Assembly (NCBI GenBank): GCA_900320905.1
Contig: ONTZ01000022.1
Span: 1-46,802, forward strand
DNA: 46,802 nt
DNA from: an uncultured Prevotella sp.
GTDB taxonomy: Bacteria > Bacteroidota > Bacteroidia > Bacteroidales > Bacteroidaceae
Reading direction: 5' to 3'
Positions 1-46,802 of the stretch are shown in pieces. The stretch's first letter is position 1; each line of letters starts with the position of its first letter. The position numbers and the translations under genes are program-made. The notes beneath the pieces are model-generated. The model was not told the origin of the DNA. It saw only the letters and a program-made list of their open reading frames with translations, and did not search any database.

Positions 1-1
1 T

Positions 2-517
2 CATGCCGACTGGCTTACTATTACTTTGGGTGCACAGAAGAATGTCAAATTAGGTAACGGGATAACATGGACTCCACAATACAACGTGTCGTTGATGAAA
101 CCGTGGTTCACGACGACGTTTAACGGTCATAAGAAAAGCTTCAACCATGCGATGCTGACCTTACAACTGGGCAACATAGTGTCACTGCCTCACGATTGGC
201 TATTACAGGCCGACTTCAATATGCACACTCACGGCAATACAGGCTCGAATATCTTGGTTAACTGTACCAACCCAATGCTTTCGCTCAGTATCAGCAAAGA
301 CTTCTTCCAACATTGTCTCAATGTCAAACTGACAGGTAACGACCTCTTCAATGGTGGCATCAACCATGTCATGCTTTACAGCAATAGGATGATGTTTCGG
401 AAAATGGAGGACAACGATTCCCGTTGCGTCCAACTCTCCCTGCGCTACAGATTCAATGTCACCCCGTCGAAGTATCGCGGCACTGGTGCAGGTAATTCTG
501 AAAAGAACCGACTTTAG
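2..517 (+). CDS. C-terminal end of an outer-membrane beta-barrel protein (partial)
   Basis: The reading frame is open from the window edge, so the gene begins upstream; the first ATG-like codon inside is only a TTG. The visible 172 residues alternate aromatic and polar strands, as in the last strands of a TonB-receptor-like barrel. They end in the YRFN..P.KYRGTGAGNSEKNRL-type tail that I associate with the Bacteroidetes 'outer membrane beta-barrel family' (carboxypeptidase-like plug plus barrel). It would sit in the outer membrane. The ligand cannot be told from this part. Seventy-seven bases separate it from the next likely start, and a promoter lies in between, so the two are probably separate transcription units. 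Confidence 0.75.
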   Translation, partial: HADWLTITLGAQKNVKLGNGITWTPQYNVSLMKPWFTTTFNGHKKSFNHAMLTLQLGNIVSLPHDWLLQADFNMHTHGNTGSNILVNCTNPMLSLSISKDFFQHCLNVKLTGNDLFNGGINHVMLYSNRMMFRKMEDNDSRCVQLSLRYRFNVTPSKYRGTGAGNSEKNRL

Positions 518-530
518 CATTTCACGAGGT

Positions 531-548
531 GCGTACTATTTGCGTACT
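531..548. promoter_or_regulatory. Tandem GCGTACT boxes, 11 bp apart
   Basis: GCGTACT occurs at 531-537 and again at 542-548, one helical turn apart, just upstream of the -33 element of the next gene. The same or a one-base variant word (GCGAAC, GCGTACT) recurs at 2901, 2912 and 2953 before the gene at 3015. It looks like a binding site for a dimeric regulator; which protein binds is inference. Confidence 0.4.
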
Positions 549-554
549 CAATAA

Positions 555-586
555 TTTGGTACTCTCATTTATTTGTGCTAATTTTG
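555..586 (+). promoter_or_regulatory. Bacteroidota sigma-ABfr promoter
   Basis: TTTG at 555-558, 20 bases, then TAATTTTG at 579-586, matching TTTG-N19/21-TAnnTTTG. The expected transcript start is around 591-594, almost on the ATG at 595, so this mRNA may have almost no leader. Confidence 0.6.
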
Positions 587-594
587 CGGCCTAT

Positions 595-1572
595 ATGCGA
601 TTAACAACCATTTTTTTGCTGTGTATTCCATTGTCAGGCCTTTCTGTTCAAACAAAGGCTCAGGATGCTATTTTTGTGTATGGGAAAGGCACTTGCACTG
701 CCATAGATATCCAGAATGTCGATGAAATCAAAATGACAGAGGAAGTAGTGGATATCTCCCTTGGAGTTAACTATAGAAGTACTGATGTTGACAGCATCAC
801 GTTCAGAGAACCAGAAGTGGATTATGGTCGTATCGGGTGGTGGGGTAGTTCGGCAGATGGTCCTTCCGCTTGTTATTATCAGTCCTTCCGAAAGGATCAT
901 CCAGACATGACCTTCGAAACTGCTGACAGCATCTGTACCTCAGCCTTTTACTACTTACCGGATGAAGAGTCGTTGCTTCAGTCACGTCGGAGAGTTGGCC
1001 GGAAATGGCGATATGTCAAGAATACGCTTTCTGGTCGTCGTAAGTTTCAAATCCATCAAATCCATCAGCAAGAAGCGGATAACGATCATACAAAAATGGA
1101 TGAAAACGGGCTGATCTATCTGGATCTGACCAACCAGTTCTGCAACCGTCCTATCATAGAAGCCAGGAAAGCAGTCAATATGTGGTACCATCCTCAGGAT
1201 ACTGCCAGCATGCCCCAAAAACCTTTGTTCGGAACGATTGAAAGAATCAACTATGAGCGTAGTGAATTCATCCACTATGACGTGCCTCTGTATGGAATTG
1301 ACGATAGTATCCACTGCCACATCTTTTTTTGGAACGATAACGGAATGGTCAGGGGAGACTCGATGAGAATTGTGTTTCCTGACCATCTCCTGGCAGAGGA
1401 GGAATTTGAACTCATGGATACTGAAGCCGACGAATCCACACATTTTTTTATTACTGACAATACCATCTATATTGTTGAAGAATTCGAGGCAACAATCGAC
1501 GATGTGATGCGCTGGCTCATACGTTTCGACCTTGATGTCTGTAAACCAATCTATATTCGTGAAGAGGAATGA
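595..1572 (+). CDS. Secreted protein of unknown function
   Basis: 325 residues. I chose the ATG at 595 because it starts a clean signal peptide (MRLTTIFLLCIPLSGLS, then a TKAQ/D cleavage region); the frame extends upstream to 529 but through the promoter. The start of the mature part (IFVYGKGTCTAIDIQNVDEI) resembles the short N-terminal strand module often seen on secreted Bacteroidales proteins. I recognise no catalytic motif or family in the rest. The stop overlaps the next start by 4 bases (ATGA), so it is cotranscribed with the TPR regulator, suggesting an exported partner or reporter of that regulator. Confidence 0.65.
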   Translation: MRLTTIFLLCIPLSGLSVQTKAQDAIFVYGKGTCTAIDIQNVDEIKMTEEVVDISLGVNYRSTDVDSITFREPEVDYGRIGWWGSSADGPSACYYQSFRKDHPDMTFETADSICTSAFYYLPDEESLLQSRRRVGRKWRYVKNTLSGRRKFQIHQIHQQEADNDHTKMDENGLIYLDLTNQFCNRPIIEARKAVNMWYHPQDTASMPQKPLFGTIERINYERSEFIHYDVPLYGIDDSIHCHIFFWNDNGMVRGDSMRIVFPDHLLAEEEFELMDTEADESTHFFITDNTIYIVEEFEATIDDVMRWLIRFDLDVCKPIYIREEE

Positions 1573-2894
1573 AAAAACTACTATCACTCTTGTTGTCGGC
1601 CATCTTCTTGGCAGGATGTACTGCATCCAGGGGACGACAATCTTATGAAGAAGCCCTTTGCTGCATAGAACAGGGAGATGCCCCTCAGGCGCTTGCCTGT
1701 CTGAAAGAGGCAGCAGAACTGGCTACTGACGATTCACTCCGCATAGCCATCTATAACGATATGGGCCGGTTGCTCTTTGACGAAGGCCTACAGGAGCAGG
1801 CGTTGGATGCTTATCAGATGGCTTTAGAGAACTGTCGGGCTATGGCAGATACGCTTGGCATGGCCTATGTGCAGTTTGATATAGCCAATATTTACCGTAC
1901 ACGCGATGACGATGACAGTTGTGTCTACTATTTCGATGCTGCTATGAGTCAGGCCCTGTCACAAAAGGACAGTCTGCTGGCAACTGACATCCGAAACCAA
2001 TTAGCGGGCTACTATTTGTGGCATAAGGACTATGAACGGGCACGGCAATTGCTGTCTCCCTCATTGTCACAAGCGAAAGAGACGACTGGTGGCATCTGTT
2101 TCATGGCTGCAGACCTCTATCGCCAGACTGGTCCAGCAGACTCCGCTCGTTATTACTGCAAGTTGCTGCTACAGAATGAGGAGACAGGACTGCGACAGAT
2201 GGGACACAAATGGCTGGCAGATCTGTTATTGACAGAAGGACGGGTAGAAGAGGCTGCCAAACATCTGCATCAATACGAACTATTGACAGACACTCTGATG
2301 CAAGAGACTGACACAGAATCGCTTCGCCGGATCAGTGCGCTCTATGACTACTCCCTGCGCGAACAGGAAAATGCACGTCTGGAGCAGCAAATAATCATAG
2401 CCATAGCAATTATCACGGTGCTGATTCTTCTATTGGTGGCTGCCGTCCTCTATTTCAGTCGCCGTCGTATGAAATATAGGATGAAGGTACAGCAGTTGGA
2501 ACATCTCCTGGCAGACTATCGCCAGCGTGATGAAAAAGTCACTGAGCGACAGAACGGGATATTGGCTGATACGCCCATCTGTCGTCATATCAACCGTCTT
2601 TTGAGCGACTCACGCCAACCTTCGATGACTGATGAAGACTGGCACATCTTAGAAGATACCTTTGTGAAGATACAACCCACCTTCTTGAGCCGCCTGCAGA
2701 CGTTCCACAAGTTCTCATCCCATGAGATGCATATCTGTATGTTGCTAAGGCTCGGTTTGCAGCCTGCAGCGCTCGCTCAACTGTCCGCCCATTCCAAACA
2801 ATCCGTTTCCAGTACCCGTTCGCGGCTGTTCGAAAAGGTCTTTGGACAAAAGGGCACACCTGCCCAATGGGACGAATTTATTCTGTCATTATAG
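1569..2894 (+). CDS. TPR membrane protein with C-terminal HTH (putative membrane-bound regulator)
   Basis: 441 residues. A lipoprotein-like signal (FLAGC, Cys17) is followed by tetratricopeptide-like helical repeats to about residue 260. A membrane helix follows (IIIAIAIITVLILLLVAAV, roughly 275-295), then basic residues, a short coiled coil and a C-terminal domain with a LuxR/GerE-like HTH (HICMLLRLGLQPAALAQLSA...SVSSTRSRLFEKVFG). This is the Bacteroidetes pattern of an exported TPR sensor joined by one helix to a cytoplasmic DNA-binding region. Its start overlaps the preceding stop. GCGTACT-like boxes before both its operon and the next gene are candidate sites. Having both a lipobox and a second helix is unusual; the first may be an ordinary signal peptide. 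Confidence 0.7.
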   Translation: MKKLLSLLLSAIFLAGCTASRGRQSYEEALCCIEQGDAPQALACLKEAAELATDDSLRIAIYNDMGRLLFDEGLQEQALDAYQMALENCRAMADTLGMAYVQFDIANIYRTRDDDDSCVYYFDAAMSQALSQKDSLLATDIRNQLAGYYLWHKDYERARQLLSPSLSQAKETTGGICFMAADLYRQTGPADSARYYCKLLLQNEETGLRQMGHKWLADLLLTEGRVEEAAKHLHQYELLTDTLMQETDTESLRRISALYDYSLREQENARLEQQIIIAIAIITVLILLLVAAVLYFSRRRMKYRMKVQQLEHLLADYRQRDEKVTERQNGILADTPICRHINRLLSDSRQPSMTDEDWHILEDTFVKIQPTFLSRLQTFHKFSSHEMHICMLLRLGLQPAALAQLSAHSKQSVSSTRSRLFEKVFGQKGTPAQWDEFILSL

Positions 2895-2900
2895 GTTGAT

Positions 2901-2959
2901 GCGAACGGTTTGCGAACTCGCAACCATCTTTCATGCACCCTGTTGACCTTTTGCGTACT
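2901..2959. promoter_or_regulatory. Cluster of GCGAAC/GCGTACT boxes upstream of the GT-C gene
   Basis: GCGAAC at 2901 and 2912 (11 bp apart) and GCGTACT at 2953-2959. TTGCGAACTCGCAA at 2910-2923 is also a palindrome with 6-bp arms. A -7-like TAACTTTG lies at 2991-2998, with no TTTG at the ideal distance. The same words precede the 595-2894 operon, so both may share one activator. Confidence 0.4.
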
Positions 2960-3014
2960 TCCCTTTGCTCTTTGAATGCTTGGGTCCTGCTAACTTTGTG
3001 GTCAAAAAACGACC

Positions 3015-4502
3015 ATGAAGTATAAAACCGTCTTCATTTACTTCTTAGTTTCCCTTTTGCCTGTTTGTCTGGCTCTGTCAGGATTATCCAACCTGACGCC
3101 TTGGATCGACGAAGTGATGTTTATCGACACACCCATGCGCTATGTGAGAGGAGCAGGGTGGACCACTCATTCATGGTATTCTATCGCCAGTCGAGCCCCC
3201 TTTATGTTGTATCCTCCATTCTATTCCATGATACTTGTACCGTGGATGAAGGTATTTGGCACAAGTGTCTTGGCATGCCGTTCGCTGAATGTCGTGATAA
3301 CCCTGTTCATTGGCTGGGGGCTGATAAGAATCCTCCAGCAGTTAAACCTGAAAATGTCGTTTATCCAGATCCTTCTGCTGATAATACTATTATGGTGTAT
3401 CAACGATATGGTTTTTATGTATAGCAATGGCAGGCCAGATCTGATGGGGGCTTTATTCATTGTTATTATAGCCAATGAAATGATACATTCCGTCAAAAGC
3501 GGTAAACGAAGATGGAGCGTATTGGTCTTATCTACATTTCTGATGACTTCGGCTATACAGGCATCTGTATGTCTTGTGATAGTATTGCTATTATCATTCT
3601 TGGTTTTGGATACCTATCGTAATGACATCAGGTATTTATCATTTTGGGCTGGGGCTGGCATCTTTCTGGGTTTTGTGGTTAATTGTGCGTTTATGGCCTA
3701 TCATGGACATCTTTCGCCGTTTGTCATAAATATCTTCTCTTATTCAGGCTCTGCGAAAGCAATTGCAGCCTTCATCCTGCCAATGATGTGTGATTGTCTA
3801 GGCATCGACGTTGCTTACTATATGGGAAAACTATCAAAAATGGGGATAGAATCTCCTTTATATATGCGCTTCATATCTGCGTTTACCCGTCCTGCCTATC
3901 TTGCATTGCTAATGGCAGATTCCGCTTTTCTCCTCCTCTATCTGAAGAGCATAAAGAAAGAGCCTTATTATCTGATCATCAGGTATCTTTTCATCATGAC
4001 TTTGACTGTTCCCTTGCTAATGGTATTGGCAGGTCGTTATGAATCATATTATTATTGGATGGCATATCTGCCATTATTCTTGCTGACTGTCCTTTTGCTC
4101 AGGTTTCCCAATTGCCGTTGGGGATGTTTCATCATTGCTTTTTCAGTAATGTTTATACTAACACACGACAGGATGCATAAAGACGATAGCAATTATCATG
4201 AGTTGGAATCGTTTATAAGCCATTGCACAATGTTAAAGGACCAGAAAATCATCGCCCCTTTTTCTGTGTTTTACGAGGTCTCAAAATTAAGTATCGATAC
4301 CTACTACTTAGGGATATTTCCGCCTAAGGCTCTTCCTCAGAGAGTAGATTATATCATTCTGCCTGAAAGGTCTGCCGATTATGGCAATGATCGCTTGTAC
4401 GACTATTTTGATATTGTCAGTCAAACAGACTCTCAACAAGTGGTCTTGGTGGCCGAGAATAAGCGGCTTGAATTAAAAGTGTATAAGATAAAGGCGGAGT
4501 AA
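3015..4502 (+). CDS. Polytopic membrane protein, GT-C / family 39-like glycosyltransferase
   Basis: 495 residues with around ten hydrophobic segments. After the first helix comes an acidic pair in a short loop (TPWIDEVMF, Asp32-Glu33). This is the position of the catalytic/metal acidic motif in GT-C enzymes of the PMT/ArnT type, which move sugars from polyprenyl phosphate carriers. The loop continues with R/Y-rich residues and a PPFY motif before helix 2, also typical. A small soluble domain closes the protein. It would act in the inner membrane with the active site facing the periplasm. Donor and acceptor are unknown. A single-gene unit with its own -7-like element at 2991. Confidence 0.6.
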   Translation: MKYKTVFIYFLVSLLPVCLALSGLSNLTPWIDEVMFIDTPMRYVRGAGWTTHSWYSIASRAPFMLYPPFYSMILVPWMKVFGTSVLACRSLNVVITLFIGWGLIRILQQLNLKMSFIQILLLIILLWCINDMVFMYSNGRPDLMGALFIVIIANEMIHSVKSGKRRWSVLVLSTFLMTSAIQASVCLVIVLLLSFLVLDTYRNDIRYLSFWAGAGIFLGFVVNCAFMAYHGHLSPFVINIFSYSGSAKAIAAFILPMMCDCLGIDVAYYMGKLSKMGIESPLYMRFISAFTRPAYLALLMADSAFLLLYLKSIKKEPYYLIIRYLFIMTLTVPLLMVLAGRYESYYYWMAYLPLFLLTVLLLRFPNCRWGCFIIAFSVMFILTHDRMHKDDSNYHELESFISHCTMLKDQKIIAPFSVFYEVSKLSIDTYYLGIFPPKALPQRVDYIILPERSADYGNDRLYDYFDIVSQTDSQQVVLVAENKRLELKVYKIKAE

Positions 4503-4720
4503 AATTGAAAAAAGGATGGATTTTTCTTGGTACTTTTGAAAACAAGAACTATATTTGCAAACTGTAATCAATTAATTATTGGCATTATGGCAAGAGATCA
4601 GGGGGCAGGTTCTTGATTTTTTTTGCGGCAGCGACGGGGCTAAATATGCCGACCCGGAGGCACACGAAAGTCCCTTTTCCTGCTAAAGAATGTAAAAACT
4701 ATCGAAAAAACATGTGTGGC
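4503..4720. other. Intergenic stretch with a -7-like element and no recognisable gene
   Basis: TTGG at 4527 and TATATTTG at 4550-4557 are spaced 19 bases apart, like a promoter. The only ORF after it is nine codons (ATG at 4586), followed by a run of eight T. It could be a leader peptide or a small RNA. I cannot assign it. Confidence 0.3.
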
Positions 4721-4763
4721 GGTGCAGTCTTTTTCCCTGTTGTAGGACTATATAAATAGAGAC
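4721..4763 (+). promoter_or_regulatory. Duplicated ECF-type promoter, copy 1
   Basis: GTGCAGTCTTTTT (4722-4734), 10 bases, GGACTATATAA (4745-4755), then TAGAGAC, ending 3 bases before the ATG. The same two blocks at the same spacing stand at 6512-6545. It does not fit the usual TTTG/TAnnTTTG promoter. It is likely recognised by the sigma domain encoded just downstream (inference). Confidence 0.6.
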
Positions 4764-4766
4764 GTT

Positions 4767-6509
4767 ATGCTGACGATGGAGATAACACGGCTGATAGAAC
4801 GGTGCAGACAGGGGGATGCGGATGCCCTCGGAGAACTGTACAAGGCATACGCCCAGAGGATGAGGGGTGTGTGCCGACGCTATATCAGCGATGAGCAGAC
4901 GGTGGAAGATGTACTGCACGACGCTTTCGTGATTATCTTCACTTCGTTTGACAGGCTGCGCGACAGCAATAAAGCAGAGGCTTGGATGACGACCATCACG
5001 AGGAACGTGGCATCGAAATGCAAGGATCACCTGGAGGCATTGCCAACGGTTTCGCTCGAAGAGACGAGCGAGGCGGAACTGATTGCATCTGAGAACGAGG
5101 AAAGGGACGTGAGGGGTGTGCCGCTGAGCAAGGTGGTGAGGATGATTGACAGACTGCCGGAGGGCTACGGGCAGGTGTTCCGTTTGTCAGTGTTCGAGGG
5201 CATGACGCACAAGGAGATTGCCGACATGCTGGGCATTGAGCCACATTCGTCATCATCGCAACTGGCACGGGCAAAGAAGATGCTACGCAAGATGATGCAG
5301 CAGTATTGGGTAGCCGTGCTTCTGTTGTTACTTATTCCCATGACGTTCTTCCTGCTCAAAAAAGGAGATACTGCTATCAAGGATGAAGACGGCGGTGAGC
5401 ACCAGTCGTCGGCAGTTGTGGCGAAACAGAAAGAGACATCCAAAGAATTGTCGAAAAAATCTCCGAAAGACCAGCCGCAGGAGCCTGTGATTGTTCATCT
5501 GCCAGTGCATCGTACCACTGTCATTGGCTTAGACATCCTGCAATCGGTCATCGCCCAGGCTTTAGATTCTGTCATGTCTGACACCTTATCTAATATAATT
5601 GCCCAAGAGCAAATTGTAACTGACACCATAGCGACCGACACGATAAAGGCTATACGCAAGATGGAGATACCGCATTACGACATTGCCGACTTGTTCCACG
5701 AAAAGCCAACCATCAGCACTATTAACGATAAGAAATGGTCGTTGGAATTGGCATACGCAGGACAGTTCGACACACAGAACCGTTATAATCAGCCGTTCAG
5801 TTATAAACCCACGCCGTCTGATGCACAATCTCTGCCTGGGCCATCCCCAAGTCCGATAATCCCGAGTAGCATTGACAACTGGATGGACTATGCTGTCTAT
5901 CTGGCAAATCATCCTGATGTTGTGAGTGACCAAACTCGTAGCGTCATCATGCGCATCGCCCTGAACAACGCCAGCCGTCCTGGTGAAGATAAGATTCTGC
6001 GTACGAGCCACCATCAGATGCCTATTACGTGGTCGTTGGCATTGAAGTACAGATTGAATCATCGCTTTGGACTGGAGTCTGGTCTCAGTTACAGCCGTCT
6101 GACCTCGGACTTCGAGATGGGAGCCGATGGTAATATTATAACCGAACAGCAGACCATCCACTATTTTGGCATCCCCATGAAAGGTATATATAATCTGTAT
6201 GGTGTGAAACATTGGAGTGTCTACGGCAGTCTTGGTCTGACAACCGAAATCCCCGTCCGTTCTACCCTCCACTCAGACTTCTATGTGAATGGTCAGTATG
6301 AGGCCAGCGACAGGACTACCATCCGCGCACCGTGGCAGTTCTCTACCTCCTTCGGTATTGGCCTGCAATACCACCTGACACCCAACGTCGGTTTCTTCGT
6401 AGAGCCAAGCCTACAGTACTATATCCCGATGCGTAGCGATATCGAGACCTACCGTACGGAGCATCCGTTCACCTTCTCTTTGCCATTAGGCATCAGATTT
6501 ACGTGGTAG
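4767..6509 (+). CDS. ECF sigma factor fused to a membrane helix, periplasmic linker and outer-membrane beta-barrel
   Basis: One uninterrupted 580-residue frame. Residues 1-90 form sigma region 2 (ALGELYKAYAQRM, VEDVLHDAFVIIF, AWMTTITRNVA) and 118-177 region 4 (LPEGYGQVFRL, GMTHKEIADMLGI, HTH). A basic stretch precedes a helix at about 181-197 (WVAVLLLLLIPMTFFLL). A Lys/Gln/Asp-rich linker follows to about 320, then alternating strands of an OMP_b-brl-type barrel ending in Trp580. It would span both membranes: sigma in the cytoplasm, barrel in the outer membrane. Anti-sigma versions of this layout (Dma proteins of Bacteroides) are known to me; here the sigma itself is tethered. Release by proteolysis or regulation in place are both possible. 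Met4 is an alternative start. Confidence 0.8.
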   Translation: MLTMEITRLIERCRQGDADALGELYKAYAQRMRGVCRRYISDEQTVEDVLHDAFVIIFTSFDRLRDSNKAEAWMTTITRNVASKCKDHLEALPTVSLEETSEAELIASENEERDVRGVPLSKVVRMIDRLPEGYGQVFRLSVFEGMTHKEIADMLGIEPHSSSSQLARAKKMLRKMMQQYWVAVLLLLLIPMTFFLLKKGDTAIKDEDGGEHQSSAVVAKQKETSKELSKKSPKDQPQEPVIVHLPVHRTTVIGLDILQSVIAQALDSVMSDTLSNIIAQEQIVTDTIATDTIKAIRKMEIPHYDIADLFHEKPTISTINDKKWSLELAYAGQFDTQNRYNQPFSYKPTPSDAQSLPGPSPSPIIPSSIDNWMDYAVYLANHPDVVSDQTRSVIMRIALNNASRPGEDKILRTSHHQMPITWSLALKYRLNHRFGLESGLSYSRLTSDFEMGADGNIITEQQTIHYFGIPMKGIYNLYGVKHWSVYGSLGLTTEIPVRSTLHSDFYVNGQYEASDRTTIRAPWQFSTSFGIGLQYHLTPNVGFFVEPSLQYYIPMRSDIETYRTEHPFTFSLPLGIRFTW

Positions 6510-6510
6510 C

Positions 6511-6557
6511 CGTGCAGTCTTTTTGCAGTCCGGCGGACTATATAAGTAAAGAGACAT
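6511..6557 (+). promoter_or_regulatory. Duplicated ECF-type promoter, copy 2
   Basis: GTGCAGTCTTTTT at 6512-6524, 10 bases, GGACTATATAA at 6535-6545, then AAGAGAC, beginning 2 bases after the sigma-fusion stop. Both blocks and the spacing equal copy 1. The spacer differs and can fold here (AGTCC-GGC-GGACT). It drives the lipoprotein gene at 6579. Confidence 0.6.
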
Positions 6558-6578
6558 TTATTTTAAACTCTGAAGGAT

Positions 6579-7133
6579 ATGAAACATTACAATTATTTCG
6601 CTTGGATGATGGCGATAGCCATTGCCAGTATGACAGTGACTGCTTGCAGTCTTGACAGTAACGAACCTGAGAAGCCATTTACGACGTGTCCGGCACCAGA
6701 AACCACACTCTATGCCTGTGGTGTCAATGAGTCAGGGACGCGCTCAGTAAGTGATGAGCAAGATGTACTCTTTACCGAAGATGATATTGAATGGTTCAAT
6801 ATTACCACCCGCGAAATCAAATTTAAGGATATGGAGGAACCGCTGTACAAGCGTTTGATGCCTTATCGCGAGATTAAGTTCTATTTGGGAAATAATGACC
6901 TCTTCGTAGTCAGCAGTTTCGTTGGTGATTGGGACAGTAGGGTATTCACTGATCTTGTCCTGCATTATGACGTGATTACTGACCCAGGGCATGGGCACTA
7001 TTATCTGCACGACTGCTACCCTCTCCCTTTGCTTATCGATACCGATGAAGTGAAGGCAAACATCGAGAAGCGTGCCGGACAGTGGGAGTTGTTCACTTAT
7101 TATCTGGACAGTAAGGGGAAACTGAGGAAATAA
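6579..7133 (+). CDS. Small lipoprotein, putative target of the sigma fusion
   Basis: 184 residues with a signal peptide ending in a lipobox (TVTAC, Cys23) and then a Ser/Asp-rich linker, so the product is probably anchored in the outer membrane or periplasm. GAAGGA upstream supports this start. I recognise no family; the mature part is a compact alpha/beta-looking domain rich in Tyr and acidic residues. It follows the sigma-barrel gene by 69 bases and has its own copy of that gene's promoter, so it is likely induced by that sigma factor and may be its periplasmic partner or output. The function is unknown. Confidence 0.65.
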   Translation: MKHYNYFAWMMAIAIASMTVTACSLDSNEPEKPFTTCPAPETTLYACGVNESGTRSVSDEQDVLFTEDDIEWFNITTREIKFKDMEEPLYKRLMPYREIKFYLGNNDLFVVSSFVGDWDSRVFTDLVLHYDVITDPGHGHYYLHDCYPLPLLIDTDEVKANIEKRAGQWELFTYYLDSKGKLRK

Positions 7134-7134
7134 A

Positions 7135-7162
7135 GCCGGCCGTCTTCAATCAGGCTGTGTAT
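7135..7162 (+). repeat. Left copy of an imperfect direct repeat flanking hipBST
   Basis: GCCGGCC...CTTCAATCAGG.CTGTGTAT matches 9004-9032 with two substitutions and small indels. It begins right after the lipoprotein stop. Possibly a boundary of an inserted module. Confidence 0.45.
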
Positions 7163-7180
7163 TCAAAGAGAAGTAACAGA

Positions 7181-8212
7181 TCAGAGAGTCCCTTGATCTA
7201 CACCATAATACGGTGTCAATGTTGATCTACGGTAATTGTATGATTGCCAATAATAACGTTTCAACTGTTCAGAAAGGAAAGAGCGGTTTATAAGTTCATG
7301 GGCGAGGGGATGCTCAGTTGCGAAGATATCTAGTTCACGTTTGACGAGACGAGGAGATAGACCGATGCGACGTCCGAACTCTTCAAAATCCTTACGGCTG
7401 ACGGTATGGGTGTCTGAGAACTGCATGCCCTCGCGGAACAGTCCTTTATCGAGTGCAAAGATGCGTGGCTCATACAGGTGAAGGCTTGTGTTAATCAAGT
7501 CATAGGCTGGCGTTAAATGGTATTCTCCATTGCCGCGGTTCATCAATGAGAAGTTCTTCAGATGGGCATCGTCGTTCAATATCAGATAGTTAAATACCAC
7601 GATGCGAAAGAACTTCAGTATTTCAACAGGAGCCGCTTTTGTGTACTTTCGAATGATTTCTGCACACTCCTCATAACTCAGATTACTGTATTTATAGTTG
7701 CTGCCGCCATTGGCCTTAGTCAGTCCTCCCAGCGAGGCTAAGTCTTCCTGCTGGTATTTACCACCATCGGGAGCCACATCGAAACGTCGTGTCAGATAAG
7801 CAGCCTCGCCATTGCGAAAGAAACAGAGTCCATTGGAGGCTGTCTCGATATGATAGACCTGTGCGGCTATCTGCATGCTTAGATGCTCATTGGCAGGGCA
7901 GTATTTCCGTTCCATCAGTGTATATGATGAAGGGGCTGGCTTCAGGATATATTGACCACGCTCTCCGTCTGAGGGCCTGACGAGATGTCCGTCAGTATTT
8001 AGTACTAAACTTGCCTTGGGCTGTACGCCAGAAAGCGATATTCGGCCTACATGACGGGCATACTCCTCTGAATCGGAATTCTCGTTGTTGGGACTGTCGA
8101 AAGGAAGAATATGTGAAACCACCTTGCCATCAAACAACAGTTTGCGGGCAGTAGGCGAATAGGTATCAAAACCTTCTGCCAATGTAGAGGGACAAACAGT
8201 CAGTGTTTCCAT
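7181..8212 (-). CDS. hipT: HipT-like serine/threonine kinase toxin (HipA C-terminal family)
   Basis: 343 residues. It covers the kinase body of HipA without the N-terminal subdomain, which is the separate upstream gene, as in three-gene hipBST systems. Visible motifs: a Gly-rich loop with a Ser-x-Ser pair (ISLSGVQPKASLV, Ser59/Ser61, the position of HipT autophosphorylation), the catalytic loop NDDAHLKN (213-220) and the metal-binding Asp238 in AYDLIN. HipA/HipT kinases phosphorylate aminoacyl-tRNA synthetases (GltX for HipA, TrpS for HipT) and stop translation; the target here is unknown. Its ATG overlaps the hipS stop by one base (TGATG), implying coupled translation. Confidence 0.85.
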   Translation of the reverse strand: METLTVCPSTLAEGFDTYSPTARKLLFDGKVVSHILPFDSPNNENSDSEEYARHVGRISLSGVQPKASLVLNTDGHLVRPSDGERGQYILKPAPSSYTLMERKYCPANEHLSMQIAAQVYHIETASNGLCFFRNGEAAYLTRRFDVAPDGGKYQQEDLASLGGLTKANGGSNYKYSNLSYEECAEIIRKYTKAAPVEILKFFRIVVFNYLILNDDAHLKNFSLMNRGNGEYHLTPAYDLINTSLHLYEPRIFALDKGLFREGMQFSDTHTVSRKDFEEFGRRIGLSPRLVKRELDIFATEHPLAHELINRSFLSEQLKRYYWQSYNYRRSTLTPYYGVDQGTL

Positions 8213-8523
8213 CAGTTTATAGGTTTTATGGTTACGGCGCCTATCGTATCGTGCTGGGCTGTTGCCAAAAGGATGCCGAAGTCATCGTTCTCGTCGATAT
8301 GCAGCAACATAGACTGTGTCTGACGATTGGCACCCTCGGAGAGCATGTTGAAAAAATAGGGGAACAGGTGGTCACTAAGATATGGCTCTGTACGTACGGG
8401 CATGGCAATACAGACGGGGGCGCCTGCATACCCATTTATATATGTGAAGATGTACTGACGATCATCTGTTTCCTGCAGGATGCCAGCCTCCACATCGTGA
8501 ACAAGTACCTTACACTGTCTCAT
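8212..8523 (-). CDS. hipS: HipS-like antitoxin (HipA N-terminal subdomain as a separate protein)
   Basis: 103 residues matching the 'Couple_hipA' N-terminal subdomain: a small beta fold with FTYINGYAGAPVCIAMPV, a LFPYFFNMLSEG helix and DENDDFGILLA near the end. In E. coli hipBST the equivalent free protein is the antitoxin that binds the HipT kinase. The order B-S-T is the same here. It overlaps hipB by 14 bases and hipT by 1 base, so the three are one tightly coupled transcript. Gene symbol is given by analogy of architecture. Confidence 0.8.
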   Translation of the reverse strand: MRQCKVLVHDVEAGILQETDDRQYIFTYINGYAGAPVCIAMPVRTEPYLSDHLFPYFFNMLSEGANRQTQSMLLHIDENDDFGILLATAQHDTIGAVTIKPIN

Positions 8524-8746
8524 AATCCAAAGTCTTTAACTTGATATCCATCTGTAATCCAAGCGTATCGAGAACGGTCAACAGGGTACTGAACTGTGGA
8601 TTGCCTTCTCCACGCTCGATTGCCACCAACGTGTTCAGTCCCACACCAGCCAAATCTGCAAGGGTCTGTTGGTTCACGCCCAGATGCTTCCGTCTCTCCT
8701 TGATGATGATTCCGATTTCTTTTGCATCCATATTGCTTTCTGCCAT
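8510..8746 (-). CDS. hipB: HipB-like XRE-family repressor
   Basis: 78 residues, nearly all one Cro/CI helix-turn-helix (IIIKERRKHLGVNQQTLADL..VGLNTLVAIERGEGNP), with a short C-terminal strand (LGLQMDIKLKTL) typical of HipB. It would repress its own operon and increase kinase neutralisation. Two palindromic operators lie upstream, one touching the proposed ATG. Met6 (8731) is an alternative start that would place that operator further from the coding region. First gene of hipBST. Confidence 0.85.
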   Translation of the reverse strand: MAESNMDAKEIGIIIKERRKHLGVNQQTLADLAGVGLNTLVAIERGEGNPQFSTLLTVLDTLGLQMDIKLKTLDYETV

Positions 8747-8747
8747 T

Positions 8748-8761
8748 CACAATAAGTTGTG
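8748..8761. promoter_or_regulatory. hipB: HipB operator O1 (CACAATAAGTTGTG)
   Basis: Perfect CACAA-n4-TTGTG palindrome, 2 bases upstream of the hipB ATG. It shares CACAATAA and TGTG with the second site at 8809, 61 bp away. Confidence 0.6.
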
Positions 8762-8770
8762 ATTTCGCTG

Positions 8771-8801
8771 CAAAGATAGGAAAAAGAATTGAAACCTCCA
8801 A
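8771..8801 (-). promoter_or_regulatory. hipBST promoter
   Basis: On the minus strand TTGG (8801-8798), 19 bases, TATCTTTG (8778-8771). It lies between the two operators, so bound HipB would bracket RNA polymerase. Confidence 0.6.
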
Positions 8802-8808
8802 GTAAAAT

Positions 8809-8822
8809 CACAATAAAGTGTG
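8809..8822. promoter_or_regulatory. hipB: HipB operator O2 (CACAATAAAGTGTG)
   Basis: Near copy of O1 on the far side of the promoter; CACA-n6-TGTG inverted repeat. Confidence 0.55.
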
Positions 8823-8823
8823 A

Positions 8824-9075
8824 GATTGAGACGTGAAAGTTTACTTTTCGTATAATGCACTTGCCGTTCAATGCCATTTCCTCGTTCTTGCGTCTCGTTA
8901 GTAGCGGCAAAGCCGAGCGTCTTTGTGTCACCCCGCAGATGCTTTCCAAAATTCGCAAAAACATCTGTAATACGTAACTTTGTACCGCCAAATCACTTTT
9001 GAGGCCGGTCTCCTTCAATCAGGTCTGTGTATAAATGCATTTGTAATACGTAACTTTGTACCGCTAAATTCGCCA
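8824..9075. repeat. Gene-free stretch with two 31-nt direct repeats and a hipBST-flanking repeat
   Basis: AT(C/T)TGTAATACGTAACTT... at 8963-8993 and 9039-9069 are 76 bp apart, differ at two positions, and each contains TAACTTTG (a -7 consensus). The right flanking repeat of hipBST lies between them at 9004-9032. A 17-base word at 8903-8919 (AGCGGCAAAGCCGAGCG) recurs inside mnmG. I see no convincing gene here. Confidence 0.55.
9004..9032 (+). repeat. Right copy of the imperfect direct repeat flanking hipBST
   Basis: GCCGGTC...CTTCAATCAGGTCTGTGTAT, same orientation as 7135-7162. Confidence 0.45.
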
Positions 9076-9079
9076 ATAT

Positions 9080-9715
9080 GTCATCCCCCACCCTGGAAAA
9101 GTCTGCCCTAAATCTGGGGCAAGCCATTCCGACCCTGGAAAAGTCTGCCCTAAATCTGGGGCAAGCCATTCCAACCCTGGAAAAGTCTGCCCTGAATCCG
9201 GGGTAAGCCATTCCGACCCCGGAAGAGTCTGCCCTGAATCTGAGGCATATTATTCCGACCCTGGTAAAGTCTGCCCTGAATCTGGGGCAAGGAATTCTGA
9301 TCTCGGGAAAGTCTGCCCTGAATCTGTGGCAAGTCATTCCGACCCCGGAAAAGTCTGTCCTGAATCTGGGGCAAGAAATTCCGACCTCGGAAAAGTATGC
9401 CCTGAATCTGGGGCATATTTCTGCACCCCCTGCATAAGTCTGCCCCGAACCTGAGGCACGTTTCTGCACCCTGTGCATAAGTCTGCCCTGCACCTGAGGC
9501 ACGTTTCTGCACCACGTGCATAAATATGCCCTGAACCTGGGGCACGTTTCTGCACCCCGTGCATAAATATGCCCTGAACCTGGGACACGTTTCTGCACCC
9601 CGTGCATAAGTCTGCCCTGAATCTGGGACACGTTTCTGCACCCCGTGCATAAGTCTGCCCTAAATCTGAGGCTAGGTTTTCAAACTTTTGTATGGTCTAT
9701 CTCGAATCCGAGGCA
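9080..9715. repeat. Tandem array of about 15 palindromic 42/43-bp units
   Basis: The word (A)GTCTGCCCTGAATCTGgGGCA recurs with starts at about 9101, 9143, 9185, 9227, 9269, 9311, 9353, 9395 (42-bp steps) and then 9438, 9481, 9524, 9567, 9610, 9653 (43-bp steps), with a decayed unit at 9695. Each unit holds an inverted repeat TGCC-n10-GGCA. A second hairpin lies in the linker: TTCCG-n4-CGGAA type in the first half, TGCAC-CCC-GTGCA in the second. No unique spacers, so it is not CRISPR. The 43-bp half breaks any reading frame. A second array of the same family is at 39780-40125. Confidence 0.9.
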
Positions 9716-9738
9716 TTATATTGTAGGGTAATAATGGC

Positions 9739-9951
9739 CTAATGAAGAATCAGGTTCAGACTTTCCTCTTTGTTTCCAATGTAGAGTAAAATAGGTTCAG
9801 TGCAGGATATGTTGTAAGACAACTGCCCCGAAACCCGCGTAAACAAATGCCACCTCACACTGCACCAGTCCTTTCTCTGAACATCAATCAATATGCAGTC
9901 CTTATCTCCGTTCAGCCGAATTTGCAATTCGGCTGCTATGAGTATAAGCAT
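9739..9951 (-). CDS. Doubtful 70-residue ORF
   Basis: An ORF of 70 residues (begins MLILIAAELQIRLNGDKDCI, Cys- and Trp-rich further on) in otherwise gene-free DNA beyond the repeat array. No domain, no clear ribosome site or promoter. A strong hairpin (AGCCGAATT-TGC-AATTCGGCT, 9914-9934) lies inside its first codons, which argues against translation. It may be the remnant of a gene or part of a repeated intergenic sequence. Listed only for completeness. Confidence 0.2.
   Translation of the reverse strand: MLILIAAELQIRLNGDKDCILIDVQRKDWCSVRWHLFTRVSGQLSYNISCTEPILLYIGNKEESLNLILH
9914..9934. repeat. Hairpin, 9-bp perfect arms
   Basis: AGCCGAATT-TGC-AATTCGGCT. Nearby at 9948-9960 stands GCATTTGTAATGC, resembling GCATTTGTAATACG at 9037 on the other side of the array, so the array seems bracketed by related short sequences. 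Confidence 0.5.
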
Positions 9952-10018
9952 TTGTAATGCGCTTAAATAATCAAAACAATTACCTCACAACGTGCCTGTC
10001 CCCCTGTGTCCTACTACA

Positions 10019-11584
10019 TCACTGAGGATGAACTCGGCTGGCACTCAGATAACCAATAAAACGACCTTCCTCGTCAAAGACTTTCACCCATTTATCATTA
10101 TACGGTTCAAACAAAAAAACTTCCCCGTCATATATACGCGTAACTATATCTGCATCTTTTGATGGCTTTAAACGGACGTTGGTATATCCATCAGGGTCGT
10201 TAATAGTTGCTTTCTGGCCATACTCAACGTCCATTAACCTGTCGTCTTGAGCTTGCCATTCTTCGAAAAGGTTTGCTATTGTGCTCAGCAAGTCTTGTGC
10301 TTTTGCCTGTTGACTTGCATTCATATTATCTTCAGCCGCCTCATATATTTCAAGGAGCCCAGAATATCTTTCAGCATAATGTGACCCTGCGGTGCTTGTT
10401 GAAGGAACTCCCTTTTCAATGCAATCCTTCATGCTTCTGGCAAAATCCTCAAGGTCATTAATCAGTTCTTCTCCTTCTTGCGAGCCTAGTGATTCTGTGA
10501 TTTGTCCTGTCACATCCGAATCAGGAACTTCATATTTTTCGAAATCAATAGAGTTACTGCTGCCCAAAGTTGATTTGTCGGAATCACACATAACAAGCAA
10601 ACCTGCGATGATAGCTGCACCTATCAGCCCTGCACCCATTAATATCGGACCAGTGTAGGCAGAAGATTCTTTTAGATTATAAGTTGCTTCTTTCAGGCTA
10701 TCTTTAAATGTGTATAGATAGGACAAATACATAACGAATGAAGCCAAGGGAGAAGACTCTATCAGCGAAAGAGAATTTGCAGCAATCATTCCATATACAA
10801 TAGCGATTATGGGATAAGCGATGAATACGATTCCTAAACCTTTTAGCACATTGGTGTAGTTGCATATTAGTATGATGCCAATTACAACATAACAGACGAT
10901 AGATATTAAACTTATAATTAATTGAAAGGTTTCCTGTTCTTCCTCGAGAATATAGAAGATTTCCATATAATCAAAGTATGCAACAATAGCTAAAAGAATT
11001 ATCAAACTGATACATAGAAATCCAATTGGCTTCCCTAATCTTTTAGTTAAATTGATTAATAGAAATACAAGACCTGCTTCTCCAATCCAACCTAAAGCAA
11101 GAGTAAGCCAATAAGGAATCCAGTTAGCAAAATCAACGAGAAGTCCCCAGATGCCTTGACCACCATGACTTATTCCACATTCTTGCATCGCACTTGCAAA
11201 ACTTCCCAAAACAGCAATCCAAAAGAATATGGTAGCCCACAAAGGAATATCAATGTTTGAATCTCCAATTTTGTTTTCTTGATCAACCTCGATACTTCCA
11301 TCTTTTGGAGTGTCCTCCACAGCAACTCCTTTTTCTTTCAAATAGACTTTTGCCGCCTCAATGTCGCCATCAGTGACATCAATAGCATCTTTTGCATCCT
11401 TAAGACTTACCCCTGTGGTCTCTTTTAATTCCTTTACCAACAGAAGTTTGCTGATAGTGTCATTCTCATTATTCTCAGAAGCACTTGAGTCTTCTTCCAG
11501 CCATTCTCCACAATGTTTACATTTCTTGGCTACTGCCAAGATTTCTTCGCCACAATACCGGCATCTTTTTGTTTCCTTCTCCAT
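10019..11584 (-). CDS. Zinc-ribbon / EF-Ts UBA-like / multi-pass membrane / SH3 protein
   Basis: 521 residues from the ATG at 11584, chosen because the zinc ribbon begins there (CRYCGEEILAVAKKCKHCGEWL, a UPF0547-like CxxC..CxxC). Next, about residues 47-85, comes a domain like the UBA/TS-N helix bundle of elongation factor Ts (VKELKETTGVSLKDAKDAI..GDIEAAKVYLKEKG). Then six to eight hydrophobic helices, a region rich in acidic residues, and a C-terminal bacterial SH3-like domain (YTNVRLKPSKDADIVTRIYDG). Zinc ribbon and UBA-like part would be cytoplasmic, and the SH3 could meet the periplasm or wall. I know no family with this whole order. It lies 208 bases downstream of a structured RNA candidate on the same strand. 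Confidence 0.7.
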   Translation of the reverse strand: MEKETKRCRYCGEEILAVAKKCKHCGEWLEEDSSASENNENDTISKLLLVKELKETTGVSLKDAKDAIDVTDGDIEAAKVYLKEKGVAVEDTPKDGSIEVDQENKIGDSNIDIPLWATIFFWIAVLGSFASAMQECGISHGGQGIWGLLVDFANWIPYWLTLALGWIGEAGLVFLLINLTKRLGKPIGFLCISLIILLAIVAYFDYMEIFYILEEEQETFQLIISLISIVCYVVIGIILICNYTNVLKGLGIVFIAYPIIAIVYGMIAANSLSLIESSPLASFVMYLSYLYTFKDSLKEATYNLKESSAYTGPILMGAGLIGAAIIAGLLVMCDSDKSTLGSSNSIDFEKYEVPDSDVTGQITESLGSQEGEELINDLEDFARSMKDCIEKGVPSTSTAGSHYAERYSGLLEIYEAAEDNMNASQQAKAQDLLSTIANLFEEWQAQDDRLMDVEYGQKATINDPDGYTNVRLKPSKDADIVTRIYDGEVFLFEPYNDKWVKVFDEEGRFIGYLSASRVHPQ

Positions 11585-11792
11585 TTTGCTAAAATCTTTA
11601 GTAATTAATAAGTTTAAAGTCATCCCACCCGACAAAAGGTATGACAAAACCATAAAGGCCATAAGCCATCATAGTTCCATCCCTATGTTCGGAATTTATG
11701 ATTTCTGCTATACTGAAAAACCAATATCGGTTTACCTGAATTTCATTGCTTTCAAAACACAAATTACCGATATTTTCTTTACTATAAATAAT
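11585..11792. other. Leader region between the RNA element and the zinc-ribbon gene
   Basis: About 200 AT-rich bases with an in-frame extension of the zinc-ribbon ORF (26 codons, hydrophobic but without a signal cleavage site) that I do not regard as coding. No clear promoter consensus seen. Confidence 0.35.
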
Positions 11793-12014
11793 AAAAAAGG
11801 CGGAACCGTTCGATGCTTATCTAATCTCTGGTACCGCCAAGTAACCATAAACGGAAACAAGCATGAATAGTCCACGCCTATCAAGCGTGAACTTTCAACT
11901 ACTTATTCTTTCCGTTTCGAAGTTTTGGCGGTTTCGAGATTAAAGAACAAGAGCAAAAGCTCAAATATGTATTTCAAAGCATACGAACAGAAACGCTATT
12001 CTGTAAGTTAATAA
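11793..12014 (-). ncRNA. Candidate structured RNA element, copy 1
   Basis: On the minus strand it matches 37651-37867 over its whole length. Order: ACAGA..TCTGT hairpin, GAGC-TTTT-GCTC hairpin, outer stem TAATCTC/GAGATTA, stem CCGCCAA/TTGGCGG, stem AAACGGAAA/TTTCCGTTT, inner hairpin GTTCACGC/GCGTGGAC, then GGTTCCGCC followed by six T. Stem sequences differ from copy 2 but still pair. GGCGG can alternatively pair with the last CCGCC to make a terminator. It lies downstream of a DUF2442 gene and upstream of the zinc-ribbon gene. Confidence 0.6.
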
Positions 12015-12148
12015 TTTTGTTTATTAATTCTCTGTGACCTCGTGAGGCTGTGCCTTAACGAAAGTCTTGGTTAGCGTTCTTTCTGTTTTCTACTTCATTG
12101 GCATATTCGTTTTAAAGGGTTTGACATTATTATTATATCCGAATGATA
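12015..12148. other. Spacer between DUF2442 and RNA element
   Basis: No gene. The minus strand carries short inverted words around AACGCTAACC and CTCACGAGG. No promoter found with confidence. Confidence 0.3.
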
Positions 12149-12415
12149 CTATCCGACAGGGGCTGGCTCGGCTGCCATTACTGGTGGCCATTCCCTTCCG
12201 TTTTCTAATAAATATTCGGGGGCAATATCCGCACCATTGACCCAGAAGATTGTACCATCAAGACCAAATTGCTTGAATTGTTCTTTGTCCTTCAATTCTT
12301 CGAACATTGGGAATTTCAGCAAAGGCTCCAAATCAACATACTTAGTCTGCCCGTTGTTAAACCAACAAAGCAGCGAGTAATCGCCCATATATTCTACATC
12401 TGTTACTTTCAGCAT
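12149..12415 (-). CDS. DUF2442 domain protein
   Basis: 88 residues with the DUF2442 pattern: an N-terminal strand pair reading out as 'sequence to be obeyed' (LLCWFNNGQTKYVDLEPLL), a helix (MFEELKD), then W-V-N-G-A-DIAPEYLLEN, similar to the 'WxxGxDIAPExLY' end of the family. The function of DUF2442 is not established; it often pairs with DUF4160 in toxin-antitoxin-like modules, but no DUF4160 gene is next to this copy. A -7-like TATATTTG lies upstream (minus strand, about 12440). It is followed by a structured RNA element, as is the other DUF2442 gene at 37339. Confidence 0.75.
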   Translation of the reverse strand: MLKVTDVEYMGDYSLLCWFNNGQTKYVDLEPLLKFPMFEELKDKEQFKQFGLDGTIFWVNGADIAPEYLLENGREWPPVMAAEPAPVG

Positions 12416-12451
12416 AATCCTACCAAAATGGTATTACGGTGCAAATATAGA

Positions 12452-12480
12452 CAAAAAAACCGAAAGTGAAAAACTTTCGG
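12452..12480 (-). terminator. Terminator of lgt
   Basis: On the minus strand CCGAAAG-7 nt-CTTTCGG followed by seven T, 22 bases after the lgt stop. Confidence 0.7.
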
Positions 12481-12501
12481 CGAATTATTTATGAAATATA
12501 C

Positions 12502-13350
12502 CTATGCGGACGGTTTCTTTTTAGCCCTCAACATACAAAAGACACCGAGGATAATGAAGGGGATGGAGAGGATCTGCCCCATGTCGATGGGGAGGGAGGC
12601 CTCGAAGGCTTCCTGGATCTCCTTGGTGTACTCGATGAAGAAGCGGAAGGTGAAGATATACGTCAGACAGAAGCCGAAGTACCAGCCTGTGCCAATCTTC
12701 TCAGGCATTTTCTTATGGAGCGCCCACATGATGAAGAAAAGGATGGCGTAGGCGATGGCTTCGTAGAGTTGTCCGGGATGGCGGGGCACAGCATCCACTT
12801 TCTCGAAGATAAAGGCCCAGGGCACGTCTGTGATCTTGCCGATAATCTCAGAGTTCATCAGGTTGCCAAGGCGGATAAAACAGGCCGTGGTGCCTGTGGC
12901 GATGGCGATATTGTCGAGTACTGTCCAGATGCTGAGTTTGGTCTTGCGGACATAGAGCCAGAGGGCGATCATCAAACCTAAGGTACCTCCGTGCGAGGCC
13001 AGGCCTGCATAGCCTGTCAGTTTCCAGCCTCCATCCGCCATGAAGTGAATAGGCAACAGCATCTCCACAAAACCCTTCCACGAAGTCAGGAAGTCCTGCG
13101 GCTGGTAGAAGATACAGTGGCCTAAGCGGGCACCAATCAGGATACCGAAGAAGCAGTAGATAAAGAGGGGATCGAAGAGTTCATCCTTGATCTTCTGCTC
13201 CTTGTAGAGCCGCTTCACGACGAGATAGGCCAGTGCCAGTCCGATGATCCACATCAGTCCGTACCAGCGCACCGTCAAGGGGCCTAAATGAAAGGCCTCC
13301 AAGTCCGGATTCCAGACGATATAAAGGAAGTCGTTAATCATTGATGTCAT
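12502..13350 (-). CDS. lgt: Prolipoprotein diacylglyceryl transferase
   Basis: 282 residues, the usual size, with seven membrane helices. It transfers diacylglycerol from phosphatidylglycerol to the lipobox cysteine, the first step for the many lipoproteins in this window. Family signatures: [13 protein letters not shown] near helix 1, the HGG motif ([12 protein letters not shown]) and the Lgt signature [21 protein letters not shown] with its Arg and Asn-x-x-x-Glu. The RHPGQLYEA motif follows. It lies 31 bases downstream of ychF, with a TATCAAGA-T-TCTTGATA palindrome between, and is probably cotranscribed with it. The C-terminus is short and basic. Met4 is a possible alternative start. Confidence 0.95.
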
Positions 13351-13357
13351 GTTTTTA

Positions 13358-13374
13358 TATCAAGATTCTTGATA
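13358..13374. repeat. 17-bp palindrome between ychF and lgt
   Basis: TATCAAGA-T-TCTTGATA, perfect 8-bp arms. A related word (TATCAAGAATTTGAG) forms the long hairpin at 19225-19303. Could be an attenuator or processing site. Confidence 0.45.
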
Positions 13375-13381
13375 ATTAAAA

Positions 13382-14482
13382 TCAAACGTTGAATCTGAAG
13401 TGCATGATATCGCCGTCCTGGACGATGTAGTCCTTACCCTCGACGGCCAGTTTGCCTGCTTCGCGGACGGCCGCCTCAGAGCCATACTGGATATAGTCGT
13501 CGTACTTGATGACCTCGGCGCGGATAAAGCCCTTTTCGAAGTCGGTGTGAATGACACCAGCACACTGAGGTGCCTTCCAGCCCTTCTTATAGGTCCAGGC
13601 CTTCACCTCCATCTCACCAGCGGTGATGAATGTCTCAAGGTTCAACAGGGCGTAGGCCTTCTTGATGAGGCGGTTCACACCACTCTCCTCCAACCCTAAT
13701 TCTTCGAGGAACATCTGCTTGTCCTCGTAACTCTCGAGTTCGGCGATATCCTCTTCTGTCTTGGCGGCGATGATCATCATTTCAGCACCTTCTTCCTGAG
13801 CCAACTCCCCTACCCTCTTCGTAAAGTCGTTGCCACTCTTGGCGTCAGTCTCACCGACGTTGCAGACATAGAGCACAGGCTTTGAAGTAAGCAGAAACAG
13901 ATTACGGGCACAGTCCTGTTCGTCCTTTGTCTCAAACTCTACGATACGCGCGTTCTTACCCTGTTCCAGCACCTCCTTATAAGCCTTCAAGACGGTGACT
14001 TCTATCTTTGCGTCCTTATTACCGGCAGCAGCGGCTTTCTCCGTCTTGGCGAGACGGCTCTCGATGGTCTCGAGGTCTTTTAGTTGCAACTCTGTATCGA
14101 TAATCTCCTTGTCGCGGATGGGATCGATGGTGCCATCCACGTGGGTGATATTCTCATCCTCGAAACAACGGAGCACATGGATGATCGCATCTGTCTCACG
14201 GATATTTCCCAGGAACTTATTGCCAAGTCCCTCACCCTTCGAAGCACCCTTCACCAGACCTGCGATATCAACGATCTCACAGGTGGCAGGCACGATACGC
14301 CCTGGATGCACCAACTCGGCGAGTTTCGTCAGTCTCTCATCAGGAACGGTGATGACACCCACGTTGGGTTCAATCGTACAAAAGGGGAAGTTGGCTGCCT
14401 GTGCCTTCGCACTCGACAAACAATTAAATAAGGTGGACTTGCCCACATTCGGCAGTCCGACAATACCACATTTTAATGCCAT
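13382..14482 (-). CDS. ychF: Redox-regulated P-loop ATPase YchF/OLA1
   Basis: 366 residues, full length. An Obg-like P-loop NTPase that binds ATP rather than GTP and associates with ribosomes, with a role in stress responses. G1 GLPNVGKST at the start, switch I region FCTIEPNVG, G3 DIAGLVKGA, then the altered G4 (LYVCNVGE, NxxE in place of NKxD), which gives ATP preference. A coiled-coil insert (about 130-170) and a C-terminal TGS domain (GWKAPQCAGVIHTDFEKGFIRAEV) complete the family order. Its promoter lies at 14512-14543. lgt follows on the same strand. Confidence 0.96.
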   Translation of the reverse strand: MALKCGIVGLPNVGKSTLFNCLSSAKAQAANFPFCTIEPNVGVITVPDERLTKLAELVHPGRIVPATCEIVDIAGLVKGASKGEGLGNKFLGNIRETDAIIHVLRCFEDENITHVDGTIDPIRDKEIIDTELQLKDLETIESRLAKTEKAAAAGNKDAKIEVTVLKAYKEVLEQGKNARIVEFETKDEQDCARNLFLLTSKPVLYVCNVGETDAKSGNDFTKRVGELAQEEGAEMMIIAAKTEEDIAELESYEDKQMFLEELGLEESGVNRLIKKAYALLNLETFITAGEMEVKAWTYKKGWKAPQCAGVIHTDFEKGFIRAEVIKYDDYIQYGSEAAVREAGKLAVEGKDYIVQDGDIMHFRFNV

Positions 14483-14511
14483 TTTCTTTTATAGACGTTT
14501 ATATTTGGGTG

Positions 14512-14543
14512 CAAAGGTACGATTAAGTGAGCAAAAATCCAAA
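14512..14543 (-). promoter_or_regulatory. ychF promoter
   Basis: Minus strand TTTG (14543-14540), 20 bases, TACCTTTG (14519-14512). Confidence 0.65.
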
Positions 14544-14610
14544 TATCTTGCAACTTTTTGTATCTTTACAACGTCAAACAGACAAAGTGAAACTAAAAAA
14601 GCGAAGGAAT

Positions 14611-15348
14611 ATGAAGACAAATCTGTTATTGGCGTTGGTAGCCATGCTGCTCTCAGCATCGTCGTGTTCAGTCAATCTTGGAGAGGGTACGGAAAGAATC
14701 GAACCCAGTTCGAACATCGTTAAGAACAAGTATCCGATGGAGGCTTTTGACAAGGTGGAAAGTCATGTGGTGGGTAATATCCAACTGGTGCAGAGTGACC
14801 AGAGTCGTGTGACGCTGTCGGCCCCTGAGAACTATATCGATTTATTCAGCATCAATAACGATCACGGTAAGTTGGAGATTAACTTCGCGAAGGATAATAT
14901 CAATATCGACGCGAGCAATATCACCATTATCGTCTATACGCCGACACTTCATAAAGTCAAGAACTCTGGTGCGGCTGATGTCCGTTCAGACAGTCTGACT
15001 ACCGATGAACTGGAGATCGACAACTCTGGTGTAGGAGCCTTTGATCTGGCTCATATCAGGGCTCGCGAAGTAGAGGTGAAGTGCAGTGGTGTTGGCAGTA
15101 TCAAACTGAGTGGTAAGACTGAGGAGGCCGAATACGAATGCAGTGGTGTGGGCAACATCAATGCCGTTGATCTGAAGGCTCTCCATGTGGAGGCTGTGGT
15201 CAGTGGAGTAGGGGGTATCAAGTGCTTCGCCTCAGACTTTATCAAGGGGCGTGTCTCTGGTGTTGGAGGCTTGGAATATGCCGGCAATCCGCGAGGGGCG
15301 CAACTCGATAAATCGTCGATGGTGGGGAGTATCTCAGAAATTAAATAG
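14611..15348 (+). CDS. DUF2807 (GIN domain) lipoprotein
   Basis: 245 residues. I chose the ATG at 14611 (GAAGGAAT upstream) because it begins the signal peptide, which ends in a lipobox-like SASSC (Cys19); the frame extends further upstream without a signal. The body is DUF2807, the 'auto-transporter adhesin head GIN' fold: six evenly spaced turns NSGAADV, NSGVGAF, CSGVGSI, CSGVGNI, VSGVGGI, VSGVGGL that build a right-handed beta-helix. Role unknown; probably a surface or periplasmic structural lipoprotein. Transcribed divergently from ychF and ends at a bidirectional terminator shared with polA. Confidence 0.85.
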   Translation: MKTNLLLALVAMLLSASSCSVNLGEGTERIEPSSNIVKNKYPMEAFDKVESHVVGNIQLVQSDQSRVTLSAPENYIDLFSINNDHGKLEINFAKDNINIDASNITIIVYTPTLHKVKNSGAADVRSDSLTTDELEIDNSGVGAFDLAHIRAREVEVKCSGVGSIKLSGKTEEAEYECSGVGNINAVDLKALHVEAVVSGVGGIKCFASDFIKGRVSGVGGLEYAGNPRGAQLDKSSMVGSISEIK

Positions 15349-15351
15349 AAT

Positions 15352-15382
15352 AAAGGTCAGGCATTCAAACCTGACCTTTTTA
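15352..15382. terminator. Bidirectional terminator between the GIN lipoprotein and polA
   Basis: AAAGGTCAGG-8 nt-CCTGACCTTT followed by T-rich sequence on the plus strand and preceded by A-rich sequence for the minus strand; serves both convergent genes. Confidence 0.8.
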
Positions 15383-15383
15383 T

Positions 15384-18149
15384 TTAGTGGGCTTCGAGCC
15401 AGTTTTGCCCGAATCCGGAATCAGCCACAAGGGGAACGATAAGGGGGAAGGCGGCCTGCATCTCTTCGATGACGATGCGCTCCACCTGCTCCTTTTCTTC
15501 TGGATAGACAGAGAAGTTGAGTTCGTCGTGTACCTGAAGGATCATCTTGCTCTTGATACCCTCCTTTTTGAAGCGCTCGTGGATATGAATCATCGCTACC
15601 TTAATGATATCGGCTGCCGTACCTTGGATGGGGGCATTGATGGCGTTGCGCTCTGCAAAACCACGAACGGTGGCGTTGTGTGAGTTGATATCTGGGAGGT
15701 ATCTTCGGCGTCCGAAGAGGGTTGTGACATAGCCCTTCTGCCGAGCCACTTCCTTTGATTTCTCCATATAGTCGTGTACTTGCGGGAAGGTGGCGAAATA
15801 GCCGTCTATGAGCATTTTTGCTTCGTCGCGAGGGATATCCAAACGCTCTGCCAAACCAAAGACGGTGATGCCGTAGATGATACCGAAGTTGGCTCGTTTT
15901 GATTTCGTGCGTTCATCGCGAGTGACTTCTTCGATAGGTTTCTTGTAGATATTCGCTGCTGTGGCTGCATGGAGGTCTTTGCCTTCGCGGAACACTTCTA
16001 TCATCTGAGGATCTTGCGAGAGATGCGCCATCACACGCAATTCGATCTGCGAATAGTCTGCTGAAAAGAACAGACAACCAGGCTCAGGCACGAAGGCCTT
16101 GCGTATTTCTTTTCCATCTTCACCTCGGATGGGAATGTTTTGCAGATTGGGGTCGCTACTAGATAAGCGTCCTGTGGCGGTAATCGTCTGATTAAAGGAG
16201 GTGTGGATATGCCCCGTGCGCTTGTTAATCAGAGAGGGTAGGGTGTCAACGTAGGTGCCAAGCAGTTTCTTTAATCCTCTGTGCTCCAGGATATCTGCTA
16301 CGATTTCATGCTTGTTGCGCAGTTGTTGGAGTACGTCTTCTGAAGTGACATACTGTCCTGTTTTGGTTTTCTTGGCTTTCTCTACTATCTTCAGTTTGTC
16401 AAAGATAATTTCACCCACTTGCTTTGGTGAGGCAATATTAAATTGTCCACCTGCGAGTTCGTAGATACGTTTCTCTAATTCGAGCATCCGGTTGGTTAAA
16501 ATAGTTGACGTTTCTTTCAGCGATTCCGTATCCAGACAGACACCGTTCATCTCCATTTCTGCGAGCACAGGCATCAGGGGCATTTCTATCTCATAGAATA
16601 ACTTTTCGCACTCGAATTTCTTCAGTTCAGGTTCCAGTTTGTTTTTCAGCCGCAGAGTGACATCGGCATCTTCGGCGGCATACTCATAGACCTGCGAGGG
16701 TGGGAGAGAGCGCATCGATTTCTGGTTCTTGCCTTTCGGACCAATCAGTTCATCGATATGGATGGTCTGGTAGTTGAGATAGATCTCAGCCATGTAGTCC
16801 ATGTTGTGATGGAGTTCGGGTTGGATGAGGTAGTGGGCAATCATGGTGTCCCACATCGGACCAGCGAGGTGGATGTCATAGTTGCGCAACACTTCGAGGT
16901 CATACTTCAGATTTTGTCCCACTTTAAGAATTTTGTCGTTCTCGTACACCTCTTTGAAGATATTAACAATTCGCAACGCTTCTTCACGTTCAGCAGGAAT
17001 CGGCACGTAAAATGCCTCGAATTCCTTCACGGAGAAACTCAAACCTACCAGTTCGGCATCAATTGCAACCTTCGAGGTGGTTTCTGTGTCTAGACTGAGA
17101 ATTTCGTTTGTTAAGAAATAATCACAAAGTTTCCTCAAATCTTCCTCATTTTCAACGAGTTTGTAGTTGTGTTGGGTTGTTTTTAGGCTCTCAAAACTCG
17201 AATTTTCTGAAAGATTCGCCCCGTCGGCAGGAAATTCTGCAAAGAGATCGAGTTGCGCGTTGACAGGATTTTGCGGTTTTTGGCTTTTTTTAAGAACTCG
17301 CTCTGCAAACGATTTCATCTCCAGTTCGAGGAGCAATTTTCCTAACTCGTCTTGGTTGGGCTCAACGAGTTTTAAATTTTCCATATCGAGATCAATGGGT
17401 ACATCCGTTTTGATAGTGGCGAGGAAGTAACTCATCTTGATGTCCTCAACATGCTCCTCCACTTTCTCGCGAAGTTTACCTTTGATCTCTGCTGAGCGAG
17501 AAAGTAACTCTTCGATGGAACCGAACTCGTTGATGAGTTTCACAGCCGTTTTCTCACCCACACCAGGACAACCGGGGAAATTGTCTGCCGAATCACCCAT
17601 CAGTGCCAGCAGATCTATCACCGATTCTGTCGATGGAATGCCATATTTCTCGCAGACTTCCTTGGGGCCCATCGTCTCATAACCGCCGCCGTGGCGAGGG
17701 CGGAAGATCTTTACGGTGTCGCTAACCAACTGTCCATAGTCCTTATCTGGTGTCAGCATATAGGTTTCTACGCCGATGGAACCGGCTTTTTTAGCCAGTG
17801 TTCCTATGACGTCATCTGCCTCGAAACCATCTACCTGAAGGATAGGGATGCGATAGGCACGGAGCAGATCCTTGATGATTGGCACTGCCTTGCGGATATC
17901 CTCTGGCGTCTCTTCACGCTGGGCCTTATACTCAGGGAATGCCTCGCTGCGAAACGTTGGTCCGTGAGGGTCGAAGGCCACGCCGATATGGGTGGGCTTC
18001 TCTTTCTCCAACACTTCGTTCAGGGTATTGAGGAAACCAACAATCGCACTGGTATTCAAACCCTTCGAGTTGATTCGTGGGTTCTTGATAAAGGCATAAT
18101 AACTGCGATAAATCAGTGCGTAAGCATCTAAAAGAAATAATTTCTGCAT
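15384..18149 (-). CDS. polA: DNA polymerase I
   Basis: 921 residues. It fills gaps in repair and removes Okazaki primers. N-terminal 5'-nuclease (LLDAYALIYRSYYAF, DGFEADDVIGTLAKK, TPDKDYGQLVSD, GDSADNFPGCPGVGEKTA). A 3'-5' proofreading domain that still has the acidic residues (LSLDTETTS at the Exo I site), so proofreading is probably active. Polymerase motif A SADYSQIELR, motif B KRANFGIIYG, motif C LQVHDELN. Longer in the middle than E. coli PolI only slightly. It stands alone between two divergent or convergent neighbours. Confidence 0.97.
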   Translation of the reverse strand: MQKLFLLDAYALIYRSYYAFIKNPRINSKGLNTSAIVGFLNTLNEVLEKEKPTHIGVAFDPHGPTFRSEAFPEYKAQREETPEDIRKAVPIIKDLLRAYRIPILQVDGFEADDVIGTLAKKAGSIGVETYMLTPDKDYGQLVSDTVKIFRPRHGGGYETMGPKEVCEKYGIPSTESVIDLLALMGDSADNFPGCPGVGEKTAVKLINEFGSIEELLSRSAEIKGKLREKVEEHVEDIKMSYFLATIKTDVPIDLDMENLKLVEPNQDELGKLLLELEMKSFAERVLKKSQKPQNPVNAQLDLFAEFPADGANLSENSSFESLKTTQHNYKLVENEEDLRKLCDYFLTNEILSLDTETTSKVAIDAELVGLSFSVKEFEAFYVPIPAEREEALRIVNIFKEVYENDKILKVGQNLKYDLEVLRNYDIHLAGPMWDTMIAHYLIQPELHHNMDYMAEIYLNYQTIHIDELIGPKGKNQKSMRSLPPSQVYEYAAEDADVTLRLKNKLEPELKKFECEKLFYEIEMPLMPVLAEMEMNGVCLDTESLKETSTILTNRMLELEKRIYELAGGQFNIASPKQVGEIIFDKLKIVEKAKKTKTGQYVTSEDVLQQLRNKHEIVADILEHRGLKKLLGTYVDTLPSLINKRTGHIHTSFNQTITATGRLSSSDPNLQNIPIRGEDGKEIRKAFVPEPGCLFFSADYSQIELRVMAHLSQDPQMIEVFREGKDLHAATAANIYKKPIEEVTRDERTKSKRANFGIIYGITVFGLAERLDIPRDEAKMLIDGYFATFPQVHDYMEKSKEVARQKGYVTTLFGRRRYLPDINSHNATVRGFAERNAINAPIQGTAADIIKVAMIHIHERFKKEGIKSKMILQVHDELNFSVYPEEKEQVERIVIEEMQAAFPLIVPLVADSGFGQNWLEAH

Positions 18150-18236
18150 AACTTTCTTAATTTTCGGTGTAAAATTACTTAAAATTCTTCTAATTCCATC
18201 GGTTTTTACTATTTTTGTATCGAAATTCTGCTTGTT

Positions 18237-19211
18237 ATGGATTATTTATCGAAGATAAAAGAGCCTATTAAGGACGAATTGAACGACTTTGTCAGGTTGT
18301 TCGATGAGAGTCTTACCTATGGTGAGGGATTGCTTTCACAAGTCCTTTCTCATATCCGTCAACGGGGTGGCAAGCGCATGCGTCCCATGTTGGTGTTGCT
18401 TTCTGCAAAGAACTACGGCAGTGTGTCTGATGTCACTCAGAATGCCGCTCTCGGACTGGAATTGTTGCATACGGCCAGTCTGGTGCACGACGATGTTGTG
18501 GATGAGAGTAGTGAGCGTCGCGGACAGCCTTCTGTGAATGCATCTTATAATAATAAGGTGGCTGTGCTGGTGGGTGATTATATCCTCTCTACGGCTCTGC
18601 TCCGCGTGGCTCTGTCTGATAATCACAGAATCGTACAACATCTGGCTGATTTAGGACGTACGTTGGCTGCTGGTGAGATTCTGCAACTCTGGAATATCTC
18701 TAACCAAATTATCTCAGAAGATGTTTATTATCAGGTGATTGACAAAAAGACAGCCGTTCTCTTTGAGTCGTGTTCTGTCCTTGGTGCCATCTCTGTGGGT
18801 GCTTCTGATGAGGAGATAGAAAAAGCGAGAAAATTCGGACATAATATCGGTATGATTTTCCAGATCCGCGACGATATTTTCGACTATTATGACTCGAAGG
18901 AGATCGGTAAGCCGACGGGCAATGATATGACGGAAGGTAAGTTGACGCTGCCTGTCATTTATGCCCTGAACCATACGGAAATGCCTGCTATACATACCTT
19001 AGCCAAGAAGGTGAAGGCAGGCACGATTAATGCTGATGAAATCGCTGTTTTGGTAGAGTTTACGAAGACGCATGGAGGTATTGAATATGCTGAGCAGAAG
19101 ATGGAGGAATTTGCCCGTGAGGCTCAGAAATATATCGATGAATGCGTGAAACCAGAGTTGAAGGATGCCTTCAACGCCTATCTCGAATACGTTATTCAAA
19201 GGAAATTGTAA
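18237..19211 (+). CDS. ispB: Polyprenyl (all-trans) diphosphate synthase
   Basis: 324 residues, family size. It condenses isopentenyl diphosphate onto an allylic primer to make the quinone side chain. The first Asp-rich motif is in LVHDDVVDESSERRGQPS and the second in FQIRDDIFDY. GGKRMRP near residue 43 binds substrate, and KTAVLFESC follows. The residues before the first DDxxD are bulky-poor (LLHTASL), as in long-chain enzymes, so octa- to decaprenyl products are likely; chain length cannot be read off exactly. Menaquinone is the expected quinone, linking this gene to the fumarate reductase/succinate dehydrogenase at 33.4 kb. TATTTTTG just upstream is a plausible -7. Confidence 0.88.
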   Translation: MDYLSKIKEPIKDELNDFVRLFDESLTYGEGLLSQVLSHIRQRGGKRMRPMLVLLSAKNYGSVSDVTQNAALGLELLHTASLVHDDVVDESSERRGQPSVNASYNNKVAVLVGDYILSTALLRVALSDNHRIVQHLADLGRTLAAGEILQLWNISNQIISEDVYYQVIDKKTAVLFESCSVLGAISVGASDEEIEKARKFGHNIGMIFQIRDDIFDYYDSKEIGKPTGNDMTEGKLTLPVIYALNHTEMPAIHTLAKKVKAGTINADEIAVLVEFTKTHGGIEYAEQKMEEFAREAQKYIDECVKPELKDAFNAYLEYVIQRKL

Positions 19212-19224
19212 AGATTTGATTGTT

Positions 19225-19303
19225 TATCAAGAATTTGAGAATTAGAGAATTATTATTTGAGTGCTGCTTCGATATTAATTCTAAAATTCTCAAATTCTTG
19301 ATA
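19225..19303. terminator. Long hairpin between convergent ispB and deoC
   Basis: TATCAAGAATTTGAGAATT at 19225-19243 is the exact reverse complement of 19285-19303, with a 41-nt loop. It probably ends both convergent transcripts. Part of the word recurs in the palindrome at 13358. Confidence 0.6.
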
Positions 19304-19309
19304 TCATAA

Positions 19310-20236
19310 TTAGAAGAACTTTGTTTCTTTGCCAATCACTTCACTTAGCAGAAGGTTTGCCAGGCGAGAAGTGCCCATGCGGAACCACTGATTCGTGAGC
19401 CATTTCTCGCCTAAGACCTCTTTGACGATGGTGTAGTAGATGAGTGCATCCATCACGCTGTTAAGGCCTCCAGCGGGCTTAAAACCAATCTGTATGCCCG
19501 TTTCCTCGTAGTATTCCTTGATGGCCTGGCACATCACGTAGGCAGCCTCTGGCGTGGCGGCGGGCTGCTCTTTGCCTGTGGAGGTCTTGATGTAGTCGGC
19601 ACCTGAATACATGGATAGCAGCGAAGCCGTCTTGATGTTCGTTGCCGTCTTCAGACAACCAGTTTCCAAGATCACCTTCATTTTCTTGTCGCCACAGGCT
19701 TCCTTCATCTGCTGAATCTCATCGCAGACGGTGTCGTAGTCGCCAGAGAGGAAGGCACCCACGCTGAGCACCATATCGATCTCTGTGGCGCCGTCTTTTA
19801 CTGCCAGGCTGGTCTCTATCGTCTTCACCTCAATTAGCGCCTGAGACGACGGGAATGAGCCTGATACGCAGGCTACTTCTACCCCTTCTACCTCAAGGGT
19901 CTCAGAAACGATCTTTGCGTAGCGTGGATAGACGCAGATGGTGGCCACGTGGGGTAGGTCAGGGTAGGCCTCCTCAAATTGGTTCACACGCTCTGTAAAG
20001 GCGAGCACGCTCTCGTCTGAGTCTGTGGTTTTCAGGGTGGTGAGTTCCACGCTGCCCATCAGGAATTTCTTCACTTCAAGGGTGTCGTTCTCATGCACTT
20101 TCTCAGCAATGATCTTCTTCACTGCCTCTTTCACTTCCTCGTCATTTACATCGAGGTTATACTTGCTCAGAGCCTCTTCTATGCGGCTCTTCTGTGGCAT
20201 CTCCTGGTGATGCTCGTGGTGATGATGTTCTGCCAT
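19310..20236 (-). CDS. deoC: Deoxyribose-phosphate aldolase
   Basis: 308 residues. It cleaves 2-deoxyribose 5-phosphate to glyceraldehyde 3-phosphate and acetaldehyde in deoxynucleoside catabolism. The TIM-barrel class I aldolase shows the Schiff-base lysine in DYIKTSTGK, the second lysine in IGFKPAGGL, and the DMVLSVGAFLSGDYD segment. Compared with the 220-260 residue short forms it has an N-terminal helical extension, beginning with a natural His-rich stretch (HHHHEHH) that could bind metal. Last gene of the dtd-membrane protein-mazG-deoC cluster, 25 bases after the mazG-like gene. Confidence 0.93.
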   Translation of the reverse strand: MAEHHHHEHHQEMPQKSRIEEALSKYNLDVNDEEVKEAVKKIIAEKVHENDTLEVKKFLMGSVELTTLKTTDSDESVLAFTERVNQFEEAYPDLPHVATICVYPRYAKIVSETLEVEGVEVACVSGSFPSSQALIEVKTIETSLAVKDGATEIDMVLSVGAFLSGDYDTVCDEIQQMKEACGDKKMKVILETGCLKTATNIKTASLLSMYSGADYIKTSTGKEQPAATPEAAYVMCQAIKEYYEETGIQIGFKPAGGLNSVMDALIYYTIVKEVLGEKWLTNQWFRMGTSRLANLLLSEVIGKETKFF

Positions 20237-20261
20237 AATGATATCTTTTTTTGAGTTGTTT

Positions 20262-20609
20262 TTACGCCATTAGTTTCTTGTTGTGGATATGTCTGAGCGA
20301 GTCGCGCTGGGTCTTTTTTTCGATGCTTTTTTCGAGTTCGGCTGTGAGGTCTACGCCTGTCTGATTCGCCAGACAGAGCAGTACCCAGAGCACGTCGGCC
20401 ATTTCCTCGCCAAGCGCCTGTTTGCCGTTGTCTTCGCTACGTGGATCGCCTACTTTCCACGACTGATCGCCATATCTGCGAGAGATGATACGTGCTAGTT
20501 CACCTACTTCCTCTGTCAGCACTGCCATATTTGTCAGTTCTGAGAAGTAGCGCACGCCGTATTCCCTAATCCAGCGATCTACCAATTCCTGTGCTTCCTT
20601 GATGCTCAT
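20262..20609 (-). CDS. MazG-like nucleotide pyrophosphohydrolase
   Basis: 115 residues from the ATG at 20609; the longer frame upstream lies inside the neighbouring gene. All-alpha NTP pyrophosphohydrolase with the family's metal-binding pattern: LTEEVGELARIISR (ExxE) and EEMADVLWVLLCLAN (ExxD). Such enzymes clear non-canonical or oxidised NTPs. The start overlaps the stop of the upstream membrane-protein gene in an ATGA, so translation is coupled. Together with dtd this is a small quality-control cluster for nucleotides and aminoacyl-tRNAs; deoC follows. Confidence 0.88.
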   Translation of the reverse strand: MSIKEAQELVDRWIREYGVRYFSELTNMAVLTEEVGELARIISRRYGDQSWKVGDPRSEDNGKQALGEEMADVLWVLLCLANQTGVDLTAELEKSIEKKTQRDSLRHIHNKKLMA

Positions 20610-20854
20610 CTCATTCGAATGATTAAAAACCACAATAGTGCAATCACGCAAAGCATGATGATGATATTCATGCGGTTTTCGCGCTGATACTCTTTCCAGT
20701 GAAAGGCCTTGTAAATCAGTACCAGGAGCCACAATATGATACCGATGCTACAGGCCCATATACCTGCTGGCAAACTCATGAAACGGTGCATGATGCAGCC
20801 GATAAACATGAGGATAACACCGGATATTTCTAATTCCTTGAGATATTTCTTCAT
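20606..20854 (-). CDS. Small membrane protein of unknown function
   Basis: 82 residues with three hydrophobic segments: ISGVILMFIGCIMH, IWACSIGIILWLLVLIY and IIIMLCVIALLWFLII. It ends in a short basic tail. No motif points to a function. It starts 2 bases after the dtd stop and overlaps the mazG-like start by 4, so it is a true member of this operon. Confidence 0.75.
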   Translation of the reverse strand: MKKYLKELEISGVILMFIGCIMHRFMSLPAGIWACSIGIILWLLVLIYKAFHWKEYQRENRMNIIIMLCVIALLWFLIIRMR

Positions 20855-20856
20855 TT

Positions 20857-21309
20857 TTATTCTTTGTTTTTGGTGTCCATACAGATGGTGACAGGACCAT
20901 CGTTTAAGAGTTCAACTTTCATATCGGCACCGAACTCGCCTGTACCTACTTGCTTGCCTATGGCCTCAGATAGTTGGGCGCAGAAAGCCTCGTAGAGTGG
21001 GATAGAGTGCTCGTGTGAACCTGCTCTGAACCAACTCGGACGATTGCCTTTCTTATAACTAGCATAGAGCGTGAACTGACTGACCACAAGTGCCTCACCA
21101 TTCACATCCAAGATGCTACGGTTCATCACATCGTTCTCGTCGCCAAATACGCGCAGGTTCGCAATCTTCTTCACCAACCACTTTACATCCTCGCTTGTGT
21201 CCTCGTCGCAGATACCCAACAGGATGAGGAATCCTGGCCCTATCTGGCTCTTGACGCTGCCCTCGATGGTGACGCTGGCGTGGGTGACGCGTTGTATTAC
21301 TGCTCTCAT
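20857..21309 (-). CDS. dtd: D-aminoacyl-tRNA deacylase
   Basis: 150 residues, full length. It hydrolyses D-aminoacyl-tRNA (and glycyl-tRNA-Ala), removing mischarged D-amino acids. MRAVIQRVTHASVTIEG at the start is the family signature, SQFTLYASYKKGNRPSW the active-site segment, and GxFGADMKVELLNDGPVT the cross-subunit Gly-cisPro-like region at the end. First gene of the dtd-mazG-deoC cluster. The upstream region is the 420-bp gap that holds a MITE-like element. Confidence 0.96.
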   Translation of the reverse strand: MRAVIQRVTHASVTIEGSVKSQIGPGFLILLGICDEDTSEDVKWLVKKIANLRVFGDENDVMNRSILDVNGEALVVSQFTLYASYKKGNRPSWFRAGSHEHSIPLYEAFCAQLSEAIGKQVGTGEFGADMKVELLNDGPVTICMDTKNKE

Positions 21310-21382
21310 TGCTTTCTATTTTTCGGCAAAGATACAACTTTATTTTGAGATTACCAAATTTCTCATGATTATATCTCAGTTG

Positions 21383-21578
21383 TACTTTGTGACTTGTGAT
21401 TTTGTGACATTAAGCCCCTTCGTTATTTCCAAGATAGATATCTGTATAATAGTAATATAAGTATATAATAATATATTATAATATTATAATATTATATAAT
21501 TTTAACACCCAATTGCGACTTTGTTTCTTTTGAAGATGTGGACTACCTTAATGTCACAAAATCACAAGTCACAAAGTA
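21383..21578. mobile_element. MITE-like element with 32-bp perfect inverted repeats
   Basis: 21383-21414 is the exact reverse complement of 21547-21578 (outer end TACTTTGTGACTTG...). The 132-bp interior is very AT-rich with TATAATATTATAATATT-type runs and has no ORF. Both ends carry TA, so a TA target duplication, as in IS630/mariner elements, is possible. It could also fold as one long hairpin and act as a terminator for dtd or uvrC. The rest of the 21310-21732 gap holds no gene. Confidence 0.65.
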
Positions 21579-21732
21579 TCGTTTTTATCTTGTGTCTCCA
21601 AAAAATGTTTTACAAGCATATCTTCCGCAAAGCAAGGTGTAATCTGCCCTATTAATTGAAATAATTGCTAGCATTAATTGTCACAATTGTGCGAATTAAT
21701 ACTTGCAAAAGTTTTCTTTAACGACAGACATC

Positions 21733-23568
21733 TCACGAAAGGTCTTCTTTGTTGAAATAAACGTACACAATCTGTGCTTTTGATGGTCCAATCAACTGCG
21801 TAAGCGTTTCGAGGTTTGCCTCACGGATGGCACGAACCGTTTTGAGACCCTTCAGAAGCCCGTCACGCGTTTTGGGGCCGATGCCCTTGATATCATCCAA
21901 CTCGGAGTGCAAAGCCCGCTTAGAACGCTTGTTTCGATGGAATTCGATGGCAAAGCGATGCACCTCGTCCTGTATCTGCGTGAGCACATGGAAGAGTTCA
22001 GAATCTATCTTCAACGCCACCTTCAACGGAGGGAAGCCATAGAGTAGTTCGTTGGTACGATGACGGTCGTCTTTGGCGAGTCCGGCAATGGGAATATCAA
22101 GGTTGAGTTCGTCCTGGATGACCTCACGAATCACTTCCATCTGGCCCTTACCACCATCGGCAATAATTAGGTCGGGTAGGGGCTGTTCTTCATCCAGCAT
22201 CCTGCGATATCGGCGACTCACTACTTCCTTCATCGACGCATAGTCGTCAGGGCCTACTACCGTTTTGATATTGAAGCGTTTATAGTCCTTCTTGCTGGGT
22301 TTCATTGCCTTGAAGACCACACACGAGGCAACAGCATCTGTGCCAGAGATATTTGAGTTGTCGAAGCACTCGATTTGGTAGGGTAGTTTGGGTAGATGGA
22401 GTTTGTCTTGGAGTTCCTTCATCAGGCGTGTCTGACGTTGTTCTGGATTGAGTTTTTCCGCTTGTTTCAAACGGTCTACCTTATACTGTTTTCCGTTCAT
22501 TATCGAGAGGTCAAGGAGTTTCTTTTTGTCCCCCAGTTTTGGAATCGTGAACTTCACGCCTTCCAGTTCTATATCTACCTCTTTTTCCAAGATGATTTCC
22601 TTTGAATCGCTCTTGAAACGTTCACGTAATTCAACGATACCCAGTTGCAGAAGTTCCTCATCCGTCTCGTTCAGTTTCTTCTTATATTCGATGGTAAAAC
22701 TCTGGTTGATGCTGCCATTCGAGACGTGGAGGTAGTTGATGAAGGCCATCTTTTCGTCGGATGTAATGGTGAATACGTCGACGTTGTTAATCGTGTGGCT
22801 GACCACTTCGCTCTTGCTTACAAAACCGTCAAGTGCCAGATATTTCCGCTTCACTTCCTCTGCCTCTTCGAAACGTAGTTCTTCGCTTAGTTGAAGCATC
22901 TCCTCTTTAAGTTCTTTCAGTACCTGACGTGTGTTTCCTTTCAGAATCTCACGTGCCTGGGTGATATTCTTCTTATAGTCTTCGATGCCTTGCCTGCCCA
23001 CGCATGGTCCCATACATTTTTTAATATGATAGTCGAGGCACACCTTATATTTCCCTGTCTCTACACCCTCTTTTGTTATGGGTTGTCGGCAGGTGCGTGG
23101 ATGGTAGAGTTCCTTAATGAGGTTGAGGATCTCATACATTGCCCCCACATGTGCATAGGGGCCAAAATAGGTACCCCATTTCTTGTTAATGGTACGTGTC
23201 TTGAAGATGCGAGGGAAGAACTCGTTGGTGACACAGATGGAAGGGTAGGTCTTACCATCTTTCAGCAACACGTTATAGCGAGGATTATATTTCTTGATGA
23301 GCGAGTTTTCTAAGAGTAGGGCATCCTCTTCGGTGTTGACAACCGTATAACTGATGTCGTAGATCTTGCTGACAAGTACCTTCGTTTTGAAACGATCCAC
23401 TTCTGTATGGAAATAACTCGCCACACGGTTTTTCAGACTCTTCGCCTTACCTACATAGATTATGGTATGCGTCTCATCATAGAACTGGTAACTGCCTGGC
23501 TTGTCTGGCAAGCGTCTTACAACCTCTTTCAGATGCTCCAAGCGCTTCTCGTTTTCCTCCCTCGTCAT
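21733..23568 (-). CDS. uvrC: UvrABC excinuclease subunit C
   Basis: 611 residues, the family length. It makes both incisions in nucleotide excision repair. The N-terminal GIY-YIG nuclease shows PGSYQFYDETHTIIYVGKAK and SYTVVNTEEDALLLENSLIKKYNPRYN. A Cys motif follows (CRQP..CLDYHIKKCMGPC). A UVR helix pair (EEMLQLSEELRFEEAEEVKRK) binds UvrB. The RNase H-like second nuclease starts at IECFDNSNISGTDAVASCVVF with DLIIADGGKGQ. The C-terminal HhH2 is DDIKGIGPKTRDGLLKGL. Shares strand with apt and mnmG upstream; a parS-like site lies just before its start. Confidence 0.97.
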   Translation of the reverse strand: MTREENEKRLEHLKEVVRRLPDKPGSYQFYDETHTIIYVGKAKSLKNRVASYFHTEVDRFKTKVLVSKIYDISYTVVNTEEDALLLENSLIKKYNPRYNVLLKDGKTYPSICVTNEFFPRIFKTRTINKKWGTYFGPYAHVGAMYEILNLIKELYHPRTCRQPITKEGVETGKYKVCLDYHIKKCMGPCVGRQGIEDYKKNITQAREILKGNTRQVLKELKEEMLQLSEELRFEEAEEVKRKYLALDGFVSKSEVVSHTINNVDVFTITSDEKMAFINYLHVSNGSINQSFTIEYKKKLNETDEELLQLGIVELRERFKSDSKEIILEKEVDIELEGVKFTIPKLGDKKKLLDLSIMNGKQYKVDRLKQAEKLNPEQRQTRLMKELQDKLHLPKLPYQIECFDNSNISGTDAVASCVVFKAMKPSKKDYKRFNIKTVVGPDDYASMKEVVSRRYRRMLDEEQPLPDLIIADGGKGQMEVIREVIQDELNLDIPIAGLAKDDRHRTNELLYGFPPLKVALKIDSELFHVLTQIQDEVHRFAIEFHRNKRSKRALHSELDDIKGIGPKTRDGLLKGLKTVRAIREANLETLTQLIGPSKAQIVYVYFNKEDLS

Positions 23569-23630
23569 ATTTTGTAATGTTGTGTGTCTGTCTTTCGAAA
23601 CCCTTTGTTTATAGGACTTTCGGAAGATGT

Positions 23631-23646
23631 TGTTTCACGTGGAACG
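23631..23646. promoter_or_regulatory. parS-like site 1
   Basis: TGTTTCACGTGGAACG matches the parS consensus TGTTnCACGTGaAACA at 13-14 of 16 positions. It lies in the 81-bp gap between apt and uvrC. ParB/Spo0J would load here. Confidence 0.7.
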
Positions 23647-23649
23647 TTG

Positions 23650-24177
23650 TTAGATGGTCAAGAGGGTGGTGAGTTCAATACCCTTGAAGACATCTCGTCC
23701 GTGCAATCCCTCGTCAGTGATTTCGATAATGAAATTCATATAAACCTTCTTAGGATGGAAGTGCTGTACAAGATCGTAGGCTGCCTTCGCTGTGCCGCCA
23801 GTGGCGAGAAGATCATCATGGATAAGTACGACGTCATCCGGTTCGATGGAGTCGATGTGCATCTCGATGGTATCTACACCATATTCTTTTGAGAATGATT
23901 CCTTGATGACCGTTGAGGGAAGTTTGCCTGGCTTACGGGCTAGTACGACACCGCAACCAAGTCTTCCTGCTAAGGCTGCTGCCATCACAAATCCTCTACT
24001 CTCAATGCCAACGATTTTCGTGATGCCTTTGTCTTTGTAAAGTCGTTCCATCTCGTCGAGCATAATCTTCAGGCATTCCGCACTCTTGTAGAGCGTTGTT
24101 ACGTCTCGGAAGTTGATACCTTTCTTTGGAAAATCTGGTATGCAACGCAGATTGTCAATCAGTACTTTATTATTCAT
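23650..24177 (-). CDS. apt: Adenine phosphoribosyltransferase
   Basis: 175 residues from the ATG at 24177; the longer frame runs back into mnmG and over the parS site. It makes AMP from adenine and PRPP in purine salvage. IPDFPKKGINFRDVTTL is the family N-terminus, IVGIESRGFVMAAALAGRLG the PRT loop, ARKPGKLP the flexible loop, and VVLIHDDLLATGGTAKA the PRPP-binding motif. It lies downstream of mnmG with 50 bases between that contain a parS-like site, and upstream of uvrC. Confidence 0.96.
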   Translation of the reverse strand: MNNKVLIDNLRCIPDFPKKGINFRDVTTLYKSAECLKIMLDEMERLYKDKGITKIVGIESRGFVMAAALAGRLGCGVVLARKPGKLPSTVIKESFSKEYGVDTIEMHIDSIEPDDVVLIHDDLLATGGTAKAAYDLVQHFHPKKVYMNFIIEITDEGLHGRDVFKGIELTTLLTI

Positions 24178-24211
24178 AATCAGTGAGTTATAATTGTTGT
24201 TGCTTATTGCT

Positions 24212-24227
24212 TGTTTCACGTGGAACT
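24212..24227. promoter_or_regulatory. parS-like site 2
   Basis: TGTTTCACGTGGAACT, sharing its first 15 bases with site 1 and in the same orientation, placed exactly in the mnmG-apt gap. Two sites 581 bp apart in gaps make chance unlikely. Confidence 0.7.
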
Positions 24228-26183
24228 TTATCTCCCCATCAGTACCAAGAGCACATTGATGTCGCTGGGAGAGACGCCTGGAATGCGGCTGGCCTGTGCT
24301 AAAGTCTCGGGTTGTATCTTCATCAGTTTCTGACGGCACTCGGTGGAGAGCCCTTGCAATTCTTCGTAGTTGAAGTGCCCTTTGATTTTGATATTCTCTA
24401 AACGGTGCATCTTCTCTGCCACCATCTTCTCCCGCTCGATGTATCCTTTATATTTCATCCTTATCTCTGCAGCCTCTGCAATTTCTTCCCTGCGATTATC
24501 TGGGCGGTTTAATACTTCTTTTAATTGGGGGATAATGTCTGCAAGGTTGGTCAGATTGAGTTGCGGACGATTTACTAAGTCAATCAATTTGCAGCCAAAC
24601 TGGAGTGGGGTAGTGCCAAGGGCTTCGAGAGATGAATTAATCAGTTTCGGTTTAATCGCAAAGTTCTGGCAGAAAGATTCGATTTCTTCGATATGCTGTT
24701 TTTTCTCCAGCCACCAGTCATACCTTTCTCTTTTTGCCAGACCTAATGCGTATGCTTTTTCTGTGAGACGGGCATCGGCATCATCCTGTCTCAGCAGGAT
24801 ACGATATTCTGCCCTTGACGTAAACATCCGATAGGGTTCATCTACGCCTTTTGTCACCAGATCATCGATGAGTACGCCGATATACGCTTCATCGCGATGG
24901 AGGATAAACGGTTCCATTCTGTTTGTTTCTGTGCCACAACAACCTGCAGAACCAGCCTTAATGGCAGCATTGATACCAGCCATCGTTCCTTGTCCTCCTG
25001 CCTCTTCATAGCCAGTGGTACCATTTACCTGCCCTGCCATAAAGAGGTTGGCAATAATCTTCGATTCCAACGAATGGTTTAACTGGGTTGGGTCGAAGAA
25101 ATCGTATTCGATAGCGTAGCCAGGACGATATACCTTCACATCCCTGAAAGCAGGCATCTTTTTCAGAGCCTCTATCTGAACATCCATAGGTAGTGAAGAG
25201 GAGAAGCCATTGAGATACATCTCATTGGTATCTTCACCTTCTGGTTCCAAGAACAATGGGTGCTTTTCTCTCTCAGGGAAGGTAACGAGTTTTGTTTCTA
25301 TCGAAGGACAATAACGTGGACCTATCGATTGTATCTGCCCATTATATAAAGGTGAGTCTGCCAAACCGCTTTTCAAAATCTCATGTACCTCCTCGTTAGT
25401 ATTCACCGTCCAGCAAGGCAGTTGTTTCAGGGCACCACATTGGTTCATATAACTGAACTGATAGGGGCGGTTTTCGCCAGGCTGGATCTCCAAGTCTTCG
25501 AAATGCACGGAGCGCTTATCGATGCGCACAGGGGTTCCTGTCTTCATCCTTGCTGAAACAACCCCATGACGAGTGATGCTTTCTGTGAAATGGGCGACGG
25601 CAGGTTCTGCGATACGTCCTCCAGCCACCATCTTCCTACCGATATGCATCAAGCCATTGAGGAAGGTACCAGCAGTCACGATGACACATTTCGCATAGAT
25701 CTCTGCACCCCAGATGGTGCGCACACCAATGGCGCGTTTTGTGTGTTCTTCGACTGGCGAAGCGGCAAAGCCGAGCGGCTGTGACACAGCAACGGACTCA
25801 ACAATCAGTTCATCGGCCTGATCCTGCCAGATTTCCAAATTCTCCGTTTCATCGAGATGCCTGCGCCATTCCCAGATAAACTTTCCTCTGTCGCACTGAG
25901 CCCTCGGACTCCAAACGGCAGGCCCCTTGCCGACATTCAGCATCCGGAATTGTATCGAGGTGGCATCCGTCACCAGTCCCATCTGTCCGCCAAGAGCATC
26001 TATCTCTCTGACAATCTGTCCCTTAGCAATGCCACCAATGGCAGGATTGCACGACATCTGTGCAATTTTGTTCATGTCCATCGTCACCAGACAGGTCTTA
26101 GCACCCATATTGGCACTGGCGCAGGCTGCCTCGCAACCCGCATGACCTCCTCCAATGACAATCACATCGTATTTCAGTATCAT
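24228..26183 (-). CDS. mnmG: tRNA uridine 5-carboxymethylaminomethyl modification enzyme MnmG (GidA)
   Basis: 651 residues from the ATG at 26183, where the FAD motif starts (YDVIVIGGGHAGCEAA). With MnmE it modifies the wobble uridine of several tRNAs. CNPAIGGIAKGQIVREIDALGG is in the expected place, as are GTPVRIDKRSV, the YCPSIETKLVTF segment and the C-terminal MnmE-binding helices (LAQASRIPGVSPSDI). It is about 20 residues longer than usual. The extra piece (about AVSQPLGFAASPVEEHTK) is encoded by 25745-25800, which holds a 17-base word also found in intergenic DNA at 8903. mnmG often lies near oriC, agreeing with the parS-like sites. Confidence 0.96.
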   Translation of the reverse strand: MILKYDVIVIGGGHAGCEAACASANMGAKTCLVTMDMNKIAQMSCNPAIGGIAKGQIVREIDALGGQMGLVTDATSIQFRMLNVGKGPAVWSPRAQCDRGKFIWEWRRHLDETENLEIWQDQADELIVESVAVSQPLGFAASPVEEHTKRAIGVRTIWGAEIYAKCVIVTAGTFLNGLMHIGRKMVAGGRIAEPAVAHFTESITRHGVVSARMKTGTPVRIDKRSVHFEDLEIQPGENRPYQFSYMNQCGALKQLPCWTVNTNEEVHEILKSGLADSPLYNGQIQSIGPRYCPSIETKLVTFPEREKHPLFLEPEGEDTNEMYLNGFSSSLPMDVQIEALKKMPAFRDVKVYRPGYAIEYDFFDPTQLNHSLESKIIANLFMAGQVNGTTGYEEAGGQGTMAGINAAIKAGSAGCCGTETNRMEPFILHRDEAYIGVLIDDLVTKGVDEPYRMFTSRAEYRILLRQDDADARLTEKAYALGLAKRERYDWWLEKKQHIEEIESFCQNFAIKPKLINSSLEALGTTPLQFGCKLIDLVNRPQLNLTNLADIIPQLKEVLNRPDNRREEIAEAAEIRMKYKGYIEREKMVAEKMHRLENIKIKGHFNYEELQGLSTECRQKLMKIQPETLAQASRIPGVSPSDINVLLVLMGR

Positions 26184-26272
26184 ACCTTTACGCTTTCTGC
26201 CCGCAAAAATACGAAATTCTTCGCACATCATCGCATGGTTTTGAGGAAAAAGTGTAATTCATGCCTAAATAT

Positions 26273-26303
26273 TTTGCTATTTCCAAGAAAATGTTTACCT
26301 TTG
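26273..26303 (+). promoter_or_regulatory. Promoter of the PIF1-like helicase gene
   Basis: TTTG (26273-26276), 19 bases, TACCTTTG (26296-26303); 38 bases before the ATG. Confidence 0.7.
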
Positions 26304-26341
26304 CAAATAAATAATTTTAGTGGAAACAAGAATCAAACGCT

Positions 26342-28507
26342 ATGGAAACAAACCAAGAATTGCGTAGAGCATGGGACTTCGTGGAGCACACGGGGCGTAG
26401 TATCTTTCTGACTGGTAAGGCCGGGACGGGTAAGACCACCTTTCTGCGGACAGTCGTGGAACAGAGCAAGAAACGTTCAATCGTGGTGGCACCGACAGGT
26501 GTGGCTGCCATCAATGCAGGAGGAGTCACTATCCACTCGTTTTTCCAACTGCCCTTTACACCTTATGTGCCGAATGCCCACATCCAGAGTAAGTTCGACT
26601 TTGGCAAGGAGAAAAGGAGAATTATCGCCTCTCTCGATCTGTTGATCATCGATGAAATCTCGATGGTTAGGAGTGACTTGCTCGATGCCATCGACTCTGT
26701 GCTGCGCCGTTATCGGGACAGATACAAGCCCTTTGGTGGGGTGCAACTGATGATGATTGGCGATCTGCAACAGTTGACGCCAGTGGTGACACCTGAGGAC
26801 GAGGTGTTGCTCAGGCCTTATTACGACACCCCTTATTTCTTCGGTTCGAAGGCTTTGGCGCAGATAGATTATGTGACCATACAATTGAATAAGGTGTATC
26901 GTCAGGAGGATTCGGCTTTTCTTGATGTCCTCAACCATGTGCGTGAGGCTTGTCCGACGGCTGATGACCTCGCCACGTTGAACAGTCGCTATAATCCCAC
27001 CTTCATTCCCAAATCAGGCGAAGGCTATATCCGTCTGACCACTCATAACCGTCTGGCAGACAACTATAATGACAGCGAACTCTCCAAGTTGCCTTATCAT
27101 AGTTTCTCTTTCAGGGCATGGATAGAGGGCAACTTCCCTGAATACTCCTATCCAACCTCAGAACTCTTGGTGCTGAAACAAGGTGCGCAAGTGATGTTCG
27201 TGAAGAACGATCCCACTGGAGAACACCGATATTATAATGGACGCATCGGTGAAATCGTGGAAATCAGCGACAGTCGTGTCAGTGTGCTCTGTCCTGGCGA
27301 TAGTGAGGCCATTGATGTAGAACCGTTGGAGTGGGAGAATGCACAGTATCAGTTGAACCCAGAGACACGTGTCATCGAGACTAAAGTACAGGGCAAGTTC
27401 CGTCAGTTGCCACTTCGTCTGGCATGGGCCATCACCATTCATAAGAGTCAGGGTCTGACCTTCGAGCGAGCCATCATTGATGCCAGCCTCTCGTTTGCTC
27501 CTGGTCAGGTATATGTAGCCCTTAGTCGTTGCAAATCGCTCGATGGAATGGTGCTTTCTGCTCCTATCGAGGCCCGTGCCATCATCGCTGACGAAAGGGT
27601 GGAGAGTTATATCAGTCGTCAGGAAGAGGAGGCACGTAAGAGTATCGAACAACTGCCTCAGTTGAAGGAAGAATACTATCGCCATCTTCTGCTTGAACTC
27701 TTCGATTTCCACGATATATTCTATAAGGAGGAACATCTGTTGCGGTTGATGACAGAGTTTTTCTACCACAGCCATACAGATATTACGGAACGCCATAAAC
27801 GGGTACTCTCCAATCTCAGTGCCCAGACGATGTCTGTCTCTGAGAAATGGTTGCAGAAGATGCGACAGATGCAACAGGACCAACTGCATGGTAATGAATT
27901 TCTTGAACGCGTGAAGCGTAGTGCTGCTTATTTCGAGGAGTCCATCAATACCGTCTTTGATAATTCCCTCAACTTGGCTGCTGATATCAAGACAGGCAAT
28001 AAGCAGGCGATGAGCCGTTTTACGGACTCGCTGACAGAGACACGACAGGCCGTTCTGTCTCGCCGTTACCTCTTGGCGAGGATTGCCGAACAGGGATTTT
28101 CGATTGCAACCTATCTGCATGAGAAACAGTATTCCATGTTGGATGCTATCGATGAGGGAACCATCAAGTCCAAGCGCGAGCGGAAGTCCAAGAAGGAAAA
28201 GCCCAAGAAGGAACCGAAAGAAAAAACGTGGAACATCACCTGTCAGATGTTCCGTCAAGGCCTTAACCCCCAAGAGATAGCCAGAGAGCGCAACCTGACT
28301 GTTGGCACCATCATTGGTCATCTGGCTCGTTTTATTCCTACAGGCGAAATCACGCTCTCAGACTTGATACCGCAGGAGCATCAGGATGCCATCTTGAAAG
28401 TCATCCAGACGATAGGAACAGGTGAGAGCAAGACTGCCATCAAGAATCTCTGTCCACCTGAGGTGACTTATCAGGAGGTAGAGATAATGTTGTCAAATGT
28501 TTCCTAA
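26342..28507 (+). CDS. PIF1/RecD-like superfamily 1 DNA helicase with C-terminal HTH
   Basis: 721 residues. Walker A FLTGKAGTGKTTFLR at residue 19, Walker B DLLIIDEISMV, motif III VQLMMIGDLQQLTPV, and the C-terminal motifs AWAITIHKSQGLTFERAIID and GQVYVALSRCKSL are those of Pif1/RecD2 helicases, which move 5' to 3'. A Lys/Glu-rich hinge (about residue 610) leads to a C-terminal HTH_40-like domain (TCQMFRQGLNPQEIARERNLTVGTIIGHLARFI), usual in Bacteroidetes versions. Likely roles are resolving G-quadruplexes, R-loops or stalled forks. Its 3' end overlaps the convergent amrS by 15 bases. Confidence 0.9.
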   Translation: METNQELRRAWDFVEHTGRSIFLTGKAGTGKTTFLRTVVEQSKKRSIVVAPTGVAAINAGGVTIHSFFQLPFTPYVPNAHIQSKFDFGKEKRRIIASLDLLIIDEISMVRSDLLDAIDSVLRRYRDRYKPFGGVQLMMIGDLQQLTPVVTPEDEVLLRPYYDTPYFFGSKALAQIDYVTIQLNKVYRQEDSAFLDVLNHVREACPTADDLATLNSRYNPTFIPKSGEGYIRLTTHNRLADNYNDSELSKLPYHSFSFRAWIEGNFPEYSYPTSELLVLKQGAQVMFVKNDPTGEHRYYNGRIGEIVEISDSRVSVLCPGDSEAIDVEPLEWENAQYQLNPETRVIETKVQGKFRQLPLRLAWAITIHKSQGLTFERAIIDASLSFAPGQVYVALSRCKSLDGMVLSAPIEARAIIADERVESYISRQEEEARKSIEQLPQLKEEYYRHLLLELFDFHDIFYKEEHLLRLMTEFFYHSHTDITERHKRVLSNLSAQTMSVSEKWLQKMRQMQQDQLHGNEFLERVKRSAAYFEESINTVFDNSLNLAADIKTGNKQAMSRFTDSLTETRQAVLSRRYLLARIAEQGFSIATYLHEKQYSMLDAIDEGTIKSKRERKSKKEKPKKEPKEKTWNITCQMFRQGLNPQEIARERNLTVGTIIGHLARFIPTGEITLSDLIPQEHQDAILKVIQTIGTGESKTAIKNLCPPEVTYQEVEIMLSNVS

Positions 28508-29356
28508 ATAAATATGTGTGATGCCCTCCTCCTCGGCCACTTGCTTGGCGGCTCGTAGTGTCTGGATGGGGGTGGGGGACTTGTCTGGCATCTTATAACG
28601 AGGGAAGAAGCGACTGAAATGGAGTGGGGCGTTGGCAAGATCGTTCTCGACGAGCCAACGGCACATCTGACGAATCATGTCCATATCATCGTTGACATCA
28701 GGAATGACGAGGTTGGTGAGTTCTATCCACACCCCGGCTTCGTGCATGGTGAGGATGGTGTCGAGTACGGGTTGTAGATGTCCACCGCTCACCTTATTAT
28801 ATATGTCGTCGCTGAATGATTTCAGGTCAATGTTAGCGGCATCGAGGTAGGGCAGTAGATCTTTCAACGGCTCTTGACAGACATAGCCTGCCGTCACAAG
28901 GATATTCCAGAGACCTGCCTCGTGGGCCAGACGGGCACAATCGATGATGTATTCGATGTAGGTGAGCGGCTCGGTGTAGGTGTAGGCGATACCTGGACAA
29001 TGATGCTTCTGGCAGAGGGCCACGATGTCTTCTGGCGATAACTCATAATGATTAACATCCGAGGGCGAGGCCTGCGAGATATCGTAGTTCTGACAGTTCA
29101 GACACCGGAAATTACAGCCTGTGCAGGCAAGGGAGAGACAGGTCGTACCAGGATGAAAGTGGTAGAGCGGTTTCTTCTCGATGGGATCGATGGCCAGCGC
29201 ACAAGGCTTGGCATAGACCTCGCTGATAAGTGCACCACCACGATTTCTTCGACTGCGACAGATGCCCGTCTTGCCATCGGATATGCGGCAATGATGCGGA
29301 CAGAGCAGACACTCCACTCTTCCATCATCCAAACACTGATAATATCGACACTCCAT
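28493..29356 (-). CDS. amrS: AmmeMemoRadiSam system radical SAM enzyme
   Basis: 287 residues. An N-terminal Cys-rich zinc-like part (CLLCPHHCRISDGKTGICRSRRN) precedes a radical SAM barrel whose cluster motif reads CTGCNFRCLNCQN (CxxxCxxC). Related to pyruvate formate-lyase activases but defined as the third member of the AmmeMemoRadiSam set. The reaction is not established. Its ATG overlaps the stop of the Memo-AMMECR1 gene by one base (TGATG), so both are made from one message. Convergent overlap of 15 bases with the helicase gene. Confidence 0.92.
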   Translation of the reverse strand: MECRYYQCLDDGRVECLLCPHHCRISDGKTGICRSRRNRGGALISEVYAKPCALAIDPIEKKPLYHFHPGTTCLSLACTGCNFRCLNCQNYDISQASPSDVNHYELSPEDIVALCQKHHCPGIAYTYTEPLTYIEYIIDCARLAHEAGLWNILVTAGYVCQEPLKDLLPYLDAANIDLKSFSDDIYNKVSGGHLQPVLDTILTMHEAGVWIELTNLVIPDVNDDMDMIRQMCRWLVENDLANAPLHFSRFFPRYKMPDKSPTPIQTLRAAKQVAEEEGITHIYLGNI

Positions 29357-30825
29357 CAGAACACGATTGCTTCGTAAACATAAAGTTCCGCGTCCTTCCA
29401 GCCATCCCAGCCGAGTCCTGCCTTGTCCTGCGAGCAGTGCCCCACGAATTCTTCTTTGGTCCAGTTCACCTCATCGGCCACTTGTGGCAGGAACGTGCCA
29501 CTGCGATAGCCCTTACGGATATAGATTCCATGACGGTGCAACTCAAACTCATCGAGACTCTGGATGCGCCTCATGGGTGTGAGCACGGATATCTCGATGT
29601 CAATATCTTCCAGTTCCTCGCGACGGACTGGTGAGAACCTCGGGTCTTCAAAGGCTGCGGCACGTGCCATCTCCGCTACTATCTCATGCAGGGGAATATC
29701 TTCGCCGAAGTGCCCGATACAGCCACGCAGTCGTCCGTGCTTATGCAAGGAAACAAATGCACCACATTTTGAATTGAGATTTTCGAGTTGAGAGTCAAGA
29801 GTGGGCTGCGCGAAAGGCTTGCCATCGAGAGAGTCCTTGATGCTCTGTAAGGCAATCTCTTTCAGCAGACGCTTGTCCTCGTCAGAGAGAACAAAGTCCG
29901 TGCTATCCTTACGCAGGATGGCAAAAGAGTGGTAACCCACGACGCGAGAATGATCACCGCTGATGTCACCTGAGTTCTGATATAACAGGTGCTTCACTTC
30001 GTAGTGTCCGTCGAGCATCAGCATCAGCGTGATAATCGGAAACTGTCCGCAGGCACTCGTGGCCAGGTTACGCTTGCCTAATCTTTCATTTGCCTCGATG
30101 GTAGCGATAAAATCCTCCACCCGGCCTGTCTCAATCGCCTTTCCCGTCCGAGTATCCACCTCGCAGGCATCCTCGTAGTCAGGATAGTGCGAGAAGTCGC
30201 TACTAATCACAAACAGATTATCTTCTGTGAAATATGGCTTCAGTACCTCCGCCATCCGTTTCAACTTCTGATAGTCGTTGGTGGAAATGATGATTGGTAC
30301 GATGGGTGGCAACTGCTCGCCAAACCTGCGCTGTAAAAATGGCAACTGCACCTCCAGGCAATGCTCCCTGTCGTGTGCCTTAGGGCGATAGAAGAACACA
30401 CTATCTTGCACAAGTATCCTCGCCGTCTCGCCGTCCACCTTTACATTTCCCAGTGGTGTGGCATAATAGTCTGCCTCCGTATTCACCGAAGCCCCGTCGA
30501 GCCATTCGTGATGACTCGGCCCTAAAAGAAAAATCCGCTTGTACGGCTTCTTCGCATCAATCGACATATATGCTGATGCGGCCACATGGCCTGAGTAATA
30601 ATACCCTGCATGTGGCACAATCACCGCTGCCACATTTTCATACTGCTTCCTCCCCTGGTGTATTCTCAGGAAACTGTCCACCTCTTCTCTTAGTTCTTCA
30701 GCATCCCCCGTATAAAACCGGTTTGCCTGTGTGGCAGGCCTCACCACTGCCTGCTTCGTCTGTCCGTCACACGCATTCATCATCATCAATATCGTTGCTA
30801 AAATTGTTATTACCATTGTTTTCAT
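29356..30825 (-). CDS. amrB: AmmeMemoRadiSam proteins B and A fused, with a lipoprotein signal
   Basis: 489 residues. I start it at 30825 (MKTMVITILATILMMMNAC), a signal peptide with a lipobox-like Cys19; the longer frame has no signal. Residues about 30-290 are the Memo/AmrB fold (VIVPHAGYYYSGHVAASAY, LLGPSHH, SDFSHYPDYEDA, STSACGQF-like). Residues about 310-489 are AMMECR1/AmrA (CGAFVSLHKHGRLRGCIGHF, DIEISVLTPMRRI). These are usually two proteins; here they are one chain and apparently exported, while the partner radical SAM enzyme is cytoplasmic. How they would meet is unclear. Possible substrates are unknown. Confidence 0.88.
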   Translation of the reverse strand: MKTMVITILATILMMMNACDGQTKQAVVRPATQANRFYTGDAEELREEVDSFLRIHQGRKQYENVAAVIVPHAGYYYSGHVAASAYMSIDAKKPYKRIFLLGPSHHEWLDGASVNTEADYYATPLGNVKVDGETARILVQDSVFFYRPKAHDREHCLEVQLPFLQRRFGEQLPPIVPIIISTNDYQKLKRMAEVLKPYFTEDNLFVISSDFSHYPDYEDACEVDTRTGKAIETGRVEDFIATIEANERLGKRNLATSACGQFPIITLMLMLDGHYEVKHLLYQNSGDISGDHSRVVGYHSFAILRKDSTDFVLSDEDKRLLKEIALQSIKDSLDGKPFAQPTLDSQLENLNSKCGAFVSLHKHGRLRGCIGHFGEDIPLHEIVAEMARAAAFEDPRFSPVRREELEDIDIEISVLTPMRRIQSLDEFELHRHGIYIRKGYRSGTFLPQVADEVNWTKEEFVGHCSQDKAGLGWDGWKDAELYVYEAIVF

Positions 30826-31007
30826 CTTGTTTCCCCGTTCGGCGAATGATGCTTTTGTGTGCAAAAGTACGAAAGATTTCCCAGACAACCATTCTTTTCG
30901 TCAACTTTTTCCGTAACTTTATTTGTTTGTTCGGAAATAATGTAAAAAAGTGCGATGTGAGGATTGCTTTTATAGAATGGGGGAGTTCTTTCGGCGACAA
31001 GATGTCG
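30826..31007. other. Divergent promoter region of the amrBA-amrS operon
   Basis: CAAAAGTA at 30862-30869 reads TACTTTTG on the minus strand, the -7 for amrBA. No clear -33. No gene in this stretch. Confidence 0.4.
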
Positions 31008-31165
31008 TTTCAAACGAAAAATGGCTTTGTTGTGCCGACAAAACGGATTTTCAAACGAAAATGAACTTTGTTTTGCCAACAAAACGATTTTTCAAACGAA
31101 AATAGACTTTGTTCCGAAAGCAAAACCGATTTTCAAGCGTAAAATGACTTTGTTTTGTTATTTTT
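31008..31165. repeat. Four tandem 41-bp repeats upstream of the LUD gene
   Basis: The word TTTCAAACGAAAAT(G) starts at about 31009, 31050, 31091 and 31132 (41-bp steps), with ACTTTGTTTTG..CAAAACG in each. Unit 2 folds as GTTTTG-CCAA-CAAAAC. The last unit runs into the -7 TATCTTTG at about 31169-31176. It may be a set of protein sites in front of that promoter. Confidence 0.7.
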
Positions 31166-31205
31166 TCGTATCTTTGCCGCAAAATGAAACAAAAAAGAGA
31201 AGAAT

Positions 31206-31841
31206 ATGACACCAAAAGAACTAAGAAACGAACGTTTGGCAGAGCGGATGATTAAGAATCTGAAGCGGCGCAATATGGAGGCTTTCTACTGTCCGACGGC
31301 AGCAGAGGCAGTGAAGAAAGTATCAGAACTGATTGCCGACGGGAGCAGCGTGACCTGGGGCGGTTCGATGACCATCCGCGACATGGGCATCCCACAGGCA
31401 TTGAAAGACAGGGCAACACTCGAGGTGCTGGATCGCGACGAGGTGACAGATCGCGAGGAAGTGGTGAAGATTTATGAGCGGGCCTTTACTGCTGATGTCT
31501 ATCTGTCGAGTGCCAATGCCATCAGTGAGGATGGCGTGATTGTGAATATCGACGGCAATGGCAACCGTGTGGCTGCCATTACATGGGGACCCAAGAAGGT
31601 GATTTTTATAATAGGCCTGAATAAAGTGGCCCAGACCGTTGAAGCCGCTTTGGCAAGAGCCAGAAGCACTGCCTCGCCTATCAATGCTGCCCGGTTCGAT
31701 ATCAAGACACCTTGTCAGGTGGACGGTGTCTGCCACAATTGCAACTCTCCAGAGAGCATCTGCAACTACGTTCATTTCCTCCGCAACTCGCCTCATGGTA
31801 AACATACTGTTATCTTGGTAGGCGAAGCGTTTGGATATTAA
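31206..31841 (+). CDS. LUD-domain protein (LutC/YkgG family)
   Basis: 211 residues. The LUD (DUF162) fold is shared with LutC and part of LutB of lactate oxidation. GSSVTWGGSMTIRDMGIPQAL is the substrate-loop region, DVYLSSANAISEDGVIVNIDGNGNRVAAITWGPKKVIFIIGLNKV the core, and a C-terminal CQVDGVCHNCNSPESIC cluster carries four cysteines that may bind a metal or Fe-S. No lutA or lutB is nearby, so a role in lactate use is not shown. Promoter with TATCTTTG just upstream, behind the 41-bp repeats. A DUF4298 gene follows by 11 bases. Confidence 0.85.
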   Translation: MTPKELRNERLAERMIKNLKRRNMEAFYCPTAAEAVKKVSELIADGSSVTWGGSMTIRDMGIPQALKDRATLEVLDRDEVTDREEVVKIYERAFTADVYLSSANAISEDGVIVNIDGNGNRVAAITWGPKKVIFIIGLNKVAQTVEAALARARSTASPINAARFDIKTPCQVDGVCHNCNSPESICNYVHFLRNSPHGKHTVILVGEAFGY

Positions 31842-31852
31842 CCCATTGGCGT

Positions 31853-32146
31853 ATGAAACAAACGGAAAGAATCAAGCAGATGGAGCAGTGCCTCGAAAAG
31901 GCATCTGTGGCTGTCATGCAATTATCCGAGGCTTTAGACAAATACATAGAGTCACAAGACGCCATTGCAACACTCGACAAGTATTACGGCAGTGAGGAGT
32001 GGAAAACAGATTTTGCCGCCGACGAGGCCGGGCAATTGCCTAAAGATCTGAAAAGAGGCGTACTATCGGAGGATGGTATCTGGAACCTTCTCTCCGATAG
32101 CCGCGAGTTGAATAACCGTCTGAGGGCGTTTATTGATCAGCAGTGA
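31853..32146 (+). CDS. DUF4298 protein
   Basis: 97 residues, mostly helical: an N-terminal coiled coil (ERIKQMEQCLEKASVAVMQL), then the conserved LDKYYGSEEWKTDFAADEAGQLPKDLKRGVLSEDGIWNLL stretch of DUF4298. Function unknown; cytoplasmic. Cotranscribed with the LUD gene. Its last 17 bases overlap the convergent membrane-protein gene. Confidence 0.85.
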   Translation: MKQTERIKQMEQCLEKASVAVMQLSEALDKYIESQDAIATLDKYYGSEEWKTDFAADEAGQLPKDLKRGVLSEDGIWNLLSDSRELNNRLRAFIDQQ

Positions 32147-32717
32147 TATCCTCGATCTGGTCGATGATCTCCTGATACTGGCGCTGGGTCTTGAAGTGGA
32201 GGGAGAATCCCCAGATAGCTCCGACAATGCCACCAATGCATCCTGCCCAGAAGAGGCCGTTGAAGAAAGCGTTAGGATGGAGCAGATAAGACTCGTACAT
32301 AAACCAGCCCAGGAAGACGATGGCGAGGGGAATGCCGAAGAAGAGCCAGTTGGCATCGAACTTCTTGGCACTGGCCATACGGCGGCGGACTTCCAGAAGG
32401 TTGTTGGTCATCATGTTTGAATCGCTCAGTTTCCTGCTGTTATAGAAGGTGCCTCCGCAGCAGACCAGCATGGTGATGCAGGTAAAAATCCAGAAAGGAA
32501 TGGAGAAACCGTTCAGCATCACGAAAGCCCAATAACTGTAGGGAAGCATCAGCAGACAGAGAGCCATAATCATGTAATATCTGCGGCTGATATTGCCTGC
32601 GGTCTGTTTCATAGAGTGGCGGATGAAACGGTCGTTCACAATCTGCTGCTGGTCCAGTTTCTTCTTCAGCGTAGCCATCTGCTCACGCATATTCTCTAAT
32701 TCAAAATTCTCGTTCAT
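32130..32717 (-). CDS. Membrane protein cotranscribed with an ECF sigma factor (possible anti-sigma)
   Basis: 195 residues: a cytoplasmic N-terminal helix/coiled coil (LENMREQMATLKKKLDQQQIVND), then four hydrophobic segments (YYMIMALCLLMLPYSYWAFV, FWIFTCITMLVCCGG, WLFFGIPLAIVFLGWFM, GLFWAGCIGGIVGAIWGF). I see no standard anti-sigma (zinc or FecR) motif. It follows the sigma gene by 13 bases and is therefore a candidate regulator of it, as in many Bacteroidales sigma/membrane pairs. Its 3' end overlaps DUF4298 by 17 bases. Confidence 0.7.
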   Translation of the reverse strand: MNENFELENMREQMATLKKKLDQQQIVNDRFIRHSMKQTAGNISRRYYMIMALCLLMLPYSYWAFVMLNGFSIPFWIFTCITMLVCCGGTFYNSRKLSDSNMMTNNLLEVRRRMASAKKFDANWLFFGIPLAIVFLGWFMYESYLLHPNAFFNGLFWAGCIGGIVGAIWGFSLHFKTQRQYQEIIDQIEDITADQ

Positions 32718-32730
32718 AATGGGTAAGTTT

Positions 32731-33213
32731 TTAATCGTTAGACATTTGTTTTAATTGCTCTCTGATCCTGAACAGACGGACACTGACGTTTTTAGTGCTG
32801 ATGCCGACGATCTGCCCGATTTCCTCGTAAGATAGGTTTTCGAGCCAGAGCAGGACGATGGCCCTGTCGAAGGGTTGCAACTTGGAGATACGCTTGTGGA
32901 GCATGTCCACCTGTTTCGTGTCCTCGTCGCGGTCTTCAAAGAGGTTGATGTCCATAGTCAGCCGGACTTCGGATGAGCGCCGCTTCTTCTTTCTGTCGAT
33001 AGAGATACAGGTGTTGAGGGCGACGCGGTAGATCCACGTCCGAATGTCGGAGCGATGCTCGAAGCCTTCGAAACCTTTCCATAGATTGACTAGTACCTCC
33101 TGGAACAGGTCGTTCACTTCGTCGGCATCTTGTGAGAACATGTAGCACACGGTGTAGATGGTGCTCTTGTGCTCTGTAACGGTTTGCGCAAACTGTCTTT
33201 CTAATCCATTCAT
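32731..33213 (-). CDS. ECF-type RNA polymerase sigma factor
   Basis: 160 residues with just regions 2 and 4. Region 2: IYTVCYMFSQDADEVNDLFQEVLVNLWKGF then IRTWIYRVALNTCIS. Region 4: LQPFDRAIVLLWLENLSYEEIGQIVGISTKNVSVRLFRIREQL with a good HTH. Unlike the sigma at 4767 it has no membrane extension. Downstream in the same operon is a four-helix membrane protein. The promoter (33254-33284) is of the housekeeping type, so it is not obviously self-controlled. Confidence 0.93.
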   Translation of the reverse strand: MNGLERQFAQTVTEHKSTIYTVCYMFSQDADEVNDLFQEVLVNLWKGFEGFEHRSDIRTWIYRVALNTCISIDRKKKRRSSEVRLTMDINLFEDRDEDTKQVDMLHKRISKLQPFDRAIVLLWLENLSYEEIGQIVGISTKNVSVRLFRIREQLKQMSND

Positions 33214-33253
33214 TGTCTTGTCTGTTTTGATCTTTTTTACCCGTTAGACGCAG

Positions 33254-33284
33254 CAAAGATATAAAAAACTACACGACAAACAAA
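33254..33284 (-). promoter_or_regulatory. Promoter of the ECF sigma operon
   Basis: Minus strand TTTG (33284-33281), 19 bases, TATCTTTG (33261-33254). Confidence 0.65.
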
Positions 33285-33302
33285 AAATTTTTTCCTCAAA
33301 GG

Positions 33303-33334
33303 TTTGTTTTTCTCATAAATATTCATTACCTTTG
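33303..33334 (+). promoter_or_regulatory. sdh/frd operon promoter
   Basis: TTTG (33303-33306), 20 bases, TACCTTTG (33327-33334). The leader to the ATG is about 67 nt and AT-rich. CGTACGCACGTACC at 33346 is partly palindromic and may be an operator. Confidence 0.7.
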
Positions 33335-33406
33335 TAGCCTAAACGCGTACGCACGTACCTAAAATTAAGTAACATTCACAATTAAATAATTTAAATTCAA
33401 CAACTT

Positions 33407-34102
33407 ATGTGGTTAATCAATTCATCAATTGGTAGAAAAGTTGTAATGTCCATTACGGGTATTGCGCTCATTCTGTTCCTGACCTTCCATGGTTGCATGA
33501 ACGTTGTGGCGCTTTTCTCAGAGGAAGGTTACAACATGATTTGCGAATTTCTGGGTGCCAACTGGTATGCTGTTGTGGCAACACTGGGTCTGGCTGCCTT
33601 GGCAGTGATTCACATCGTCTTCGCATTCATCCTGACTGCGCAGAACCGAACGGCCCGTGGCGACAACCGCTACGAAGTGGCTACGACGGTGAATGCCGGT
33701 AAGGTGGAGTGGGCTTCGAAGAACATGCTCGTGCTGGGTATCATCATCTGCCTGGGCCTGTTGCTGCATCTGTACAATTTCTGGTACAACATGATGTTCG
33801 CAGAACTCATCGGTGCGATGCCTGCCATCAGTCCTACTGACGGTTTCGGATGGATCAAGGAGACATTCTCTAATCCTGTGTTCAGCGTGCTTTACATCAT
33901 TTGGCTCGTAGCCATCTGGTTCCATCTGACTCACGGATTCTGGTCTGCTATGCAGACGCTCGGTTGGAGTGGTAAGACTTGGCTCTGCCGCTGGAAGATG
34001 ATCGGCTTCATCTACGTGACATTGCTCATGCTCTGCTTCCTCGTAGTGGTTCTGGCTTTCTGGTTCGGTTGCGCTCCAAGCCTCTGTGGCAGTTGCTGCT
34101 AA
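33407..34102 (+). CDS. sdhC: Succinate dehydrogenase / fumarate reductase cytochrome b subunit
   Basis: 231 residues, one-chain diheme cytochrome b558 type with five membrane helices, as in Bacteroides FrdC. It anchors the enzyme in the inner membrane and passes electrons between menaquinol and the Fe-S subunit. His residues suitable as heme ligands stand in FLTFHGCMNV, AVIHIVFAF, LLLHLYNFW and WFHLTHGFW. First gene of the C-A-B order. In an anaerobic gut Bacteroidota it probably works mainly as a fumarate reductase, a main route to succinate. Strong codon bias in the operon points to high expression. Confidence 0.94.
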   Translation: MWLINSSIGRKVVMSITGIALILFLTFHGCMNVVALFSEEGYNMICEFLGANWYAVVATLGLAALAVIHIVFAFILTAQNRTARGDNRYEVATTVNAGKVEWASKNMLVLGIIICLGLLLHLYNFWYNMMFAELIGAMPAISPTDGFGWIKETFSNPVFSVLYIIWLVAIWFHLTHGFWSAMQTLGWSGKTWLCRWKMIGFIYVTLLMLCFLVVVLAFWFGCAPSLCGSCC

Positions 34103-34129
34103 TTATCAACGTTTAAATTTGAAAGAATT

Positions 34130-36109
34130 ATGGCAAAAGTAATTGATTCTAAGATTCCCGCAGGTCCAGTACCTGAGAAATGGAAGGAATATAAGGCTCA
34201 TCAGCGCTTGGTTAACCCCAAGAACAAACTGAAACTCGATGTGATTGTGGTTGGTACCGGTCTGGCTGGTGCTTCTGCAGCCGCTTCACTTGGTGAGATG
34301 GGCTTCAATGTGATCAACCTGTGTATTCAGGATTCTCCCCGTCGCGCTCACTCTATCGCTGCCCAGGGTGGTATCAACGCTGCCAAGTGCTATCAGAACG
34401 ATGGTGACTCTGTCTATCGTCTGTTCTATGATACCGTAAAGGGTGGTGACTATCGTGCTCGTGAGGCTAACGTTTATCGTCTGGCTGAGGTCAGCAATAA
34501 CATTATTGACCAGTGCGTGGCTCAGGGTGTTCCCTTTGCTCGTGAGTATGGTGGCATGCTGGCCAACCGTTCGTTCGGTGGTGCTCAGGTGAGCCGTACG
34601 TTCTACGCTAAGGGTCAGACGGGTCAGCAGTTGCTGCTGGGTGCTTACTCTTCGCTGAGTTGTCAGGTTCAGGCTGGTAAGGTGAAACTCTATACCCGTT
34701 ACGAGATGGAGGATGTGGTGATTGTTGATGGTCGCGCTCGTGGTATCATTGCCAAGAACTTGGTTACTGGTAAGTTGGAGCGTTTCAGCGCCAACGCTGT
34801 GGTCATCGCAACTGGTGGTTATGGTAATACATACTTCCTCAGCACAAACGCTATGGGTTGTAACTGTACTGCTGCTGTTCAGTGCTATCGCAAGGGTGCT
34901 TACTTTGCAAATCCCTCTTACGTTCAGATTCACCCCACCTGTATTCCCGTTCATGGCGACAAGCAGTCTAAGTTGACGCTGATGTCTGAGTCACTGCGTA
35001 ACGACGGTCGTATCTGGGTTCCCAAGAAGATTGAGGATGCCAAGGCTTTGCAGGCTGGCACCAAGCAGGGTTGGGAGATTCCTGAGGAGGATCGCGACTA
35101 CTATCTGGAGCGCCGTTATCCTGCATTTGGTAACCTCGTTCCTCGTGACGTGGCCTCCCGTGCTGCCAAGGAGCGTTGCGACAAGGGCTTCGGTGTGAAC
35201 AACACCGGCCTGGCTGTGTTCCTCGATTTCTCTGAGTCTATCAATCGTCTGGGCATCGACATCATCATGCAGCGTTATGGAAACCTCTTCGAGATGTACG
35301 AGGAGATTACCGACGTATTCCCTGGCGACGTTGCCAACGAGATCAACGGTGTGAAGTACTACAAGCCCATGATGATCTATCCCGCTATCCACTATACGAT
35401 GGGTGGTATCTGGGTTGACTATGAGTTGCAGACAAGCATCCCTGGTTTGTTTGCTATCGGTGAGTGCAACTTCTCTGACCACGGAGCCAACCGTCTGGGC
35501 GCTTCTGCATTGATGCAGGGTCTGGCCGATGGTTACTTCGTACTGCCTTACACCATCCAGAACTATCTGGCTGATCAGGCTGTATGGCCCAAGGTCAGCA
35601 CAGACCTGCCTGAGTTTGCTGAGGCTGAGAAGAAGGTGGATGCCGAACTTGATCGTCTGCTGAACATCAAGGGTAAGCGTTCTGTTGACTCTATCCACAA
35701 GGAATTGGGTCACATTATGTGGGAGTATGTAGGTATGGGCCGCACCGCTGAAGGTCTGAAGACCGGTCTGAAGAAGATGCATGAGTTGGAGAAGGAGTTC
35801 GACACGAACCTCTTCGTTCCTGGCACCAAGGAAGGCCTGAACATCGAACTCGACAAGGCTATCCACCTGCGTGACTTCTTCACCATGGGTCAACTCGTCG
35901 CATTTGACGCTCTCTCTCGTAACGAGTCCTGCGGTGGTCACTTCCGTGAGGAGTATCAGACCGAGGAAGGCGAGGCTAAGCGCGACGATGAGAACTATTT
36001 CTACGTAGGCTGCTGGGAGTACAAAGGCAAGGGCAACGAGCCCGAACTCATCAAGGAGCCGCTGGAGTACGAGGCAATCAAGGTTCAAACCAGAAATTAT
36101 AAGAATTAA
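34130..36109 (+). CDS. sdhA: Succinate dehydrogenase / fumarate reductase flavoprotein subunit
   Basis: 659 residues. FAD-binding start [21 protein letters not shown] and the covalent-FAD region [12 protein letters not shown] (the AHSIAAQGG histidine is present: [11 protein letters not shown]). The active site has the HPT motif region ([11 protein letters not shown]), [36 protein letters not shown] and [32 protein letters not shown]-terminal helical domain ends in a Lys-rich tail. It starts 27 bases after sdhC. The same chain serves both reaction directions; sequence alone does not decide. Confidence 0.97.
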
Positions 36110-36124
36110 TAATAGTACATAGAG

Positions 36125-36172
36125 ACGCAGAGGCACAGAGAAAAAAACTCCGCGTTCCCCGTGTCTCTGCGT
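36125..36172 (+). repeat. Hairpin between sdhA and sdhB
   Basis: ACGCAGAGGCAC (36125-36136) pairs with GTGTCTCTGCGT (36161-36172), one G-U. The 24-nt loop is A-rich and then GC-rich. It may protect or process the operon mRNA. Similar 'gagacgcagag' hairpins occur between genes in Bacteroidales. Confidence 0.6.
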
Positions 36173-36190
36173 ACAAAAACATATTCAATT

Positions 36191-36949
36191 ATGGCTAAAA
36201 ATATCAGCTTTACTATAAAGTTCTGGCGCCAGAATGGCCCCAAGGACCAGGGACATTTCGACACCCACGAGATGCACGACATTCCCGACGACACCTCGTT
36301 CCTCGAGATGCTTGACATCCTGAACGAGGAACTGATTAACGAAGGCAAGGAACCCTTCGTGTTCGATCATGACTGCCGCGAGGGTATCTGCGGTATGTGC
36401 TCGCTCTACATCAATGGTACGCCCCACGGACTCACCGAGCGTGGCGCTACCACCTGTCAGTTGTATATGCGCCGCTTCAACGATGGTGACGTGATTACCG
36501 TCGAGCCTTGGCGTTCGGCTGCCTTCCCTGTCATCAAGGACTGTATGGTTGACCGTGGTGCTTTCGATAAGATTATCCAGGCTGGTGGCTACACAACGAT
36601 TCGCACAGGTCAGGCTCAGGATGCCAACGCTATCCTGATTCCGAAGGAGGATGCCGACGAGGCTATGGACTGCGCTTCTTGCATCGGCTGTGGCGCTTGC
36701 GTCGCTGCTTGTAAGAACGGTTCTGCCATGCTCTTCGTATCCAGCAAGGTCTCTCAACTCGCCCTGCTTCCCCAGGGTCGCGTAGAGGCTGCCCGTCGTG
36801 TGAAGAACATGATCGCCAAGATGGACGAACTCGGCTTCGGTAACTGCACCAACACCCGCGCTTGCGAGGCTGTCTGCCCGAAAAACGAGACCATCGCCAA
36901 CATCGCCCGCCTGAACCGCGAGATGATCAAGGCAAAACTCGCTGATTAG
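36191..36949 (+). CDS. sdhB: Succinate dehydrogenase / fumarate reductase iron-sulfur subunit
   Basis: 252 residues from the ATG at 36191 ([12 protein letters not shown]); the frame extends upstream through the hairpin, which I exclude. N-terminal [2Fe-2S] ferredoxin fold with [15 protein letters not shown]...CQLYM, then the C-terminal clusters [18 protein letters not shown] and [14 protein letters not shown] for the [4Fe-4S] and [3Fe-4S] centres. It links the flavin to the heme subunit. Ends before a strong terminator. Confidence 0.96.
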
Positions 36950-36959
36950 CATTATATTG

Positions 36960-36990
36960 GTAGCGAGGCAATCTTGCCTCGCTACTATAT
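36960..36990 (+). terminator. Terminator of the sdhCAB operon
   Basis: GTAGCGAGGCAA-TC-TTGCCTCGCTAC, a perfect 12-bp stem with 2-nt loop, followed by an AT-rich stretch rather than a pure T run. Confidence 0.7.
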
Positions 36991-36996
36991 ATTATA

Positions 36997-37326
36997 ATGT
37001 ACACGAACGATTTTAACTACAATATGCCAAAAATCTTTGAATATTTCGGTTTTATCTTCTATTTCTTCTCCAATGAGCATGAGCCTATTCATGTGCATGT
37101 GCTTCATGGAGGAAAGGAGAGTATCTTCGATCTCATCATGATGAACGGGGAGTTAGTTGAGGTTAACGTTCGTGAAAAGAGGGGAGCTGAGCCACTGCCA
37201 GAAAAAGATAAACGTACAGCAGAGGCATTTATCCGAAAGTATCATAAGAATATCATCGAGAAATGGGTGAAGTTCTTTGTGCTGAAGCAGAGTGTCAGAA
37301 GTACCAATATCAAGAAGAAACTTTAG
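36997..37326 (+). CDS. DUF4160 domain protein
   Basis: 109 residues (or 100 from the second ATG at 37024, which begins the domain: MPKIFEYFGFIFYFFSNEHEPIHVHV). The family signature is the acidic/His stretch NEHEPIHVHVLHGG. The C-terminal half is basic. Gene pairs DUF4160-DUF2442 are common and look like toxin-antitoxin modules, but no activity is established. It is followed by the DUF2442 gene with a 12-base gap. It starts just after the sdh terminator, so it must have its own promoter; I could not see a clear one. Confidence 0.82.
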   Translation: MYTNDFNYNMPKIFEYFGFIFYFFSNEHEPIHVHVLHGGKESIFDLIMMNGELVEVNVREKRGAEPLPEKDKRTAEAFIRKYHKNIIEKWVKFFVLKQSVRSTNIKKKL

Positions 37327-37338
37327 AAGAAAAAAGAT

Positions 37339-37590
37339 ATGGATAGTATTTATATTATAAAGGCAGAAAACGCAGGCAACCTATGTGTTTGCTTGACATT
37401 CAGCGATAATACGGTTCAGACTGTTGACATTGGTGATTTTATCCGTCGCCATCCGCATCCTCAGTACAATAAGTATCTTGATCCTCGAAAGTTCAACCGC
37501 TTCACTCTTGAGAATGGCAATATTGTCTGGGGTAAAAATTGGGACTTGATTTTCCCTGTTGAGCAACTTCATTCAGGTTTTTTGGCTTAG
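37339..37590 (+). CDS. DUF2442 domain protein
   Basis: 83 residues. DUF2442 pattern: strands LCVCLTFSDNTVQTVDIGDFI, helix, then the end region FTLENGNIVWGKNWDLIFPVEQLH, where the 'NG.I.W..DI.P' motif is recognisable. Partner of DUF4160 directly upstream. Diverged from the other DUF2442 protein at 12149 (little identity outside the motif), yet both are followed by the same structured RNA element. Confidence 0.8.
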   Translation: MDSIYIIKAENAGNLCVCLTFSDNTVQTVDIGDFIRRHPHPQYNKYLDPRKFNRFTLENGNIVWGKNWDLIFPVEQLHSGFLA

Positions 37591-37650
37591 CAACCATTTC
37601 TTTCTCTCATCTCCAACGCAATGACGTTGGCAGGATACACATTTTATTAA

Positions 37651-37867
37651 TATTATAACTTACAGATTAGCGTTTCTGTTCGTACTTATACATAGATATT
37701 GAGCTTTTGCTCTTTGTTCTCGTAACTCGAATACCGCCAATATTCATCTCAGAGAACAAGCAGTTGAAGGTTCACGCTTTGGGCGTGGACTGTTCGTGTT
37801 TGTTTGAGATAAGGTTGCTTGGCGGTTACCTGAGTTACAATAAGCATCGAATGGTTCCGCCTTTTTA
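37651..37867 (+). ncRNA. Candidate structured RNA element, copy 2
   Basis: Homologous to 11793-12014 (opposite strand). Hairpin ACAGA..TCTGT (37663 region), GAGC-TTTT-GCTC (37701-37712), outer stem TAACTC 37723-37728 / GAGTTA 37832-37837, stem ACCGCCAA 37733-37740 / TTGGCGGT 37819-37826, stem ATCTCA 37746-37751 / TGAGAT 37805-37810, and inner GTTCACGC 37770-37777 / GCGTGGAC 37783-37790. It ends GGTTCCGCC and five T (37862-37866), 15 bases before the next ATG. GGCGG may pair either upstream or with the last CCGCC, giving a possible terminator switch. Confidence 0.65.
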
Positions 37868-37881
37868 TATAATTAAAAAAT

Positions 37882-38313
37882 ATGAATAAGAATAGTATTT
37901 TGAATTTAGTAACTGGCATTATGGTCATTGTACTAAATGTTGGATTTGTTTCATGTAGTAAAGATGAGAGTAATAGCAAAAGTGATAATGATGGTAGTAA
38001 TTATGATATAGTTGGTACATGGATTGGCTATGCTTGCAGAAATGGCAATACCAAAGATCTTGATTGGAATAATAAACTTACACTTGTTTTCAAGGCTGAT
38101 GGTACTGGTAAATATCTAGAAGTCCCTCCAACGAGCCATCATGAAAATGTTGAGTGTAATTTTTTATACGAGATGGAAGATACTAAAAGAGGTAAGGCAT
38201 ATATTAGTGCAATGAAAACTAATATTTATTTTGAGCTGATAGGCAAAAACATGAATATTTATTATGGTGCTGGATTCGGCAGTAATATTGACTATTATCT
38301 TACAAAACAGTAA
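37882..38313 (+). CDS. Small lipoprotein, unknown function
   Basis: 143 residues. Signal peptide with lipobox GFVSC (Cys25), an Asn/Ser/Asp-rich spacer, then a domain of about 100 residues starting YDIVGTWIGY and holding LTLVFKADGTGKYLE. This is like the lipocalin-like/'DUF' beta-barrels of Bacteroidales lipoproteins that open with 'lvGtW'. The gene starts 15 bases after the T-run of the RNA element, without an obvious ribosome site, so that element could be its controlled leader. Low GC compared with the flanking housekeeping genes suggests acquired DNA. Confidence 0.7.
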   Translation: MNKNSILNLVTGIMVIVLNVGFVSCSKDESNSKSDNDGSNYDIVGTWIGYACRNGNTKDLDWNNKLTLVFKADGTGKYLEVPPTSHHENVECNFLYEMEDTKRGKAYISAMKTNIYFELIGKNMNIYYGAGFGSNIDYYLTKQ

Positions 38314-38332
38314 CTCTAATTCTCAGTTGATA

Positions 38333-38845
38333 ATGGAATACAAAAACATTCTAATGAAAGGAGATGCGAACACCGTCCGTTATCTTCTGAAAAAAGAAGG
38401 CAAACGCATCTTATATGTAATCGGGATCAATCCAAGTACAGCAAACGAAACAAAACCTGATCGAACATTAGGACGTGTAATGGGATTTGCGGAGGAAAAT
38501 GGGTTTGACGGATTTGCAATGGTTAACCTCTACCCACAAAGAAGCACTCGTCCATATAACCTGCATCAAGAATTATGTGTTGAAATGCATAAGAATAACT
38601 TGTCTGTTATAAAGGAACTTTTTTGTGAAGTCCATTCTCCCACAATATTGTTGGCATTCGGAAATAATATAGGTATTCGAAGTTATTTGAAAGACTGCTT
38701 TCGTGATATTGTATCTATCTTACAACCACATTCGCCACAATGGAAACAAATAGGAAATCTGACAGGGCTTGGAAACCCTCGACACCCCCTTTACGCGCGA
38801 AATGATTGTTTTAAAGACTTTGATGTCCAACAATATTTGAAGTAG
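38333..38845 (+). CDS. DUF1643 domain protein
   Basis: 170 residues from the ATG at 38333; the longer frame overlaps the lipoprotein. The domain is recognised by RILYVIGINPSTANETKPDRTLGRVMGFAEENGFDGFAMVNLYPQR and later LLAFGNNIG and TGLGNPRHPLY. DUF1643 is a small alpha/beta family of unknown reaction, common on phage and mobile DNA. It lies 19 bases after the lipoprotein stop and is probably cotranscribed with it. AT-rich codon use. Confidence 0.85.
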   Translation: MEYKNILMKGDANTVRYLLKKEGKRILYVIGINPSTANETKPDRTLGRVMGFAEENGFDGFAMVNLYPQRSTRPYNLHQELCVEMHKNNLSVIKELFCEVHSPTILLAFGNNIGIRSYLKDCFRDIVSILQPHSPQWKQIGNLTGLGNPRHPLYARNDCFKDFDVQQYLK

Positions 38846-38896
38846 AAGGGACTGTAGCGCTCTTGTAAATGTTGTTGGAAGAATTTTATGATATTA

Positions 38897-38926
38897 TGTG
38901 GAGGCCATAGTGGCTTCCACATTTTT
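38897..38926 (+). terminator. Terminator after the DUF1643 gene
   Basis: TGTGGAGGCC-ATAG-TGGCTTCCACA then five T; nearly perfect stem. Confidence 0.75.
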
Positions 38927-38987
38927 GACTGATTGCAAGTCTCAATACTGGCTCCTTATTTACCAATAAGTGACCCTTATTATTCTG

Positions 38988-39014
38988 CTCACAAAGTGTC
39001 TGACACTTTGTGAG
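38988..39014. repeat. 27-bp perfect palindrome
   Basis: CTCACAAAGTGTC-T-GACACTTTGTGAG, 13-bp arms around one base. It lies between two terminators. It may be an operator, a hairpin end of the RAYT element, or a remnant of insertion. Confidence 0.7.
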
Positions 39015-39017
39015 GTC

Positions 39018-39045
39018 AAAGGGAGGCTTATGGCCTCCCTTTTTG
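39018..39045 (+). terminator. Second terminator hairpin upstream of the RAYT gene
   Basis: AAAGGGAGGC-5 nt-GCCTCCCTTT followed by T. Its arms resemble those of the terminator at 38897. It isolates the transposase promoter from upstream reading. Confidence 0.7.
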
Positions 39046-39077
39046 ATAGGTTTCTCATAATCTTTTTGCCTGATTCC

Positions 39078-39108
39078 TTTGCGGTTTCATCGTTTATGCG
39101 TACCTTTG
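39078..39108 (+). promoter_or_regulatory. Promoter of the RAYT gene
   Basis: TTTG (39078-39081), 19 bases, TACCTTTG (39101-39108). Confidence 0.65.
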
Positions 39109-39135
39109 CATTGTTAAACTTAAACAAATTGTATT

Positions 39136-39498
39136 ATGGGACGCAAACCAGGAGAAAAAAGTGGAACAGGCATCTACCACGTGATGCTTAGAGGAGTCAA
39201 CAGGCAGGATATTTTCGAAGATGAAGAGGATTATGCAGTTTTCAAGAAACAACTTCATCGTGTCGTATTCTATAAGGATGAGAGTGGAAAGTCCCAACCT
39301 CCTCGATGTGTAATCTATGCTTATTGCTTAATGACCAACCATGTTCATCTGCTTATAAGGGAAACGGAAGAAGAAATATCAATTGTTGTCAAGCGGATAA
39401 CTGTCAGCTATGCTCTTTATTATAACAACAAATACCAGCATGTTGGTCATCTTTTCCAAAATAGATTCAGGAGTGAAACTGTAAATGACGACGCATAA
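39136..39498 (+). pseudogene. REP-associated tyrosine transposase (RAYT), C-terminally truncated
   Basis: 120 residues. Clear Y1/IS200-like transposase: GIYHVMLRGVNRQDIFEDEEDY at the start, VIYAYCLMTNHVHLLI with the HUH histidines (His69, His71) and HVGHLFQNRFRSE. The frame stops right after VNDDA, where full-length proteins continue into the helix with the catalytic tyrosine (usually followed by a HxNP-type stretch). The nucleophile is therefore missing, and alone it should not cut DNA. The stop lies in a hairpin (39498-39524), so this may be a natural short element end. RAYTs act on palindromic REP sequences; a palindromic array begins about 280 bases downstream. Confidence 0.8.
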
Positions 39499-39524
39499 CA
39501 CAAAAGGGACGGTTCTTTTTGTGT
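39498..39524 (+). repeat. Hairpin at the end of the RAYT gene
   Basis: ACACAAAAG-8 nt-CTTTTTGTGT, containing GGGACGGTTCTTTTTGTGT. I recall similar 'GGGACGGTTCTTTTGTGT' hairpins at ends of RAYT-type genes in other genomes (not checked). It may be the element's right end. Confidence 0.55.
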
Positions 39525-39559
39525 AATTTTCTGACAGGCGCATGACCCGCTAACAATCA

Positions 39560-39613
39560 AAACCTCAGTGGATGGAAAGCAAGGTGTTTTCATCTGCTGA
39601 GGTTTCTTTTTTT
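39560..39613 (+). terminator. Terminator between RAYT and array 2
   Basis: AAACCTCAG (39560-39568) pairs with CTGAGGTTT (39597-39605), GGATG/CATC extend the stem, followed by CTTTTTTTT. Confidence 0.75.
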
Positions 39614-39624
39614 TCATGATTCAT

Positions 39625-39779
39625 TTTGGAGTTTCCGGAATATTGTGTATCTTTCCTCTATAAATAGAGAACAAATTGCCCCACTGAGGTAACTATCTTC
39701 GCGCAATCCGTTCCTGTATGCACATGAATCCCTAAAACCCTGCAATAATTAGCCCTGAATGTGGTTTACTTTATTGCAT
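39625..39779. other. Gap between terminator and array 2
   Basis: No gene. GCCCTGAATGTGG at about 39752 looks like a decayed unit of the following array. Confidence 0.4.
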
Positions 39780-40125
39780 ATCGTGCAAAAGTCTGTCCTG
39801 AATCTCAGGCACATCTTTGCACCCCGGGCAAAAGTCTGTTCTGAATCTCAGGCACATTTATGCCCCCCGTGCATAAGTCTGCCCTGAATCTGAGGCATGT
39901 TTCTGCCCCCTGTGCATAAGTCTGCCCCGAATCTCAGGCACGTTTATGCCCCCTGTGCATAAGTCTGCCCCGAATCTCAGGCACGTTTATGCACCCCGTG
40001 CAGAAGTCTGCCCCGAATCTCAGGCACGTTTATGCCCCCCGTGCATAAGTCTGCCCCGAATCTCAGGCAACATTCACCCCCTGTGCATAAGTATGAACCA
40101 GATTCAGGGCAAGGTTTTACCCCCC
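39780..40125. repeat. Tandem array of eight palindromic 43-bp units (array 2)
   Basis: The GTCTGCCCCGAATCTCAGGCA block starts at about 39791, 39834, 39877, 39920, 39963, 40006, 40049 and 40091 (43-bp steps, last 42). Each unit has TGCC-n10-GGCA plus a TATGC..GCATA or TGCAC..GTGCA hairpin. Same orientation and family as 9080-9715 but with CTCAGG in place of CTGGGG, so the arrays have evolved apart. 43 is not divisible by 3, and ORFs through it are not genes. The rest, 40126-40299, holds only the EamA promoter. Confidence 0.9.
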
Positions 40126-40231
40126 GGAGGACGATTTGCCTGAAATCTCATGAGTATTTGTCCATGTTCCCATCCCCTTCGTTAAACATGGCATCGGGCA
40201 CCTGCAAAGATAATTAATTATTATGAGATTA

Positions 40232-40263
40232 TTTGTTTTGTTCAAAAAAATATTGTAGTTTTG
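40232..40263 (+). promoter_or_regulatory. Promoter of the EamA transporter gene
   Basis: TTTG (40232-40235), 20 bases, TAGTTTTG (40256-40263); 36 bases before the ATG. Confidence 0.65.
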
Positions 40264-40299
40264 CAACGCAAACTCATCTGGGTAGAGTAAGACAAATAG

Positions 40300-41169
40300 A
40301 TGAACGAGACGAGGAAGGGATTTGTGCAGTTGCACCTGAGTGTGCTTTTGGCGGGCTTTACGGGTCTGTTCGGAAGACTGATTACACTCAACGAGGTGGA
40401 TATTGTGTGGTATCGCATGCTGTTTACGAGTGCGATTCTGCTGGTGTTCACGGGACTACCGAGGGTGGGGTGGCGCAAGTTCCTGCAACTCTGTGGCTGT
40501 GGGGCGCTGCTGGGCTTCCACTGGATTCTGTTCTATGGCAGCATCAAGGCCTCGAATGTCTCTATTGGTGTCATCTGTTTCTCGCTCATCGGCTTCTTCA
40601 CGGCCCTCTTCGAGCCTCTCATCTTCAAGCGGCGACTCTCCTGGCTCGAACTGCTGTTTTCATTGATTACCGTGGCTGGTGTGCTTTGCATCTTCTCGCT
40701 CGATGCCCGCTACCGCTATGGTATCGCCATTGGTGTTGTCTCGTCGGCCGTCTGCGCCCTCTATGCCATCTGCAACAAGAAGGCGAGTGTAGGTGTGCGC
40801 AGTCGGACGGTGCTGATGTACCAGATGTCTGGAGGCCTCGTCCTTGTATCGGCCATCATCCCGATTTACCTCTATTTCTTTCCCAGCCAACAGTCAGTCG
40901 TTGTTGTGCCCGAGGGCTCGAATCTTTGGTTCATGCTCTGCCACGCTTTGTTCTGTACCGTCGGTATGTACCTCTTGCAGATTCAGGCCCTGAAGCGTTT
41001 GTCGGCCTTCACTGTCAATCTGACCTACAACCTCGAGCCCTGCTACACCATTATCCTCGCCTTCCTCATCTTCGGCGAGGGGCGTGAGATCAATTTCTCA
41101 TTCTACATCGGCATAGCCCTCATCCTGCTCAGCGTTCTCCTTCAAACCCGTCGTGTTTGGAAGAAATAA
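40300..41169 (+). CDS. EamA / drug-metabolite transporter family permease
   Basis: 289 residues with ten hydrophobic helices in two EamA repeats (first about 10-140, second about 150-285). Helix 1 contains LLAGFTGLFGRLI and is followed by VWYRMLFTSAILL; the first repeat closes with FYGSIKASNVSIGVICFSLIGFFTALFEPLIFKRRL, the second with TVNLTYNLEPCYTIILAFLIFGE. These are DMT landmarks. Substrate (amino acid, metabolite or drug) cannot be predicted. Stands alone. Confidence 0.9.
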   Translation: MNETRKGFVQLHLSVLLAGFTGLFGRLITLNEVDIVWYRMLFTSAILLVFTGLPRVGWRKFLQLCGCGALLGFHWILFYGSIKASNVSIGVICFSLIGFFTALFEPLIFKRRLSWLELLFSLITVAGVLCIFSLDARYRYGIAIGVVSSAVCALYAICNKKASVGVRSRTVLMYQMSGGLVLVSAIIPIYLYFFPSQQSVVVVPEGSNLWFMLCHALFCTVGMYLLQIQALKRLSAFTVNLTYNLEPCYTIILAFLIFGEGREINFSFYIGIALILLSVLLQTRRVWKK

Positions 41170-41302
41170 AGCGCTTTTTGGATGACCATTAAAGCCTTTT
41201 TAATGGGCTCAGACATAAAAAAACGACTTGGGGATGACTTGTCCCGATTATTGGGCTTATTACAGAAGAAACCAAATTTTTGTAAAATAAAAACTAATTT
41301 TG

Positions 41303-41333
41303 TTGGCTAAGTGAAAAAAGATGCGTACTTTTG
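41303..41333 (+). promoter_or_regulatory. Promoter of the membrane AraC gene
   Basis: TTGG (41303-41306), 19 bases, TACTTTTG (41326-41333). The rest of 41170-41367 has a small hairpin (CATTAAAGCCTTTTTAATG, 41190 region), perhaps the EamA terminator. Confidence 0.55.
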
Positions 41334-41367
41334 CAGTAGTTTTACGAGATAGGACTAAATATTTAAT

Positions 41368-42495
41368 ATGTACGAACAACAGCAAGTTTATTCAAACACA
41401 TTATACATAATGGTCTATGGAGGGTCAATGATATTTGCGCTCATTGCCTGCATCTATCTGTTGTTCCGTCGTAGCAATGCAATTGCGCCAGAAGTTGCGC
41501 CTCCTCTGCGGCTGCGTCGCTGGGTTGCTGCTTTCTTTGCGGTTATGGTGATGAGCCATTTATCGTGGTTCGTGTTAGTCAGGTACAGCCGCCTCTTTGG
41601 CGATCCTTTGATAAATCTCGTCGTGGCTGCAGCGCTCGACTGCGTGGTACTGATACCTCTTATAATGGGTATGCTGCTCAACATGTTGCAAGACCGCCGT
41701 CGCCCGCTCTGGCCCTTCATCTTAGCCTCGTTGCCTGTTGTAGCCTTATTTGCAGCGATTATTTATCGTCATGACACAACCCTGGTATCTTGGGTGCAAG
41801 GCTATTTCATGGTGATGACCATTATTATTATCATATATATGGCGTATGCGGTTAGACAGTATAGTCTATGGCTTCGCAACAACTATGCCGACTTGGAGCA
41901 CAAGGAGGTGTGGCAGAGTTTTATGGTGATGGTTATCTGTCTGCTGATTCTTAGTTTTTACATCTACTCTAGTAGCGGCATGACTTACGAGTATACCCTA
42001 CAGGTGTTTGATTATCTGTTTGTCGTCATTCTGCTATGGCGAGTAGAAACGTTGCAGACGTTGGAAAACAATGATGACAATGATGACATCACTCAGACGA
42101 CGGACGTGGAGATGGTGGCGGCTTTACACACCGGTGCGCCACAGACAACGATTCCTGGTAACATCGGATTGTTGCTGGAGCAGTATTGCGAAGGTGGACA
42201 ACTCTACTTGCGACAAGACATCACGCTCAGCGAACTCAGCAAGGCTATCGGTACCAACCGCTATTATCTCAGTCTGTATTTTACACGACAGAATACCACC
42301 TACAATGCCTATATCAATGGCCTGCGCATCCAGCACTTCGTGCGTCTCTATCAAGAGGCTGTCGCTACCAATCGCCCTTTCACTGCCCAGCAACTGGCTC
42401 AGGAGAGCGGTTTCAGGAGTTACAGCACTTTTGCAACAGCCTTCAAGCAGCGCATGGGGAAGACGGTCACGATATGGATGCGCTGGAACAGTTAG
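41368..42495 (+). CDS. Membrane-anchored AraC-family regulator
   Basis: 375 residues. The first 230 residues contain six or seven hydrophobic segments (from LYIMVYGGSMIFALIACIYLL to FDYLFVVILLWRVETL), then a Asp/Asn-rich hinge, and a C-terminal AraC/XylS double HTH (about 265-375): ITLSELSKAIGTNRYYLSLYFTRQNTTYNAYINGLRIQHFVRLYQE and FTAQQLAQESGFRSYSTFATAFKQRMGKTV. Membrane AraC proteins of this kind are common in Prevotella and read signals at the inner membrane. The neighbouring large lipoprotein and GH30 gene are possible targets, but nothing in the sequence proves it. Confidence 0.87.
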   Translation: MYEQQQVYSNTLYIMVYGGSMIFALIACIYLLFRRSNAIAPEVAPPLRLRRWVAAFFAVMVMSHLSWFVLVRYSRLFGDPLINLVVAAALDCVVLIPLIMGMLLNMLQDRRRPLWPFILASLPVVALFAAIIYRHDTTLVSWVQGYFMVMTIIIIIYMAYAVRQYSLWLRNNYADLEHKEVWQSFMVMVICLLILSFYIYSSSGMTYEYTLQVFDYLFVVILLWRVETLQTLENNDDNDDITQTTDVEMVAALHTGAPQTTIPGNIGLLLEQYCEGGQLYLRQDITLSELSKAIGTNRYYLSLYFTRQNTTYNAYINGLRIQHFVRLYQEAVATNRPFTAQQLAQESGFRSYSTFATAFKQRMGKTVTIWMRWNS

Positions 42496-42525
42496 TTTGT
42501 AGGCGGTACATTCCAGGATGGCGTC

Positions 42526-45051
42526 TTAATTGTTAAGATATAATTCTGCTATCTGGAATACAGTACCATAGCCATAGTTCACCTCAAATCTGAAGTACTT
42601 GGCATTCTTCAGTTTTGTACCGTTCAACTCGAAGGTCTTCATCTTGTTGCTCCTTGCAGGCAATCCATCTTCGTAGTTTCTGCGGAAATCCTTATCGTCC
42701 ATCAGAGTCCATTCGTCTTCCGGTTTTTGTTTGCCGTAGAGTCTCCAGTACGACGGATTACGCGACGGATATTCAGCAGCATCATCGGCTGTAACCAAAC
42801 TGTAACTTCCTATCGTAATAGGTATAGTGCTATGGAACTCAATATAGGGCACGTTATCACCGTTAAACGTGTTCTGGTTGATAGCCATCCACTTGGTTTT
42901 TCTGCTGTCGTCAATCAGGTTGGCAAATCCAAACTCATCAGTCCCCGTACCTCTGTCGGCAATCAGTTTGAATTCCGGAACTTCAATCGTATAGTCTTTC
43001 TTATGGCGCAGGTTTTCATTATCACACCGCCAGTGGATAGAAAATGCCTTGATACCATAGTTTTGCGCCAGTTCTTGTAGAATATCCTTCTGCTTATCAA
43101 AAGCGTTAGTGGCATTCTCTATGATGGCGTTGATAACCTGTACGCTGGTCTCTGTTTTGTCGGCCACGGTAAATACACTGCGATAAATATCAGGATACTT
43201 TCCGGTGAAGTAATTCTCCAGTTCCTTCAGGGCTGTCTTATCAGGTCTGTCCTCCCACTCGTCCACGGTTATACTCATACGCCATGTCTGCAGGAATCGG
43301 TTAGGCTGCAGGAACTCGTGTTTGAAGTTGCTCTGCGTGTAAGTGTTGGTGTACTCATATTTGCGAGCATACTCACCGTTCTCCTTGATAGTCTTTGACT
43401 GTAGCAGTACTGCCGTCTGCGGATACGATGTGATGTTCAGCGTATATGTGCCTGTGGGGTTAGCCACAGACCAGCAGATCTCGTTGGTCAGGTCTGCGTC
43501 GCTCACCAAAATAGCAGGTGCTATGTCATGCTTGTAGTGATAGGCATCGCTGCCCGTCTCTCTTCTGCCTTTTGGCAGATTGCCCTTATAGGTCCAAGTT
43601 ACTTTGTTTCCATCGCGGTTCTTGTGTACCTCAAGGTCTTTATGGGCTCTTGAGTTGTTCATGGAGAACGATGATCCATTAGTCTTACCATCAGTCTTGC
43701 TGATACCACTCGTTATACTGCCCAATGGTCCGTTGCCGTTATATCCAGCGTTACTGCTCCAGGAGTAACCTATGCTGGAACTGGAACTTTCCGAATAACC
43801 TACGTTTATCGAGATGGTGGTACTTTGGTTTTCGGTTGCAGGCGTTGCTGCTTCCAGTTGGATATTGTCGTTGTTGTTGCCTGTCAATTCCATCGACGTT
43901 TCATAGTTCGAGAGGAACGAGCCATAGTACAATGGGTAGTCACCAAAACCGTTGCACTTTGTCCATTTGTCTTCTTCACGGGGGATGAACAACTGTTCAT
44001 AGCCTCTGTCACCCATGCTTACAGTCACATTCTGCTTGATATAGTAGTAATCCTTGTTCGAGTCGATGTCGTGTACTCCCCACGACCTGACGGTCATCTG
44101 CACACGGTCGGCACTTCTCACCAGTTCGTGCTCAGTATTGATTGTCAAGATGTTCCCATTAAAAGTAAAGGTCTCGCTGGCATCCATTAGTGTGTTGATA
44201 GCATCACCGACATCAGCACGGGTGGTCAACGAGTGCAACCTGGCCTCAGCCTTTGCCTCTCTTCGGTTCTTGTCTATCTCATTAAGCCAGCATGCCACAC
44301 CATTGGCCAATATGCTTGCATCCCTGCTATCGCGTTCAAACGTCTGCTTCATCAGAAAAGATTCCAGTAATTGCCCCTTATCATCTTCAGAGCGTAGTTC
44401 TGCGGTTTCCTCAGTTTTGAATGGTTCCATATAGAAATACTCGTTCATACCCAGAATGATCATCTCGGCAATTACCTCGTTATCATCTTTTATACCAGCC
44501 CTCCTGGCCAAACGACGCATATTATTCAGGCGCGTTTCAGCACGTTCCTTTATGGCAGAGTGTTCTCTTGCCTCCTGGATCTGTTCATCTGTCAGATTAA
44601 AGTTCTCGCCAATTTCGGCCAGTTGATAATCGATAACACCCATTACAAAGACGGCGGTGACAACAAAGATATCTTTAATGCTGGGACGTTCTATCGCCAG
44701 CAGACCGCCGTTCATCATCATCCTGGTAAGACAACGGACATTCTCAACATCATTTGCGAACGGGAGTACTTCATCGCTCTTTAACAAAATCATTTTCGAT
44801 CCTTCCTGGTAACCTTGATATTTAGTTTCCAAACGATTGAGCAGGGCCTTTCCTGTTGAATTCTCATCAAACTGGCCGTAAACCGCTGTTGGCAGATTGG
44901 GCACAGTCACCATCTCTGGATCCTTCTCAATATTGTCATCAGGCGCTTCTGTGTCATAGAAGATACTCTGCATATCAATACTATTGTCATCCTGTGAGCA
45001 CGACACCATTATCATGGCGACTAACATACATAATAAGCCCAATTTTTTCAT
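42526..45051 (-). CDS. Large lipoprotein with possible leukocidin-like beta-pore segment and discoidin-like C-terminus
   Basis: 841 residues from the ATG at 45051 (signal peptide MKKLGLLCMLVAMIMVSC, lipobox Cys18). Residues to about 300 are helical. About 320-350 shows strands with RSWGVHDIDSNKDYYYIKQNV. About 411-466 is a Ser/Gly/Asn stretch of alternating residues (ISINVGYSESSSSSIGYSW, then GPLGSITSGISKTDG), like the pre-stem hairpin of leukocidin/VCC-type pore formers. Later FLQPNRFLQTWRMSITVDEW and FSIHWRCDNEN also fit strands of that fold. The last ~140 residues resemble an F5/8 type C (discoidin) sugar-binding domain (WRLYGKQKPEDEWTLMDD, YFRFEVNYGYG). Pore formation is inference. Convergent with the AraC gene. 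Confidence 0.55.
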   Translation of the reverse strand: MKKLGLLCMLVAMIMVSCSQDDNSIDMQSIFYDTEAPDDNIEKDPEMVTVPNLPTAVYGQFDENSTGKALLNRLETKYQGYQEGSKMILLKSDEVLPFANDVENVRCLTRMMMNGGLLAIERPSIKDIFVVTAVFVMGVIDYQLAEIGENFNLTDEQIQEAREHSAIKERAETRLNNMRRLARRAGIKDDNEVIAEMIILGMNEYFYMEPFKTEETAELRSEDDKGQLLESFLMKQTFERDSRDASILANGVACWLNEIDKNRREAKAEARLHSLTTRADVGDAINTLMDASETFTFNGNILTINTEHELVRSADRVQMTVRSWGVHDIDSNKDYYYIKQNVTVSMGDRGYEQLFIPREEDKWTKCNGFGDYPLYYGSFLSNYETSMELTGNNNDNIQLEAATPATENQSTTISINVGYSESSSSSIGYSWSSNAGYNGNGPLGSITSGISKTDGKTNGSSFSMNNSRAHKDLEVHKNRDGNKVTWTYKGNLPKGRRETGSDAYHYKHDIAPAILVSDADLTNEICWSVANPTGTYTLNITSYPQTAVLLQSKTIKENGEYARKYEYTNTYTQSNFKHEFLQPNRFLQTWRMSITVDEWEDRPDKTALKELENYFTGKYPDIYRSVFTVADKTETSVQVINAIIENATNAFDKQKDILQELAQNYGIKAFSIHWRCDNENLRHKKDYTIEVPEFKLIADRGTGTDEFGFANLIDDSRKTKWMAINQNTFNGDNVPYIEFHSTIPITIGSYSLVTADDAAEYPSRNPSYWRLYGKQKPEDEWTLMDDKDFRRNYEDGLPARSNKMKTFELNGTKLKNAKYFRFEVNYGYGTVFQIAELYLNN

Positions 45052-45164
45052 ATCGTTGATATTGTTAGTTGTTACTATGGTGCAAATATACAATTATTTA
45101 TGTAAATGTCTTTTCTGTCATTATTAAATAATGTTAACGTCAGGTAAAATATCATTTTTATTGC

Positions 45165-45172
45165 TATATTTG
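45165..45172 (+). promoter_or_regulatory. -7 element of the GH30 gene
   Basis: TATATTTG at 45165-45172; no good TTTG at -33. The divergent lipoprotein gene has its own TATATTTG (minus strand, about 45083-45090). Confidence 0.45.
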
Positions 45173-45213
45173 CACTACAAAATGTGTTTTGTGAGGATGA
45201 AATTGCTAAGTTA

Positions 45214-46668
45214 ATGAAAAAGTATTATTTGATGATGGCTTGTCTTTGTCTGGCTACAGCCGCACAAGCCCAGGCCAAAGTGGTGGGTGACACCATTCGC
45301 TATGAGGTCAACGCCCAAGAGGTGCGCCAGCATTTCGAGGGCTGGGGTGTGTCACTGTGCTGGTGGGCTGGTCAGTGTGGAAAGTGGTCAGATGAGAAGA
45401 TTGACGAGATTGTCACGTGGCTTGTCAGTCCAGAGGGACTTAATTACAATATCTTCCGTTATAATATAGGTGGTGGCGACGATCCTCAGAACCGTCATTG
45501 TGAGCCCCATCATATGGGACGGGGCAAGGGTTTGCGTGCCGAGATGGAAGGATTCAAGGATTCTATCGGTGACAGATATCATTGGGAGCGTGATGCCGCC
45601 CAGCGTAAGATCATGCTAAAGATTAAGGAGAAACGCCCTGATGCCGTGTTCGAGGCATTCAGCAATTCCTGTCCTTACTATATGACCTATAGCGGTTGCG
45701 TGGCAGGTCATCAGGATGGTGGCAAGGACAATTTGCGACCAGAGTATTACGAGGCGTTTGCCCATTATCTTGTGGATGTCTGCAAACACTACAAGGATGA
45801 ATACGGTATTGAGTTTAAAACCCTTGCACCTTTCAATGAGTCGGCAAGCAACTACTGGCACGCCAATGGCTCTCAGGAAGGATGTCATTTCGACTATGAA
45901 TCGCAGGTCAGGTTTATCCGTGTGCTAGAGCCCATCCTGCGTGCATCAGGACTCAGCACAGTTATTTCTGCTGCCGACGAGACCAGCGTCGGGCATGCGA
46001 TAGACGGTCTGAAATATTATGTTTCAACAGGAGCCGACAGGTGCATAGGACAATGGAATACCCACACCTACGGCGGCAGCATCTTAGAGAAAGGACGCTA
46101 TGGCGCATTGGCCCGAGCAACAGGCAAGCACCTGTGGATGAGTGAGACAGGTGCCGGTGGCAATGGTATCGCTGGCAACCTGAAATTGGCTCAAAGACTG
46201 ATAGACGATATGCGCTATATCCAGCCCGAGGCATGGATTGACTGGCAGTATATGGAAGAGGCCAATGATCAGTGGTGTACCATCCGTGGCAGTTTTGCTG
46301 GTCAGACTTACGAAAAGGTGAAGAATTACTACGTTCGGCAGCAGTGTTCGCGATTCATCAAGCAGGGCTATGACATCATCACTACGGTTAATAATCAATC
46401 GCTTGCTGCCCTCAGTGCCAATCGAGACACGCTTGTCATAGTCGCACTCAATGAAGGTATTGCTGCTAAGACGCATGTCATCAACCTGTCTCAGTTCTCC
46501 CAGATGCCAGTAGGTAACAATATCCGCGCTTATCGCACCTCAGCAGAAGAGAATCTCTCGGATGCCTCGCATAGTGTCAGTCTCGACGGCAAAACCCTCA
46601 TCATGGATCTGCCCGCTCAAAGCATCACAACATTGGTCGTAAATCTCAGGCATAAAAATACGACATGA
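45214..46668 (+). CDS. GH30-family glycoside hydrolase, secreted
   Basis: 484 residues from the ATG at 45214 (signal peptide MKKYYLMMACLCLATAAQAQ); the frame extends to 45184 with no signal. A (beta/alpha)8 barrel followed by a beta-sandwich in the last ~100 residues, as in GH30. HFEGWGVSLCWWAG at residue 40 is the family start; the acid/base is Glu209 in LAPFNES and the nucleophile Glu311 in WMSETG. The Cys/Trp-rich N-terminal region and NYNIFRYNIGGGDD suggest the endo-beta-1,6-galactanase or related branch rather than glucocerebrosidase, though the exact sugar is uncertain. It probably degrades plant or fungal glycans in the periplasm or outside. No susC/susD genes are visible beside it in the window. 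Confidence 0.88.
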   Translation: MKKYYLMMACLCLATAAQAQAKVVGDTIRYEVNAQEVRQHFEGWGVSLCWWAGQCGKWSDEKIDEIVTWLVSPEGLNYNIFRYNIGGGDDPQNRHCEPHHMGRGKGLRAEMEGFKDSIGDRYHWERDAAQRKIMLKIKEKRPDAVFEAFSNSCPYYMTYSGCVAGHQDGGKDNLRPEYYEAFAHYLVDVCKHYKDEYGIEFKTLAPFNESASNYWHANGSQEGCHFDYESQVRFIRVLEPILRASGLSTVISAADETSVGHAIDGLKYYVSTGADRCIGQWNTHTYGGSILEKGRYGALARATGKHLWMSETGAGGNGIAGNLKLAQRLIDDMRYIQPEAWIDWQYMEEANDQWCTIRGSFAGQTYEKVKNYYVRQQCSRFIKQGYDIITTVNNQSLAALSANRDTLVIVALNEGIAAKTHVINLSQFSQMPVGNNIRAYRTSAEENLSDASHSVSLDGKTLIMDLPAQSITTLVVNLRHKNTT

Positions 46669-46717
46669 GCATTAACCTCAGTGATGATGGACACTTTTAC
46701 GGGAAATTATTGCTGTC

Positions 46718-46734
46718 CGATAAAAATCGGAATT
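46718..46734 (+). terminator. Weak hairpin after the GH30 gene
   Basis: TCCGAT-AAAA-ATCGGA, 50 bases after the stop, followed by AT-rich sequence. The remaining 46735-46802 shows no gene. Confidence 0.35.
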
Positions 46735-46802
46735 GATTAATATTCGCTTGAAACCGCCTTTAAACAGGCAGATTTAATTCTCATCTCAAAAAGTAACCCC
46801 TC

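What the first reader, a model, noticed from the sequence alone, without database searches (positions are those of the whole stretch)
4767..6509. A sigma factor that is itself anchored across both membranes: ECF sigma-TM-linker-outer-membrane barrel in one chain
Seen: one frame with sigma regions 2 and 4, a basic stretch, a single membrane helix, a ~120-residue charged linker and a C-terminal beta-barrel ending in Trp. Known: Bacteroides has anti-sigma factors of dual-membrane-spanning layout (Dma). Inferred: here the anti-sigma step is skipped, and the barrel's state in the outer membrane would directly hold or release the sigma domain, giving an outer-membrane-to-RNA-polymerase signal in one polypeptide.
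Basis: partly seen in the sequence, partly recalled or inferred. Interest (0 to 1): 0.85.

Follow-up and report, generated by a model that had tools for sequence, protein, structure and literature searches.

The report
Sigma factor spanning both cell membranes
Some rumen and gut bacteria make a single protein that is a gene-switching sigma factor at one end and an outer-membrane barrel at the other, and it seems to switch on mainly its own gene and the genes beside it, so a signal at the cell surface might reach the genome in one molecule.

Summary
Window 4767-6509 is one intact 580-aa frame: ECF sigma regions 2 and 4, a membrane helix, a ~125-residue disordered linker and a C-terminal 8-stranded OmpA-like barrel. 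It is no chance fusion: the loci fetched hold 99 such one-frame ORFs (93 non-identical, the window's included), with both ends under purifying selection (median dN/dS 0.12, 0.13). [quoted passage not shown] the fused form lacks the anti-sigma domain.

New here: a promoter-like element, TGCAGTCTTT-N12-GGACTATA, lies 44 nt before the gene and again just after its stop, before a lipoprotein gene. These are the only perfect copies found in this genome. In 13 genomes all 15 perfect copies flank a fused gene; for a second -10 type, 19 of 21 do in 12 genomes. The -10 type agrees at both flanks in 60 of 66 loci and tracks sigma residue 70. So the sigma end looks active, with a mainly local regulon.

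How the barrel controls sigma (cleavage as in IutY, or action while tethered) is inference. New variant of a known kind.

The parts
4723..4758 (+). Promoter-like element 1: -35-like TGCAGTCTTT (4723-4732) and -10-like GGACTATATAAATA (4745-4758)
   Evidence: Conserved upstream of 83 of 92 fused genes; one of two perfect copies in G000
4767..6509 (+). Whole sigma-TM-linker-barrel gene, 580 aa
4791..5036 (+). Sigma region 2 (residues 9-90); residue 70 (4974-4976) co-varies with the -10 type
   Evidence: Pfam, AF2, residue table
5118..5306 (+). Sigma region 4 (118-180); recognition helix PHSSSSQLARAKKMLRKMMQQYW leads straight into the membrane helix
   Evidence: Pfam; TM window starts 17-24 residues after the HSSSS motif in the 90 of 93 ORFs where the motif was matched
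5307..5360 (+). Inner-membrane helix (181-198), N end inside by charge
   Evidence: Hydropathy, charge count, AF2 helix
5361..5735 (+). Disordered periplasmic linker (199-323)
   Evidence: AF2 pLDDT under 50 for 199-319; 95-140 residues long over 78 sequences between positions 200 and 324
5736..6506 (+). C-terminal eight-stranded barrel (324-580); long first loop 333-410 (5763-5996) with two helices
   Evidence: Pfam, AF2, Foldseek OmpA 9fzd and OprF 4rlc, TM-score by target 0.61 and 0.60
6513..6548 (+). Promoter-like element 2 between the fused gene and the lipoprotein gene
   Evidence: Second perfect copy in G000; 64 of 93 loci have the -35-like core within 180 nt after the fused stop
6579..7133 (+). 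Lipoprotein gene (184 aa, TVTAC lipobox), conserved downstream neighbour and likely target
   Evidence: Same cluster in 41 of 93 fused loci, directly next in 40; no Pfam family above cut-off

Best explanation
[quoted passage not shown] Shown by sequence: one frame holds sigma-2, sigma-4, membrane helix, linker and barrel; the anti-sigma domain is absent; the fused gene and the next gene carry the same promoter-like element, whose -10 part co-varies with the sigma end. Inferred: the sigma end sits on the cytoplasmic face of the inner membrane, its basic recognition helix running straight into the membrane helix so that the membrane does the job of the anti-sigma domain, while the barrel anchors the other end in the outer membrane. 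When the barrel is disturbed or fails to assemble (surface ligand, toxin or other envelope stress), the periplasmic part is trimmed and a site-2 protease cuts the membrane helix, as in IutY. The freed sigma then fires two or three local promoters: its own gene (positive feedback) and the adjacent lipoprotein, radical-SAM or methyltransferase genes.
For: Architecture. Family and selection. Descent from split pairs with the domain lost. Promoter-like pair. Covariation of both flanks (60 of 66; permutation mean 30.7, maximum 45 of 10,000 shuffles) and with residue 70; paralogues with different types in one genome. S2P in 10 of 10 near-complete fusion-bearing genomes. Split relatives: dma2 loss raises das2 and its neighbours (PMC13088901, passages); toxin BcpT raises the sigma gene 33-fold with envelope stress proposed as signal (PMC9308784, passages). 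IutY is released by Prc and RseP (PMC5411451, abstract).
Against: No experiment shows localisation, cleavage or promoter use. No S2P was found in G000 itself, an assembly 82% complete. No site-1 protease was looked for. The -10-like block ends only 8 nt before ATG 4767, so the leader would be very short. 9 of 92 fused genes lack the upstream core by the regular expression used and 29 of 93 lack the downstream one within 180 nt. Residue 70 is not singled out: residue 115 has the same mutual information, and shared ancestry can produce both. 7 of 10 fusion-bearing genomes hold a Dma-type domain elsewhere that might act in trans. Two of 21 second-type sites do not directly flank a fused gene.
Confidence: 0.5

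Rival explanations
1. Tethered action: sigma is never released. It loads RNA polymerase at the inner membrane and acts on its own locus, which transertion of its own nascent chain holds at the membrane; the barrel changes activity by position or tension.
For: Nearly all perfect sites found lie beside a fused gene (15 of 15 in 13 genomes; 19 of 21 in 12 genomes); the membrane helix starts 17-24 residues after the recognition motif; the linker (95-140 residues) is long enough to allow movement.
Against: A local regulon does not need tethering; IutY, the tested relative in layout, is cut (PMC5411451, abstract); one class-C site lies on another contig. Only perfect matches were counted, so weaker distant targets could exist.
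Confidence: 0.2
2. Sigma is controlled by a separate anti-sigma factor in trans; the barrel and membrane parts only localise it.
For: 7 of 10 near-complete fusion-bearing genomes hold a Dma-type anti-sigma domain elsewhere.
Against: G056, G010 and G064 (99-100% complete) show none at E 0.01, nor does the incomplete G000; none lies among the ORFs of the fused loci. Other anti-sigma types were not searched.
Confidence: 0.12
3. The chain is cut as soon as it is made into a soluble sigma and an outer-membrane barrel, so fusion only couples their amounts.
For: Relatives are split, and two members of the fused clade (L132, L133) are in two pieces; the linker is the least constrained segment (dN/dS 0.325).
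Against: Retention of a membrane helix directly after sigma-4 in the fused set would be pointless for a soluble sigma; its dN/dS is 0.218.
Confidence: 0.1
4. The repeated element is a leader-peptide or recombination sequence, not a sigma promoter.
For: It starts with RTG and can be read M/V-Q-S-F; direct copies flank the gene; an abrupt barrel exchange exists (L014 versus L044).
Against: The RTG frame is in phase with the gene in 60 of 83 loci, and of those 60 it is closed by a stop in 36; a third copy precedes the radical-SAM gene in several loci; where the -10 block was recognised its offset is 21 or 22 nt (56 of 66 upstream, 58 of 66 downstream sites); 10 of 11 split das loci carry TGCAGTATTTTT before sigma; the exchange in L044 begins at the end of the linker, not at the element.
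Confidence: 0.08

Closest known systems
[quoted passage not shown] the similar envelope-stress pair of PMC9308784
   Same: Sigma, membrane helix, disordered tether and barrel in the same order; profile alignment from the membrane helix to the barrel end (L094); same kind of -35-like core before sigma in 10 of 11 split loci; local genes induced in the published cases
   Different: Two genes become one; the N-terminal anti-sigma domain is missing; sigma itself is the membrane-spanning chain; the -10-like block differs (CATTTA in 9 of those 10 split loci)
IutY of Pseudomonas putida (sigma/anti-sigma single chain; PMC5411451, abstract)
   Same: A sigma domain fused to a membrane helix and a periplasmic part; activated by trimming and RseP cutting
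   Different: IutY ends in the periplasm and needs a separate outer-membrane receptor; here the chain carries its own barrel
ECF factors with C-terminal regulatory extensions (PMC8999054, passages)
   Same: Regulation built into the sigma chain after region 4
   Different: Extensions in the passages seen are SnoaL-like, TPR, metal-binding or anti-sigma-like parts; none described there reaches the outer membrane

Membership tests
ECF sigma factors | Regions 2 and 4 only, in one chain | tested here: met
   Pfam above cut-off; TIGR02937 sigma70-ECF 76.9 bits against a cut-off of 42.9
ECF sigma factors | Conserved residues for core and promoter contact | tested here: met
   D/E48 in 78 of 78, D52 and F54 77 of 78, W73 78 of 78, N80 74 of 78, Q165 78 of 78; the roles are recalled, not tested
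ECF sigma factors | Directs transcription from a specific promoter | not testable with these tools
   Only covariation
[quoted passage not shown]
   Profile matches to split proteins; AF2
[quoted passage not shown]
   0 of 99 fused ORFs in the profile search; so it is not filed as a Dma
ECF21 | Placement in the ECF21 group by its own model | not tested
   No ECF21 model at hand; the classification paper is not held
IutY-type sigma/anti-sigma chains | FecR-like periplasmic domain (recalled) | tested here: not met
   No such Pfam hit at E 1; linker predicted disordered
IutY-type sigma/anti-sigma chains | Release by Prc and RseP | not testable with these tools
   S2P genes present in 10 of 10 genomes tried, absent from the incomplete own assembly
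OmpA-like eight-stranded barrels | Eight-stranded outer-membrane barrel fold | tested here: met
   By prediction only: AF2 strands, Foldseek

The most novel reading that the evidence does not exclude
A sigma factor that works while anchored across both membranes: no anti-sigma factor and no release, one molecule from cell surface to promoter, acting in cis on a private set of promoters beside its own gene because transertion keeps that gene at the membrane, with exchangeable barrels as input modules.
Probability: 0.18. Interest if true: 0.93.

Novelty: new variant of a known kind. Interest (0 to 1): 0.8.

Why it matters
It would shorten outer-membrane-to-nucleoid signalling, usually a relay of separate proteins, to a single chain, and it is a natural experiment on Das/Dma systems: the anti-sigma domain seems dispensable once sigma is tethered. 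The family comes with its likely target promoters, a residue that co-varies with them, and one clear case of a barrel exchanged while sigma stayed nearly identical, so input and output can both be swapped in a test.

Tried and rejected
Assembly artefact or chance frame: rejected. A hidden anti-sigma domain in the chain or next door: not found. The element as leader peptide or recombination site: disfavoured, kept as a rival. A first genome scan with an 11-nt spacer was off by one and gave noise (82 hits against 98 for the reversed control); the 12-nt pattern gave two perfect hits and otherwise noise (29 hits in all against 32). Mutual information did not separate residue 70 from clade history.

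Papers: the PNAS 2024 Dma1 paper and the 2021 ECF classification are not held, so whether either mentions fused forms is unknown. Nine literature searches, judged by listed titles and abstract starts, showed no sigma-barrel fusion that I recognised; the library lacks most subscription journals. Seen: PMC13088901 passages and introduction; PMC5411451 abstract and outline; PMC8999054, PMC7406223, PMC13114119 and PMC9308784 passages.

Rows dropped: A1 used 38 of the 59 loci plus the window (left out: near-copies, partial or broken genes, three Lysobacter hits). A2 used 77 of the 92 other non-identical fused ORFs. The tree used 84 of 93 fused rows; the tool warned of long branches and an unsettled bootstrap, and counts at least 3 label changes. 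Two rows labelled split (L059, L060) are contig-end fragments of fused genes, and L131 groups with the split sigmas (88/84) on a long branch, perhaps a second fusion. The -10 types and the site matches depend on regular expressions of mine; one mismatch among the 66 pairs (L081) is probably a mis-call.

Recalled, from no call: likeness of TGCAGTCTTT to the SigW -35 consensus, position 70 lying in the -10 specificity loop, contact roles of conserved residues, FecR-like domain of IutY, transertion.

Full report
WHAT IS THERE. The frame at 4767-6509 (+) is intact and codes for 580 residues. Pfam finds sigma region 2 (24-82), region 4 (122-173) and two outer-membrane barrel families (422-542, 423-553), above the curated cut-offs. 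The 20 PDB sequences that match at E 0.1 do so within residues 2-181 and are sigma factors or parts of them. A first AlphaFold2 run with 39 rows gave mean pLDDT 59, a second with 78 rows 75.6 with pTM 0.47. In the second, sigma-2 and sigma-4 are well predicted, one helix (159-198) runs from the recognition helix into the membrane segment, residues 199-319 are disordered, and from 324 on eight strands form a barrel with a long first loop that holds two helices. Foldseek finds sigmaE, AlgU and SigW for one end and OmpA, OprF and OmpX for the other. Charges around the membrane helix (5 K/R before; 2 K/R and 5 D/E after) put the sigma end inside.

IT IS A FAMILY. A scan of genome contigs returned 59 loci; most hold the fused gene or part of it, from Prevotellaceae, Bacteroidaceae or Bacteroidales bins, many from ruminants by their titles; three are weak Lysobacter hits. 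A profile search of 201 genomes of the window's family found matches in 130. From its listing, which is cut at weak scores, I count 50 genomes with a one-frame fusion without a stop, the window's included (in G086 the match starts at model position 54; for G155 the ORF was confirmed); G152, G102 and G156 have one in-frame stop each. In an order-wide sample of 295 genomes, again with a capped listing, the only fused match listed outside the family was in G419, with two copies (ORFs). In the fetched loci I classed 99 ORFs as fused, 93 of them non-identical. Median dN/dS over pairs with usable dS: sigma 0.116 (336 pairs), TM 0.218 (395), linker 0.325 (297), barrel 0.125 (250). Both ends are kept as protein.

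WHERE IT COMES FROM. The profile also hits split pairs: in 11 loci examined, a 182-200 aa sigma is followed at once by a 412-439 aa protein with a short N-terminal domain (consensus near KWI..LR.RM.DYSEP.P..LW..LEKEL), a membrane helix, a linker and a barrel. That is the layout of the Das/Dma pairs of Bacteroides (PMC13088901, passages) and of the pair induced by the toxin BcpT in Phocaeicola (PMC9308784, passages). In L094 the profile alignment runs from the start of the membrane helix of the fused model to the barrel end and begins at residue 55 of the split protein, so the missing part is the anti-sigma domain. A profile of that domain finds 11 of 11 split proteins (its own training rows) and none of the other ORFs in the loci held then (best other E 1.4). 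Among 12 whole genomes, 8 have such a domain: the split control G080 and 7 of 10 near-complete fusion-bearing genomes; G056, G010, G064 and the incomplete G000 do not. In the sigma tree 83 of 84 fused rows, two broken relatives and two contig-end fragments lie on one branch (100/96); L131 falls beside the split sigmas. The tree is midpoint-rooted, carries long branches, and its bootstrap had not settled.

A PROMOTER-LIKE PAIR. TGCAGTCTTT or a near form lies upstream of 83 of 92 fused genes. Where a known -10 type was recognised, it starts 21 or 22 nt after the first base of the core (56 of 66 upstream, 58 of 66 downstream sites). The core recurs within 180 nt after the fused stop in 64 of 93 loci, and in several loci a further copy precedes the radical-SAM gene (for example L009 and L010). 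In the window the copies are 4723-4758 and 6513-6548. In G000 they are the only perfect matches to the two-part pattern, and no other site comes within three mismatches of the 36-nt form. In 13 genomes all 15 perfect GGACTNTA sites lie beside a fused gene; four of the 13 had none; the reversed control gave zero (compared). For TATCTAT, in 12 genomes (two of them, G060 and G181, also in the first set) 19 of 21 sites lie beside a fused gene, one lies about 2.4 kb downstream of one and one on another contig; one genome had none; control zero. Perfect matches only were counted here, so weaker targets are not excluded. Of 11 split das loci, 10 carry TGCAGTATTTTT before sigma, 9 of these with CATTTA at the same offset.

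COVARIATION. By my regular expressions the -10 block has four types: GGACT-, GTACT-, TATCTA- and CTCCT-like. Of 66 loci with both sites, 60 have the same type at both; shuffling gives a mean of 30.7 and a maximum of 45 in 10,000. Sigma residue 70 is Ala in 40 of 40 rows of the first two types, Phe in 18 and Leu in 3 of 21 of the third, and Leu in 6 of 6 of the fourth. Shared ancestry can produce this, and residue 115 scores equally. A better control is within genomes: G181 carries two fused paralogues, each with its own type at both flanks (L098, L106), and so do L045 and L109, which by coordinates I read as both from G060; in G010 one copy (L073) has GGACT at both flanks and the other (L121) a TATCTA-like block upstream and no downstream site.

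NEIGHBOURS. A lipoprotein of about 185 aa neighbours the fused gene in 41 of 93 loci, directly downstream in 40 (window 6579-7133). Radical-SAM/SPASM genes occur in 46 loci, Gfo/Idh/MocA-like genes in 44, methyltransferases in 17. In the window the next gene after the lipoprotein is a HipA-like gene on the other strand.

BARREL EXCHANGE. L014 and L044 are 88-100% identical in 20-codon DNA bins up to residue 307, 68% in the next bin, 32-65% through the barrel bins, and 84% in the last. Seven of 29 pairs with sigma identity above 0.93 have barrel identity below 0.6; all seven involve L044, so this is one well-marked case. L042 and L045 share its barrel type by eye.

HOW IT MAY WORK. Shown by sequence: one chain, no anti-sigma domain, conserved sigma residues, a coupled promoter-like pair. 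Inferred: membrane insertion, inhibition by tethering, release, and the signal. The nearest tested model is IutY, where Prc and RseP trim and cut a sigma/anti-sigma chain (PMC5411451, abstract). S2P homologues were found in 10 of 10 near-complete fusion-bearing genomes but not in the incomplete own assembly. In the split relatives, loss of Dma2 raises das2 and its neighbours, and BcpT raises the sigma gene 33-fold, with envelope stress proposed as the signal. I favour an envelope or surface-stress sensor with positive feedback on a local gene set; action while tethered is the bolder alternative and is not excluded.

NOVELTY. Nine literature searches listed no sigma-barrel fusion that I recognised, but two key papers are not held. 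I rate it a new variant of a known kind (Das/Dma), with IutY as mechanistic precedent.

Noticed in passing
window 9090-9672: Tandem repeat arrays of 42-43 bp units, 7.8 and 9.5 copies; they produce overlapping repetitive ORFs on the minus strand.
   Followed up: no
window 7181-8523 (-): HipA-like gene (HipA_C, 136 bits) with a 103-aa ORF just upstream on the same strand, placed where related loci have the radical-SAM gene.
   Followed up: no
window 1569-2894 (+): TPR protein with a weak match to the BT3442 family, far below its cut-off (75 against 940 bits).
   Followed up: no
L044 (387-2078) versus L014 (5001-6719): Sigma, membrane helix and linker nearly identical, barrel replaced by a distant type.
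   Followed up: partly
L131 (2100-3944, -): A fused sigma-barrel ORF whose sigma groups with the split sigmas on a long branch (88/84): possibly a second, independent fusion, also with the membrane helix soon after sigma-4.
   Followed up: partly
L132 (3019-4709) and L133 (3022-4514): Members of the fused clade in two pieces: in L132 the break lies before the barrel, in L133 a sigma-TM ORF overlaps a barrel ORF by 4 nt.
   Followed up: partly
L136 (2404-3627, -): A 407-aa sigma ORF with a long C-terminal extension and a hydrophobic stretch but no barrel match.
   Followed up: no
G071:C219:12638-12667: A perfect TATCTAT-type site on a contig other than that of the fused gene: a possible distant target.
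   Followed up: no
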